DNA from: Candidatus Brocadia sapporoensis
Lineage (GTDB): Bacteria; Planctomycetota; Brocadiia; Brocadiales; Brocadiaceae
NCBI RefSeq assembly: GCF_001753675.2
Contig: NZ_MJUW02000044.1
Span: forward strand, 1-50,446
Length of the DNA stretch: 50,446 bases
Direction of reading: 5' to 3'
Shown here in pieces: positions 1-50,446 of the stretch (positions are counted from its first letter, which is position 1; every line of letters begins with the position of its first letter). The position numbers were made by a program, and so were the translations under genes. The notes under the pieces were generated by a model, which was not told the DNA's origin, did not search any database, and worked only from the letters and a program-made list of their open reading frames with translations.

Positions 1-91
1 CCTAACTATTCTGAGAAAATATTCTCTCTCACCATCCGTTTCGCTGAATAGTTACCAAATTTCAGGATGATTGGTAGTAATGTCTTCCAAC

Positions 92-250
92 GTTGTCCGG
101 GTAGAAATTTGCGGGTACGTTTTTGTCATACCCGAACGCTTGTGTCGGGTATCCAGTGAACCCTGAACTTCCTGGATTCCCGCTAAAAACATGCGGGAAT
201 GACATCTCGAGAGCAATAAAACAAGACATGCAAATTTCTAACCGGACAAC
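92..250. repeat. MITE-like palindromic element with terminal inverted repeats
   Basis: The ends at 92-112 and 230-250 are inverted copies of each other over 21 bases with one mismatch (left arm GTTGTCCGGGTAGAAATTTG plus C). Inside lie two further perfect 8-base inverted pairs: ATACCCGA at 128-135 with TCGGGTAT at 145-152, and ATTCCCGC at 176-183 with GCGGGAAT at 193-200. The two inner hairpins are themselves inverted relatives, flanked by TCCAG and CTGGA. The 10-base word AATGTCTTCC occurs just outside on both sides (79-88 and 255-264), as a target duplication would. No protein is encoded. Non-autonomous transposable element is the best reading, but the family is unknown. Confidence 0.7.
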
Positions 251-483
251 ACTGAATGTCTTCCCAATATACTTATGAAGCTTTTAACAAAATCTAGGAA
301 TAATACCAACCCAAGGGCTGATTTAAGAATATGGTGTTTCGGGCTGTCGTCCTCATAGCAATGCTCTTATGCATACGTATATGTCACGTTTCCCATATTT
401 TCAATCTCCGTGATTATGTGAACTGGGAAATGGGGAAAAGATTGTTCTCTTGCTTCTTTGGTGGGATTATAGACTCGGGGTGT

Positions 484-1296
484 TTATCGGTTCTTAAAGG
501 TTGACTGGATGATCTTGAGCATCTCACGGTGAATTTCTTTCGTACCAGCGATGATGCTGCCCGTTTTTAGATATTGGTTAGTATCTTCAAAATCCGTAAC
601 CGTACCGCCGGCCTCTTCCACCAGAAGTGCACCTGCAGCCATGTCCCAGGGCGAGAGGGCACATTCGAAAAAACCTCCAAAGATGCCTTCCGCGGTATAC
701 GCTAAGTCAAGGCAGGCAGAACCACCCCTTCTGATACCCGTGACCTGCATAAAGAAATCTTTAAATACCTTGAGATAGGAATCAATGATGTCTTTTATTC
801 TGAAAGGAAAACCCGTTGCAATCAAGGTTGTACTCAGAGTTTCAGCAGGAGAGACATGGATACGTTTATTATTCTTAAAAGAGCCATGCCCCTTTATTGC
901 AGAATAGATATTTTCTCTCAGTGGCTCATAAATAAGACCCATTGCTAAATTCCCTTTAATCTCCAGGGCGATGGAGATGGCGAAACTCGGCAATCCATGA
1001 ATATAATTTAAGGTGCCATCCAGGGGGTCGATGATCCACAAAAACTCGGACGAGTTCCTTTCTGCCGGAGATTCTTCTGCCATGATGCCATGGTGTTTGA
1101 AATGAGATTTGATGTGGCTTTTAATACTGTCTTCTGATTTTTTGTCCACTTCAGTGACGTAATCGTTTTTGGCCTTTTCGCTGATCATGGAAGTGCTTAC
1201 CTTTCCAAAGTGCTCTTTTAAAATAATTCCTGCTTTCAGAGCGGCCTCACGCGCAACGTCAAGATATTCAGGTAAATCGATCGGTTTTATTGGCAT
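484..1296 (-). CDS. suhB: Inositol monophosphatase family protein (SuhB-like)
   Basis: This 270-residue protein is a Mg-dependent sugar-phosphate phosphatase of the inositol monophosphatase family. The metal site is complete: EES at about 74-76, IDPLDGT at 89-95, and SPWDMAAG at about 215-222 followed by the EEAGG signature. The length is typical. It is the last gene of a three-gene minus-strand operon after the DnaJ-TPR gene and purC, 27 bases downstream of purC. The ATG is preceded by a GAGAGGAAG ribosome-binding site. Bacterial SuhB can also bind the transcription machinery. Whether this one is a metabolic phosphatase or a Nus-type factor cannot be told from sequence. Confidence 0.93.
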   Translation of the reverse strand: MPIKPIDLPEYLDVAREAALKAGIILKEHFGKVSTSMISEKAKNDYVTEVDKKSEDSIKSHIKSHFKHHGIMAEESPAERNSSEFLWIIDPLDGTLNYIHGLPSFAISIALEIKGNLAMGLIYEPLRENIYSAIKGHGSFKNNKRIHVSPAETLSTTLIATGFPFRIKDIIDSYLKVFKDFFMQVTGIRRGGSACLDLAYTAEGIFGGFFECALSPWDMAAGALLVEEAGGTVTDFEDTNQYLKTGSIIAGTKEIHREMLKIIQSTFKNR

Positions 1297-1323
1297 GTGC
1301 AGGGTTCTTCCTCTCTAAACGGT

Positions 1324-2229
1324 CTAAAACAGGTTTTTCCCTGTCAGGGTTTTGTAGGCGCTGAGATATTTTTCAGAAGTTTTTTGGATGATTTCGGGTG
1401 GGAGGACTGGTGCCGGAGGCTTCTTGTCCCACCGGATGTTTTCAAGATAGTCGCGAATAAATTGTTTATCATAAGAGTGTTGAGGTTTTCCCGGTTCATA
1501 GCCGTCGCATGGCCAAAAGCGCGATGAATCCGGGGTGAGCGCTTCATCGATCAGTATCATTTTGTTATCCGCAGTAATGCCCCATTCAAACTTGGTATCG
1601 CAGATGATAATGCCCCGGTCAAGGGCATACGCGCAGGCACGCAGATACACTTTCATACTGTTTTCCTTCAATTCTTCGGCAAGTTTCTTGCCGACCATAT
1701 CGACAACTCTTGAAAAAGTGATATTTTCGTCGTGTCCGACAGTTGCCTTGGTGGATGGAGTGAAGATGGGTTCGGGGAGCCGGTCAGATTCCTTAAGTCC
1801 TCCCGGCAATTTTATGCCGCAAATAGTATGGGTTTTTTGATATTCCTTCCAGCCGGAACCTGCCAGATAGCCACGAATGACACATTCCACGGGAACGACC
1901 CTTACCTTCTTTACCAGCATGGATCTGCCCATCAGGGTATCTTTGTATTGTAATAGAATGGGGTTACCCATGTGTTCAATTTCGGTGGTGATCAGGTGGT
2001 TTGGTATGATGCTGGAGGTATATTTGAACCAGAATTCGGAAAGTCCGGTAAGCACGTGTCCTTTGTAAGGAATGCCGCTTGGCAGAACAACATCAAAGGC
2101 CGAGATGCGGTCCGTTGCTACAATTAATAAGGTATCATTTATTTCATAGACATCCCTGACTTTGCCGCGGTTACATAACTTGAGTTCGGGAATGTGTGTC
2201 GTAAGGATCGGGACGATGTCTTTCTTCAT
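1324..2229 (-). CDS. purC: Phosphoribosylaminoimidazole-succinocarboxamide synthase
   Basis: SAICAR synthetase, the ATP-dependent step of purine synthesis that joins CAIR and aspartate. The 301-residue length is that of the longer, yeast-like PurC class rather than the roughly 240-residue E. coli type. Visible signatures are the N-terminal GKVRDVYE, then ATDRISAFDVVLP at about 39-51, VECVIRGYLAGSGWKEY near 113-127, and the C-terminal DEALTPDSSRFWP that contacts nucleotide and substrate. It starts 2 bases after the upstream DnaJ-TPR gene stops, so the two are translationally linked, and it is followed by suhB. Recognition is firm. Confidence 0.95.
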   Translation of the reverse strand: MKKDIVPILTTHIPELKLCNRGKVRDVYEINDTLLIVATDRISAFDVVLPSGIPYKGHVLTGLSEFWFKYTSSIIPNHLITTEIEHMGNPILLQYKDTLMGRSMLVKKVRVVPVECVIRGYLAGSGWKEYQKTHTICGIKLPGGLKESDRLPEPIFTPSTKATVGHDENITFSRVVDMVGKKLAEELKENSMKVYLRACAYALDRGIIICDTKFEWGITADNKMILIDEALTPDSSRFWPCDGYEPGKPQHSYDKQFIRDYLENIRWDKKPPAPVLPPEIIQKTSEKYLSAYKTLTGKNLF

Positions 2230-2231
2230 GG

Positions 2232-3056
2232 TTATATGGCAAAGTTTGAGATATGCTGTTTAAGTTTTGTCTTGAGTTTTTGAGCGCCCTGAAGGTTCGG
2301 CTTTAATGTCAGGGCAAGAGTGAGATGCTGTAAGGCATCTTCATATTCTTTTAATTTGAGGTAACATTCAGCTATTTTTTTATAAATAAAGGCATTTTCA
2401 TTTTTATATAAATTCAGTCTTAGCACCTTTTCATAATAACTCAGCGCCTTTTCCGGAGGGGCATTACGCGCCAGATTGCGGCAATAGATGTTTCGCATTC
2501 GTTCTTTAATCTCGTGGAGCAAGTGGCTGCGGTGTGTGTCGCTTTTTCCCCTTTCAAGGATCAATTCGTAAAGGTTAATGGCCGTATCATATCTTTCGAG
2601 TTTTTCGAATGCCTCTGCAAGGAGAAATTTACAGTCTATGTAGTCCCTTTTATTTAAATAGATGCAAAAATCAATACCGGCATAATTTTTTAAAAGGTGT
2701 TCATAATTATTTGTAGCATGGTGTATATTGCCGTTTAAAAGGTCCGTAAAAATTATCCGGACGTGTTCCTGAATAGCATCTTCCGATGATGCGGCTGTTT
2801 CAGTTCTTTTTCTGGGTTTTTGTTTGCTGTTCGTATGTAGAAGATGTCTGTACTGTCTGTCATAGTGCTTGCGGGATGTTGAGTCGGAAAGCGTTTTGTA
2901 CGCCTGGATAATAGTCTTCGTTTTGGATTCCGCCCAGAGTTTGTTTTGGCCGTGGATATCAGGGTGGTATTTTTTGATAAGGGTTCTGAACGAACGTTTC
3001 AGGTCGTCGGTACTTACCTCATAATGCACTTCGAGAACTTCGTAATAATTTACCAT
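2232..3056 (-). CDS. DnaJ-domain protein with C-terminal TPR repeats
   Basis: The 274-residue protein opens with a J domain (about 1-65) containing the HPD tripeptide at 31-33, which stimulates the ATPase of DnaK-type Hsp70. A basic linker follows (about 75-90). Helical repeats of TPR type then run from about 100 to the end, for example the ALSYYEKVLRL and EDALQHLTLALTLKPN segments. It lacks the Gly/Phe region and zinc fingers of true DnaJ, so it is a specialised co-chaperone or scaffold whose client is unknown. It is first in the operon with purC and suhB, behind the promoter at 3122-3150. No signal peptide is visible, so it is probably cytoplasmic. Confidence 0.88.
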   Translation of the reverse strand: MVNYYEVLEVHYEVSTDDLKRSFRTLIKKYHPDIHGQNKLWAESKTKTIIQAYKTLSDSTSRKHYDRQYRHLLHTNSKQKPRKRTETAASSEDAIQEHVRIIFTDLLNGNIHHATNNYEHLLKNYAGIDFCIYLNKRDYIDCKFLLAEAFEKLERYDTAINLYELILERGKSDTHRSHLLHEIKERMRNIYCRNLARNAPPEKALSYYEKVLRLNLYKNENAFIYKKIAECYLKLKEYEDALQHLTLALTLKPNLQGAQKLKTKLKQHISNFAI

Positions 3057-3121
3057 GCAAAAAATTTCCGTAATCTTTTCGTAGGTCTTCTCTGTTAAGA
3101 GACAAAAAATAATTGCAAAAA

Positions 3122-3150
3122 ATGCTACCAGCTATCTTGCAGCCTGTCAA
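3122..3150 (-). promoter_or_regulatory. Sigma-70-type promoter for the dnaJ-TPR/purC/suhB operon
   Basis: On the minus strand a perfect -35 box TTGACA (3145-3150) is followed after 17 bases by the -10-like box TAGCAT (3122-3127, 4 of 6 consensus positions). It lies about 66 bases upstream of the first start codon of the operon. Confidence 0.6.
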
Positions 3151-3276
3151 TAGTAACTAATAAGATATTTGAGCACATTTGACAAAATCGTAGTGCGGAT
3201 AAACCACCCGCGCTATGCATGCTGATGTGGTCGGATTAGGTTTTCTGTTTTGTCAGAAGGAAAAACTGTTACCGGC

Positions 3277-4539
3277 TTATTCATAGCGCAATGTTACTAC
3301 CGGGTCCAGTCTCGCAGCGCGTAATGCCGGATAGATACTAAAAATCACACTGCAAAAGATGGCAATGGCCGCAGTGATAGCAATGCTCATCGGGCTTACT
3401 ACGGTAGGAATCTGGTTAAAATAGTAAACCTCGGGGGGAAATGGTCTCCAGCCCGTAGTGTGATAGAGCACATTTTCCAGCCAGTTTATCCGTAATACAA
3501 TTGTCAATCCTGCGGCAACGCCTAAGCACGCACCCGTACTGCCAATAAGCAACCCATGTAAAAGGAAGATAGACATAATCCCCCGAGTAGTTGAGCCGAG
3601 CGCTTTTAAAATACCAATGTCCCTGGATTTCTCAAGAACGATCATCGTGAGGATGGCGAGGATATTGAATCCTGCAACTACGAGAATAAAGAACAAAATG
3701 AGAGCCATGACATGTCTTTCCATCATTACTGCAGTTAAAAACGTCTTTCTGGCGTCCTCCCATGTTTGAACATAATATTCAAAACCCAATGTGGCTTGTA
3801 GTTTATCCCGAACCTCGTTTGCATAATGATAATCATCTAGTTTCACGCTTATTCCGGAGACGGCATCTTTTTCTTTTGCACCGGTTAACTCCTGTGCTAC
3901 TGAAAGGGGAATATACACATAATTCTTATCAAAGTCATACATGCCTGATTTGAATTTTCCAACAACTTCAAATGCCTTTACGCTTATTTTGTCCCATTCC
4001 TTCAGGGTGACGAGCACGACCTGCTCGCCGTTTTGAATGAAGCTTCCCGGGTCTTTTTCTGGTTCACCAGGGCCAATTCTGAATAATTCCGAACCGCCAA
4101 AGATGCTTGCGATATTTTTTTCGCCATGGGTTATCAGTAAGTCCTCCGGCCGACTCCCAAAGGGTGCGATATATGACTGAAAATCGCTTACGCGCGACTC
4201 TGCAAGAGGGTCAATCCCTTTAAAGTAAACGAATTCTCTTCTATTTCTCAATTTGATGAGCGCAGGTCCCTCAACATAGGGTGCACATGCAATGACATGT
4301 TCAACGGTCTTTACCTTTTCGATGACTTGTTTATAATCTTCCAATCCATACATACCGCCTTTTAAAATGATAATATGTGCCAGCGTGCCTCTTATTCTGC
4401 TGCGGAGTTCCCGATCAAAGCCGTTCATCACGGAAAGTACAACGATCAGGGTCATTACTCCCACGGCAACTCCGGCAATGGCAAAAAATGATATCTTTCT
4501 GCTGCGTAAATATCGCAGACTAATGAAGAGATTGTACAT
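3277..4539 (-). CDS. lolE: Lipoprotein-releasing ABC transporter permease (LolC/LolE family)
   Basis: A 420-residue inner-membrane permease with the LolC/E layout. The first transmembrane helix is near the N terminus (about 17-37, after SLRYLRSRK). A large periplasmic MacB-type domain follows to about 265. Three helices of the FtsX domain then lie at about 275-297, 322-345 and 378-400. The SRDIGILKALGST motif after the second helix is the cytoplasmic coupling segment that meets the LolD ATPase. In Gram-negative cells such permeases extract lipoproteins from the inner membrane. No lolD partner lies in the window. It stands alone on the minus strand and is divergent from aroC. LolC and LolE cannot be separated here. 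Confidence 0.85.
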   Translation of the reverse strand: MYNLFISLRYLRSRKISFFAIAGVAVGVMTLIVVLSVMNGFDRELRSRIRGTLAHIIILKGGMYGLEDYKQVIEKVKTVEHVIACAPYVEGPALIKLRNRREFVYFKGIDPLAESRVSDFQSYIAPFGSRPEDLLITHGEKNIASIFGGSELFRIGPGEPEKDPGSFIQNGEQVVLVTLKEWDKISVKAFEVVGKFKSGMYDFDKNYVYIPLSVAQELTGAKEKDAVSGISVKLDDYHYANEVRDKLQATLGFEYYVQTWEDARKTFLTAVMMERHVMALILFFILVVAGFNILAILTMIVLEKSRDIGILKALGSTTRGIMSIFLLHGLLIGSTGACLGVAAGLTIVLRINWLENVLYHTTGWRPFPPEVYYFNQIPTVVSPMSIAITAAIAIFCSVIFSIYPALRAARLDPVVTLRYE

Positions 4540-4553
4540 GGGAAGGATTTACA

Positions 4554-4582
4554 TTGTTATTTTCTATGGTTAAATATATAAT
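4554..4582 (+). promoter_or_regulatory. Promoter upstream of aroC
   Basis: TTGTTA at 4554-4559 and a perfect TATAAT at 4577-4582 are separated by 17 bases, about 70 bases ahead of the aroC start. The surrounding intergenic region is very AT-rich, which raises the chance of a fortuitous match. Confidence 0.5.
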
Positions 4583-4588
4583 TTTCCA

Positions 4589-4618
4589 ATTCTAGCATAT
4601 CTGAATTATTTTAGGCAA
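4589..4618 (-). promoter_or_regulatory. Possible promoter for the lolE-type permease
   Basis: On the minus strand TTGCCT (4613-4618) and TAGAAT (4589-4594) are separated by 18 bases, about 50 bases upstream of the permease start. This is a weaker candidate than the opposing aroC promoter in the same divergent spacer. Confidence 0.35.
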
Positions 4619-4652
4619 TTAAATAATAAACTTACTGTTGTGGAGACGATGG

Positions 4653-5795
4653 ATGCTGTATTTTAAAACCGCTGGTGAATCTCACGGGAAATGTTTGATA
4701 GCGATTATAGAAGGATTTCCAGCAGGGGTATTCCTTGATACCTCGGTTATCAATCAGGAAATGAAGCGAAGGCAGGGAGGGATTGGCAGAGGCGGAAGGA
4801 TGGAAATCGAGGATGACCGCGTGGAAATTCTTTGTGGAATCAGGAAAGGAGTAACCTTAGGGGGCCCCATTTGTTTAATGATCAGAAACCGTGATGACAA
4901 AATTGATGAGTTGCCGGCTGTTACCCGTCCTCGTCCTGGTCATGCTGATTTATCCGGCGTTTTAAAATATCATGAAAAGGATGCGCGAAACATTTTGGAA
5001 CGGGCAAGCGCAAGAGAAACTGCTGCAAGGGTAGCGGTTGGCGCGGTGGCAAAGATTTTACTCAATTCCTTTGGAATAGGTGTATTTGGCTATGTGCAGG
5101 GGATCGGGGGGATAATATCACGTAAATCTCTTCATAAGAAAGATATGGATGTTGCAAAAACCATTCGCGATAAAAGTCCTCTGTATTGCATTGATCAGGA
5201 AATTGAAGGTAAAATGATAGAAAAAATCGCACAGTCGGCGGAAAATGGAGATTCCCTTGGGGGGATCATTGAGGTGATTGCTTATGGATTGCCGGTAGGA
5301 TTAGGAAGCCATACCCAGTGGGATCTGAAATTGGATGCAAGGCTTGCCTATGCCCTGATGTCTGTTCAGGCTATCAAAGGAGTTGAGCTGGGTTTGGGGT
5401 GTAACGCAGCCAATAAAACTGGCTCAGAAGTACAGGATGAAATCTTTTATGAGAAGCCGCAGCAGGGCAAATCGTTAACAGGCGGATTTAAACGGCTGAC
5501 CAATAATGCCGGAGGGATAGAAGGTGGAATAAGTAACGGAGAACCGATCACGGTACGGGCATACATGAAACCTATACCGACACTGAAAAAGCCATTAAGA
5601 TCCGTGGATTTATTGACAAAAGAACCGATTGCTGCCGCGTATGAAAGATCCGATGTGTGTGCTGTTCCCGCTGCTTCTGTTGTATGTGAAGCCATGGTTG
5701 CTTTTGAGATCGCAAGGGCATTTTTAGATAAATTTGGAACAGACAGTATATGTGAGGTTAAGCGGAATTATGAAGGTTATCTTTTTAGTATTTGA
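4653..5795 (+). CDS. aroC: Chorismate synthase
   Basis: Catalyses the last step of the shikimate pathway, EPSP to chorismate, using reduced FMN. Starting at the ATG at 4653 it has 380 residues and opens with FKTAGESHG, the first family signature. [12 protein letters not shown] follows near 39-50, and [13 protein letters not shown] and the [18 protein letters not shown] stretch near 95-135. The C-terminal part holds [13 protein letters not shown]. An in-frame TTG at 4638 would add five residues, but GGAG at 4642-4645 is correctly spaced for the ATG at 4653. It is a single gene between a divergent permease gene and the tRNA cluster. Confidence 0.95.
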
Positions 5796-5814
5796 ATATG
5801 ATAATGGAATTTAC

Positions 5815-5842
5815 TTGAATAATTGTAATGATTTGATAACAT
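5815..5842 (+). promoter_or_regulatory. Promoter of the tRNA-Thr/Tyr/Gly cluster
   Basis: TTGAAT (5815-5820) is followed after 16 bases by TAACAT (5837-5842), 15 bases before the first tRNA. The same 16-base spacing and TAACAT box recur ahead of rpsJ at 23517-23544, which supports the call. Confidence 0.5.
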
Positions 5843-5856
5843 AATCCCTTTTCTGA

Positions 5857-5931
5857 GCTAGCGTAGCTCAACGGCGGAGCAGCGGTTTTGTAAACCGCAG
5901 GTTGTGGGTTCGAGTCCCACCGCTAGCTCCA
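5857..5931 (+). tRNA. tRNA-Thr (TGT anticodon)
   Basis: The full cloverleaf is readable. The acceptor stem is GCTAGCG/CGCTAGC. The anticodon stem GCGGT/ACCGC encloses the loop TTTGTAA, with anticodon TGT at 5889-5891. The T arm contains GGTTCGAGTCC, and CCA is encoded at 5929-5931. It is the first of four tRNAs ahead of tuf, a common bacterial arrangement. Confidence 0.95.
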
Positions 5932-5969
5932 TGAGGTCGTTTTTATACAGTTAAGAAGGGCTTACAAAA

Positions 5970-6054
5970 GGGTGGATTCCCGAGTGGCCAAAGGGGACAG
6001 ACTGTAAATCTGTTGGCATAGCCTTCGGAGGTTCGAATCCTCCTCCACCCACCA
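5970..6054 (+). tRNA. tRNA-Tyr (GTA anticodon)
   Basis: An 85-base class II tRNA with a long variable arm. The acceptor stem is GGGTGGA/TCCACCC. The anticodon stem ACAGA/TCTGT encloses loop CTGTAAA, with anticodon GTA at 6004-6006. The T loop is GGTTCGAATCC, and CCA is encoded at 6052-6054. Confidence 0.95.
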
Positions 6055-6087
6055 TATCTGCAAAGCTTTGAATTTTTTTCTGTTTCT

Positions 6088-6158
6088 GCGGGCGTAGCTC
6101 AATGGTAGAGCCCTAGCCTTCCAAGCTAGTCATGTGGGTTCGATTCCCATCGCCCGCT
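6088..6158 (+). tRNA. tRNA-Gly (TCC anticodon)
   Basis: The acceptor stem is GCGGGCG/CGCCCGC. The anticodon stem CTAGC/GCTAG has loop CTTCCAA, with anticodon TCC at 6120-6122. The T arm contains GGTTCGATTCC. Unlike its neighbours no CCA is encoded (TTTA follows the acceptor stem), so CCA must be added enzymatically. Confidence 0.94.
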
Positions 6159-6212
6159 TTAGTACGTTTTTGCTATGATATGATAAAATATGTATTAAAT
6201 GCATATTTATAT

Positions 6213-6240
6213 TTGACTTTTGTTTTTTTATTGCTATAAT
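6213..6240 (+). promoter_or_regulatory. Promoter of tRNA-Thr(GGT)-tuf
   Basis: TTGACT (6213-6218) and a perfect TATAAT (6235-6240) are separated by 16 bases, in the 173-base AT-rich spacer between tRNA-Gly and tRNA-Thr(GGT). It is the strongest plus-strand promoter match in the window, as expected for a gene encoding the most abundant translation factor. Confidence 0.65.
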
Positions 6241-6331
6241 TAATAAATTCTACGCTCATGTATTATGTCGACAAGTTGTATTGAAATATTATTTTTTTTA
6301 TGATTAACGATTGTATTTCGTGAGATCTTTT

Positions 6332-6406
6332 GCTGCTGTAGCTCAGTGGTGGAGCACGTCCTTGGTAAGGACGAGGCCATGGGTTCAAATCCCATCAGCA
6401 GCTCCA
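6332..6406 (+). tRNA. tRNA-Thr (GGT anticodon)
   Basis: The acceptor stem is GCTGCTG/CAGCAGC. The anticodon stem CGTCC/GGACG has loop TTGGTAA, with anticodon GGT at 6364-6366. The T arm contains GGTTCAAATCC, and CCA is encoded at 6404-6406. It lies 63 bases upstream of tuf and is probably co-transcribed with it. Confidence 0.95.
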
Positions 6407-6469
6407 TAAAAAACAAAAAATAAAAATTTAAATATAAATTTAAGAATGAAATAAGAGGAGTTTGGGGAG

Positions 6470-7672
6470 ATGGGTAAAGAGGTATTTAAGCGAACGAAGC
6501 CGCATGTGAACGTAGGGACGATAGGGCATGTGGATCATGGGAAGACGACGTTGACAGCGGTGATCACGCATGTATTGGCGAAGCAGGGGTTAGCGAAGGA
6601 GAGGCCGTACGATTCGATCGACAAGGCGCCGGAGGAGAGGGAGCGGGGAATAACTATAGCGATATCCCATGTGGAGTATGAGACGCAGAAGAGGCATTAT
6701 GCGCATGTGGATTGTCCTGGTCATGCGGATTATGTGAAGAACATGATAACGGGGGCGGCGCAGATGGATGGTGCGATATTGGTGGTGAGTGCGCCAGATG
6801 GGCCGATGCCACAGACGCGGGAGCATATACTTTTGGCAAGGCAGGTTGGGGTGCCGCGGATTGTGGTATTCATGAACAAGGTGGATATGCTGGAGGATAA
6901 GGAGTTGCTGGATTTGGTGGAGTTGGAGGTACGGGAGTTGTTGAGTAAGTATAATTTTCCTGGGGATGAGATCCCTGTGGTAAGGGGTTCTGCGCTCAAG
7001 GCGAATGAGTGTGGGTGTGGAAGTGCGTCGTGCGCGAATTGTGGTCCGGTGTTGAAGCTGATGGATGCGGTGGATGCGTATATCCCTGATCCTGTGAGAG
7101 AGATAGACAAGCCGTTTTTGATGTCTGTGGAAGATGTATTTAGTATTAAGGGTCGTGGGACGGTAGGAACTGGTAGGGTGGAGAGGGGTCGTGTGAAAGT
7201 TGGGGATGAGGTGGAGATAGTGGGGATCAAGCCCGATGTGAAGAAGTCGATAGTGACAGGGGTTGAGATGTTTAACAAGACGTTGGATGAGGGGCAGGCT
7301 GGTGACAATTTAGGGGTATTGCTGAGAGGTGTGGAGAAGGAGGATTTGGAGCGTGGTCAGGTGTTGTCGAAGCCTGGGAGTATAACGCCGCATAAGAAGT
7401 ATGAGGCAGAAGCGTATATTTTGACGAAGGAAGAGGGGGGAAGGCACACGCCGTTCTTTAACGGGTACCGGCCGCAGTTTTATTTTAGAACAACGGATGT
7501 GACGGGAGTGGTGAGTTTGACGGGGGGTGCTGAGATGGTGATGCCTGGAGACAATGTGAAGGTAAATGTGGAGTTGTTGACGGCGGTGGCGATGGATGAG
7601 GGGCTGCGGTTTGCCATTCGGGAAGGTGGAAAGACTGTCGGCGCAGGTGTCGTTACTAAAATTATTGAATAA
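6470..7672 (+). CDS. tuf: Elongation factor Tu, copy 1
   Basis: GTP-dependent carrier of aminoacyl-tRNA to the ribosome, 400 residues. GTPase motifs are GHVDHGKT at 19-26, DCPGH at 81-85 and NKVD at 136-139, followed by the two beta-barrel domains. Between G domain elements, a cysteine cluster (C181, C183, C188, C191) replaces the segment found in E. coli EF-Tu. GGGGAG just upstream serves as ribosome-binding site. The DNA is identical to the second copy at 22299-23501 from one base before the ATG to three bases after the stop. Codon use is rich in GTG, TTG and GCG, unlike the neighbouring genes. Confidence 0.98.
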
Positions 7673-7689
7673 ATACTCAGGAAAGCACG

Positions 7690-7839
7690 ATGCGTGAATA
7701 TATAACCATGGTATGCAAAGAGTGTTCGAATAGGAATTATAGGACACCTAAAAAAACGCAGCAAACAGAGAAGTTGGAGTTGAAAAAGTTTTGCAGGCAT
7801 TGTAGAAAGCATACAGATCATAAAGAATACAAAAAGTAG
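7690..7839 (+). CDS. rpmG: 50S ribosomal protein L33, zinc-binding form
   Basis: A 49-residue protein starting at the ATG at 7690 (MREYITMVCKEC) and ending at TAG 7837-7839. Two CxxC pairs (C9/C12 and C35/C38) form the zinc ribbon of the C+ form of L33. The position between tuf and tRNA-Trp/secE is the conserved bacterial arrangement. L33 sits near the E site of the large subunit. Confidence 0.93.
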   Translation: MREYITMVCKECSNRNYRTPKKTQQTEKLELKKFCRHCRKHTDHKEYKK

Positions 7840-7881
7840 ATTCGAATATCGGTCTTATTTTTAATTTTGATTTGAAAATAA

Positions 7882-7958
7882 AGGTCTGTAGCTCTAATTG
7901 GTAGAGCACCGGACTCCAAATCCGGCTGTTGTGGGTTCGAGTCCCTCCAGACCTGCCA
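7882..7958 (+). tRNA. tRNA-Trp (CCA anticodon)
   Basis: The acceptor stem is AGGTCTG/CAGACCT. The anticodon stem CCGGA/TCCGG encloses loop CTCCAAA with anticodon CCA. The T arm contains GGTTCGAGTCC, and a terminal CCA is encoded at 7956-7958. The location between rpmG and secE is conserved in many bacteria. Confidence 0.95.
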
Positions 7959-7977
7959 TACAATAGAAAGATGTAAA

Positions 7978-8439
7978 ATGCCGTTTTTTGAGGTTTATAG
8001 AAAAGGTTTAGGTTTGTATAGCAGGATCGCAGTGGGAATAGCTTTGGGTATTCTTGCTTTGTTTGCATCGGTTTCTTTATACAATGCGTTGATAGACATG
8101 CCTCCTATTGCGGAAGGGGCTAAAATTCCTCTTATTGACATTGGTTTGACGTGGGGACTGGTGTGTGCCTTTGCGCTTTTTGTATTTTTTTTATTTTTTA
8201 TTTGTGTTTTTGTTGCTGGCCTTACTACGGGGATTATGCCTCTCGATAGTGCTGGTAAAAAGACCGTTGATTTTTTAATTGATACCCAAAGTGAGCTTCA
8301 AAAGGTTTCGTGGCCGACAAAGTACGAGTTGGTTGGTTCTACGGCAGTTGTGCTTATATCGGTTGTTGTAATTGGACTGTTTGTATTGGGTATTGATTGG
8401 GTTGTGTCTATGATAATGGAATATATAGACGTGCTTTGA
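7978..8439 (+). CDS. secE: Preprotein translocase subunit SecE with N-terminal extension
   Basis: The SecE signature is in the C-terminal third: ELQKVSWPTKYEL (about 112-124), the amphipathic helix and hinge, followed by one transmembrane helix (about 126-146). Two additional hydrophobic segments precede it, at about 18-37 and 57-82. The protein is therefore 153 residues with three predicted membrane segments, like the E. coli type rather than the minimal one-helix SecE, although the segments before the core differ. SecE clamps SecY in the Sec channel. Neighbours tRNA-Trp and nusG are the classic context. Confidence 0.9.
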   Translation: MPFFEVYRKGLGLYSRIAVGIALGILALFASVSLYNALIDMPPIAEGAKIPLIDIGLTWGLVCAFALFVFFLFFICVFVAGLTTGIMPLDSAGKKTVDFLIDTQSELQKVSWPTKYELVGSTAVVLISVVVIGLFVLGIDWVVSMIMEYIDVL

Positions 8440-8627
8440 GTTATGTGTTACTGACATAAATGAGAAGACGAGTATTATATGCTGCGCGTCTCGTTATTAT
8501 TGAATTAAAGAGATCCCTCAGAATTTTCAACTCTTTTAATTCCTTCCCGATGAGAGATAAACACAAGTGTATTTTTTTGTTATAACGGTAACAAAAAGTT
8601 TTATAAGATTTTTTTATAGGTAGTTAG

Positions 8628-9176
8628 ATGCCTAAGCAATGGTTTGTATTGCGCGTTCAGAGCAATAGGGAGGACAAAGTTCGGAATAGTTTGGTCGAGC
8701 TTAGTAAGGCGCGTGGTCTGGAAGGAATGATATCGAAGGTATTGGTGCCTAGTGAAAAAGTTTCAGAGATTAAAGGTGGCAAGAAAAAAATCACAGAGAG
8801 AAAAATCTATCCTGGTTACATAATGGCAGAGGTTGAAGTAGACGATTTGGGGCAAATACCGAAAGAGATTTGGTTTTTGATCCGCGAAACACCTGGCGCT
8901 GGAGATTTTATAGGAGGACAAAGCAAACCGGTGCCGATGGCAAGTTATGAAGTTGAAAAATTATTATCAGAAATAGAGCATAAAGAAGAAAAGCCTCGTG
9001 CAAAGATTGAGTTTCGTGAAGGTGAAAAGGTGAGGGTGAAAGAAGGCCCTTTTGAGAATTACGATGGAATCATTGAGGAGGTGTTGCCGGCTAGCGGTCG
9101 TGTAAAAGTCATGCTTACGGTTTTTGGAAGGGCAACACCGGTTGAATTAGAATATTGGCAGGTTGAAGCAATTTGA
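8628..9176 (+). CDS. nusG: Transcription termination/antitermination factor NusG
   Basis: A 182-residue transcription elongation factor that binds the RNA polymerase clamp and links it to Rho or the ribosome. The NGN domain (WFVLRVQSNREDKVRNSL and IYPGYIMAEVE, about 5-110) is followed by a C-terminal KOW domain with FREGEKVRVKEGPFENYDG at about 125-143. The length is normal. A 188-base spacer after secE contains an imperfect inverted repeat (AATTAAAGAG near 8502 with CTCTTTTAATT near 8531) and AT-rich sequence that may hold a promoter, but I see no clean -35/-10 pair. rplK follows 15 bases later. Confidence 0.96.
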   Translation: MPKQWFVLRVQSNREDKVRNSLVELSKARGLEGMISKVLVPSEKVSEIKGGKKKITERKIYPGYIMAEVEVDDLGQIPKEIWFLIRETPGAGDFIGGQSKPVPMASYEVEKLLSEIEHKEEKPRAKIEFREGEKVRVKEGPFENYDGIIEEVLPASGRVKVMLTVFGRATPVELEYWQVEAI

Positions 9177-9191
9177 CAGCAGGAGTAGAAC

Positions 9192-9617
9192 ATGGCGAAA
9201 GAAATTTTAACAAAAATTAAATTGCAGTGTCTAGGTGGCCAGGCAACTCCTGCTCCGCCTGTTGGCCCTGCTTTAGGTCAGCATGGGGTAAATATAGGGC
9301 AATTTGTTAAACAATTTAATGATAAGACAAAGGAGTTGCAAGGGATACTAACCCCTGTAGAAATTACGGTTTTTAAAGACAAATCATTTACCTTTATTTT
9401 AAAATCTCCTCCCGCATCTGTGCTTATCAAACAGTTGGCGGGCGTTGCAAAAGGTTCTGCTGAGCCGAATAAGCAAAAGGTTGGGCAGATAAACCGGCAG
9501 CAGTTAAGAGAAGTTGCAAGCAAGAAGCTTGCGGATTTGAATGCTGATAATTTAGATGCAGCTGCAAAGGTAATTGAAGGAACCGCTCGTAACATGGGGA
9601 TTAAAGTAGTGGATTGA
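9192..9617 (+). CDS. rplK: 50S ribosomal protein L11
   Basis: A 141-residue protein of the GTPase-associated centre, which binds 23S rRNA beside the L7/L12 stalk and is the thiostrepton and stringent-response contact. The N-terminal domain shows [19 protein letters not shown] (about 16-34) with its conserved prolines. The C-terminal RNA-binding domain ends in [11 protein letters not shown]. The length matches E. coli L11. AGGAGT lies just ahead of the ATG. Gene order nusG-rplK-rplA is standard. Confidence 0.97.
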
Positions 9618-9670
9618 CCTCCTCTGATTGAGAATGAGACCGTCAGGTTGTCTGAAAGGAAAGCACTCAG

Positions 9671-10351
9671 ATGTCAAAAAGAAGTAAAAGATATGTAGAA
9701 TCAAAAAAAATAGTTGATTCAGAGAAAAAATACGAATTAAAAGAAGCCGTAAAGCTGCTTAAGTCTTTTAAGCGAACGAAATTTGACGCGAGCGTAGAGG
9801 TTGCTATGAAATTGGGGATAGATCCAAAGCAGTCTGACCAGCTTATTCGGGGTTCTGTTTCGTTGCCTAAGGGTATAGGCAGGAGTCTTAAGGTGATTGT
9901 TTTTGCTGCCGGTGAGAAGGCAGTGTTAGCAAAAAATGCAGGTGCTGATGAAGTTGGCGCAGAAGAACTCGTGAAAAAGGTTGAGGGAGGATGGGCTGAC
10001 TTTGATGTGGCGATTGCAACTTCTGATATGATGAGGTTCGTTGGTAAATTAGGAAGAGTTCTTGGTCCTCAGGGCAAGATGCCTTCTCCAAAATCTGGTA
10101 CGGTTACTGATGATATCGGTACTGCAGTTAAAGAATTCAAGGCGGGTAAGATAGAATACAGGACTGATGCTGGGGGGAATGTACATAGTATTGTTGGAAA
10201 AGTCTCTTTTTCTGAAAAAGATCTTGAGGATAACATTAATGCGTTTGTGAAGCAGATAGTTAACTCTCGTCCAGCCTCTGCCAAAGGGATATTTATTGAA
10301 AAAGTATCAGTTTCTTCTACGATGAGCCCCGGAATCATGATAGAGGTTTAA
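9671..10351 (+). CDS. rplA: 50S ribosomal protein L1
   Basis: A 226-residue protein of the mobile L1 stalk that helps release E-site tRNA. The signature [20 protein letters not shown] lies at about 126-145, and the two-domain fold is indicated by the split conserved blocks at each end. In other bacteria L1 represses its own operon by binding a mimic of its 23S site in the mRNA. I did not identify such a site in the 53-base rplK-rplA spacer. Confidence 0.97.
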
Positions 10352-10387
10352 GATGAGAAACAAAGATGAAGGGAATAAGATAAAACA

Positions 10388-10915
10388 ATGACAAATGAAT
10401 TAAAACAATCTGTCGTGAAAGAATTGATTTCCAACTATCGTGATAAAAATAATTATCTGGTAATTGGCTATCAGGGGATTAAGGCATTAGAATTTGATCA
10501 ATTGCGAAAAGATTTACGAAAAAAGAAAATCTGCATAGGAATTGTTAAAAATTCGTTAGCGGGAATTGCATTTAAAGAAATCGGAGTCCATGGGGTTGTA
10601 GACCTTTTAAAAGGTCCAACAGCCATCGTTACAGGTGGAGGTGATCCTGTAGTAATGGCAAAGGAAACAATTGAATGGACAAAAAAAATACCATTTTTAA
10701 GTTTAAGAGGCGGATTAGTTGATGGTGCGATGCTTTCTGTTCATGATATCAATGACTTGGCAAAACTTCCATCAATGCCAGTACTTCGTGCTCAAATAAT
10801 TACGGGTATTCATGCCCCCATTGCTGGAGTTGCGGGCGCGTTTCATGCTGTTTTGCGCGGTCTGGTGACGGTATTCCAGGCTGTTAAGGATAAGAAAGAA
10901 AAAAGTGGTGTATAG
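10388..10915 (+). CDS. rplJ: 50S ribosomal protein L10
   Basis: A 175-residue stalk base protein whose N-terminal domain binds 23S rRNA and L11. Its C-terminal helix (about 130-175) carries the L7/L12 dimers. Recognisable are the early LVIGYQGIKALEFDQLRKDLR block, the KNSLAGIAFKE segment and LKGPTAIVTGGGDPV. It precedes rplL by 36 bases, as is usual. L10-L12 autoregulatory leader structures, known in other bacteria, were not apparent in the short 36-base upstream gap. Confidence 0.96.
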   Translation: MTNELKQSVVKELISNYRDKNNYLVIGYQGIKALEFDQLRKDLRKKKICIGIVKNSLAGIAFKEIGVHGVVDLLKGPTAIVTGGGDPVVMAKETIEWTKKIPFLSLRGGLVDGAMLSVHDINDLAKLPSMPVLRAQIITGIHAPIAGVAGAFHAVLRGLVTVFQAVKDKKEKSGV

Positions 10916-10951
10916 TTTTTTGTAGGATTCCTATTAAGGTGGGAGGATAAA

Positions 10952-11371
10952 ATGACTCAGGTTAGTGAAGAAAAGGCAGTTGAACCTTCAGGCAAAATTG
11001 TGCAGGTGTTAGATTTGGTTGCAGGGATGACATTGCTGGAGGCATCGCAACTAGTAAAGGCGTTTGAACAGAAGTTTGGCGTTTCTGCGGCTGCCGCTGT
11101 TGCAATGCCGGTCGGTGTATCGGTTGCAGCGGAAGGTAAGGCTGCCGCGGTAGAAGAAAAAACATCATTTGATGTGATTTTACAGGATGGCGGTGCGAAT
11201 AAAATCCAGGTTATCAAGGCCGTTCGTGCGGAAACAAACCTGGGGTTAAAAGAAGCGAAAGACCTCGTAGAAGGCGCTCCAAAGACGGTAAAAGAAGGGG
11301 TAACTAAAGAGGACGCAGAGAAGATTAAGAAATCACTTGAGGCGGCTGGTGCGAAGGTAGAAATAAAATAA
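10952..11371 (+). CDS. rplL: 50S ribosomal protein L7/L12
   Basis: The 139-residue stalk protein recruits translational GTPases. The N-terminal dimerisation helices (to about 45) are followed by a flexible Ala/Val-rich hinge (about 48-72). The C-terminal domain has [21 protein letters not shown] and [19 protein letters not shown], the factor-binding face. It is slightly longer than the usual 120-130 residues because of its N terminus. GTGGGAGG is a good ribosome-binding site. It is followed by rpoB after only 38 bases. Confidence 0.97.
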
Positions 11372-11409
11372 TCGTTACAGTATCTTGGGCTTGAAAATAC
11401 AGGAATGCT

Positions 11410-14400
11410 ATGGAAATTCGAAATTATGGTAAGGTTAATGATGTAGTAGAGATTCAGAATCTCGTACAAATACAAACTCGGGCTTACCGGAATTTTTTGC
11501 AAGCGGATGTGCCCGCTTCCAAAAGGAAGAATCAGGGGGTCGAAGCAATCCTGCGTGAGATATTTCCGATCAGTAATTACGACGGAACAATGTCTTTAGA
11601 TTATATTAAATATGAGCTTGGAAAGCCGCGATATACACAAGACGAGTGCAGGCAATTACGGTTGACCTACGGTTGTCCGTTTAGAATATGGCTGCGTTTG
11701 AATAAAGCAGAACCTATTGAAGAAGAAGTGTACGTGGGCGAAATACCTGTCATGGTTGGCGGAGGAGAATTTATTATCAACGGAACTGAACGGGTAATTG
11801 TGACCCAGTTGCACCGCTCGCCTGGTATTGATTTTATTGAAGAATTTCATGCCGAAAAAAGATTGCATTCCTGTAGGATCATCCCTGAGAGAGGGAGCTG
11901 GATTGAGTTGGAGGTTGGTAAAAAAGATATACTGACGGTTAAAATAGACCAGAGCGGGAAATTGCCTGCCACGTGTTTCCTCCGAGCGCTGTCTGAAAAA
12001 TACACAAATGATGAAGATATTATCAGGCTTTTTTATGAAACGGAAACCGTGAAGATTTCAGATTTCGCCTCTGCCACAAAATTAAGAGGCAAATATACCG
12101 TTGAAAAGATCGTAAATCCGCAGACTGGGGAGATTGTGCTTGAAGCTGGCAGGCAGATGTCAGATACCACAATCAAGGCGGTTGTCGATATGGAAATAAA
12201 AAAAATAGAAGTAATTAAAAAGATGGAAGATTTGCTGATTTTAAATTCATTAGAATCTGACTTTACGAAATCACACGAAGATGCACTGCTAAAAATTTAT
12301 GCCCGATTTCGTCCTGGAAATCCTCAGCAAGTGGAAAAGGCCCGTCAATTGTTTTACGACAAGTTTTTTGATATAAAACGATATAGGTTGGGTGCCGTTG
12401 GAAGATTCAGATTAAATCGGAAGATGGGGCATGCTATTAACGAAGCCGAGATGACTCTGCAAAAGGAAGATTATGTGGAGGCAATTCGGTATATTATGAA
12501 GTTGAGAAAAGGCGAGATGGGAGCGTCCGTCGATGATATTGATAATTTGGGGAACAGAAGGCTACGTACTATCGATGAGTTGGCTGGTGAAGAGTTGCGT
12601 AAGGGTTTTTTAAAATTGCGAAGAACGGTACAGGAGAGATTAAGTGTGAAAGATTCTGATCAAATGACTCCGCGTTCGTTGGTAAATTCAAAAGCAATTT
12701 TTTCAGCGATAGACTATTTTTTCAGCAGAAGTGAACTGTCGCAGGTATTGGATCAGACGAATCCTTTGGCCCAATTGACTCATGAAAGAAGATTGAGTGC
12801 TTTAGGCCCCGGGGGCTTGAATAGAAAAAGGGCTGGGTTTGAAGTCAGAGATGTTCACGTATCGCACTATGGCAGGGTTTGTCCCATTGAAACTCCTGAA
12901 GGTACAAACATAGGTTTAATTGCTTCATTGAGTATATACGCAACAACCGATGAATATGGTTTCTTAATTACTCCCTATCGCATCATTGACAAAGGAAAGC
13001 TTGTTGAAAAAATTACTTATCTTCGTGCAGATGAAGAAGAAAATAAGATAATAGCCCCTGCAGATGTGCTGATTAAGGGAAAAGAAAAGATGGAAAAAGG
13101 AAGTGTGCTATGTCGATATAATGGTGACTTCCATCAGGAGAATTTTAAAGACATAAACTACATGGATGTTTCTCCAAAACAATTGGTTGGTGTGTCCGCA
13201 AGTTTAATACCGTTCCTTGAGCATAGTGATGCAAACAGGGCACTCATGGGGTCAAATATGCAAAGACAAGCAGTCCCTTTATTAAGAACGGAACCGCCGA
13301 TAATAGCAACAGGAATGGAGCGGTTTGTAGCTCAAAATTCAAGTATGACCGTACAAGCAGCTAATGCTGGCACGGTTACAATGGTAACAGCTGATGAAAT
13401 TATAATCGACGACAGGGATACGTATAAACTGCGAAAATTTGTCGGTTTGAATGAAGGCACCTGTTTGAATCAAAAGCCAATAGTTGCATATGGTCAGAAA
13501 GTAAAAAAAGGAGAGGTTATAGCAGACGGGGCGGCTACGTGTAATGGTGAACTAAGTCTTGGGAAGAACGTTTTGGTTGCCTTTATGACGTGGGATGGAT
13601 ACAACTTTGAAGATGCTATTGTTATTAGCGAAGCGTTGCTGAAAGATGATCGATTTACTTCTATACACAGAGATGAGTTTGAAGTAGAAATCAGGGAAAC
13701 CAAACTTGGAAGGGAGGAGTTCACGCGTGATATCCCAAATGTATCAGAGAAGGCATTAAGTAATCTTGATGAGAATGGGGTAATCAGAATCGGAACAAAA
13801 GTAAAGCCTGGTGATATATTGGTTGGTAAAATTGCCCCAAAGAGCCGAAGTGAATTATCCCCTGAAGAAAAGTTACTGCATGCCATTTTTGGAAGAGCAG
13901 GCGAAGATGTTAAGAACGAATCCTTGGAAGTCCCATCAGGAATGGAAGGAATAGTTATAAATACTCAAGTGTTTTCGAGAAAATCCTATTTGTCCGATGA
14001 TAAAAGGCAAAAAATTTTACATGATATAAGTGAAATAGAGCTGAAATATGATGAAAATATAACTAAAGAATTTGTCAAAATGCTGAAGGCTGTAGATGAA
14101 GAAATTAAGGAACCTATGGTAGATGTCCAAACAGGTCAGGTATATGCGATTGAGCGTGGGGCACCGCTAAAGTCGATACTGATTTTAGAAGAACAATTTG
14201 ACATTGAAAATATAGAATTTAGTAATAAGAAAAAAAAGGAAAAGGCCTGTGAGATAAGTAAAGAGTTTTGTGAAAAAATAGAATCCCTGAAAGACGAAAG
14301 GGATAGAAAGATTAACAACCTAAAACGAGGTGATGAACTGCCTACGGGGGTTTTAGAGCTCGCAAAGATATCGATAGCTACAAAAAGAAAATTATCGGTG

Positions 14401-15102
14401 GGTGACAAGATGGCTGGTAGACATGGCAATAAGGGTGTTATTTCGAAGATACTTCCTGAGGAAGATATGCCATTTTTAGCCGATGGGAGGCGGGCAGAAA
14501 TGTTATTAAATCCATTGGGAGTGCCTTCAAGAATGAATGTTGGTCAAATACTGGAAACCCATTTAGGATTAGCAGCAAAAAAAATGGGATTCAGAGCGAT
14601 TACCCCTATATTTGATGGCGCTACGGAAGAGGAGATTCGATCTACTTTAAAGGAATCGGACTTACCGGAGGATGGGAAATTGGTTTTGTATGACGGACGT
14701 ACTGGTGAACCTTTTGAGCAGAAGGTTACGGTAGGATATATGTATATGTTAAAGCTCCATCATTTAGTAGATGAAAAAGTACATGCAAGGGCGACAGGGC
14801 CTTACTCGTTAATTACCCAGCAACCATTAGGTGGTAAAGCAAGGTTTGGCGGTCAGCGATTTGGTGAAATGGAAGTATGGGCGCTGGAGGCTTATGGTGC
14901 GGCTCATAATCTACAAGAGATGCTTACGGTAAAGAGTGACGATGTTGAGGGAAGAACAAAAATCTATGAATCGATGGTAAAGGGTGAAAATACTCTGGAG
15001 GCTGGAACTCCTGCATCATTTGAAGTGCTTGCGAATGAAATTGCTGGATTGGGTCTGAGTTTAAAGTTGGAAAAGAAAAAGACGGAAGTCCTGAAAGTGT
15101 GA
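11410..15102 (+). CDS. rpoB: DNA-directed RNA polymerase subunit beta
   Basis: A 1230-residue catalytic subunit of RNA polymerase. The rifampicin pocket ([20 protein letters not shown], about residues 440-460) keeps the Asp, His and Ser positions that correspond to sensitive E. coli enzyme. [13 protein letters not shown] at 998-1010 and the C-terminal [21 protein letters not shown] block contribute to the active centre and to the contact with beta-prime. The length is shorter than the 1342 residues of E. coli, lacking lineage-specific insertions. It follows rplL closely and is followed by rpoC after 78 bases. Confidence 0.98.
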
Positions 15103-15180
15103 TTATACCATTTTATTATAATCAGTGTAAGTAAAAATAATATATAGATTTTTATAAAATCTTCTTAAAAGGTTTTTGAT

Positions 15181-18100
15181 ATGGCAGATATAATGTACGA
15201 TAAAATCAACGAGTATAGTTCGGTGAAGATATCTCTTGCATCAACAGAGGACATTAGAAGCTGGTCTTACGGAGAGGTTAAGAAACCGGAAACGATTAAT
15301 TATCGTACCTACCGGGCTGAAAAAGATGGCCTCTTTTGCGAACGAATTTTTGGTCCGGAAAGAAATTGGGAATGTTTTTGTGGTAAATACAAAGGAATAA
15401 AGCATAAAGGGATAATCTGTGATCGGTGTGGAGTAAAGATTACCCACTCCCGCGTTAGAAGAAAGCGCATGGGTCACATAAATTTGGCTGCACCGATTGT
15501 GCATATCTGGTTCTTTAAGGCAATGCCATCCCGTCTAGGTACTCTTCTGGGGATGAAAACGACTTCTTTGGAACGGATTATTTATTTCCAGGATTATGTT
15601 GTAATTGATCAGGGAAGTACGCCTCTGGTTGAATATCAAATGCTCAGCGAGGAAGAATTCAAGGCGAATAGGGAGAAATATGGAGAGCAATCATTTAAGG
15701 CGGGGATGGGAGCTGAGGCGATACGTGCATTGTTGCAAAAACTCGATTTGGTAACCTTGTCAAAAGAACTGCGTGAAGAGCTTAATCAAACGAAGTCCAA
15801 GCAGCGAGCAAAAGAGATAATTAAGAGATTAGAAATTGTCGAGGCTTTCAGGGATTCTGGGAATAAGCCGGAGTGGATGGTTTTGAGTGTCGTTCCGGTT
15901 ATTCCTCCCGATTTAAGACCACTGGTACTCTTGGAGAGTGGAAATTTTGCAACATCAGATTTAAATGATCTTTACCGAAGGATTATTAATAGAAACAATC
16001 GTCTAAAGAAATTGATTGACTTAAACGCGCCGGAAGTAATTATAAGAAACGAAAAAAGGATGTTGCAGCAGGCTGTTGATGCCCTATTTGACAATACCAG
16101 AGGAAAACGTCCTGTGTTAGGTAGTAGTAACAGACCTTTAAAATCATTAACCGATATGATAAAGGGGAAACAGGGGCGTTTCAGAGAAAATTTGCTTGGA
16201 AAAAGGGTAGACTATTCGGCACGTTCAGTAATCGTGGTTGGACCGGAATTGAAATTGCATCAATGCGGTTTGCCTAAGAAAATAGCCCTTGAGTTGTTTC
16301 AGCCGTTCATCATACGGAGATTGAAAGAGTTGGGACTGGCAGATACGATTAAGAGTGCAAAAAAGATGTTGGGCCGTAAGGACAACGAAGTATGGGATAT
16401 TCTCGAAGAAGTGGTAAAGAGACACCCGGTATTACTCAACAGAGCGCCAACTTTACATAGAATGGGAATTCAGGCTTTTGAGCCAATACTGGTTGAAGGA
16501 AACGCAATCAAATTACATCCTTTGGTTTGCCGTGGCTTCAATGCTGACTTTGATGGAGATCAGATGGCGGTTCATCTCCCTCTTTCCATTGAAGCTCAGG
16601 TTGAAGCAATGACTCTGATGTTGTCCACCAATAATATTTTTTCGCCAGCTTCTGGTGAGCCGATCATAACTCCTACCCAGGATATTGTGCTTGGTTGCTC
16701 TTACCTTACGACAAGTTTGCAGGATAGTGCTGAAGAAAAGTTAAAAATTTTTAGTGGCCCTGAAGAGGTTGTTTATGCGTTGGCATTAAAAAGCGTACAT
16801 TTGCATACGAAGATTGAGTTAAGAATAAAGCGGGCAAAAATTATCAAGGACAAATTTGGAACTGAGGAACCAAAAAATGGTTTATGCAAAACAACAGTAG
16901 GGCGCGTCATATTTAACAATATACTACCTGACGGAATGCCTTTTTATAATTACACTCTCGATTTGAAAGGTATCAGTCGGATAATTCAGGATTGTTATAA
17001 ACTTCTCGGGCGAGAAAAAACGATTGTTTTGTTGGATGATATTAAGGAGATAGGTTTCAAGGAATGCACAAAAGCAGGACTCTCTTTTGCTGTAACCGAT
17101 GTAAAAATGCCAACGAAGAAACAGGAAATTATAGACAAGACTCAGGAAGAAATTGAGAAGATACAAAAGTTATATCGAAAGGGTATTATAACGGAAGGTG
17201 AACGATATAACCAGATCATTGATGCTTGGACATACGCTGGTGAAAGGGTTGCTGAGGAAATGCTGAATGAACTGAAGCATGATGTGCGTGAGGGAAAATC
17301 ATATTTGAACCCCGTGTATTTGATGTCTTCATCAGGTGCAAGAGGTAGCTCGCAGCAGTTAAGGCAGTTGGCCGGAATGCGTGGGTTGATGGCAAAACCT
17401 TCCGGCAAGATTATAGAAGCTCCGATTAAGGCAAATTTCAGAGAAGGTTTAGGTGTGTTGGAATATTTTAGCTCCACACACGGTGCGCGAAAAGGTTTAG
17501 CGGATACGGCATTAAAGACTGCAGACTCTGGTTATTTAACGAGAAAGTTAGCTGATGTTGCCCAAAATGTGGTTATAACGGCTGATAATTGCGGCACTAC
17601 CAATGGTATCACGAAGAGCGTAGTTTATCGGGGAGAAAAAGTTGAGGTGCCGCTCAGTAAGGTAATTACGGGGCGTGTCGCAAGAAACAACATTGTAGAT
17701 TTGGTAAAAGACGAAGTAATTGTAAGAGAAAATGAATTGATCACGGAGGAAAAGGCAAGGAAGATAGAAGCTTTAGGATATGAGAAGATTAAAGTGCGAT
17801 CTCCGCTAACCTGTGAAATGTCGTTAGGGCTTTGCATGAAATGCTATGGAATGGATTTATCGCGAGGACGGCAGGTGGAAGAAGGTATGGCGGTGGGGAT
17901 TATTGCAGCTCAGTCAATTGGTGAGCCCGGGACGCAGCTTACCATGAAAACATTTCATATCGGGGGAACTGCAACTCGTTCCGTGGAAGAGTCTGAGATA
18001 AAAGCTAAACGTGGGGGAAGCGTAAAATATAATAATTTGACGGTGGTGAAAAATCCTCAGGGGAAGAATGTTGCCATTAATGCAAATGGAGAAATCTTGC

Positions 18101-19290
18101 TCATTGATTCTAAGGGGAGACAAATTGATAAGCATACCATTGTACTTGGGGCGGAGGTGTTAGTTCGCGAAAATGATACTGTTGTTGCTCACCAGGTATT
18201 GTCGAGATGGGACCCTCATATGATACCAATATTGACAGAAATGGCTGGTAAAATTCGTTTTGAAGACATTGTAATTGGTAAAACGATGAGACAGGAGTCT
18301 GACATTTCTACGGGGGTGAAGCGGAAAGTAATCATGGAGCATAAAGGGGATTTGCACCCTCAGATCATTATCGAAGATGAGACGGGGAAAATTTTGGGAC
18401 TCTATCCAATTCCGGAAAAAGCACACATTGAAGTGGAGGAAGGTGATGGTGTTACTGCCGGTACGCTGCTCGCTAAAACACCAAGAGAAATTTCAAGAAC
18501 TGAAGATATTACTGGAGGATTGCCCAGAGTCGCTGAAATATTTGAGGCAAGAAAACCTAAAGAACCGGCAGTAATGAGCGAAATAGATGGTACCGTGGAA
18601 GTGGGTGAAAAAAGGAGAGGAAAACGTACCATACTGGTCAAAAGTGAAACGGGAATGGAAATAGAGCATCTTGTTCCGAGAGGGAAACATTTAAAGGTAC
18701 ATAGAGGAGACCGCATTAAGGCTGGAAATCCGTTGGTGGAGGGGCCTCTTATTCTGCAAGACATTTTAAGAATAAGCGGAGAGGAAGAGTTGCAAACATA
18801 TATGTTGAAAGAAGTCCAGAATGTCTATCGTTCACAGAATGTACCCATTGATGACAAACATATAGAAATCATTATAGCGCAAATGCTCAGAAAAGTAAAG
18901 GTGGACGATGTGGGTGACACGAGCTTGTTGCCAGGACAAATTATTGATAAATTTAGATTTAAAGAAGAAAATAAAAAGATTATAGAAAAAGGTGGGAAAC
19001 CTGCAACTGCAAAGCCTTTATTGATGGGTATTACAAAGGCATCTTTGCAATCGGATAGCTTCATATCTGCAGCTTCGTTTCAGGAAACAACGAAAGTGTT
19101 AACCAGAGCTGCACTTGAAGGTAAGGTTGACGGCCTAGTTGGATTAAAGGAAAATGTTATACTTGGACATCTCGTACCGGCCGGAACGGGTTATAAAACT
19201 TATTGTTCGCTTTCCGCCGTGCCGGTGGAAGTACCTGCTCCTGAAGAAGGAGAAAAATATGAAGAGAAAGAAATTGTTCCGTCAATATAG
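15181..19290 (+). CDS. rpoC: DNA-directed RNA polymerase subunit beta-prime
   Basis: A 1369-residue subunit holding the catalytic magnesium in NADFDGDQ at residues 454-461. The N-terminal zinc site uses CFCGKY...CDRC (about 61-83). A second zinc site includes [11 protein letters not shown] (about 879-889). The bridge helix and trigger loop regions are recognisable ([18 protein letters not shown], and [19 protein letters not shown]). The length is near the E. coli 1407. rpsL begins only 18 bases later, joining the rpoBC and str operons. Confidence 0.98.
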
Positions 19291-19308
19291 TGCTGAGTGG
19301 GAGGATAT

Positions 19309-19680
19309 ATGCCGACGATAAATCAATTGATCAGAAATGGAAGAAAGAAAGTTGAAAATAAGAGTAAGAGCCCTGATTTGCAAAAGTGCTCTCATAAAAA
19401 GGGAGTCTGTCTTCAGGTGATGACAAGAACGCCCAAAAAACCAAATTCTGCATTGCGAAAAGTAGCCAGAGTCAGGCTATCAAACGGGCGGGAAATAACT
19501 GCCTATATTCCCGGCGAGGGACATAATTTGCAAGAGCATTCTATTGTATTGGTAAGGGGGGGGCGTGTTCGTGACCTTCCTGGCGTTAAATATCATATCA
19601 TCCGTGGGACGTTAGATTGCGCAGGTGTTGACGGTAGGCGACGGTCTCGGTCTAAATATGGGACAAAGACGCCCAAATAA
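19309..19680 (+). CDS. rpsL: 30S ribosomal protein S12
   Basis: A 123-residue decoding-centre protein. [12 protein letters not shown] at the start, [17 protein letters not shown] with the streptomycin-region lysine, and [13 protein letters not shown] with the methylthiolation-site aspartate are all standard. I start at the ATG at 19309. The in-frame GTG at 19297 overlaps the GGGAGG ribosome-binding site and would add four non-conserved residues. It heads the rpsL-rpsG-fusA-tuf str gene set. Confidence 0.97.
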
Positions 19681-19705
19681 GTTTTCATCAAGGAGAAAGT
19701 AACGT

Positions 19706-20188
19706 ATGGCGCTTGCATATAGAAGTACAGAGGTATATTTACTACCAGATGTAAAGTATAAAAGTAAAATGGTCTCTAAATTTATTAATTCTCTTATGAG
19801 AAAAGGTAAAAAAAGCGTTGCCGAAAAAGTGTTCTATGGGGCAATGATAGTGATTGAAAAAAAGATTACCGATGTTGAACCATTGGAAATATTCGAAACT
19901 GCAGTGAATAATGTAAAGCCATTAGTGGAAGTTCGTTCAAAACGTGTGGGTGGAGCAACCTATCAGGTACCGGTAGAAGTGCCAAAACAAAGACAGCAAT
20001 CGCTTGCCCTCCGTTGGATTATCGACGCTGCAAAAGGAAAAAAAGGCCGTCCTATGTTTCAACGATTGGCAGATGAATTGTTAGATGCATATAAAAAACA
20101 AGGATTGGCAATAACGCAAAGAGAAAATACGCACAAAATGGCTGAAGCCAATAAGGCCTTTGCACATTTTGCTTGGTCAAAATTTTAG
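19706..20188 (+). CDS. rpsG: 30S ribosomal protein S7
   Basis: A 160-residue primary 16S-binding protein that organises the head of the small subunit. The family core includes KFINSLMRKGKKSVAEKVFY, NVKPLVEVRSKRVGGATYQVP and RENTHKMAEANKAFAHFAW. The N terminus is a few residues longer than E. coli S7. CAAGGAGAAAG supplies a ribosome-binding site. In E. coli S7 represses its own operon. No regulatory structure is evident in the 25-base gap here. Confidence 0.97.
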   Translation: MALAYRSTEVYLLPDVKYKSKMVSKFINSLMRKGKKSVAEKVFYGAMIVIEKKITDVEPLEIFETAVNNVKPLVEVRSKRVGGATYQVPVEVPKQRQQSLALRWIIDAAKGKKGRPMFQRLADELLDAYKKQGLAITQRENTHKMAEANKAFAHFAWSKF

Positions 20189-20212
20189 TGATTAGCACAG
20201 GAAGTGTAATTT

Positions 20213-22267
20213 ATGAATATTGAAAAAATGAGAAATTTTGGCATCGCCGCACATATCGATGCCGGTAAAACAACAACTTCGGAACGCATTCTTTATTATA
20301 CAGGTAAATCATACAAAATGGGTGAAGTCCACGAAGGTACCGCAACAATGGACTGGATGGAAGAGGAACAGAAACGCGGGATTACGATTACTGCAGCGGC
20401 AACTACCTGTTCGTGGAATGATTATCATATTAATTTAATAGACACACCAGGCCACGTGGATTTTACTATAGAAGTTGAACGATCACTTCGTGTTCTTGAT
20501 GGGGCTATTTGTGTTTTTTGCGGGGTAGGCGGGGTTGAAGCCCAGTCAGAGACAGTTTGGCGTCAAGCCGACAGATACGATGTGCCACGAATTTGTTTTG
20601 TGAATAAAATGGACCGTGTTGGTGCGGATTTTGATAAAGTGGTTGGTGAGATTAACGAGCGGTTGGGAATGAAAGCAATTCCCATTCAATTGCCTTTAGG
20701 AAGAGAGCAAGGCTTCAAGGGTGTTATTGATTTGGTAAATATGAAGGCCATGGTCTATTCAGATGATGTTGATAAACTGGGAGTGAATTTTTCTGTTGAA
20801 GAAATTCCGGAAGAATATAAGGATAAAGCTGTTGCACAACGCGAGAAAATGATTGAGGGATTGGCAGAACAAATTGACTGGTTAACGGAAAAATTTTTAA
20901 ATGGCGAAACGATAACGAATGAAGAAATTAAAAAAGCCATCAGGGAAGGAACGATCAGTTTGAAGTTTGTACCAGTTATGTGTGGCTCTGCTTTTAAGAA
21001 AAAAGGGATCCAACCGCTTCTGGATGCTGTTTGCGAATATCTACCGTCTCCGCTTGATCGGAAATCAATTGTTGGTACGAATCCTGATACGGACGAAGAA
21101 ATATCAAGAAAACCACTTCCTGCAGAACCCTTTAGTGCCCTAGCTTTTAAGATCGCATCCGATAAACATGGTGATTTGACATTTATCCGGGTTTATTCGG
21201 GAAAGATAAATGCCGGTGCACGGGTAATAAATTCTGGTAAAGATAAGAAGGAATTGATCAGTCGTATTTATAAAATGCATGCAAATACCAGAGAACAGGT
21301 AGAGATGCTTTCAGCAGGTGACATCGGGGCGGTAATTGGCTTAAAGTATACGGTTACTGGTGATACCCTGTGTGATGCAGACAATCCGATCGTTCTTGAA
21401 AAAATCGAGTTTCCAGATACGGTGATTTCCATGGCAATTGAACCAAAAACGGATGCAGAAAAAGAAAAACTGGGGGTTGTTTTGTCAAAGCTAGCAAAAG
21501 AAGATCCAACATTCAAAGTTCGTATGGATCAAGAGACTGGACAAATGATCATTTCCGGAATGGGAGAATTGCATTTGGAAGTAATTAAAAACAGAATGCT
21601 TAGTGAATATAAGGTGGACGCTAATGTAGGGGCACCAAAAGTATCGTATCGAGAAACTATTGGGAAGAAGGTTGAGGTTGAGGGTAAATTCATACAGCAG
21701 ACAGGGGGGCACGGGCAGTATGGGCATGTTTGGATTACCTTGGAACCTTTTAAGGGCGAAGAAGCGGTGGAATTTGAAGACGCAATTGTAGGAGGGAAAA
21801 TCCCTAAGCAATATATACGATCAGTGGAAAAGGGAATCAGGGAGACTGCTGCAACTGGTGTAGCTGGCGGCTATCCATTAATAGATATTAAAGTTACCTT
21901 GACAGACGGTTCGACGCATCCGGTAGACTCGTCTGATTTAGCATTTTATACCGCTGCCAGTATTGCGTTGCGAAAAGGAGTGGAAATGGCAAAATCGATA
22001 TTGTTGGAACCAATCATGTCATTGGAAATTGCCGTTCCCGAGCAGTATATGGGAGACGTTATAAGCGAGATCCACAGTCGCAGGGCTAGTATAAATGAGA
22101 TGGGCTCACGAGGGAATTTAAGAATTATCAAGGGTGATGTTCCTCTTGCGGAAATGTTTGGGTACTCGACCGTGTTACGGTCTATTACGCAGGGTAGAGG
22201 TACGTTTACTATGGAACCATTAGAATACAGACCAGCGCCTGCTAAGGTATTCAGTAGTGTAGCATAA
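20213..22267 (+). CDS. fusA: Elongation factor G
   Basis: A 684-residue translocase GTPase. G motifs are AHIDAGKTT near 13-21, the [12 protein letters not shown] switch [12 protein letters not shown] and [10 protein letters not shown]. Domains II to V follow, including [14 protein letters not shown] and, in domain [16 protein letters not shown], which reaches into the decoding centre. The length is typical of the canonical EF-G rather than of tetracycline-protection proteins. The position between rpsG and tuf confirms fusA. Confidence 0.98.
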
Positions 22268-22298
22268 TGCATTTTCAAAACAATCGGAGGTTTAAACG

Positions 22299-23501
22299 AT
22301 GGGTAAAGAGGTATTTAAGCGAACGAAGCCGCATGTGAACGTAGGGACGATAGGGCATGTGGATCATGGGAAGACGACGTTGACAGCGGTGATCACGCAT
22401 GTATTGGCGAAGCAGGGGTTAGCGAAGGAGAGGCCGTACGATTCGATCGACAAGGCGCCGGAGGAGAGGGAGCGGGGAATAACTATAGCGATATCCCATG
22501 TGGAGTATGAGACGCAGAAGAGGCATTATGCGCATGTGGATTGTCCTGGTCATGCGGATTATGTGAAGAACATGATAACGGGGGCGGCGCAGATGGATGG
22601 TGCGATATTGGTGGTGAGTGCGCCAGATGGGCCGATGCCACAGACGCGGGAGCATATACTTTTGGCAAGGCAGGTTGGGGTGCCGCGGATTGTGGTATTC
22701 ATGAACAAGGTGGATATGCTGGAGGATAAGGAGTTGCTGGATTTGGTGGAGTTGGAGGTACGGGAGTTGTTGAGTAAGTATAATTTTCCTGGGGATGAGA
22801 TCCCTGTGGTAAGGGGTTCTGCGCTCAAGGCGAATGAGTGTGGGTGTGGAAGTGCGTCGTGCGCGAATTGTGGTCCGGTGTTGAAGCTGATGGATGCGGT
22901 GGATGCGTATATCCCTGATCCTGTGAGAGAGATAGACAAGCCGTTTTTGATGTCTGTGGAAGATGTATTTAGTATTAAGGGTCGTGGGACGGTAGGAACT
23001 GGTAGGGTGGAGAGGGGTCGTGTGAAAGTTGGGGATGAGGTGGAGATAGTGGGGATCAAGCCCGATGTGAAGAAGTCGATAGTGACAGGGGTTGAGATGT
23101 TTAACAAGACGTTGGATGAGGGGCAGGCTGGTGACAATTTAGGGGTATTGCTGAGAGGTGTGGAGAAGGAGGATTTGGAGCGTGGTCAGGTGTTGTCGAA
23201 GCCTGGGAGTATAACGCCGCATAAGAAGTATGAGGCAGAAGCGTATATTTTGACGAAGGAAGAGGGGGGAAGGCACACGCCGTTCTTTAACGGGTACCGG
23301 CCGCAGTTTTATTTTAGAACAACGGATGTGACGGGAGTGGTGAGTTTGACGGGGGGTGCTGAGATGGTGATGCCTGGAGACAATGTGAAGGTAAATGTGG
23401 AGTTGTTGACGGCGGTGGCGATGGATGAGGGGCTGCGGTTTGCCATTCGGGAAGGTGGAAAGACTGTCGGCGCAGGTGTCGTTACTAAAATTATTGAATA
23501 A
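22299..23501 (+). CDS. tuf: Elongation factor Tu, copy 2
   Basis: A second gene for the same 400-residue EF-Tu, at the classic str-operon position after fusA. The protein and DNA match copy 1 (6470-7672), and identity stops one base before the ATG and three bases after the stop. AATCGGAGG gives a strong ribosome-binding site. Such abrupt borders are the mark of gene conversion between paralogues. The G-rich codon pattern contrasts with the AT-richer fusA and rpsJ on either side. Confidence 0.98.
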
Positions 23502-23516
23502 ATATCTTTTTGATGT

Positions 23517-23544
23517 TGACTTTGGTAAATTGCGTGATAACATA
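23517..23544 (+). promoter_or_regulatory. Promoter ahead of the S10 operon
   Basis: TTGACT at 23517-23522 is followed after 16 bases by TAACAT at 23539-23544, in the 92-base gap between tuf and rpsJ. It matches the layout of the candidates at 5815 and 6213 and would let the S10-spc-alpha genes be transcribed independently of the str genes. Confidence 0.55.
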
Positions 23545-23593
23545 GTACTTTTTTGTAATTTGGTTTTATTGTTTTGTTTATCGGAGTGTTATA

Positions 23594-23902
23594 GTGCTGG
23601 ATCAGAAAATAAGAATTCGCATGGAAGCATATGATCATAGAATATTAGATCAATCATCTTTGGAGGTCGTGGAAACAGCAAAGCGCACTGGCGCAAAGGT
23701 ATTTGGCCCTGTTCCTTTGCCCACGCGTATTGAACGATATACGGTGCTGAGATCGCCACATGTTGATAAAAAATCCAGAGAACAGTTTGAAATTCGTACA
23801 CATAAAAGATTAATCGATATTTTCGAGCCCACGGCAAAAACAATGGATGCGCTGAATAAAATAAACATGCCGGCTGGTATTGAGATTAAGATAAAAGCAT
23901 AA
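23594..23902 (+). CDS. rpsJ: 30S ribosomal protein S10
   Basis: A 102-residue protein of the small-subunit head and also the NusE partner of NusB in antitermination. Family features are [15 protein letters not shown] at the start, [19 protein letters not shown] in the middle and [11 protein letters not shown] near the end. The start is GTG at 23594, supported by TCGGAG about seven bases upstream. It is first in the S10 gene set. Confidence 0.96.
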
Positions 23903-23927
23903 ATTTAACAGGTTGAGGTGGATAAGA

Positions 23928-24569
23928 ATGCTACACGGTTTTCTTGGTAAGAAAATAGGTATGACGCAGATCTATACAGACGAAGGTAAGTTGCTACCGG
24001 TTACCCTGATTCAGGCTGGGCCATGCAGTGTAATACAAATTAAAACGCTCGAAAATGACGGATACTCTGCGATTCAAATAGGATTCGATGATAAAAAAAA
24101 GAAAAGTGCGACAAGGCCAGAGATCGGGCATGTATCGAAATTATCTTTAGAACCAAAAAGATTTATTCGTGAAATAAAACCTGAGTTGGGTGCGGAGCTT
24201 AAAATAGGACAAAGCATTACGGTGGATATATTTCAAGACGTTAAAATGGTTGATGTGATTGGCGTGACGAAAGGAAAGGGATATGCCGGCGTTATGAAAA
24301 GATGGAATTTTAAGGGTGGTCTTAATACTCATGGATCGACAAGACATCGTCCGCCAGGTTCAATCGGTTCTAATACCGATCCGGGAAGAGTGATGCGAGG
24401 AAAGAAAATGGCAGGAAGGCTTGGTGGAGAACGTGTAACGATAAAAAATATTGATGTGGTTAAAATAGATGCTAATAGAAGTCTATTGTTTCTTAAAGGT
24501 GCTGTACCTGGACATAAAGGAAGTTATCTTATATTAAATAAGGCAAGAGTGGAGAAGGTCAGTAAATAA
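23928..24569 (+). CDS. rplC: 50S ribosomal protein L3
   Basis: A 213-residue early-assembly protein near the peptidyl transferase centre. It begins GFLGKKIGMTQIY and contains GVMKRWNFKGGLNTHGSTRHR, the arm that includes the usual glutamine-methylation region, and GSNTDPGRVMRGKKMAG. I start at the ATG at 23928. An in-frame TTG at 23913 would add five unconserved residues, and GAGGTGG is well placed for the ATG. Confidence 0.96.
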   Translation: MLHGFLGKKIGMTQIYTDEGKLLPVTLIQAGPCSVIQIKTLENDGYSAIQIGFDDKKKKSATRPEIGHVSKLSLEPKRFIREIKPELGAELKIGQSITVDIFQDVKMVDVIGVTKGKGYAGVMKRWNFKGGLNTHGSTRHRPPGSIGSNTDPGRVMRGKKMAGRLGGERVTIKNIDVVKIDANRSLLFLKGAVPGHKGSYLILNKARVEKVSK

Positions 24570-24574
24570 AAATC

Positions 24575-25186
24575 ATGGAAATACCGGTATATAGTAAACA
24601 GGGAGAAAAGATTGATTGTGTACAACTCGACAAAAAAAAATTTGGTACACCTATTCGTACGACGTTGTTGCGCGATGCCATCATAATGTACGAAGCAAAT
24701 AAGAGACAAGGAAACGCATCGACAAAAACAAAGGCTGAGGTAGCGGGCGGAGGTAAGAAACCGTGGGTTCAAAAACATACTGGTAGGGCAAGGGCAGGCA
24801 GTATTCGTTCTCCTCTTTGGAAGGGTGGCGGGATTGTGTTCGGCCCTAAACCGCGGGATTATTCTTTTACAATTACAAAAAAGGCAAAGAAGTCTGCGCT
24901 ATATTCTGCTATAGCAGTACGTGCGCGGGATAATGAACTGATTGTGGTGGATGATTTCAAGTTGGTTGTGCCGAAGACTAAAGAAATGGCTACTACATTA
25001 AAAGCTCTTGGTATCTATGGTACAAGTTGTTTAATTGTTATACCGCAAGCGAATGAAGTGATTTGGAAATCGGCTCGGAATATTCCTTATGTAAAAGTTA
25101 TGACGAGTTCAGCCTTGAATGCATATGAAGTTCTTAAGCCGAAAAAAATACTGATAATGCGTGATGCTTTAGATAAAATACAATAG
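24575..25186 (+). CDS. rplD: 50S ribosomal protein L4
   Basis: A 203-residue protein whose loop lines the nascent peptide tunnel. The loop is seen as KTKAEVAGGGKKPWVQKHTG followed by RARAGSIRSPLWKGGG (about 50-90). The C-terminal nucleotide-fold domain ends with VLKPKKILIMRDALDKI. In E. coli L4 represses the S10 operon. Whether it does here is not shown by any recognisable leader. It lies 5 bases after rplC. Confidence 0.96.
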   Translation: MEIPVYSKQGEKIDCVQLDKKKFGTPIRTTLLRDAIIMYEANKRQGNASTKTKAEVAGGGKKPWVQKHTGRARAGSIRSPLWKGGGIVFGPKPRDYSFTITKKAKKSALYSAIAVRARDNELIVVDDFKLVVPKTKEMATTLKALGIYGTSCLIVIPQANEVIWKSARNIPYVKVMTSSALNAYEVLKPKKILIMRDALDKIQ

Positions 25187-25202
25187 GAGTTTACTTACGA
25201 AA

Positions 25203-25484
25203 ATGGATGCATATCATATTATTAAAAGGCCTTTACGCACTGAAAAGAGTGTTGCAGATGGTGAGGCGACAAATTCTTATCATTTTGAAGTCGATTTAAA
25301 GGCAAATAAAATTCAGATAAAGCATGCAATCGAAATTTTTTTTAATGTTAAGGTTGAAGATGTAAGAACCTTAATTAAAAAAGGCAAGCAAAGAAGGGTG
25401 AGATTTAAAATTGGGCGAACAAAAAATTATAAGAAAGCTATCGTCACTCTAAAGGAAGGGAATAGTATAGATCTTGGCTATTAG
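25203..25484 (+). CDS. rplW: 50S ribosomal protein L23
   Basis: A 93-residue protein at the tunnel exit that forms the docking site for trigger factor and SRP. The family start YHIIKRPLRTEKS, the central YHFEVDLKANKIQIKHAIE and VEDVRTLIKKGK agree with bacterial L23. The gene order L4-L23-L2 is standard, with a 16-base gap after rplD and AGGAG upstream. Confidence 0.95.
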   Translation: MDAYHIIKRPLRTEKSVADGEATNSYHFEVDLKANKIQIKHAIEIFFNVKVEDVRTLIKKGKQRRVRFKIGRTKNYKKAIVTLKEGNSIDLGY

Positions 25485-25520
25485 TGACCGGCTAAATTCA
25501 AATAAAAGGAATTGATGTTT

Positions 25521-26366
25521 ATGGGTATTATTTATTATAAGCCAGTAACAGCGGGTAGACGGTTTGCGAGTGTTTCTGATTTTTCAGAAATTACCAAAGC
25601 AAGGCCAGAAAAATCATTATTAGAACAAAAAAAAAAGACAGGCGGTAGAAACACCGAAGGCAAAATAACGGCAGCGCATATTGGCGGTGGAAGTAGGCGT
25701 CATTACAGAATAATCGATTTTAAACGAAAAAAAGATAATATTCCTGCAAAAGTCGCAGGTATTGAATATGATCCTAACAGGTCTGCACGCATTGCTCTTT
25801 TGCATTATTCAGATGGTGAAAAACGATACATACTTGCGCCGGATAATTTACGTGTCGGGCAGACATTAATGTCAGGTGAGAAAGTCGAGCCAGAAGTTGG
25901 CAATTGTATGCCTCTCAAAAATATCCCTTTAGGTTTGGAAATTCATAACATAGAAATGCGCATTGGGCAGGGAGGGCAGTTGGTTCGTTCTGCTGGCGGA
26001 ACGGCAAAGCTGATGGCTAAGGAAGGAAATTACGCACACATTGTGCTCCCATCCGGAGAAGTGAGAAAAGTTTTTTTCGGCTGCCGAGCTACGATAGGAA
26101 AGATTGGAAATGTTGAGCATTTAAATATTCGTTTGGGAAAAGCTGGTAGAAAGAGATGGAAAGGAAGAAGGCCTCATGTGAGAGGGGTTGCTCAAAATCC
26201 GGTATCGCATCCGTTGGGTGGCGGAGAAGGTAGGAGTGGTGGCGGAAGACATCCGTGTTCCAAAACGGGATTATTGGCAAAAGGCGGGAAGACAAGAAAA
26301 AAGAAGGCGTTGAGTAATAAGTTTATTATTCGGAGAAGAAGAATAGGTGCAAGGGGTAATCTCTAA
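25521..26366 (+). CDS. rplB: 50S ribosomal protein L2
   Basis: A 281-residue 23S rRNA-binding protein close to the peptidyl transferase centre. [14 protein letters not shown] opens it, [22 protein letters not shown] follows, and [16 protein letters not shown] near the C terminus carries the conserved histidine. I favour the ATG at 25521 because homologues begin MGI-x-x-YKP. Two upstream in-frame starts (TTG 25512, ATG 25515) remain possible, since AAAGGA at 25505-25510 is closer to those. Confidence 0.96.
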
Positions 26367-26399
26367 TGGTTAAATTTACGCTACTTTGCAGGAGATGAT

Positions 26400-26684
26400 A
26401 TGAGTCGTTCAGTTAAAAAAGGGCCGTATCTTGATGAAAAATTAATGAAAAAGGTGCTCAGACAGAAAGAATCCGGTAGCAGTGAACCGTTAAAGACATG
26501 GTCGAGAAGTTGCACGATTGCACCGGAATTTGTATCTCATACATTTATGATTCACAACGGTAAAATTTTTCAGAAACTATTTGTTACCGATGACATGGTA
26601 GGTCACAAACTTGGTGAATTTGCACAAACAAGAATTTTCAGGGCGCATGGTGGTGTGAAGAAAAAAGAAACTCCTCATGGGTAA
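26400..26684 (+). CDS. rpsS: 30S ribosomal protein S19
   Basis: A 94-residue small-subunit head protein next to S13. SRSVKKGPYLDEKLMKKV at the N terminus, TWSRSCTIAPEFVSHTFMIHNG and VGHKLGEFAQTR are diagnostic. AGGAGATGAT precedes the ATG. A 51-base gap before rplV is the widest in this part of the S10 set and shows no obvious structure. Confidence 0.96.
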   Translation: MSRSVKKGPYLDEKLMKKVLRQKESGSSEPLKTWSRSCTIAPEFVSHTFMIHNGKIFQKLFVTDDMVGHKLGEFAQTRIFRAHGGVKKKETPHG

Positions 26685-26735
26685 TGCGTTGGTGTTGATT
26701 CTTATTTAAATGTCGCAAGGAAAGGTCTTCTAATA

Positions 26736-27089
26736 ATGGAATTCAGATCAAGCTATAGATATGCAAGGATTTCTCCCAGAAAAGCAAGGTATGTAATCGA
26801 TCTTGTCCGCGGGAAATCTGTAAACGATGCATTAAGGATTTTGCGAATAACGCATAAACGATCGTCCTATATGATTGACAAAGTAATAAGGGCTGCAATA
26901 GCTGCTGCTAATGAGAGTTTAGATGTTGACATTGATTCACTTTATGTGGCGCAGGCTCTTATCGATGCCGGACCGACAAGAAAAGGGCAACGCCCACGAC
27001 CTCGTGGTATGTCAGCGAGAATATTAAAACGTACCAGTCATATCACGGTCGTATTATCTGAAAAAAAGAACACTCATATTATGGAATAA
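26736..27089 (+). CDS. rplV: 50S ribosomal protein L22
   Basis: A 117-residue protein whose beta hairpin lines the exit tunnel at its constriction. YARISPRKARYVIDLVRGK opens the conserved core, and GPTRKGQRPRPRGMSARILKRTSHI is the tunnel hairpin, where macrolide-resistance changes occur in other species. The length is normal. It is followed 13 bases later by rpsC. Confidence 0.96.
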   Translation: MEFRSSYRYARISPRKARYVIDLVRGKSVNDALRILRITHKRSSYMIDKVIRAAIAAANESLDVDIDSLYVAQALIDAGPTRKGQRPRPRGMSARILKRTSHITVVLSEKKNTHIME

Positions 27090-27102
27090 GTAAGGAGACG
27101 AG

Positions 27103-27801
27103 ATGGGTCAAAAAGTTAGCCCAATTGGTTTACGCTTAGGAATTACTCAAGGGTGGAAATCCCTTTGGTATGCAGAAAAAAAAGATTTTGGCACTTTACT
27201 TGTCGAAGACCAAAAGATACGAAAAATTATTAAAAAAAGTTATGGATTTGCTGGTATTCCATGTATAGCAATCGAAAGAACTCGGCAGGATGCAAAAGTA
27301 ACCCTGCACACAGCGCGTCCTGGCTTGATTATTGGCAGGAAAGGTGCAGAGGTTGATAAACTGAAAGAAGAAATACAGAAATTAATAGGACGTGAAGTTG
27401 TCATAAAAATAAAAGAAATAACAAAACCTGAGCTGTATGCTCAGCTGGTTGCGGAGAATATAGCAGAACAATTAGAAAAACGGGCAGCATTTAGGAGGAC
27501 GATGAAAAAGGCAATGGATGCGTCAGTAGATGCTGGTGCAAGAGGAATAAAAATGCAGGTTGCAGGCAGGTTGGGAGGGGCAGAAATTGCCAGAACTGAA
27601 AAAATGTCCTTTGGAAGTGTTCCGTTACATACGTTGCGGGCAGATGTTGATTATGGTTTTGCCGAAGCAAAAACCACATACGGAGTCATTGGAGTGAAGG
27701 TGTGGATTTATAAAGGTTTGGTAAGTTCCGAGAAGGAGAAAAGACATGCGCCTGATGCCAAAGAGGGTGAAGTACAGGAAGTCGCAAAGGCAGAAAATTA
27801 A
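27103..27801 (+). CDS. rpsC: 30S ribosomal protein S3
   Basis: A 232-residue protein at the mRNA entry site with helicase activity. [14 protein letters not shown] begins the N-terminal domain. The KH domain has the [17 protein letters not shown] motif (about 76-93), and the C-terminal domain contains [11 protein letters not shown]. The tail from about residue 207 is hydrophilic and unconserved. Its coding sequence overlaps the start of rplP by 56 bases in another frame. Confidence 0.96.
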
Positions 27802-28165
27802 AGGGAATGCTACTAGGTGTAATACGGTTGCTTTTGGGGAGTTTGGTTTACAATCTCTGGAGCCAGGTTGGATAACTGCACAACAGCTCGAGGCAGGTAG
27901 GGTATCCGCATCGCAGTCTCTTCTAAGAGAGAGTAAATTGACGATAAGAGTATTTCCACATAAATCTGTTTCGTCGAAACCAATAGAAACCCGTATGGGT
28001 AAAGGAAAAGGTGAACCTGAATTTTGGGTTGCCGTTGTAAAGCCTGGTACAATGCTGTATGAAATAAGCGGGATAAATGAAGAGATGGCAAGACAAACGT
28101 TTAACAGGATAGCTCATAAAATGCCTATTAAAGTAAGGCTTGTTCAAAGGAGAAGAGTACTTTGA
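27746..28165 (+). CDS. rplP: 50S ribosomal protein L16
   Basis: A 139-residue protein of the A-site region of the large subunit. [12 protein letters not shown] is the standard N terminus, and [19 protein letters not shown] with the usual RVFPHKSV precedes it in order. The ATG at 27746 has AAGGAG seven bases upstream, inside rpsC, and gives the family's N terminus exactly. The gene therefore truly overlaps rpsC by 56 bases. Confidence 0.95.
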
Positions 28166-28392
28166 AAGTTGATGAAATGAGAAGCAAGTCTAGGCAGGAG
28201 CTTATGAATGAAATTGATGCTAGCAGGCGTGAATTGTTAAACATACAGTTTCAATGGTTGTCTGGTGAAACAAGGGACTCTGCCCAAAGAAAGGAAATCA
28301 AAAAAAATATTGCACGATTGAATACGGTACTTAGAGAGATGACATTGGGTATTAATTCCATATCGCAGGTTCAAGGAGCCGATAAGAGATGA
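28162..28392 (+). CDS. rpmC: 50S ribosomal protein L29
   Basis: A 76-residue, mostly helical protein near the tunnel exit beside L23. MRSKSRQELMNEIDASRREL and LNIQFQWLSGE, then IKKNIARLNTVLREM, fit the L29 family. Translation starts at TTG 28162, which overlaps the rplP stop codon. AAGGAGA sits eight bases upstream. Its own stop overlaps the rpsQ start, so the three genes are translationally coupled. Confidence 0.93.
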   Translation: MKVDEMRSKSRQELMNEIDASRRELLNIQFQWLSGETRDSAQRKEIKKNIARLNTVLREMTLGINSISQVQGADKR

Positions 28393-28658
28393 GGTCAGGA
28401 AATGTACGGGGCAGGAGAAAAAGGGTAATAGGAATGGTAATTGGTGATAAGATGCAGAAAACAATCGTTGTAGAAGTAGCGTGTCTTATAAAGCATGCGA
28501 AATATGGTAAATATATAAAAAGGTCTACCATATACAAAACCCATGACGAGAACAAACAGGCGCGAGTTGGTGATAAAGTAGAAATTATCGAAACTAGGCC
28601 GCTGAGTAAAACAAAAACTACACAATTGGTTCGCATCATCGAAAAAGCTAAACGTTAA
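28389..28658 (+). CDS. rpsQ: 30S ribosomal protein S17
   Basis: An 89-residue primary 16S-binding OB-fold protein. The signature [20 protein letters not shown] and [17 protein letters not shown], followed by [16 protein letters not shown], is clear. The ATG overlaps the rpmC stop as ATGA. The N-terminal basic dozen residues ([11 protein letters not shown]) are a normal family extension. Confidence 0.95.
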
Positions 28659-28677
28659 AAAGAAGTGGAGTTTCAGA

Positions 28678-29046
28678 ATGATAATGGAACAAACAAAGCT
28701 TGAGATTGCTGATAATAGTGGTGCCAAAAGGGCTACGTGTATTAAGGTACTTGGCGGGACAAGCCGAAAGTACGCAACAGTTGGTGACGTAATTGTTGCA
28801 GCGGTTAAGAAGGCAATTCCTGAAGGGGTTGTAAAAAAGGGCGAAGTCGTGAAAGGTGTTGTTGTCAGAACTAAAAAGAACATTCGCAGAGATGATGGGT
28901 CGTATTTGAAATTTGATAAGAATGCCATAGTTATCATTGACAATGATGGTAATCCTAAAGGAACCCGTATTTTTGGTGCTGTTGCTAGAGAACTTAGACA
29001 AAAAAATTTTATGAAGATTATATCTCTGGCTGCTGAAGTAGTGTAA
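28678..29046 (+). CDS. rplN: 50S ribosomal protein L14
   Basis: A 122-residue intersubunit bridge protein, exactly the usual length. It opens [19 protein letters not shown] and includes [15 protein letters not shown] and the [20 protein letters not shown] signature. GTGGAG seven bases before the ATG fits a ribosome-binding site. It is the first gene of the spc set, here continuous with S10. Confidence 0.97.
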
Positions 29047-29092
29047 ACCGATTAAGGATAGAAAATGTAATAACAAATTTCTGGAGAGAATT

Positions 29093-29428
29093 ATGCACGT
29101 TCGCATGAATGATTTTGTTGCGGTAATGGCTGGTAACGAAGCTGGCAAAACGGGGAAAATAATAAAAATATTAACGGATAAAAAACGGGTAATGATAAAA
29201 GGAGTAAATTTAGTTTATAAACATACAAAACCAAGTCAAGTGAATCCGCAAGGAGGAAGAATACAAAAAGAAGCCTCAATAGCTATCTCAAACGTGCTGC
29301 CGGTGTGTCAGAATAAAAATTGTAAAAAAAACAATAAGGGAGTGCGAACAAAGAAAAAAATACTGGAAAATGGTGTAAAGTTTCGTACGTGTGCATATTG
29401 TGGTGCAGAAATTATAACGGCTGAATGA
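29093..29428 (+). CDS. rplX: 50S ribosomal protein L24 with C-terminal cysteine pairs
   Basis: A 111-residue assembly-initiating protein. The KOW motif is at about 7-33 (DFVAVMAGNEAGKTGKIIKI), followed by VNLVYKHTKPSQVNPQGGR. Unlike E. coli L24, the C-terminal part has two cysteine pairs (C72/C77 and C100/C103) that could bind zinc, a variant present in several bacterial lineages. GGAGAG precedes the ATG. Confidence 0.95.
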   Translation: MHVRMNDFVAVMAGNEAGKTGKIIKILTDKKRVMIKGVNLVYKHTKPSQVNPQGGRIQKEASIAISNVLPVCQNKNCKKNNKGVRTKKKILENGVKFRTCAYCGAEIITAE

Positions 29429-29448
29429 AGTTTTAGGATTTAAAATAT

Positions 29449-29991
29449 ATGACGAGATTGATAGAAAAATATAGACAACAAGTGGTACCTCAACTCATTG
29501 AAAAATTTCAGTATAAAAACAAAATATCTGTACCGAAAATTCAAAAGATAGTTGTTAATATGGGGGTGGGTAGAGCTACAGAAAATAAAAAACTTATCGA
29601 AGAAGCGACAAAACATCTTACGATTATTACCGGTCAGAAGCCTCTTATCACAAAAGCGAAAAAGGCTGTTTCCGGTTTCAAACTTAGAAAAGATCAGGCT
29701 ATCGGATGTAAGGTAACGCTTCGTGGCAGAAGAATGTATGAATTTTTAGATCGTTTAATTAGTATTGTATTACCAAGAATCAGAGATTTTCGTGGACTAT
29801 CATTAAAATCGTTTGATGGACGTGGTAACTATACAGTTGGACTCACAGAGCAGATTGTATTTCCTGAAATAACAATTGAATCTGTTGAATTTGTTCAGGG
29901 GATGGATGTTACCATAGTTATTACTGGCAATTCGAATGAACAATCTTGCGCACTATTGAAATTATTGGGGATGCCTTTTAAGGCAGAATAG
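29449..29991 (+). CDS. rplE: 50S ribosomal protein L5
   Basis: A 180-residue protein that binds 5S rRNA and contacts P-site t[17 protein letters not shown] (about 29-42), [21 protein letters not shown] and [20 protein letters not shown] are standard. The length matches the family. It follows rplX by 20 bases and precedes the zinc-type rpsN by 9 bases. Confidence 0.97.
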
Positions 29992-30000
29992 GGAGTATGA

Positions 30001-30186
30001 ATGGCAAGAAAATGTCTAATTGAAAAGTCAAAAAAAGAGCCAAAATTTAAAACGAGACAATATAACAGATGTAAGTTATGTGGACGACGCAGGGCGTATT
30101 TTCGCAGATTTCAGATCTGCAGACTTTGCTTTAGAAAACTCGCCTCAAAGGGGGAGATTCCTGGAGTAAAGAAAGCCAGTTGGTAG
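30001..30186 (+). CDS. rpsN: 30S ribosomal protein S14, zinc-dependent type
   Basis: The 61-residue short form of S14 (type Z) with a zinc ribbon made by C24/C27 and C40/C43 (CKLC and CRLC). Zinc-independent S14 is about 90-101 residues and lacks these. The C-terminal [15 protein letters not shown] is diagnostic. TAGGGAGT is just before the ATG. Confidence 0.97.
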
Positions 30187-30244
30187 AATAAATTTTGATA
30201 CTGATAAGAATGAAAAGATCTCTACACAGTAAAGGAAAAGAATA

Positions 30245-30646
30245 ATGAGTATGACAGATCCTATCTCTGATATGTTTACGCGAATCAGAAATGCAAATGC
30301 AATTAAACGCGAAAGCGTAGACATCCCTTTATCAAAAATGAAGTTGTCTGTTTTAAAAATATTAAGAGAAGAGGGCTTTATCAAAGAATTTAAAGAGGTG
30401 CCAAACGAAGGTGAGGGAAGTCTTGTTAGGGTTTATCTTAAGTATGGTCCGTTAAAGCAACAGATTATAAATAAAATTGAGCGCGTGAGTAAATCGAGCC
30501 GGAGGATTTACAAAAAAACGGACGAAATAGGCAAGATTTGTGGAGGGATCGGTGTTGCGATTTACTCTACTTCAAAAGGTGTTGTAGGTGATAAGGAATG
30601 CAGGAAGCTTAACATCGGTGGTGAACTTATTGGTATAGTATCGTAA
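30245..30646 (+). CDS. rpsH: 30S ribosomal protein S8
   Basis: A 133-residue central-domain 16S-binding protein. TDPISDMFTRIRNANA starts the core and the C-terminal GGIGVAIYSTSKGVVGDKE and LNIGGELIGIVS complete it. Starts at ATG 30245 or 30251 are both possible. AAAGGA at 30231-30236 fits 30245 better. In E. coli S8 represses the spc operon. No target structure is obvious here. Confidence 0.96.
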   Translation: MSMTDPISDMFTRIRNANAIKRESVDIPLSKMKLSVLKILREEGFIKEFKEVPNEGEGSLVRVYLKYGPLKQQIINKIERVSKSSRRIYKKTDEIGKICGGIGVAIYSTSKGVVGDKECRKLNIGGELIGIVS

Positions 30647-30675
30647 TTAGCTCTGTAAAAATTGAGGTATAAAGT

Positions 30676-31239
30676 ATGTCGAGGATTGGAAAACAACCTG
30701 TTAAAGTACCAAACGAGGCAAAAGTTTCTTTAGCAGCGAACACGATCAATCTTGAAGGACCAAAAGGAAAGTTGAGTCATTCATATCATCCTGATATTAA
30801 AATTGAGTATGATCAACAAAACAGACAAATTGCAGTGAAAAGATCCTTAGATGAAAAATATCAAAAGGCCTTGCATGGTTTAACCCGCGCACTGATTGCA
30901 AATATGGTAGTGGGTGTTACCAAGGGGTTTTCTAAAAATCTGGAAATTGTTGGTCTCGGATACAATGCTAAAGTCCAGGGTAAAGAGCTGCTGTTATCAC
31001 TTGGATATACCCATCCGGTCCACTTGGCAATTCCGCAAGGAATTAAAGTTGACATTACGAATCCTACAAACCCTGCAAAGCTTACGGTTTCTGGTGCAGA
31101 TAAACAAATGGTCGGACAATTTTCTGCGGTGATAAGAGGCAAAAAACCACCGGAGCCATACAAAGGGATGGGGATCAAATATGAGCGTGAAGTTATCAGA
31201 AGAAAGGCCGGAAAGGCATTCACGTCAGGTGCAGCGTAG
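30676..31239 (+). CDS. rplF: 50S ribosomal protein L6
   Basis: A 187-residue protein near the sarcin-ricin loop. It has two repeated domains: [18 protein letters not shown] at the start and the second-domain signature [22 protein letters not shown] (about 157-178). The length is a few residues over E. coli L6. It is preceded by rpsH and followed by rplR at 20 bases. Confidence 0.97.
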
Positions 31240-31259
31240 CTATTTTAAGGAGGTTCATT

Positions 31260-31628
31260 ATGAATAATATTAAAGAAAAATTACGTAAAAGAACGAGGCG
31301 TCATCTTAGACTCAGAATGAAAGTATTTGGTACAACGGAGCGGCCTCGTTTAAGTGTTTGTAAAACATTAAAAAATATTTATTGTCAAATCATAAATGAT
31401 ATGGAAGGGCGAACGCTGGCGGCCGCATCTACACAATCTCCTGACATCCGAGCACAGATTCCTTATGGGGGAAATGTGAAAGCTGCCGAAATCGTAGGAA
31501 AAAAAATTGCGGAAGAGGCGAAGAAAAAAGGCATTACTAAAGTTGTATTTGATAAGGGTGGATCTAAATATCACGGCAGGATAAAGGCCTTAGCAGAAAG
31601 TGCAAGAAAGCATAGTTTGAGTTTTTAA
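31260..31628 (+). CDS. rplR: 50S ribosomal protein L18
   Basis: A 122-residue 5S rRNA-binding protein. [21 protein letters not shown] is the N-terminal RNA-binding region. The [18 protein letters not shown] helix and [21 protein letters not shown] terminus are diagnostic. AAGGAGG lies just ahead of the ATG. It is followed by rpsE. Confidence 0.96.
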
Positions 31629-31655
31629 AAAGCTGATTCATACAAGGAGATTGAT

Positions 31656-32141
31656 TTGGCGCGTTTGGAAGAACCAAAGAACTTGGAAGAAACTGTTGTA
31701 AGGATTAACCGGTGTACCACGGTAACAAAGGGCGGGAAATCGATGAGTTTTAGTGCTCTTGTGGTTGTTGGTGATAAAAAGGGGAGTGTTGGGATTGGAT
31801 TTGGAAAAGCGAGAGAAGTGCCTAATGCTGTAAACAAAGCAGTTAAAGAGGCAAAAAAACAAATGGTCAAAATCCCATTAAGAGGTGATACGATACCTCA
31901 TGTAATCTGGGGAAGGTTTAAGTCGGCAAATGTATTTTTAAAACCGGCATCGCCAGGTACAGGTATAAAGGCAGGGGCTTCAGCGCGGGCAGTTCTCGAA
32001 TCTGTAGGAATAAAGAATATCCTGTCAAAATGTTATGGAAAAAGAAATCCCCTCAATGTGGTCAAGGCAACTTTGATGGGATTAAAAGCCTTACGAACAA
32101 AGGAAGAAGTCGGAGTGCTGAGGGGGGTGAAGATAGAATGA
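31656..32141 (+). CDS. rpsE: 30S ribosomal protein S5
   Basis: A 161-residue decoding-fidelity protein. The double-stranded RNA-binding part contains EETVVRINRCTTVTKGGKSM and GKAREVPNAVNKAVKEAKK, and the C-terminal part contains SPGTGIKAGASARAVLESVG. It starts with TTG at 31656, seven bases after AAGGAGA. The stop overlaps the rplO start as ATGA, so no room exists for the L30 gene that usually lies here. Confidence 0.96.
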   Translation: MARLEEPKNLEETVVRINRCTTVTKGGKSMSFSALVVVGDKKGSVGIGFGKAREVPNAVNKAVKEAKKQMVKIPLRGDTIPHVIWGRFKSANVFLKPASPGTGIKAGASARAVLESVGIKNILSKCYGKRNPLNVVKATLMGLKALRTKEEVGVLRGVKIE

Positions 32142-32581
32142 ATTTTATGGATATAAAGGCTTTGCCTTTTGAAAGAAAACGGAGAAAAAGGGTTGGGCGA
32201 GGAAGAGGGTCTGGTATGGGAAAAACGTCGTGCAGGGGGGGGAAAGGAGCTACGGCACGATCGGGTAATGAGACAAAAATTCAGTTCGAAGGAGGGCAGA
32301 CACCGCTCTTTCGTCGTCTTCCAAAACGAGGATTCAATAATCCTTTCAAAAAAAATTATGCGATAGTCAACATAAAAGATATTTCGCATTTTGATAAAGG
32401 AACAACGGTAAATGCAGAAAAATTAAAGGATGCTGGAATAATTAAAAAGATATTAGATGGTATAAAAGTGCTTGGTGATGGTGAAATAAAAAATCCATTG
32501 ACCGTAATAGCGCATAAATTTAGTAAAGTTGCAAAGGAAAAGATTCTGACCGCTGGAGGAGAAGCAAAGACTGTGCTATGA
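32138..32581 (+). CDS. rplO: 50S ribosomal protein L15
   Basis: A 147-residue large-subunit assembly protein. The glycine- and arginine-rich RKRVGRGRGSGMGKTSCRGG, then GGQTPLFRRLPKRGF and the C-terminal FSKVAKEKILTAGGEA, are family hallmarks. I start at ATG 32138 (overlapping the rpsE stop). A longer reading frame opens upstream inside rpsE at 32030, but those residues are not L15-like. An ATG at 32147 is a further alternative. It overlaps secY by 4 bases. Confidence 0.94.
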   Translation: MNFMDIKALPFERKRRKRVGRGRGSGMGKTSCRGGKGATARSGNETKIQFEGGQTPLFRRLPKRGFNNPFKKNYAIVNIKDISHFDKGTTVNAEKLKDAGIIKKILDGIKVLGDGEIKNPLTVIAHKFSKVAKEKILTAGGEAKTVL

Positions 32582-33960
32582 TAGAACAATTTGGCAATAT
32601 TTTTCGAATACCGGAATTACGCAAGAAAGTGCTTATAACTCTCGGACTTATCGCTTTGTGTCGTGTTGGTGTTTATATACCAATTCCAGGAATTGATACT
32701 ACGGTATTAAAATCATACTTTCATCAGTTTACCCAAACAGGTGTTGGCCAGTTATTGGGACTTGTCGATATGTTTGCTGGAGGTGCCCTGACTTCAGGAG
32801 CGATATTTGGTCTTGGGGTTATGCCATATATCAGTGCTTCCATTATTTTTCAGCTATTGGTTGGTGTCGTGCCCTACTTGGAGAGACTGCAGAAAGAGGG
32901 TGAGGTCGGAAGAAAAAAAATTAATCAATATACCAGGCTGGCTACAGTTGGGCTATGCCTTTTTCAGGCATTTGTGATGACCAGAACTCTGTATACCGTT
33001 GAGTTTAACGGAATGCCTGTCATTCCTGTCTACATTCAGGGGATCGGTTTTCAGATGATGGCTGCGCTTCTTTTAACAACTGGTACAATGACGCTTATGT
33101 GGATCGGAGAGCAAATCGAAGAGCACGGTATCGGAAGTGGGATTTCAATTGTAATTATGGTTGGTATTATAGATCGTTTACCGTGGGCTTTTTCTCAAGT
33201 AATGCAAAGTTTCACCTTTTCTGTTACTCCGGCTGAACATCAAATCGGAATAGTTAAATTAATCATACTTTTAGGTATGTTTCTTACCATAGTTGGCGGG
33301 GTTGTATACATTACGCAGGGGCAAAGACGAATACCGGTCCAGCAGGCTAAACATACGCGCGGTAGAAAAGTGTATGGTGGGCAAAGGCATTTTTTACCTC
33401 TTCGTGTGAATCAGGCAGGTGTGATGCCCATCATATTTGCGCAATCCTTGTTGATTTTTCCAGCGGCTATTATGCAGGGAATACAAGTGAGATTAGAGCC
33501 TGGTAGTTTATCCTATTGGATTACTTCCCGTCTTTCAGATGTTTTGCAAGGTGGTGTTGTTTATGTTATACTTTACGTATTGCTTATAACGTTTTTTTTT
33601 TATTTTTGGACAGCAATACAGTTTAATCCTAAAGAAATGTCGAATAACATGAAAGACTACGGAAGTTTTATTCCAGGAATACGGCCTGGACATAGAACGG
33701 CAGAATATTTGGAAGGTATAATGGGAAAAATTACTTTGGCTGGAGCAGCTTTCTTGGCTCTGATTGCAATTTTGCCAAAACTTGTGGCAGGCGGCTTTGA
33801 ACTTAATCGGGCTATAGCTGGTTTTTATGGTGGTACCGGTTTACTAATTATTGTGGGTGTGGCATTGGATATGGTACAAAGAATAGAATCTCATATGATT
33901 ATGAGGCAATATAGTGGTTTCCTGAATGGTGGAAGTAGGATTAGAGGAAGAATGGGATGA
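32578..33960 (+). CDS. secY: Preprotein translocase subunit SecY
   Basis: The 460-residue channel of the Sec translocon with ten transmembrane segments. The plug-region GLVDMFAGGALTSGAIFGLGVMPYISASI (about 62-90) and the cytoplasmic ARG-containing loops (QQAKHTRGRKVYGGQRHFLPLRVNQAGVMP) are clear. Start and stop overlap rplO and adk by 4 bases each. SecE is encoded in this window at 7978. SecG is not seen. Confidence 0.97.
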   Translation: MIEQFGNIFRIPELRKKVLITLGLIALCRVGVYIPIPGIDTTVLKSYFHQFTQTGVGQLLGLVDMFAGGALTSGAIFGLGVMPYISASIIFQLLVGVVPYLERLQKEGEVGRKKINQYTRLATVGLCLFQAFVMTRTLYTVEFNGMPVIPVYIQGIGFQMMAALLLTTGTMTLMWIGEQIEEHGIGSGISIVIMVGIIDRLPWAFSQVMQSFTFSVTPAEHQIGIVKLIILLGMFLTIVGGVVYITQGQRRIPVQQAKHTRGRKVYGGQRHFLPLRVNQAGVMPIIFAQSLLIFPAAIMQGIQVRLEPGSLSYWITSRLSDVLQGGVVYVILYVLLITFFFYFWTAIQFNPKEMSNNMKDYGSFIPGIRPGHRTAEYLEGIMGKITLAGAAFLALIAILPKLVAGGFELNRAIAGFYGGTGLLIIVGVALDMVQRIESHMIMRQYSGFLNGGSRIRGRMG

Positions 33961-34640
33961 GGATTGTTTTTCTTGGTCCCCCAGGCGCTGGGAAAGGTAC
34001 ACAGGCTGAAACCCTGAGCAGAGAAAAAAAACTGTCACATATTTCTTCAGGAAATCTTTTAAGAGAGGCTGTTGAAAATGGCACTGAAACTGGTAGAAAG
34101 GCCCAACAGCACATAAATAAAGGGCAATTAGTTCCTGATAAAATTGTAGTTGACATTATCCGGGAGCGCATTGTGAAGAACGATTGTAAAAACGGTTTTA
34201 TTCTGGACGGTTTTCCTAGAACCCTTTCCCAAGCAATCGTTTTGGATGAGATGTTAAAGAATCTTGGTAATAAATTGGATATGGTCTTTTATTTCGCTAT
34301 TTCTAAAGAAAGCATAGTCCTTAGATTATCAGGGAGAAGAATCTGTGCTACCTGTGGTGCGAATTATCATATAAAATACGTTCCTTCTTTGGAAGACGGG
34401 ATTTGTGATAAATGCGGTGGAAAGTTATATCAACGTACAGATGATAAGCTTGAAACAGTATTAGAGAGGATAAAAGTCTACCATGAACAGACGGAAGATT
34501 TGATTAATTATTATAAAAAGAATGGAATATTAAAAGAGATTGAATCAGAATCAAACGTTGAATCAATAACAGAAAATATTTTGAAAGTCATCGATAATGC
34601 TTCTAAAAGTGCATCTTTCGTTAATCTCGGGGTAGTGTAA
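33957..34640 (+). CDS. adk: Adenylate kinase with zinc-type lid
   Basis: A 227-residue enzyme interconverting ATP and AMP with ADP. The P-loop GPPGAGKGT is at 7-15, and the AMP site includes GFPRTLSQA near 85-93. The lid carries C130, C133, C150 and C153, the zinc-binding arrangement of Gram-positive-type long adenylate kinases rather than the E. coli hydrogen-bonded lid. It overlaps secY by four bases. map begins directly after its stop. Confidence 0.96.
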   Translation: MRIVFLGPPGAGKGTQAETLSREKKLSHISSGNLLREAVENGTETGRKAQQHINKGQLVPDKIVVDIIRERIVKNDCKNGFILDGFPRTLSQAIVLDEMLKNLGNKLDMVFYFAISKESIVLRLSGRRICATCGANYHIKYVPSLEDGICDKCGGKLYQRTDDKLETVLERIKVYHEQTEDLINYYKKNGILKEIESESNVESITENILKVIDNASKSASFVNLGVV

Positions 34641-35393
34641 TTGATAGTTCTGAAATCCCCCCGTGAAATTGAGTTGATGAGAATTGCGGGAAAGATTACA
34701 GCAGAAGCCCTCAGATTGGCTAAAGAAATAGCTAAGGAAGATATAACAACAGATTATCTTAATACAGAAATTGAAAAATACATTTTAAGCAAAGGTGGCA
34801 TACCAATATTTAAGGGCTACCGTGGATTTCCAAAGAGTATTTGTACATCAGTAAATGAGGAGGTTGTACATGGTATACCGGGACAGAGACGATTAAAAAA
34901 CGGAGACATACTAAGCATCGATATAGGCGTTGGTTATAGGAAGTATGTAGCGGATGCTGCAGTGACCATACCGATAGGCCCTGTTAGTAGCGAAGCAAGA
35001 CAACTAATTGATGTTTGTGAGAAATCACTTCATTTGGCAATCAAGGTTATAAAGCCAAATAAAAAGCTTTCCCTGATTTCAAAGACTATTCAAGACTATG
35101 TGGAAGGGAATGGCTATTCTGTTGTGAGGAATTATACGGGACACGGAATTGGCAGATGCATGCATGAGGACCCACAAGTACCAAATTTTGTGAGCAAAGC
35201 TTTGTTGGAAGCAGACGAAGTTCTTGCACAGGGGATGACTATTGCAATAGAACCCATGATTTGTTTGGGTAGATGTGACACAGAGGTGTTAAGCAATAAA
35301 TGGACAGTAGTAACGAAAGATAGGAAATTATCTGCGCATTTTGAGCATACCATTGTAGTAACTGACGATAACGCAGATATTTTAACTTTTTAA
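34641..35393 (+). CDS. map: Type I methionine aminopeptidase
   Basis: Removes the initiator methionine from nascent proteins. The 250-residue protein has the five metal ligands at D94, D105, H168, E204 and E235 in the pita-bread fold, plus H79 in VVHGIP. It starts with TTG at 34641 directly after the adk stop. GGGG at 34629-34632 may act as a ribosome-binding site. It has no N-terminal zinc or SH3 extension. Confidence 0.95.
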   Translation: MIVLKSPREIELMRIAGKITAEALRLAKEIAKEDITTDYLNTEIEKYILSKGGIPIFKGYRGFPKSICTSVNEEVVHGIPGQRRLKNGDILSIDIGVGYRKYVADAAVTIPIGPVSSEARQLIDVCEKSLHLAIKVIKPNKKLSLISKTIQDYVEGNGYSVVRNYTGHGIGRCMHEDPQVPNFVSKALLEADEVLAQGMTIAIEPMICLGRCDTEVLSNKWTVVTKDRKLSAHFEHTIVVTDDNADILTF

Positions 35394-35417
35394 TAAATTT
35401 TTAGTTTTTAATTGTAT

Positions 35418-35636
35418 ATGTCAAAAGAAGAGCCTATTCGCATAGAAGCAACAGTAAGAGAGGCACTTCCCAACGCTATGTTCTGGGTGGAATTACAGAA
35501 TGGACATAAAGTGTTGGCGCATGTTTCAGGAAAAATGAGAATGCATTTTATCAAGATATTGCCAGGTGATAAGGTGACGATTGAAATGTCACCTTATGAT
35601 CTTGATAAAGGTAGAATTATTTATAGGCAAGTTTAA
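35418..35636 (+). CDS. infA: Translation initiation factor IF-1
   Basis: A 72-residue S1/OB-fold factor that blocks the A site during initiation. [39 protein letters not shown] and the C-terminal [12 protein letters not shown] are typical. The length is exactly canonical when starting at ATG 35418. An in-frame TTG at 35412 would add two residues. No strong ribosome-binding site is evident. Confidence 0.95.
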
Positions 35637-35669
35637 GATAAATTTAGTTGGTCTAAAAGAGGCGTTATT

Positions 35670-35783
35670 ATGAAAGTAAGGGCTTCCGTAAAACGTATTT
35701 GTGAGAATTGTAAGATTGTGAGAAGGAAAAATGTTGTTCGCGTAATTTGTGTAAACCCCCGTCACAAACAGCGACAGGGGTAA
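35670..35783 (+). CDS. rpmJ: 50S ribosomal protein L36
   Basis: A 37-residue protein read from ATG 35670 to TAA 35781-35783, opening [14 protein letters not shown] and ending with PRHKQRQG. Zinc ligands C11, C14, C27 and H32 are all present, so this is the C+ form. The position between infA and rpsM is conserved across bacteria. Confidence 0.96.
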
Positions 35784-35816
35784 TTGATTTGTATAACATG
35801 AGAAAGGAATAAGTAA

Positions 35817-36200
35817 ATGCCGAGAATTGCCGGAATTGACATTCCCTCAGAGAAAAGAATTGTTGTTGCGCTTACCTATGCATATGGTATTGGAAAGGCT
35901 TTATCGCTGAATATATTAAAAGAGCTGAATATCGACGAAAACATACGTGCAAAAAATCTGCATGAGGATCAATTGAGCATGTTGAATGCTTATATTGAAA
36001 AGAACTTTACGGTTGAAGGTCAATTGCGCAGGCAGGAAATGCAAAACATTTCACGATTGAAAAGTATCAACTGTTACCGTGGAATACGGCATAAAGTAGG
36101 TCTGCCGGTGCGAGGACAGAGAACGAAAACAAATGCACGTACAAGAAAGGGTCGTAAAAAAACTGTTGCAGGAAAAAAAGGTGTAAAAGAGCTAGGATAA
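35817..36200 (+). CDS. rpsM: 30S ribosomal protein S13
   Basis: A 127-residue protein of the head that contacts tRNA and forms bridges with L5. [24 protein letters not shown] at the start, [29 protein letters not shown] near the end and a basic C-terminal tail are characteristic. In most bacteria rpsK follows directly. Here 919 bases including a methyltransferase gene intervene. Confidence 0.96.
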
Positions 36201-36224
36201 TGGTGGAAATTTTTTAAACTTAAT

Positions 36225-36986
36225 ATGGTTCATTCTGTGACAAATTGTATTAGTACTAAAAAAAATATTGCAGAAGAATTAATATCCTGTAAAGAATTGT
36301 TAAAGATGTTAGCGTTGGATATAGGAAAGAGGGAAGACGGTCGTGATTTTAAAAAGTTCAATGAAGTAGTCGGTTTTTGTGAACAGATACTACGGATCGT
36401 TGAAACATACTCACAAAATAAAGAACTAGTGTTTCTCGACTGTTCATGCGGAAAATCCTATTTATCATTTGCTTTAAACAATATTCTTTCAAAACAATAT
36501 TTTTTTAAAACTTTTTTTTATGGAGTGGATATAAATCCTGTCTTATTAGAAAAATGTGAACAGATTAGGGATGGTCTTGGCTTTAAAAATATGCAATTTA
36601 TTCGTGCCAAAATTATTGAGGTGTTTCCTGAAAAACCTGTTGATATGGTAATCGCTTTACATGCATGCGATACCGCAACTGATGAGACAATTGCCAAAGG
36701 TATTAAACTGGGTGCAAAATATATAATCGTAGTTCCGTGTTGCGAGAATCAAATAAGAAGCCGCTTAAAAAAGGGGCACCCTTTGATTGAAATAACAGAA
36801 TTTGGGTTATTGCGGTATCGTTTCGCTGATATTTTAACTACGGCATTAAGGTCAAAGTTTCTGGTGGGAGCAGGCTATTTTGTAAAACTTGTTGAGGTCG
36901 CTTCTCCAAAAGATACTCCAAAAAATTTAATGATCATAGCACGAAAAAAAAAAGGGCAATATGAAACTCAGTATGGATGGATATGA
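36225..36986 (+). CDS. Class I SAM-dependent methyltransferase inserted in the alpha operon
   Basis: A 253-residue predicted methyltransferase. The SAM-binding motif I is LVFLDCSCGKSYLSFAL (about 68-84), followed by the acidic end of strand 2 in YGVDINP (99-105). ALHACDTATDE (144-154) and VPCCENQ (170-176) resemble the Methyltransf_32 (METTL25/RRNAD1-like) family. The substrate is unknown. It lies between rpsM and rpsK, 24 bases after rpsM, on the same strand, where no gene is expected. A role in modifying ribosomal RNA, protein or tRNA is inference from position only. There is no clear ribosome-binding site, and codon use is AT-rich like the neighbours. Confidence 0.8.
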   Translation: MVHSVTNCISTKKNIAEELISCKELLKMLALDIGKREDGRDFKKFNEVVGFCEQILRIVETYSQNKELVFLDCSCGKSYLSFALNNILSKQYFFKTFFYGVDINPVLLEKCEQIRDGLGFKNMQFIRAKIIEVFPEKPVDMVIALHACDTATDETIAKGIKLGAKYIIVVPCCENQIRSRLKKGHPLIEITEFGLLRYRFADILTTALRSKFLVGAGYFVKLVEVASPKDTPKNLMIIARKKKGQYETQYGWI

Positions 36987-37119
36987 CAAATTAGACAAAA
37001 TGTTTCATACAAAGTTCGTTTTAAAAGATTATTTTCATGAAGCTGATATGACTCAGACAAATTATTTTTATTCTGAGGAATCCTAAAATTTATTTTTTTA
37101 GTTTGGGGCGGGAAATATT

Positions 37120-37500
37120 ATGTCAAACGGAATCAAAAAAAAGATAAGACGGAATATTACGCGGGCAATTGCAAACATTAAGGCAACGTTTAATAATACG
37201 TATGTGACGATTTCAGATGTTAACGGAGAGACGATATGTTGGGCAAGTGCAGGTACAGTGGGCTTTAAGGGATCACGAAAAAGTACTCCCTTTGCCGCCC
37301 AGAAGGCTGCATCTAATGCAGCAGATAAAGCACAGAAGTGTGGTATTCAGGAAATAGAAATCAGGGTTAAAGGTCCTGGCCCAGGCCGTGAGTCCGCCAT
37401 TACGGCGCTTCAGGCTGCTGGTTTGAGTATAAAGGCAATTGAAGATGTTACTCCGCTTCCGCACAATGGTTGTCGGCCAAGAAAAAAACGCAGGGTGTAA
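37120..37500 (+). CDS. rpsK: 30S ribosomal protein S11
   Basis: A 126-residue platform protein at the mRNA exit. [18 protein letters not shown]-like motifs appear as [18 protein letters not shown], with [18 protein letters not shown] and [17 protein letters not shown] at the end, all characteristic. GGGGCGGG is upstream of the ATG. A 133-base AT-rich gap separates it from the methyltransferase gene, with no clear promoter. Confidence 0.97.
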
Positions 37501-37532
37501 ATAAGTTATAATAGATTCGGGAAAGGATTAAT

Positions 37533-38159
37533 ATGGCAAGATATGTAGGTCCGCAATGTAGATTGTGTCGGCGGGAAGGTGAAAAGCTATTCCTGAAAGG
37601 AATACGTTGTGATACAGTGAAATGTGCAATTACGAAGCGTAAGTACCCGCCCGGACAATTTACGTGGGGGAAGGGGAAATTATCAAAATATGGTATTCAA
37701 TTTAGGGAGAAGCAAAAGGTCAAACGTTATTACGGAATATTAGAGAGACAATTTAAGAATTATTTTAAAAAGGCAGAACGACAAAAAGGAAATACGGGAG
37801 AAAATCTATTGATGATGTTAGAAAGAAGATTGGATAATGTTGTGCATCTCCTTTCTTTTGCCCCTTCAAGAAAAAGCGCCAGACAGTTTGTTCTGCATGG
37901 TCATATTATGGTGAATAATAAAAAGGTTGATATCGCTTCTTACCTTGTGAAAATGGGTGATATTATAAAACCTAGGAGTGGGGAGATAACTCAAAATATT
38001 GTTAAAACAAATCTAGAAATGGTGAAAGGTCGAAATGTCCCCGCTTGGATGCAACTGAGAGTAGATTTATTGGAGGGGTTGGTAACACAGCTTCCTACGC
38101 GAGAAGATATTTCAGTTCCTGCACAAGAACAGTTAATTGTTGAGCTGTGTTCTAAATAA
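37533..38159 (+). CDS. rpsD: 30S ribosomal protein S4, zinc-binding form
   Basis: A 208-residue 16S-binding assembly initiator. The N terminus has C9, C12, C26 and C31, the same positions as the zinc site of Thermus S4. The S4 RNA-binding domain is at about 97-160 ([29 protein letters not shown]). In E. coli S4 represses the alpha operon. The 156 bases downstream, before rpoA, contain only a small AAACCA/TGGTTT hairpin and AT-rich sequence. Confidence 0.97.
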
Positions 38160-38315
38160 TTTTATTTGGCTCGTTTAATCATTTCGCAAATGTAAAACCA
38201 GCAAGTGGTTTAAAACAACTTCATGACGTTTGTCTGTCTTAGATGTGGAAAAATACACGTCCAGATAAATAAATTTATTTTCAGATCCCTTATTAACTGA
38301 ATTTGGGGGAAAAAT

Positions 38316-39332
38316 ATGCGAATAAGATGGAGAGGTCTTGAACTTCCCGTTCGTGTTGATGTGGAAAGAGAGACTTTAACCAATGCCTATGGGAAGTTTA
38401 TAGCGGCTCCTTTTGAGCGTGGCTTTGGCCACTCTATAGGTAATAGTTTACGGAGGATTATGCTTTCGTCATTGGAAGGCAGTGCGGTTGTAGCAGTCAG
38501 AATGGATGGGATTAGTCATGAATTTACCAGTATTCCTGGTATTGTAGAAGATGTGACTGATATAATGTTGAATATTAAAAATCTTGTAGTAAAACTGAAT
38601 ACCGATCAACCCAAAGTCATAAAAATTGAAGCAAGAAAAAAGGGTGAGATAAAAGCAAAGGATATTGTGGCCGATCCCAGCGTAGAAATAATTAATGGGG
38701 ATTTGCATATAGCGACCCTTTCTGACGATGTAAAATTTAATGTGGAAATGGAAGTGAAGAAAGGCCGCGGGTATGTGACTGCTGAAGAAAATGAGCTGGA
38801 AGAGCAGGAATTTGGCCTCGTTGCGGTAGATTCAATTTTTTCACCTGTGAGAAATGTTCGTTACTCTATTGAGGAAACACGTGTTGGCAGGCGTACAAAT
38901 TATGATAAACTTGTTATGGAGATATGGACAAATAGCGTTGTTTCCCCTGAAATGGCCATGGTTGAAGCTGCAAAAATTATGAGAAAACACCTGAATCCTT
39001 TCGTTCAATACTTTGAGATTGGCAGGGAGTTGCAACAAGTAGAAAAACGAATGGGTATTGAATCTGTTCCTGAGATATCTGAAGAAGAGCTGACAAAAAA
39101 AATGTGTATACATATTTCAGAGCTGGATTTGTCGGTTAGAGCTTCCAATTGCCTTGAAATATCAGGAATAGTAACGGTTGGAGATCTCGTTGCAAAGACA
39201 GAAGATCAACTTTTAGGGATAAAGAATTTTGGCAAAACTACTCTCAGAGAGGTAAAGACGAAGCTGGCACAATTAAACCTAACGATTGGAATGCCTATAG
39301 CAATCAAACAAATGGAAAAGGGGAAAGGATGA
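38316..39332 (+). CDS. rpoA: DNA-directed RNA polymerase subunit alpha
   Basis: A 338-residue scaffold of RNA polymerase. The N-terminal dimerisation domain has FERGFGHSIGNSLRRIMLSS (about 33-52) and VVAVRMDGISHEFTSIPGI. A linker follows, and the C-terminal DNA-binding domain at about 265-330 has LDLSVRASNCLEISGI and IKNFGKTTLREVKTKL. GGGGG precedes the ATG. The 156-base gap after rpsD could hold its own promoter, but I found no convincing boxes. Confidence 0.97.
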   Translation: MRIRWRGLELPVRVDVERETLTNAYGKFIAAPFERGFGHSIGNSLRRIMLSSLEGSAVVAVRMDGISHEFTSIPGIVEDVTDIMLNIKNLVVKLNTDQPKVIKIEARKKGEIKAKDIVADPSVEIINGDLHIATLSDDVKFNVEMEVKKGRGYVTAEENELEEQEFGLVAVDSIFSPVRNVRYSIEETRVGRRTNYDKLVMEIWTNSVVSPEMAMVEAAKIMRKHLNPFVQYFEIGRELQQVEKRMGIESVPEISEEELTKKMCIHISELDLSVRASNCLEISGIVTVGDLVAKTEDQLLGIKNFGKTTLREVKTKLAQLNLTIGMPIAIKQMEKGKG

Positions 39333-39336
39333 TCCC

Positions 39337-39897
39337 ATGAGACACAGAATGAGAGGAAGACATTTATCAAGAACTGCTGCACATAGAAAGGCATTAAGAC
39401 AGAATATAACGAATAGCCTTTTTACATACGGAAGGATTGTTACGACATTGGAAAAAGCAAAGGAGACAAAGTCTTTTGCTGAAAAGCTCATTACCATTGC
39501 GAAAAAAGGGTTATTAAAAAAAGAAAGTGATAAGCCCGGTTACGTACATTGTTATCGTCAGATTTTGGCACGGTTGAGAAATGCCGATGTTGCAAGGAAG
39601 TTGTTAGGAGAAGGTCTATGGCGTGAAACCGGTGGTATTGCTCAACGATTTGTTAATCGGAACGGTGGCTATACGAGGATATTGAAATTGTCAGGGACTC
39701 GACTGGGGGTATTGTCTGGGAATAATGTTGGCAAAATACCAGAACTTGAATATAGAATGGAAGGCAGAGACAGAAAATTACGATTGCTAGGACGACGGCT
39801 TAATGATAATGCGTCGCGCGTGGTCTTTGAGTTGGTCGATGGTCTTGGTGAAATTCAACCTGTTGAAGAAGTTAAACCAGCAGTTACTCCGGTTTAG
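39337..39897 (+). CDS. rplQ: 50S ribosomal protein L17, extended form
   Basis: A 186-residue protein near the tunnel exit. RHRMRGRHLSRTAAHRKALRQNI and RIVTTLEKAKETKSFAEKLITIAKKG are diagnostic of L17. NGGYTRILKLSGTRLG marks the end of the usual domain at about residue 125. The protein continues for about 60 residues more than E. coli L17 (127 residues), with an acidic, proline-containing tail. It is the last gene of the ribosomal supercluster and is followed by a strong terminator. Confidence 0.95.
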   Translation: MRHRMRGRHLSRTAAHRKALRQNITNSLFTYGRIVTTLEKAKETKSFAEKLITIAKKGLLKKESDKPGYVHCYRQILARLRNADVARKLLGEGLWRETGGIAQRFVNRNGGYTRILKLSGTRLGVLSGNNVGKIPELEYRMEGRDRKLRLLGRRLNDNASRVVFELVDGLGEIQPVEEVKPAVTPV

Positions 39898-39936
39898 TTG
39901 AAAAAACTTTGAAGGAATTGATTCTTTTCTTGCTTA

Positions 39937-39973
39937 CCCTTCTACTATTGTAGCATAGTAGAAGGGTTTTTTT
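39937..39973 (+). terminator. Rho-independent terminator after rplQ
   Basis: An 11-base perfect stem, CCCTTCTACTA (39937-39947) with TAGTAGAAGGG (39956-39966), an 8-base loop and a run of seven T. It ends the 34 kb ribosomal gene series, only 5 bases before the maf start codon. Confidence 0.93.
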
Positions 39974-39978
39974 GCCAA

Positions 39979-40581
39979 ATGGAAACTACGACAAAGAAAC
40001 GTTTAATCCTTGCTTCAGGCTCATCAAGACGGATTGATTTGTTAAAGATGCTTGGATACCATTTTGATATTGTACCGCATAGCATAGATGAATGTATTCC
40101 TGATAGTGCGTTTCCGGAGGAATTGGTCCGGAACCTGGCATTCCTAAAGGCAAATAATGTTGCTGGAAAAGTGAATAACGCAATCATTGTAGGTGCAGAT
40201 ACAGTAGTGTATCACAACAATAATATTATTAGCAAACCAAAAGATGCACTTGAAGCCAAAAAAATCCTTTCTTTGCTGAGTAAATCCGAACACAGTATTT
40301 TTACAGGGGTGTGCATGATAGATATACCTTCAAAAAAGAAATTATTGCGAAACGAACGAACGCGTATTACAATGAGACATATCCCGGAAAAAGAAATAGA
40401 AGCGTATGTCGATTCTGGGGAACCAATGGATAAGGCGGGAGCATATGCTATTCAGGGAGAAGGAAAAAATTTTGTTGAAAAAATAGATGGTAGCTACTCA
40501 AATGCGGTTGGTTTACCTTTGGAACTTGTCCAGGAAATGCTTTATTATTTTGTCAACGATGCAGATACCAAGAAATTTTAG
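39979..40581 (+). CDS. maf: Maf-like nucleoside triphosphate pyrophosphatase
   Basis: A 200-residue member of the Maf/YhdE family, which hydrolyses non-canonical or modified nucleoside triphosphates to monophosphates. The N-terminal LILASGSSRRIDLLKMLG, VGADTVV with its catalytic aspartate, and GAYAIQGEGKNFVEKIDGSYSNAVGLP near the C terminus are characteristic. The start codon immediately follows the rplQ terminator. The GAAGGG of the terminator stem is a poor, distant ribosome-binding site, so transcription and start are unclear. It overlaps the next gene by 23 bases. Confidence 0.93.
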   Translation: METTTKKRLILASGSSRRIDLLKMLGYHFDIVPHSIDECIPDSAFPEELVRNLAFLKANNVAGKVNNAIIVGADTVVYHNNNIISKPKDALEAKKILSLLSKSEHSIFTGVCMIDIPSKKKLLRNERTRITMRHIPEKEIEAYVDSGEPMDKAGAYAIQGEGKNFVEKIDGSYSNAVGLPLELVQEMLYYFVNDADTKKF

Positions 40582-41026
40582 TTGGGTTATAGAAGGTGAA
40601 ATAGCAGGAATGGCAAGGCCCATATCCTTAGTGTCAGATCTTGAATTCCTAAAGGACAATGGGATTGAGGCGATTGTATCATTAACCGAATTGCCACTGC
40701 ATAAAACGTTCATAGAAGAATTTGGCTTTGAGTATAAACACATTCCTGTAGTTGACCTCACATCGCCAACACAAGGGCAAATTGATGAATTTGTAGCTTT
40801 TATAAATAGTCTGACATCTTCCAAGAAAAAGACCGTTGTACATTGCGATGCCGGGATTGGAAGGACTGGAACGATGTTAGCTTGTTATCTTGTAAGTAAG
40901 GGCTATAGTGCGCAAAAGGCTGTGACCGAGGTGCGTCGGAAAAGACCGGGATCTGTTGAAACTCTGGAACAAGAAGACACGATCATAAAATATGAAGAAA
41001 GGCTTTTAAAAAAACGTAGAGGGTAG
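40559..41026 (+). CDS. Small dual-specificity protein phosphatase
   Basis: A 155-residue cysteine phosphatase of the DUSP23/archaeal-type dual-specificity family. The HCX5R loop is HCDAGIGRTGT (95-105) with C96 and R102. The likely general acid is D66 in VVDLTSP. The N terminus PRNFSWVIEGEIAGMARP is typical of the family, which favours the ATG at 40559 over the longer reading frame beginning at 40487 inside maf. The substrate, protein tyrosine or a small phosphorylated molecule, is unknown. It is translationally coupled to maf by a 23-base overlap. Confidence 0.88.
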   Translation: MQIPRNFSWVIEGEIAGMARPISLVSDLEFLKDNGIEAIVSLTELPLHKTFIEEFGFEYKHIPVVDLTSPTQGQIDEFVAFINSLTSSKKKTVVHCDAGIGRTGTMLACYLVSKGYSAQKAVTEVRRKRPGSVETLEQEDTIIKYEERLLKKRRG

Positions 41027-41039
41027 CGGTGTAATATTG

Positions 41040-41065
41040 TCTGATAAACCTTGGTGTTTGTCAGA
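41040..41065. terminator. Hairpin between convergent genes
   Basis: TCTGATAAAC at 41040-41049 pairs with GTTTGTCAGA at 41056-41065 over ten positions with one wobble, and the loop is 6 bases. It lies between the convergent phosphatase and BadF-type genes. No clear T run follows on either strand, so it may be only a weak bidirectional terminator. Confidence 0.4.
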
Positions 41066-41083
41066 AATTAATAATCGTGTTTC

Positions 41084-42040
41084 TTATTCAGTATGATGCA
41101 ACGTTCTTTGTTTGCAATAATCTTTTGATAGATTCTTTGTATAGTTCTCATAAGCAACTATAGCAGCACCAAGGGCAGTTGTGATCTGTGGATCAGAAGG
41201 AACATAAATTTCTGTTTCCAATTCCCGTTCTAATGCGCTTTTCAATCCGGTGTTGAACGCAGGGCCACCATCGAAGAATACCGCGTCTTTAACACCGATT
41301 TTTTTTACCATAGCACCTACCCGTTTGGCGATAGATTTGTGAATGCCGGCAATAATATCCTCCACCGTTCTTCCCTGAGAGAGGAGCGAAATAACCTCAG
41401 ATTCGCCAAAGACGGTACATAAACTATTTATATGGGGAATGTTTTCTGCTCTTTCCGACAATATACCCAACTCATCCAGTTCAACTTCGAGGATACGACT
41501 CATAACCTCTAAAAACCTGCCTGTCCCGGCGGCGCATTTGTCGTTCATCGCAAAATCTGTCATGATGCCACGTTCATCAAGTGCAATGACCTTGCAGTCC
41601 TGTCCGCCTATATTAATTATGGTTCTTACGTTTGCCTTCTCGCGCATGAGCCATATCGCTGCTTTCGCATTTGCCGTAATTTCGGTAATAATTTCATCCC
41701 CTGGTACTATCCTTCGGCCATATCCTGTGGTCACTGTGTATTGGATTTCATCCTCACATAGATCATAATCTTCGAGCATTTCATGGAGCAGGAGTTTTAC
41801 CGTTTTCTTGCAATTCGTTCCTGTTGAGGACGTTTTTGACCCAATGATCGTTTGTTCGCGCAGTAACACAACTTTTGTGGTTGTTGAACCGATATCGATC
41901 CCCGCTATTATTTTCATAAAATGAATAATAACCACAATATATTTACGAAACAAGGTAAAAATGGTTATCGGGGGGACGAGAATGTCTGTCCAAAAAAAGA
42001 GCAAAAAAGGAAGTAAAGCAATTTCTCTTCGATTTTTCAT
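41084..42040 (-). CDS. BcrA/BadF/BzdY/HgdC-type ATPase with hydrophobic N-terminal extension
   Basis: An ASKHA-fold ATPase of the family that activates 2-hydroxyacyl-CoA dehydratases or benzoyl-CoA reductases by ATP-driven electron transfer. The core begins at about residue 42: GIDIGSTTTK at 47-56, GGQDCK with C149, and NDKCAAGTGRF with C169. These two cysteines match those that hold the bridging 4Fe-4S cluster in HgdC. FDGGPAFNTG and the C-terminal ALGAA motif complete it. I start at ATG 42040 because a perfect AAGGAGG lies five bases upstream. This adds 41 mostly hydrophobic residues. The conventional start would be ATG 41917, which has no ribosome-binding site. No dehydratase subunits are adjacent. 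Confidence 0.82.
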   Translation of the reverse strand: MKNRREIALLPFLLFFWTDILVPPITIFTLFRKYIVVIIHFMKIIAGIDIGSTTTKVVLLREQTIIGSKTSSTGTNCKKTVKLLLHEMLEDYDLCEDEIQYTVTTGYGRRIVPGDEIITEITANAKAAIWLMREKANVRTIINIGGQDCKVIALDERGIMTDFAMNDKCAAGTGRFLEVMSRILEVELDELGILSERAENIPHINSLCTVFGESEVISLLSQGRTVEDIIAGIHKSIAKRVGAMVKKIGVKDAVFFDGGPAFNTGLKSALERELETEIYVPSDPQITTALGAAIVAYENYTKNLSKDYCKQRTLHHTE

Positions 42041-42785
42041 CGTTTCCTCCTTCAATATTTTTTGGGAGAAAGTTTAGACGATGTTCGATGGAGTTCGCGA
42101 TGTTATGATATAAACCCGCTAACGTTTTGAGTGGGGATTTATCCCTTTAATGTTTGTTTGCACCTGGATGCAAACGATTCCTGTACTTTTATGAATGATG
42201 TCCTGAACGTTGTTAGTACTTCTGCCGGGCAAATAATTTTAATGCTGAATAAAAAAGAATTGCTCAAATTACCGTATATAATTTATATTGAGCAAAAAGA
42301 TAAGGGTCTTCTAAGTTTTGTGTGAGTAAATATCAGTATAGTTCTTTCTCTTTGGCACAAAAAATAAGGCTTTTCTGAGAAAATAACACCTCAAAAATTT
42401 GTCATGTTTAATTTACGAAAAGAGTCTTCAGAAAATTATGTGGAACGAAATATGCGCAGGTAAGATTTATCGCATTGATGGCTAACGAATGCACAAAAGA
42501 GTGCGCGTAACAAATTTACGGTCTCTCCATTCGTTTAGCCACTCAACAAAGTCGCTCAGGCTGCTTCTCAGTATTGCCTTATCCAAAAAGAATATACCAA
42601 ATGTAAAACGAGATTGCAATGCTTGGGTATCAAACACTTGATTTTGCTGGCTCCGCAGGCTGCATACCCCTCGAATTGCGAAAGTCGGGCTAGAGGGGGC
42701 TTTGTTATGAGAAAGGATACAATCAAAGTTCAATGTCAGAAGCCTGACGTTCCAGTCGGTTGTCTGTTGACACAGATATTTGCAT
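42041..42785. other. Gene-poor spacer between BadF-type gene and nqr operon
   Basis: This 745-base stretch shows no gene I can support. Short open frames (64-92 codons on both strands) lack ribosome-binding sites and recognisable sequence. It contains the 20-base repeat at 42670-42689 and a small GTCAG/CTGAC hairpin near 42735-42750, close after the end of nqrF on the minus strand. Some of it may be eroded mobile DNA. Confidence 0.6.
42670..42689 (-). repeat. 20-base inverted repeat, left copy
   Basis: CTCGAATTGCGAAAGTCGGG here is the exact reverse complement of 50396-50415. The match ends abruptly after 20 bases on both sides. The two copies flank the whole nqr operon. The right copy sits 5 bases behind a transposase-like relic, suggesting both are ends of a mobile element. 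Confidence 0.8.
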
Positions 42786-44414
42786 TCAACTCTTATAGAC
42801 GGAAAGCACCGATTCGAGTTCTTGTACAGATTTTCCTAGTGATTCTCTTACCTGTTCAAGAAAGCGGTAGCTTTCTTCGATCTTGTCTTTGAGTATCAAT
42901 TGAATGATGAGGATTTGGCTAATTCTTTCGATGAGCTTATCGGCATCAAGCAAATTTAAACGGGAAATGGTTTCTTTGATTTCGAGCTTTTGATAGATCA
43001 GATCTACCGAAGGGGTGAGCGTTCCGGTAAAGTCGTCAAACAGGGCATGTTCCTTTTTTAAATTCAACTGGTTTGCCGCTGCGTCAATGACGGTGACGGT
43101 CATCGGTGACGGCCCGCAGAGGTAAAACACAATGTCCTGGTCCGGAGAGAGATATTTTCTCAGAAGAGGACCAATGAATCCAATTTCACCCTTCCATTGT
43201 TTTTCCTGATTATCCACAAATCCTCGTTCCTTTACGAGGAGTTTGGCTTCCAAAGAAAGAGAATGATAACACTGCTTGTCGATATCATTCAATTCGACGG
43301 GGTTATCGCCGCGAAATGCGCCGGAAAGCACCGGTACCAGTTTAAACCGAGGATTTTTTTGCTGCCAGATTAACCACTTGGGTAAATAGGCCATGGGAAT
43401 ATCCTGAAATCGTCTTTCCCCCAGGAAAAAAATGGCGGTATCCTGCCTGCCTTCACGAAACCATTGCTCTAAAAGTGCTAAAATAGGCGCTAAACCGGCG
43501 CCGCCGGCAACAAAGACGGCGGTGTGGGGTTCTTCCTTCAGGGTAAAATGGCCATACGGTCCCGTAAAACGGATCTTTTCACCCCAGAAAAAATTCCACA
43601 GACTTTTTTCTAAAAGATAATTATGCACACAAGCGGGTCCTATGCAGGGAGGACCGCCCTTTTCTATCGACATGTTCGGATGAGAGGGGGCCATACGAAC
43701 AATGAGCTTCAGAAGGTCTGGTTCTGTAGATGCAAGTGAATAGCCCCTGTACAACGTTGTGCCGGGTACATAGGGAATAAACTCTTTTCCTAAAAGCTTA
43801 CATGCCTCTTTAATGAAACTCTCATATTTTTTATAATATTCTTCAACAAAATCTTCCGGGATTGCCAACTGGATATATTGGCCTGGCTTGTATTGAATTG
43901 GTCTTGATGGTAACAGCCACATCTCCATCTTATCGCTGGTAATCGCCCGTTTCTTAATTACCCTGGCGGTGTATTTCCTGACATGCAAAGTGTCTTTCGG
44001 CAGATAAAGGCTTACATCCTTGTCTACCCTAACCTGGCAGGCCAACCGCGTATATCCATCGCCCGTTCCCTGTTCTAAAAATTTTCTGGCTGCCTCTCTC
44101 GTACGCATGTCAAAATGGGGGGTTTCTACCGCAGTATAAGTTCCGACATTCGTGTAGAGTTTTACCTTACATTGTCCGCAGGTGGCCATACCGCCGCACG
44201 CTGCCGGAATGTTAAATCCCCTGTTCTGAAGGAGTGAAAGCAGCTTTTCTCCGCCTTCGATATCGAGTTCCTTTTTATACTCATCATCGCTTACAACAGT
44301 GATCTTGCGTTTCTCACCACGGCCAAAAAATTGATAGATAATCTCGCTAAAGATGCTCAGCAGCAATACTAAAAAGGACAGGATACCTGCACCAAGGAGG
44401 AGAGATGTGATCAT
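42786..44414 (-). CDS. nqrF: NqrF-like NADH-oxidising subunit with C-terminal extension
   Basis: The 542-residue electron-input subunit of a sodium-translocating NADH:quinone oxidoreductase. It has an N-terminal membrane anchor (about 3-29) and a 2Fe-2S ferredoxin domain with C73, C79, C82 and C126. A flavin domain with YKPGQY and RGYS (223-226) and an NADH domain with GGAGLAP (304-310) follow. The typical family end, FDDFTG, is at about 459-464, after which 78 further, probably helical residues follow. It is about 135 residues longer than the roughly 408-residue Vibrio NqrF. It is the last gene of the operon, and its ATG overlaps the stop of the upstream small gene by four bases. Confidence 0.92.
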   Translation of the reverse strand: MITSLLLGAGILSFLVLLLSIFSEIIYQFFGRGEKRKITVVSDDEYKKELDIEGGEKLLSLLQNRGFNIPAACGGMATCGQCKVKLYTNVGTYTAVETPHFDMRTREAARKFLEQGTGDGYTRLACQVRVDKDVSLYLPKDTLHVRKYTARVIKKRAITSDKMEMWLLPSRPIQYKPGQYIQLAIPEDFVEEYYKKYESFIKEACKLLGKEFIPYVPGTTLYRGYSLASTEPDLLKLIVRMAPSHPNMSIEKGGPPCIGPACVHNYLLEKSLWNFFWGEKIRFTGPYGHFTLKEEPHTAVFVAGGAGLAPILALLEQWFREGRQDTAIFFLGERRFQDIPMAYLPKWLIWQQKNPRFKLVPVLSGAFRGDNPVELNDIDKQCYHSLSLEAKLLVKERGFVDNQEKQWKGEIGFIGPLLRKYLSPDQDIVFYLCGPSPMTVTVIDAAANQLNLKKEHALFDDFTGTLTPSVDLIYQKLEIKETISRLNLLDADKLIERISQILIIQLILKDKIEESYRFLEQVRESLGKSVQELESVLSVYKS

Positions 44415-44740
44415 TGGTTTACTCCAAGCTTCGTTTCTATGCCTTTTAATTCTTCTTCCTGCACAATTTCATATGATTCTACCATCGTTCCTTCAAAAAG
44501 ACGCTTGCAGTGAGGAAATGTTTTTACCCTTTGGTGTGGTACATTATCCCGCCAGGCATTTAATGCCTCGTCCTTTTCTTGCCAATGGTATGAATCGTTT
44601 TCATCCTCAAATTCTTTAAATGAGTTGTTATGTTTTTTCTTAAAAAGTTCTAAGGATTTTTTTATGGTCTGAATTTCAGAGATCGGATCCAATCTCACGA
44701 AATTAATAATTTCATTTTTATCTATTCCTATGGCCTTCAT
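44411..44740 (-). CDS. Small nqr-operon protein, possibly of the antibiotic-biosynthesis-monooxygenase fold
   Basis: A 109-residue hydrophilic protein encoded between nqrDE and nqrF. It begins 13 bases after nqrDE stops and overlaps the nqrF start as ATGA, so it is a true operon member. It has no membrane segment or signal peptide and only one cysteine, so it is not the four-cysteine maturation factor NqrM. The segment YHWQEKDEALNAWRDNVPHQ (about 51-70) resembles the core of ABM-type (antibiotic biosynthesis monooxygenase, dimeric ferredoxin-like) domains. That match is weak and by eye only. Its function is unknown. A soluble accessory or assembly factor for the complex is possible. Confidence 0.7.
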   Translation of the reverse strand: MKAIGIDKNEIINFVRLDPISEIQTIKKSLELFKKKHNNSFKEFEDENDSYHWQEKDEALNAWRDNVPHQRVKTFPHCKRLFEGTMVESYEIVQEEELKGIETKLGVNQ

Positions 44741-44753
44741 TTCTGTGCCCCAT

Positions 44754-46169
44754 TCAAAAAATATGAATCATGCCTATACCTGTAAAGATAGCCGCCATCA
44801 TGCCAAGGAGCAGGATGGCGATTGTATCTTCATCCCAGGCGGTCGTGGGGACAAAAAGACGCTGACGCCTGAGCAAGGCGAGCCACACGACAACCATCAT
44901 CCAGTGAAGTCCATACCCAAACGCCGTTACGGTTGTGACGAGAAATTTTGCACCTGTAGGTATCGTAAACGTGGCACTGGCAAGGACAATGCAATTGACC
45001 GTGATAAGTTCCAAAAACTGTCCCATTTGTTCATAGATGTTTTTAGCGAATTTTCTTAAAAGAACGCTTAAGATTTGAACGAACACGGCGATGGTGACAA
45101 TAAAAACGGTTAAGTAGAAGATATTTTCTAACCGGAGGGGGATTGGAGAATATCTTGATAAAAAATTGCTGCATCGCACCAGGATATACTGATATACTAT
45201 CCAGTTTAGTGCAGTGGACAACGTTGTCACAATAATTACTGCAATTCCCATCTTCCACGCCGCATCTATCTGGCGTGATTTATTGATCAGGGGGCAGAGT
45301 CCTAAAAGCTTGCTCAGCACAATTCCATCGAAAAAGAGTGCATTCAGAAGCACAGGTAAAAGTATGATAAACTGCTGGTGCAAAGAGGGAATGGTTTTTA
45401 TGTTGACAGCGAGGCTGAGAAAAAGACATATACCCAATCCTAAAGCAACCAGGGATGCCCTGGAGATCCCCCGTTTTGGGCGGGATCTGACAAGAGGAAT
45501 TTCGCAATTGGAGGCAGAAGCACACTCACAAGAGGAAACTTCCGGGTATACGATTCCTGTCTTCAGGAGAAACGGACGAAGCAAGAGTCTGAAAGCGGCA
45601 AGGGCAAAAAATCCACCTACGGGGGTAACCATAAGAACCACCTTTGGGAAGGTGGCTGGCAGTACAGGAAAGCCCATGATCGCTCCAAAACCCAAGGGCT
45701 CTCTTAAAAATGCCAGCAGGATCAGGGCGATTGAGTAGCCGAGGCATGCCTTTAAAATCTTTTTTTGAGCTTCCCAAAAGTCAATCGTTAATCCCTCGGA
45801 GATTACCGCAAGCACGATACAATTTGTGGTAATCAGGTCGATATATGCCTTTATGTTTGCTGTAATTGTAGGAACAAAGGCCTGCGCAAAAAATCCAAAG
45901 ATCGCTACAAAGACGGAGATGATAATCATTAAAAGGGAAATTTTATGATGCGTTCCTGCGGTAGATATCAGCCGTTTGAAAGGATAGACCACGCAAAAAC
46001 TGCCAGCTGTTACCAGGGTTACACCAATGCCCATAGTCAGAGAATTTTCCAGTTTGTTCGTTACAGCCAGAGAAGAACAAAATCCAAGACCGGCACCTGC
46101 AGTCAAAATGAGATTGTCTCTCATAAAATATTTGGAAACTCTCCGTGCGGTTCGCTTTAAACCTACCAT
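44754..46169 (-). CDS. nqrDE: NqrD-NqrE fusion, membrane subunit of Na+-NQR-like complex
   Basis: One 471-residue protein combines two homologous six-helix subunits. The N half is NqrD-like: LGFCSSLAVTNKLENS near 22-37 and LITTNCIVLAVISEG near 110-124. The C half is NqrE-like: LGLCPLINKS, MGIAVIIVTTLSTALN and ELITVNCIVLASATF. A linker containing CECASASNC joins them. All four cysteines that sit in the membrane iron-sulfur site of NqrD/NqrE have counterparts. I start at ATG 46169, which has AAGGGA seven bases upstream. A TTG at 46193 is less likely. It overlaps nqrC by 7 bases. Confidence 0.9.
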   Translation of the reverse strand: MVGLKRTARRVSKYFMRDNLILTAGAGLGFCSSLAVTNKLENSLTMGIGVTLVTAGSFCVVYPFKRLISTAGTHHKISLLMIIISVFVAIFGFFAQAFVPTITANIKAYIDLITTNCIVLAVISEGLTIDFWEAQKKILKACLGYSIALILLAFLREPLGFGAIMGFPVLPATFPKVVLMVTPVGGFFALAAFRLLLRPFLLKTGIVYPEVSSCECASASNCEIPLVRSRPKRGISRASLVALGLGICLFLSLAVNIKTIPSLHQQFIILLPVLLNALFFDGIVLSKLLGLCPLINKSRQIDAAWKMGIAVIIVTTLSTALNWIVYQYILVRCSNFLSRYSPIPLRLENIFYLTVFIVTIAVFVQILSVLLRKFAKNIYEQMGQFLELITVNCIVLASATFTIPTGAKFLVTTVTAFGYGLHWMMVVVWLALLRRQRLFVPTTAWDEDTIAILLLGMMAAIFTGIGMIHIF

Positions 46170-46906
46170 TTTACGTCCCTTTGACCTTCCCAAAATTCTT
46201 TCATGGCATCGTTAATAAACTCTTCTATTCCCCTGCTGGTATTTGTAGCACCGGTAATCGCTTCAACCTCGTTAGCGCCTTCAGCCTTTTTCCCCTTTAT
46301 AACGAATATTCTGGGTCGCACCTTTTTGCCGATAAATTGCTTTTTGAACGAATCTTCAATGATCCTTCCTCCCAAACCCGGCGTTTCGCTATGGTCCAGT
46401 ACCTCAATACCCTTGAGCGTTTCCAGATCGGGCTCAACACAGATAAAAAGTGACATGGTGCTCGATTTATTATAACCATATCCTATCTTGGATTCGACAA
46501 AACCAATACCCTGCAAATGTCCGTCTTTCATATATTTGTAAAATTTTCTCGCATGTTCGTCTTTCGGTTTTCCTTCAACTGTCTGTGTTCCAGCCGGCTG
46601 AACTTCCCATGTTGCCTTTGGTTCTTCAACGGTTATGTTTTTTCGAAAAACGTCCTGGATGTCTTTTTTATCAATGCTCTTGAAAGTAAAACCTGCAATC
46701 TTACGTTCTCTGACATGATACGGTATACTAAAAATATCTAACACTGCCTTTTTTTCCTTTGTGTCGTAGTATTCAGCAATTTTTGGGGCAGTAAAAACAT
46801 ATACGATAAGAAGCCCCGCACAGGGTAAAAAGGTAATGAAGAGGATAGACACGATCCGGGATAAAATTATTTTTAATTCTGCCGGATATTTCAATGGTAT
46901 TCTCAT
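46163..46906 (-). CDS. nqrC: NqrC-like subunit with covalent FMN site
   Basis: A 247-residue subunit with one N-terminal membrane helix (about 18-40) and a periplasmic flavin domain. EAITGAT at 215-221 matches the flavin-transferase target motif, so FMN should be attached to T221. LDHSETPGLGGRI (170-182) is the other family signature. Start and stop overlap nqrB and nqrDE, so expression is translationally coupled. No apbE flavin transferase gene lies in the window. Confidence 0.93.
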   Translation of the reverse strand: MRIPLKYPAELKIILSRIVSILFITFLPCAGLLIVYVFTAPKIAEYYDTKEKKAVLDIFSIPYHVRERKIAGFTFKSIDKKDIQDVFRKNITVEEPKATWEVQPAGTQTVEGKPKDEHARKFYKYMKDGHLQGIGFVESKIGYGYNKSSTMSLFICVEPDLETLKGIEVLDHSETPGLGGRIIEDSFKKQFIGKKVRPRIFVIKGKKAEGANEVEAITGATNTSRGIEEFINDAMKEFWEGQRDVKW

Positions 46907-47997
46907 AGACGATATCGTATTTTTACCATAAGCGATTGAATTGGGATAGCCAGAAGATTCATAAGCAAAATGGAATACATAACACCTTCAGGCAATGTGG
47001 TAAAGTCACGTATCAGCACGGTAACAAATCCACACCCTGCTCCAAAGATCCATTTTGCCGTTTGATTATACGTCGTGGTTATCGGGTCTGTAGCCATAAA
47101 AAAAGCCCCGAAGATTAATCCACCGCTCAGGAGTTGAAAGAGAGGTGGTGCAACAGTCTTCCCCATAATCAGGGAAAAAAATACGGAAAGGACAAATACG
47201 CTTCCTAGATAGGACACCGGTATTCTCCAATTCGCCACTTTTATTTTCATCAGCCACAATCCGGATATTATCAATGCAAGGCGGCAAGTTTCGCCGAGAG
47301 AGCCTGTTTCCGTACCCAACAACAGAGAAAGGTATGATGGGATTTCTCCGTTCGTCTTAAATGCTGTGAATGGGGTGGCATGGGTAACGGCATCCAACCC
47401 TGCATACGTCCCCTGCATGCCGGCAAGTGGCATTTGATAACCGGTAACCAGAAATGCGGGGAAACAAATAGTCAAAAACAAACGACTGAAGAGTGCCGGG
47501 TTTACCAGGTTGTTTCCTACCCCACCTAGAATATTTCTGAAAAGAATAGCCAGTGCTGCCCCTAAACCAACCAGCCAAAGCGGCGCCTGAGGCGGTAGAA
47601 TAGCAGGAATAAAGAGGCAGGTAACAAAGCCTCCTTCGCTGATATGGTCCTCCCGCGCAATGATTACCCAAAGGACATCAACAATAAAAGTACCCGCAAT
47701 AAAAGAAATGAGTAGTTTGGGGATTACGCATTGCCAACCGAACAGATACATTGCTGGCAATACCCAGCCACCCACTAATGCCACCAGAACGGCGCCCATA
47801 AACCGTTTCACGTCATAATTGTTTCTGATAAAGGGCAGTGTCTGTGTTGTCTCCTTTGGACTGCGAAGGAGTCCGTCAAATGCATCAAAAAGACCTCCAA
47901 AAAGAAAATGAGCAGTACGATGGGTGTGGATAAAAGACTCTGCTATGTTAAGACCCTTGTCCAGGAAGGGTTCTATTGGCTTAAGGAACTTTTTCAT
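46903..47997 (-). CDS. nqrB: NqrB-like integral membrane subunit
   Basis: A 364-residue multi-helix subunit (NqrB/RnfD family), shorter than the roughly 415-residue Vibrio protein. The predicted covalent FMN threonine is T208 in DAVTHAT (202-208), which fits the D-x-x-S/T-x-A-T transferase motif although glycine is replaced by histidine. GNNLVNPALFSRLFL (161-175) and MATDPITTTYNQTAKWIFG near 298-316 are further NqrB/RnfD hallmarks. It overlaps nqrA and nqrC by four bases each. In the Vibrio complex NqrB contributes to the quinone site and the sodium pathway. Confidence 0.92.
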   Translation of the reverse strand: MKKFLKPIEPFLDKGLNIAESFIHTHRTAHFLFGGLFDAFDGLLRSPKETTQTLPFIRNNYDVKRFMGAVLVALVGGWVLPAMYLFGWQCVIPKLLISFIAGTFIVDVLWVIIAREDHISEGGFVTCLFIPAILPPQAPLWLVGLGAALAILFRNILGGVGNNLVNPALFSRLFLTICFPAFLVTGYQMPLAGMQGTYAGLDAVTHATPFTAFKTNGEIPSYLSLLLGTETGSLGETCRLALIISGLWLMKIKVANWRIPVSYLGSVFVLSVFFSLIMGKTVAPPLFQLLSGGLIFGAFFMATDPITTTYNQTAKWIFGAGCGFVTVLIRDFTTLPEGVMYSILLMNLLAIPIQSLMVKIRYRL

Positions 47998-49028
47998 TCG
48001 TGTTTACCCAGTGCCTTGCACTCTATGATTATTTTCTGGAGTTCTAATTTCGATGGACAAATGAAACTGCACAGTCCGCATTCAATACATTTTCCCATAT
48101 TATAAAGCCTTGCCTTGTGTTTTTCCCCTCGCACATAACTGTGATAATAAAGTGCAGGTTCTAAATCTACCGGGCAAATATCATCGCAGAAATTACAATA
48201 GACGCACCGTCGCGATTCCCCGATCAGGTTTGTCGTAAATGCCAACTCATCCGCCTTGAACATGGGAAACAGTGCCTTCCGATTCTTCTCTTCCAAAACT
48301 ACGATGTTGTTAACAGACCAGTCAATTTTCTGCGAAAAATCGGTTATTTCTTTACCCCGTAAGGGGCCGTTTATGAACACACGGAACGTAACCGCCTCTC
48401 TGACCTTATTTTTCAGTATCTTTTCAACAGAGGTACCCAGTTCAACGTGAATAATTTCGTTTTCCCGCAAACCGGTGCCCGATAGGGCAAGATAGCGAGA
48501 AGTTACGTCTTTTCTCATAATACCCTGCTCATGCATGGCTGATATGGTTTGTGGGTCTAGTATTAAGATTCCAAACGGCTTCGTATCCTGGCCAAAATTC
48601 ACATCCATACCCAAAACGATCTTTGTCAGGATGACGGGGTCATCCTGGGGATATTTTGCAGAAAGCGAAAATACCCTTATCCAATCTTCACCACCGGCAA
48701 AATTCCTTGCTTCCTCAACAACCCTGTCTTCTTTCTCTGTGATTGCAAGATAAAGCCTTGCATCCGAAAAATACGTCTTTTGTATCTCTTTTATCATGTT
48801 GAAGAATACGATAGTTTTATGTTTCAGGATTACCCAGTTGGGCAATGCCCACGGTTCTGTAGGGCAAAGATTCACAATAACATGCTTGATCTTCTGGCCG
48901 AAGACTGGAAACTGAAACGTTTCCGGCGTGCTGTCAGAGGATATCTCGTCTATAATATTGCAAACCGATAATGGGTAAGCATCCAGCAGATGAAACCCAC
49001 CTTTAAAACCCATGGTTTCTTTTTTCAT
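47994..49028 (-). CDS. NqrA/RnfC-like subunit with two 4Fe-4S clusters
   Basis: A 344-residue soluble subunit at the nqrA position of the operon. The C-terminal part has two ferredoxin-type motifs, CVYCNFCDDICP (275-286) and CIECGLCSFICP (314-325), as in RnfC. Vibrio NqrA has none. The middle (about 95-260) follows the NqrA/RnfC nucleotide-binding and SLBB-like pattern (YLALSGTGLRENEIIHVELGT). The usual N-terminal lipoyl-like region is missing, making it shorter than NqrA (about 446) or RnfC. It could pass electrons from a ferredoxin, from NADH through NqrF, or to a quinone. The ribosome-binding site is weak. Confidence 0.85.
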   Translation of the reverse strand: MKKETMGFKGGFHLLDAYPLSVCNIIDEISSDSTPETFQFPVFGQKIKHVIVNLCPTEPWALPNWVILKHKTIVFFNMIKEIQKTYFSDARLYLAITEKEDRVVEEARNFAGGEDWIRVFSLSAKYPQDDPVILTKIVLGMDVNFGQDTKPFGILILDPQTISAMHEQGIMRKDVTSRYLALSGTGLRENEIIHVELGTSVEKILKNKVREAVTFRVFINGPLRGKEITDFSQKIDWSVNNIVVLEEKNRKALFPMFKADELAFTTNLIGESRRCVYCNFCDDICPVDLEPALYYHSYVRGEKHKARLYNMGKCIECGLCSFICPSKLELQKIIIECKALGKHE

Positions 49029-49096
49029 TGGTATTTCTTAATCTTGGTAAAATAGCTACAAGGCGCATGATACACAGCACAGCATAGCTGTAACCA

Positions 49097-49139
49097 GTCC
49101 CTGTGCAATACACGCAGGGACGGGATTAACCAGCCCGTC
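49097..49139 (-). promoter_or_regulatory. Alternative hairpins in the nqr leader
   Basis: Two hairpins share bases 119-121 of this block and cannot form together. GACGGG (49119-49124) pairs with CCCGTC (49134-49139), while GTCCCTG (49097-49103) pairs with CAGGGAC (49115-49121). They lie between the promoter at 49241-49269 and the first gene. A third small hairpin (CCTCC 49144-49148 with GGAGG 49156-49160) is adjacent. Together they resemble a leader that switches structures, but no known riboswitch class was recognised. Confidence 0.45.
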
Positions 49140-49176
49140 ATCTCCTCCTTGCAATGGAGGGGAAAATGGAGTGGTA

Positions 49177-49203
49177 AAAAACTTCTTAAAAAAAGAAGTT
49201 TTT
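49177..49203 (-). terminator. Terminator-like hairpin in the nqr leader
   Basis: AAAAACTTCTT (49177-49187) and AAGAAGTTTTT (49193-49203) form an 11-base perfect stem with a five-base loop. Read on either strand it ends in T residues. It sits between the nqr promoter and the nqr start codon, where a terminator would attenuate the operon. It could instead simply end unknown plus-strand transcription. Confidence 0.5.
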
Positions 49204-49240
49204 ACAGGGTGATACTAGTACGATGAAGAAGAATTGCGAT

Positions 49241-49269
49241 AACATATCAATAAGGGTTCAAGATGTCAA
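49241..49269 (-). promoter_or_regulatory. Promoter of the nqr operon
   Basis: On the minus strand a perfect TTGACA (49264-49269) is followed after 17 bases by TATGTT (49241-49246). It lies about 215 bases upstream of the first gene, leaving a leader of about 205 bases that contains several hairpins. Confidence 0.6.
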
Positions 49270-49904
49270 GCAAACTTATTAGCGTAATATACTGATTGAG
49301 CAATGATCTGAATCATGGACGTAGTTTTACAGCGTTTGATGGATCGCTTATCCGCCGTTTCATTTTTGATCGAATCCTTGGATTTTATACCGAACGCAAA
49401 CACCCAAAAAGGTTCTTTCTATTTAAAGAAGGAAGAAAATGAAAAAAACTCGATTATATTTTTCTTATGCATCTGCCCGTTCCTTTGTATCACAGGTCTT
49501 TCCTGGAGTACATCTATTTACACCCCGCAGCCGCAACACTAAAAAGATTTTTGGTTTGTGAAGGTGGAGGAGGTGAAAAATAATCCAATGGCCAACCAGA
49601 AGGTGACTATGCCAGCCGACATTTTATGAATGAATCTCCTTTTGTTCTTCTTGACGCAAGGCTTCCGCAAAATTTATAGGCTATTGATAACAGGTGACTC
49701 ATATGTATTTTGCAGTTAACCTTTTCCCAACCTGATTATACTATAACCTTTTGATAATGGCTGGCTTAAAATAAATTATGAGGGGAGAGTCTATAAAAAA
49801 AATTCCAATTGCCACTTTTCTACAATCTGCAAGTTATCGTTGAAACATCATTTTCCTGCCGTAAGTATTTTCTGATCTTTCAGTGTTTGCCTCTTTTAAC
49901 GTTC
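49270..49904. other. Gene-free, probably decayed DNA
   Basis: No supported gene is seen in these 635 bases. A 75-codon open frame at 49315-49542 lacks a ribosome-binding site and recognisable sequence. Short coding-like fragments occur in shifting frames, for example around 49600-49675 ending RHFMNESPFVLLDARLP, as expected for frame-shifted remains of a former gene. Confidence 0.5.
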
Positions 49905-50390
49905 CTAGATAAAACCTTTGGACCTCACGGATGTCCCTTGTGTGATGCCGGGCTGGAGATGAAATCCTCCGGCTTATGAACTGAAGGATCACGAGTTCGC
50001 ATCAAATTCCGATGCCCTCTCAAGACTGACCGCATGGTCGCTGATAACTATCCTCAGGGGTGTCACATTCATCATCCTCATTTCATTCAGACAAAGGCCT
50101 GCGGCTGTACTAAATATCTCGATATTATCCGTGGATGCGCGCTCTCAGGTGTTACGAAACTCAGACTTATTCAAAGAGACTCGTAAGCTTCGCATTTCAG
50201 CCGTCTTGGTGATCGGGGGGCCGAGCAAACTACCCATTATAAACTGCGGATTGTTCAAAATCAGATGGACATTGCACACCTATCGATGAGTCTTGTTGCC
50301 TCAACCGTAGCTCTTATTCTCAAACAACCGGATAAGATCAGATGTCTGAGAACTTTTGCAGAACTACCACTTCTCAAACCGGGTGCTTAA
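49905..50390 (+). pseudogene. Transposase-like relic interrupted by stops
   Basis: One reading frame runs from about 49905 to the TAA at 50388-50390 and is broken only by a TGA at 49977 and a TAA at 50184. The frame reads KTFGPHGCPLCDAGLEMKSSG, later RVRIKFRCPLK and, near the end, AHLSMSLVASTVALI. A cysteine-rich 'C-P-x-C-x-x-G-x-x-M' block followed by RxKFRCPLK is a pattern I associate with DDE transposases of several IS families. The family is not determined. No start codon region is preserved, and the frame closes upstream at 49794. Confidence 0.55.
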
Positions 50391-50395
50391 GGTAA

Positions 50396-50415
50396 CCCGA
50401 CTTTCGCAATTCGAG
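50396..50415 (+). repeat. 20-base inverted repeat, right copy
   Basis: CCCGACTTTCGCAATTCGAG is the exact reverse complement of 42670-42689. It begins 5 bases after the stop codon of the transposase-like relic, where the terminal repeat of an insertion sequence would be expected. Confidence 0.8.
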
Positions 50416-50446
50416 CTGAAAAAAGGTTATTTTTAGGCATGAATCG

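Follow-up and report, generated by a model that had tools for sequence, protein, structure and literature searches.

The window analysed here is the whole 50,446-nucleotide stretch of Candidatus Brocadia sapporoensis contig NZ_MJUW02000044.1, and its minus strand carries a gene cluster in the order A, B, C, DE, x, F. The genes and the features within them are as follows.

47994..49028, minus strand: A subunit of the RnfC/NqrA superfamily, 344 aa, truncated, with two [4Fe-4S] motifs (open reading frame and Pfam Fer4 dicluster)
48171..48206, minus strand: 4Fe-4S motif 1 of A, residues 275-286, CVYCNFCDDICP (sequence; invariant)
48054..48089, minus strand: 4Fe-4S motif 2 of A, residues 314-325, CIECGLCSFICP (sequence; invariant)
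46903..47997, minus strand: B subunit, NqrB/RnfD (PF03116, 7e-77, and alignments)
46163..46906, minus strand: C subunit, NqrC/RnfG (PF04205, 7e-15)
44754..46169 from the likely ATG, minus strand: fused NqrD-NqrE with a 471-aa product (PF02508 twice)
44411..44740, minus strand: x, a TumE-like remnant (PF20126, 3e-9)
42786..44414, minus strand: F subunit, NqrF, 542 aa, with a membrane helix and 2Fe-2S, FAD and NADH domains (nqrF, 5e-43)
44037..44198, minus strand: 2Fe-2S domain of F with Cys 73, 79, 82 and 126 (invariant in 11 sequences)

The initial annotation had taken the order A-B-C-DE-x-F, together with NqrF, as the mark of Na+-NQR. The order and the identification of NqrF hold, but x is ruled out as a subunit: it is what is left of a TumE-type toxin-antitoxin cassette of two genes inserted between nqrDE and nqrF, the pair having decayed into the single fused reading frame at 44411-44740. 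An intact two-gene TumE-type cassette fills the same slot in three relatives (L038:14295-14892, L039:14292-14889 and L042:6356-6953), a fourth has a PemK-like pair in the gap, judged by eye (L048:14784-15100), and most relatives have no cassette there. The nqrDE-nqrF gap is a recurrent landing site of toxin-antitoxin cassettes in Brocadiaceae, with the TumE-type pair occurring in several Brocadia. Elsewhere in the window, two elongation factor Tu-like genes (6470-7672 and 22299-23501), identical over their full 1203 bases, flank a gene pair of rpoB/rpoC size.

The operon A-B-C-DE(fused)-F is conserved in Candidatus Brocadia, Jettenia, Kuenenia, Loosdrechtia and Scalindua, with nqrD and nqrE joined in one reading frame in all Brocadiaceae and Scalindua operons read. 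After loci from Candidatus Brocadia itself, the next relatives are Jettenia, Kuenenia and Loosdrechtia; those at 40-52% identity are mostly Scalindua. All complete Brocadiales operons read encode NqrF, and RnfB was found in the operon of no Brocadiales relative read. Nor do the neighbouring genes include a conserved partner for the A clusters, whether RnfB or another redox protein.

Among the core subunits, B has the NqrB-type N-terminal stretch, which RnfD lacks, and an FMN motif, DAVTHATP, at residues 202-209. In alignments it has a glycine at the position of V. cholerae G140, a residue present in every NqrF system and in none of the RNF systems examined, and a threonine (valine in relatives) at the position of G141. 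C carries the TGAT flavinylation motif at residue 218, and a gene for an ApbE flavin transferase lies elsewhere in the genome; DE retains both cysteine pairs of the intramembrane cluster (C31 and C117; C292 and C393). The 2Fe-2S cysteines of F (C73, C79, C82 and C126) and its FAD and NAD motifs are invariant in 11 sequences, and its best PDB matches are V. cholerae NqrF (3e-62); these features mark F as a true NqrF whose 2Fe-2S site is intact. An internal insertion and a C-terminal extension of about 75 aa in F occur only in the anammox families, and our guess would be that they compensate for regions missing from the anammox A.

The subunit in the nqrA position is the unusual component. Two 4Fe-4S motifs had been read at its residues 275-286 and 314-325, and these positions proved exact: C275xxC278xxC281xxxC285P and C314xxC317xxC320xxxC324P are both complete CxxCxxCxxxCP motifs. 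Pfam places 4Fe-4S dicluster domains over residues 272-328, with a faint trace of the Nuo51 FMN fold; the NCBIfam model rnfC (3e-32) scores better than nqrA, both under their cut-offs, and among solved structures A comes nearest to the RnfC subunits 7zc6_C, 9eri_C and 8ahx_C. Identity among A proteins ranges from 46 to 82% across Brocadiaceae and Scalindua, and all eight cysteines are invariant in an alignment of 35 homologues. Of 44 distinct Brocadiales homologues, 43 have both motifs intact, and the remaining one is a frameshifted record. One such motif arose in 36 of 200,000 shuffles of the A protein (about 2 in 10,000), and this rarity, combined with the invariance of the cysteines and their completeness among homologues, indicates that the motifs are not a product of chance.

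The reported absence of an N-terminal part from A is real and conserved. Besides a short N-terminal FxGG arm, the alignment of A homologues with RnfC starts only near residue 150; after the arm, some 115 residues are gone, corresponding to the RnfC barrel-sandwich domain and the FMN/NADH loop GLGGAxFPT, and the second RnfC loop, NGxECEP, reads NLCPTEP in anammox A. A thus has the two [4Fe-4S] motifs of RnfC and lacks its FMN/NADH-binding loops. The truncation extends to all anammox A homologues (333-379 aa, and one 253-aa copy at a contig end). Regions matching the V. cholerae NqrA segments labelled by ubiquinone, Leu32-Met39 and Phe131-Lys138, and the docking patch for NqrF that the same subunit holds (PMC9325719), are absent as well, which makes anammox A unusual even among the related enzymes described below. 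The identification of A as an ordinary NqrA or an ordinary RnfC fails in each case on both sequence and tree, and the canonical NqrA examined all lack both cysteine motifs.

Compared with canonical Na+-NQR, the window complex shares the NqrF entry module, the operon order, the flavin and intramembrane-cluster residues and the NqrB N-terminal stretch. It differs in that A keeps two 4Fe-4S motifs but is missing the N-terminal domain and the greater part of the membrane-anchoring loop, in that D and E are fused, and in the insertion and extension of F. With RNF it shares the C-terminal ferredoxin domain and two [4Fe-4S] motifs of RnfC, which A matches best in both NCBIfam and PDB; unlike RNF, it has no RnfB, no GLGGAxFPT or NGxECEP loop and no barrel-sandwich domain, and it falls outside RNF in trees. 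Together, subunit content and trees bear out the initial annotation on its central point, the predicted complex being NQR-type except that an Fe-S subunit of RnfC type takes the place of NqrA.

We use the name Fe-S NQR for an operon that encodes NqrF together with an A subunit in which both 4Fe-4S motifs are kept and the FMN/NADH loops are not intact, the combination found in the window. The idea that this hybrid is an anammox oddity was rejected, as Fe-S NQR operons also occur in other Planctomycetota (L030, L031, L132, L135 and L137) and in Desulfobacterota (L179, L180 from the cultured Desulfosarcina widdelii, and L184-L187). These resemble the window operon in having NqrF and an A with both motifs and an FMN/NADH site that is not intact, but differ from the anammox versions in their full-length A (445-545 aa), separate D and E, and an F without the anammox extensions; apart from its motifs, the Desulfobacterota A is closest to NqrA. 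NqrA without either motif was found in the Planctomycetota that have canonical NQR and in two Bacteroidota. Matches from Bacilli and Clostridium were rejected as Fe-S NQR, being RNF operons with RnfB. Among these, operons of Clostridium and relatives (L086, L092, L094 and L097) encode RnfB and an RnfC of merely 313-340 aa, in which the usual GLGGAxFPT and NGxECEP are absent where checked (L086 and L092), apparently an independent truncation of RnfC within RNF; many of the RNF operons of Bacilli/Tenericutes (L074-L098) have a very short RnfB of about 87-107 aa, with most polyferredoxin clusters missing. One complete, single-contig Brocadiaceae genome (G021) has no nqr operon but does have rnf A/E-type genes, so not every member of the family requires Fe-S NQR.

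Side-by-side alignment resolves the loss of the FMN/NADH site into a series. At the RNF end, GLGGAxFPT and NGxECEP are present; L030 and L132 retain LGxxGIPT-like residues, L135 and L147 only traces, and the same loop deletion is common to Desulfobacterota and canonical NQR. The eight cysteines are kept through Desulfobacterota and lost only in canonical NqrA, most of which still have the last two as xLCxxVCPxK. Domain models follow a similar course, from RnfC_N, NQRA_SLBB and Fer4 in L030 and L132, through NQRA_N, NQRA_2nd and Fer4 in Desulfosarcina A, to NQRA domains without Fer4 in canonical NqrA.

To place these enzymes phylogenetically, trees were rooted on RNF, following the accepted view that NQR arose from RNF; NQR sampling covered two phyla and two Bacteroidota, mostly from metagenome assemblies. 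In NqrB/RnfD trees all NqrF systems form one clade against RNF (100/100), canonical NQR is nested inside the Fe-S NQRs, and the window complex lies outside the RNF clade with its B on the NQR side. The analysis of A with the NqrA and RnfC families, which the initial annotation had proposed as a check, places the subunit not inside ordinary NqrA but between RnfC and NqrA. A single Fe-S NQR lineage was rejected by AU tests once Desulfobacterota were included (NqrB/RnfD, p 0.0012; without the long-branched Brocadiales, p 0.00019). The A tree computed without the cysteine-motif columns gave the same picture, again rejecting one clade (p ~1e-85, too extreme to be read at face value). One clade was not rejected in a smaller row set without Desulfobacterota (p 0.19), and was compatible with an Fe-S set lacking both Desulfobacterota and Brocadiales (p 0.28). 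The unrooted NqrF tree is compatible with a grade.

The A and B trees arrange the Fe-S NQRs in a grade lying between RNF and canonical NQR, within which the order of the deepest branches, including Brocadiales as the very first, is not firm. The trees show the anammox and sulfate-reducer enzymes as the stem from which textbook NQR arose. A published scenario holds that RnfB was lost and NqrF then recruited while RnfC decays (PMC4014512). The intermediate position of the Fe-S NQR grade implies that the recruitment of NqrF came earlier than the loss of the clusters, and the trees and alignments point to a finer order than that scenario, with NqrF gained and the FMN/NAD site lost first and the 4Fe-4S ligands last.

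On this basis we favor, with a rough probability of 0.55, a reading in which the operon product is an NADH:(mena)quinone oxidoreductase that pumps ions and belongs to the stem Fe-S NQR lineage, with the A clusters serving as a relay or buffer near riboflavin. NADH would be oxidised at NqrF (FAD, 2Fe-2S), and electrons would pass through the intramembrane cluster of DE to the FMN of C and on to the two flavins of B, FMN and riboflavin, in a flow coupled to ion export, probably of Na+, otherwise of H+. A would be a descendant of RnfC that lost the FMN/NAD site and the N-terminal domain and kept two [4Fe-4S] sites, which we infer to be occupied. In RNF, electrons run from RnfD riboflavin to an RnfC cluster, a second cluster, FMN and NAD+, and in the C. 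tetanomorphum complex 11.7 A separate riboflavin from the RnfC cluster (PMC9588780); by homology, the A clusters would adjoin NqrB riboflavin and are expected to lie within electron-transfer distance of it. Since the FMN/NAD stations of RnfC are gone, A should be unable to reduce NAD+, leaving NAD(H) chemistry to NqrF. The most probable role of the clusters would be that of a terminal electron relay or buffer where quinone is reduced, whichever way the current runs; in reverse mode, electrons would run from quinol to NAD+, driven by the ion gradient. In favor of this reading are the complete core with its cofactor-binding residues, NqrF in place of RnfB, the NqrB-type N-terminal stretch and G140 glycine of B, the NqrB/RnfD tree, the ApbE gene, and the strict constraint on the eight cysteines while the FMN/NAD loop decays stepwise. 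The role of the A clusters is its weakest step, and they could be purely structural. Moreover, because the quinone-labelled NqrA regions are absent and G141 is replaced by Thr or Val, the enzyme would need another quinone pocket, or another acceptor.

A structural or vestigial role, with NqrB riboflavin reducing quinone directly as in Vibrio and A only holding the complex together, is rather unlikely. In its favor, canonical NqrA has no cofactor and works nonetheless (PMC12174285), and the FMN/NAD end of the wire in A is gone. Against it stands the retention of 8/8 ligands over two phyla despite strong divergence elsewhere in A. The loss of the NqrA regions tied to quinone binding and NqrF docking, with the replacement of G141, would fit a complex that is no quinone reductase and hands electrons from A to a soluble acceptor of higher potential than NADH. 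We consider this quite improbable, as no candidate partner gene is linked and the NqrB N-terminal stretch, which binds quinone-like inhibitors in V. cholerae (PMC9325719), is kept. It is also conceivable, if unlikely, that Fe-S NQR is a functionally distinct pump in which the A clusters form an active branch, giving electrons to or taking them from some acceptor that is not the NqrB quinone site, and that was remodelled in anammox bacteria through the truncated A, extended F and fused DE.

The initial annotation had further suggested that the complex might bridge the ferredoxin, NADH and quinone pools, with A exchanging electrons with ferredoxin. Two [4Fe-4S] motifs on the cytoplasmic side, perhaps more exposed without the N-terminal domain, and the low-potential electrons required by the Wood-Ljungdahl pathway of anammox bacteria would suit such a bridge, which we nevertheless regard as very improbable and find unsupported. 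Ferredoxin docks on RnfB in RNF, not on RnfC (PMC9588780); the operon has no RnfB, the RnfC FMN/NAD site is deleted, and rnf genes are present separately in the genome. Transfer from NADH to ferredoxin in the pumping direction would be thermodynamically wrong: this uphill flow and outward pumping would share one direction, and a ferredoxin exit at A could therefore not be pump-driven. A route from ferredoxin to quinone through A would circumvent the pump. The proposed tie to a need for reverse electron transport fares no better, as sulfate reducers have the same arrangement and it is not special to organisms with that need. The Brocadia rnf genes are themselves split, with rnfC-D-G on G000:C15 (L032) and rnfA/E-type genes on G000:C64 (L118, L119), and RnfB was not located.

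Reviews describe NqrA as having no redox cofactors, and a literature search of open-licence papers found no prior description of an Fe-S NqrA; the part of the account of the Candidatus Jettenia ecosi NQR consulted here (PMC6828613) leaves the Fe-S motifs of NqrA unmentioned. Fe-S NQRs represent the missing intermediates between RNF and NQR, with NqrF present, the FMN/NAD site decaying or gone, and both 4Fe-4S motifs intact. Were the distinct-pump reading true, canonical NQR would be a secondary, Fe-S-free simplification. The Fe-S NQRs, including the enzyme of cultured Desulfosarcina widdelii, make the role of a cofactor-bearing NqrA measurable and, for anammox bacteria, the putative clusters would add to the cofactors of a complex that is commonly depicted as a plain Na+-NQR.
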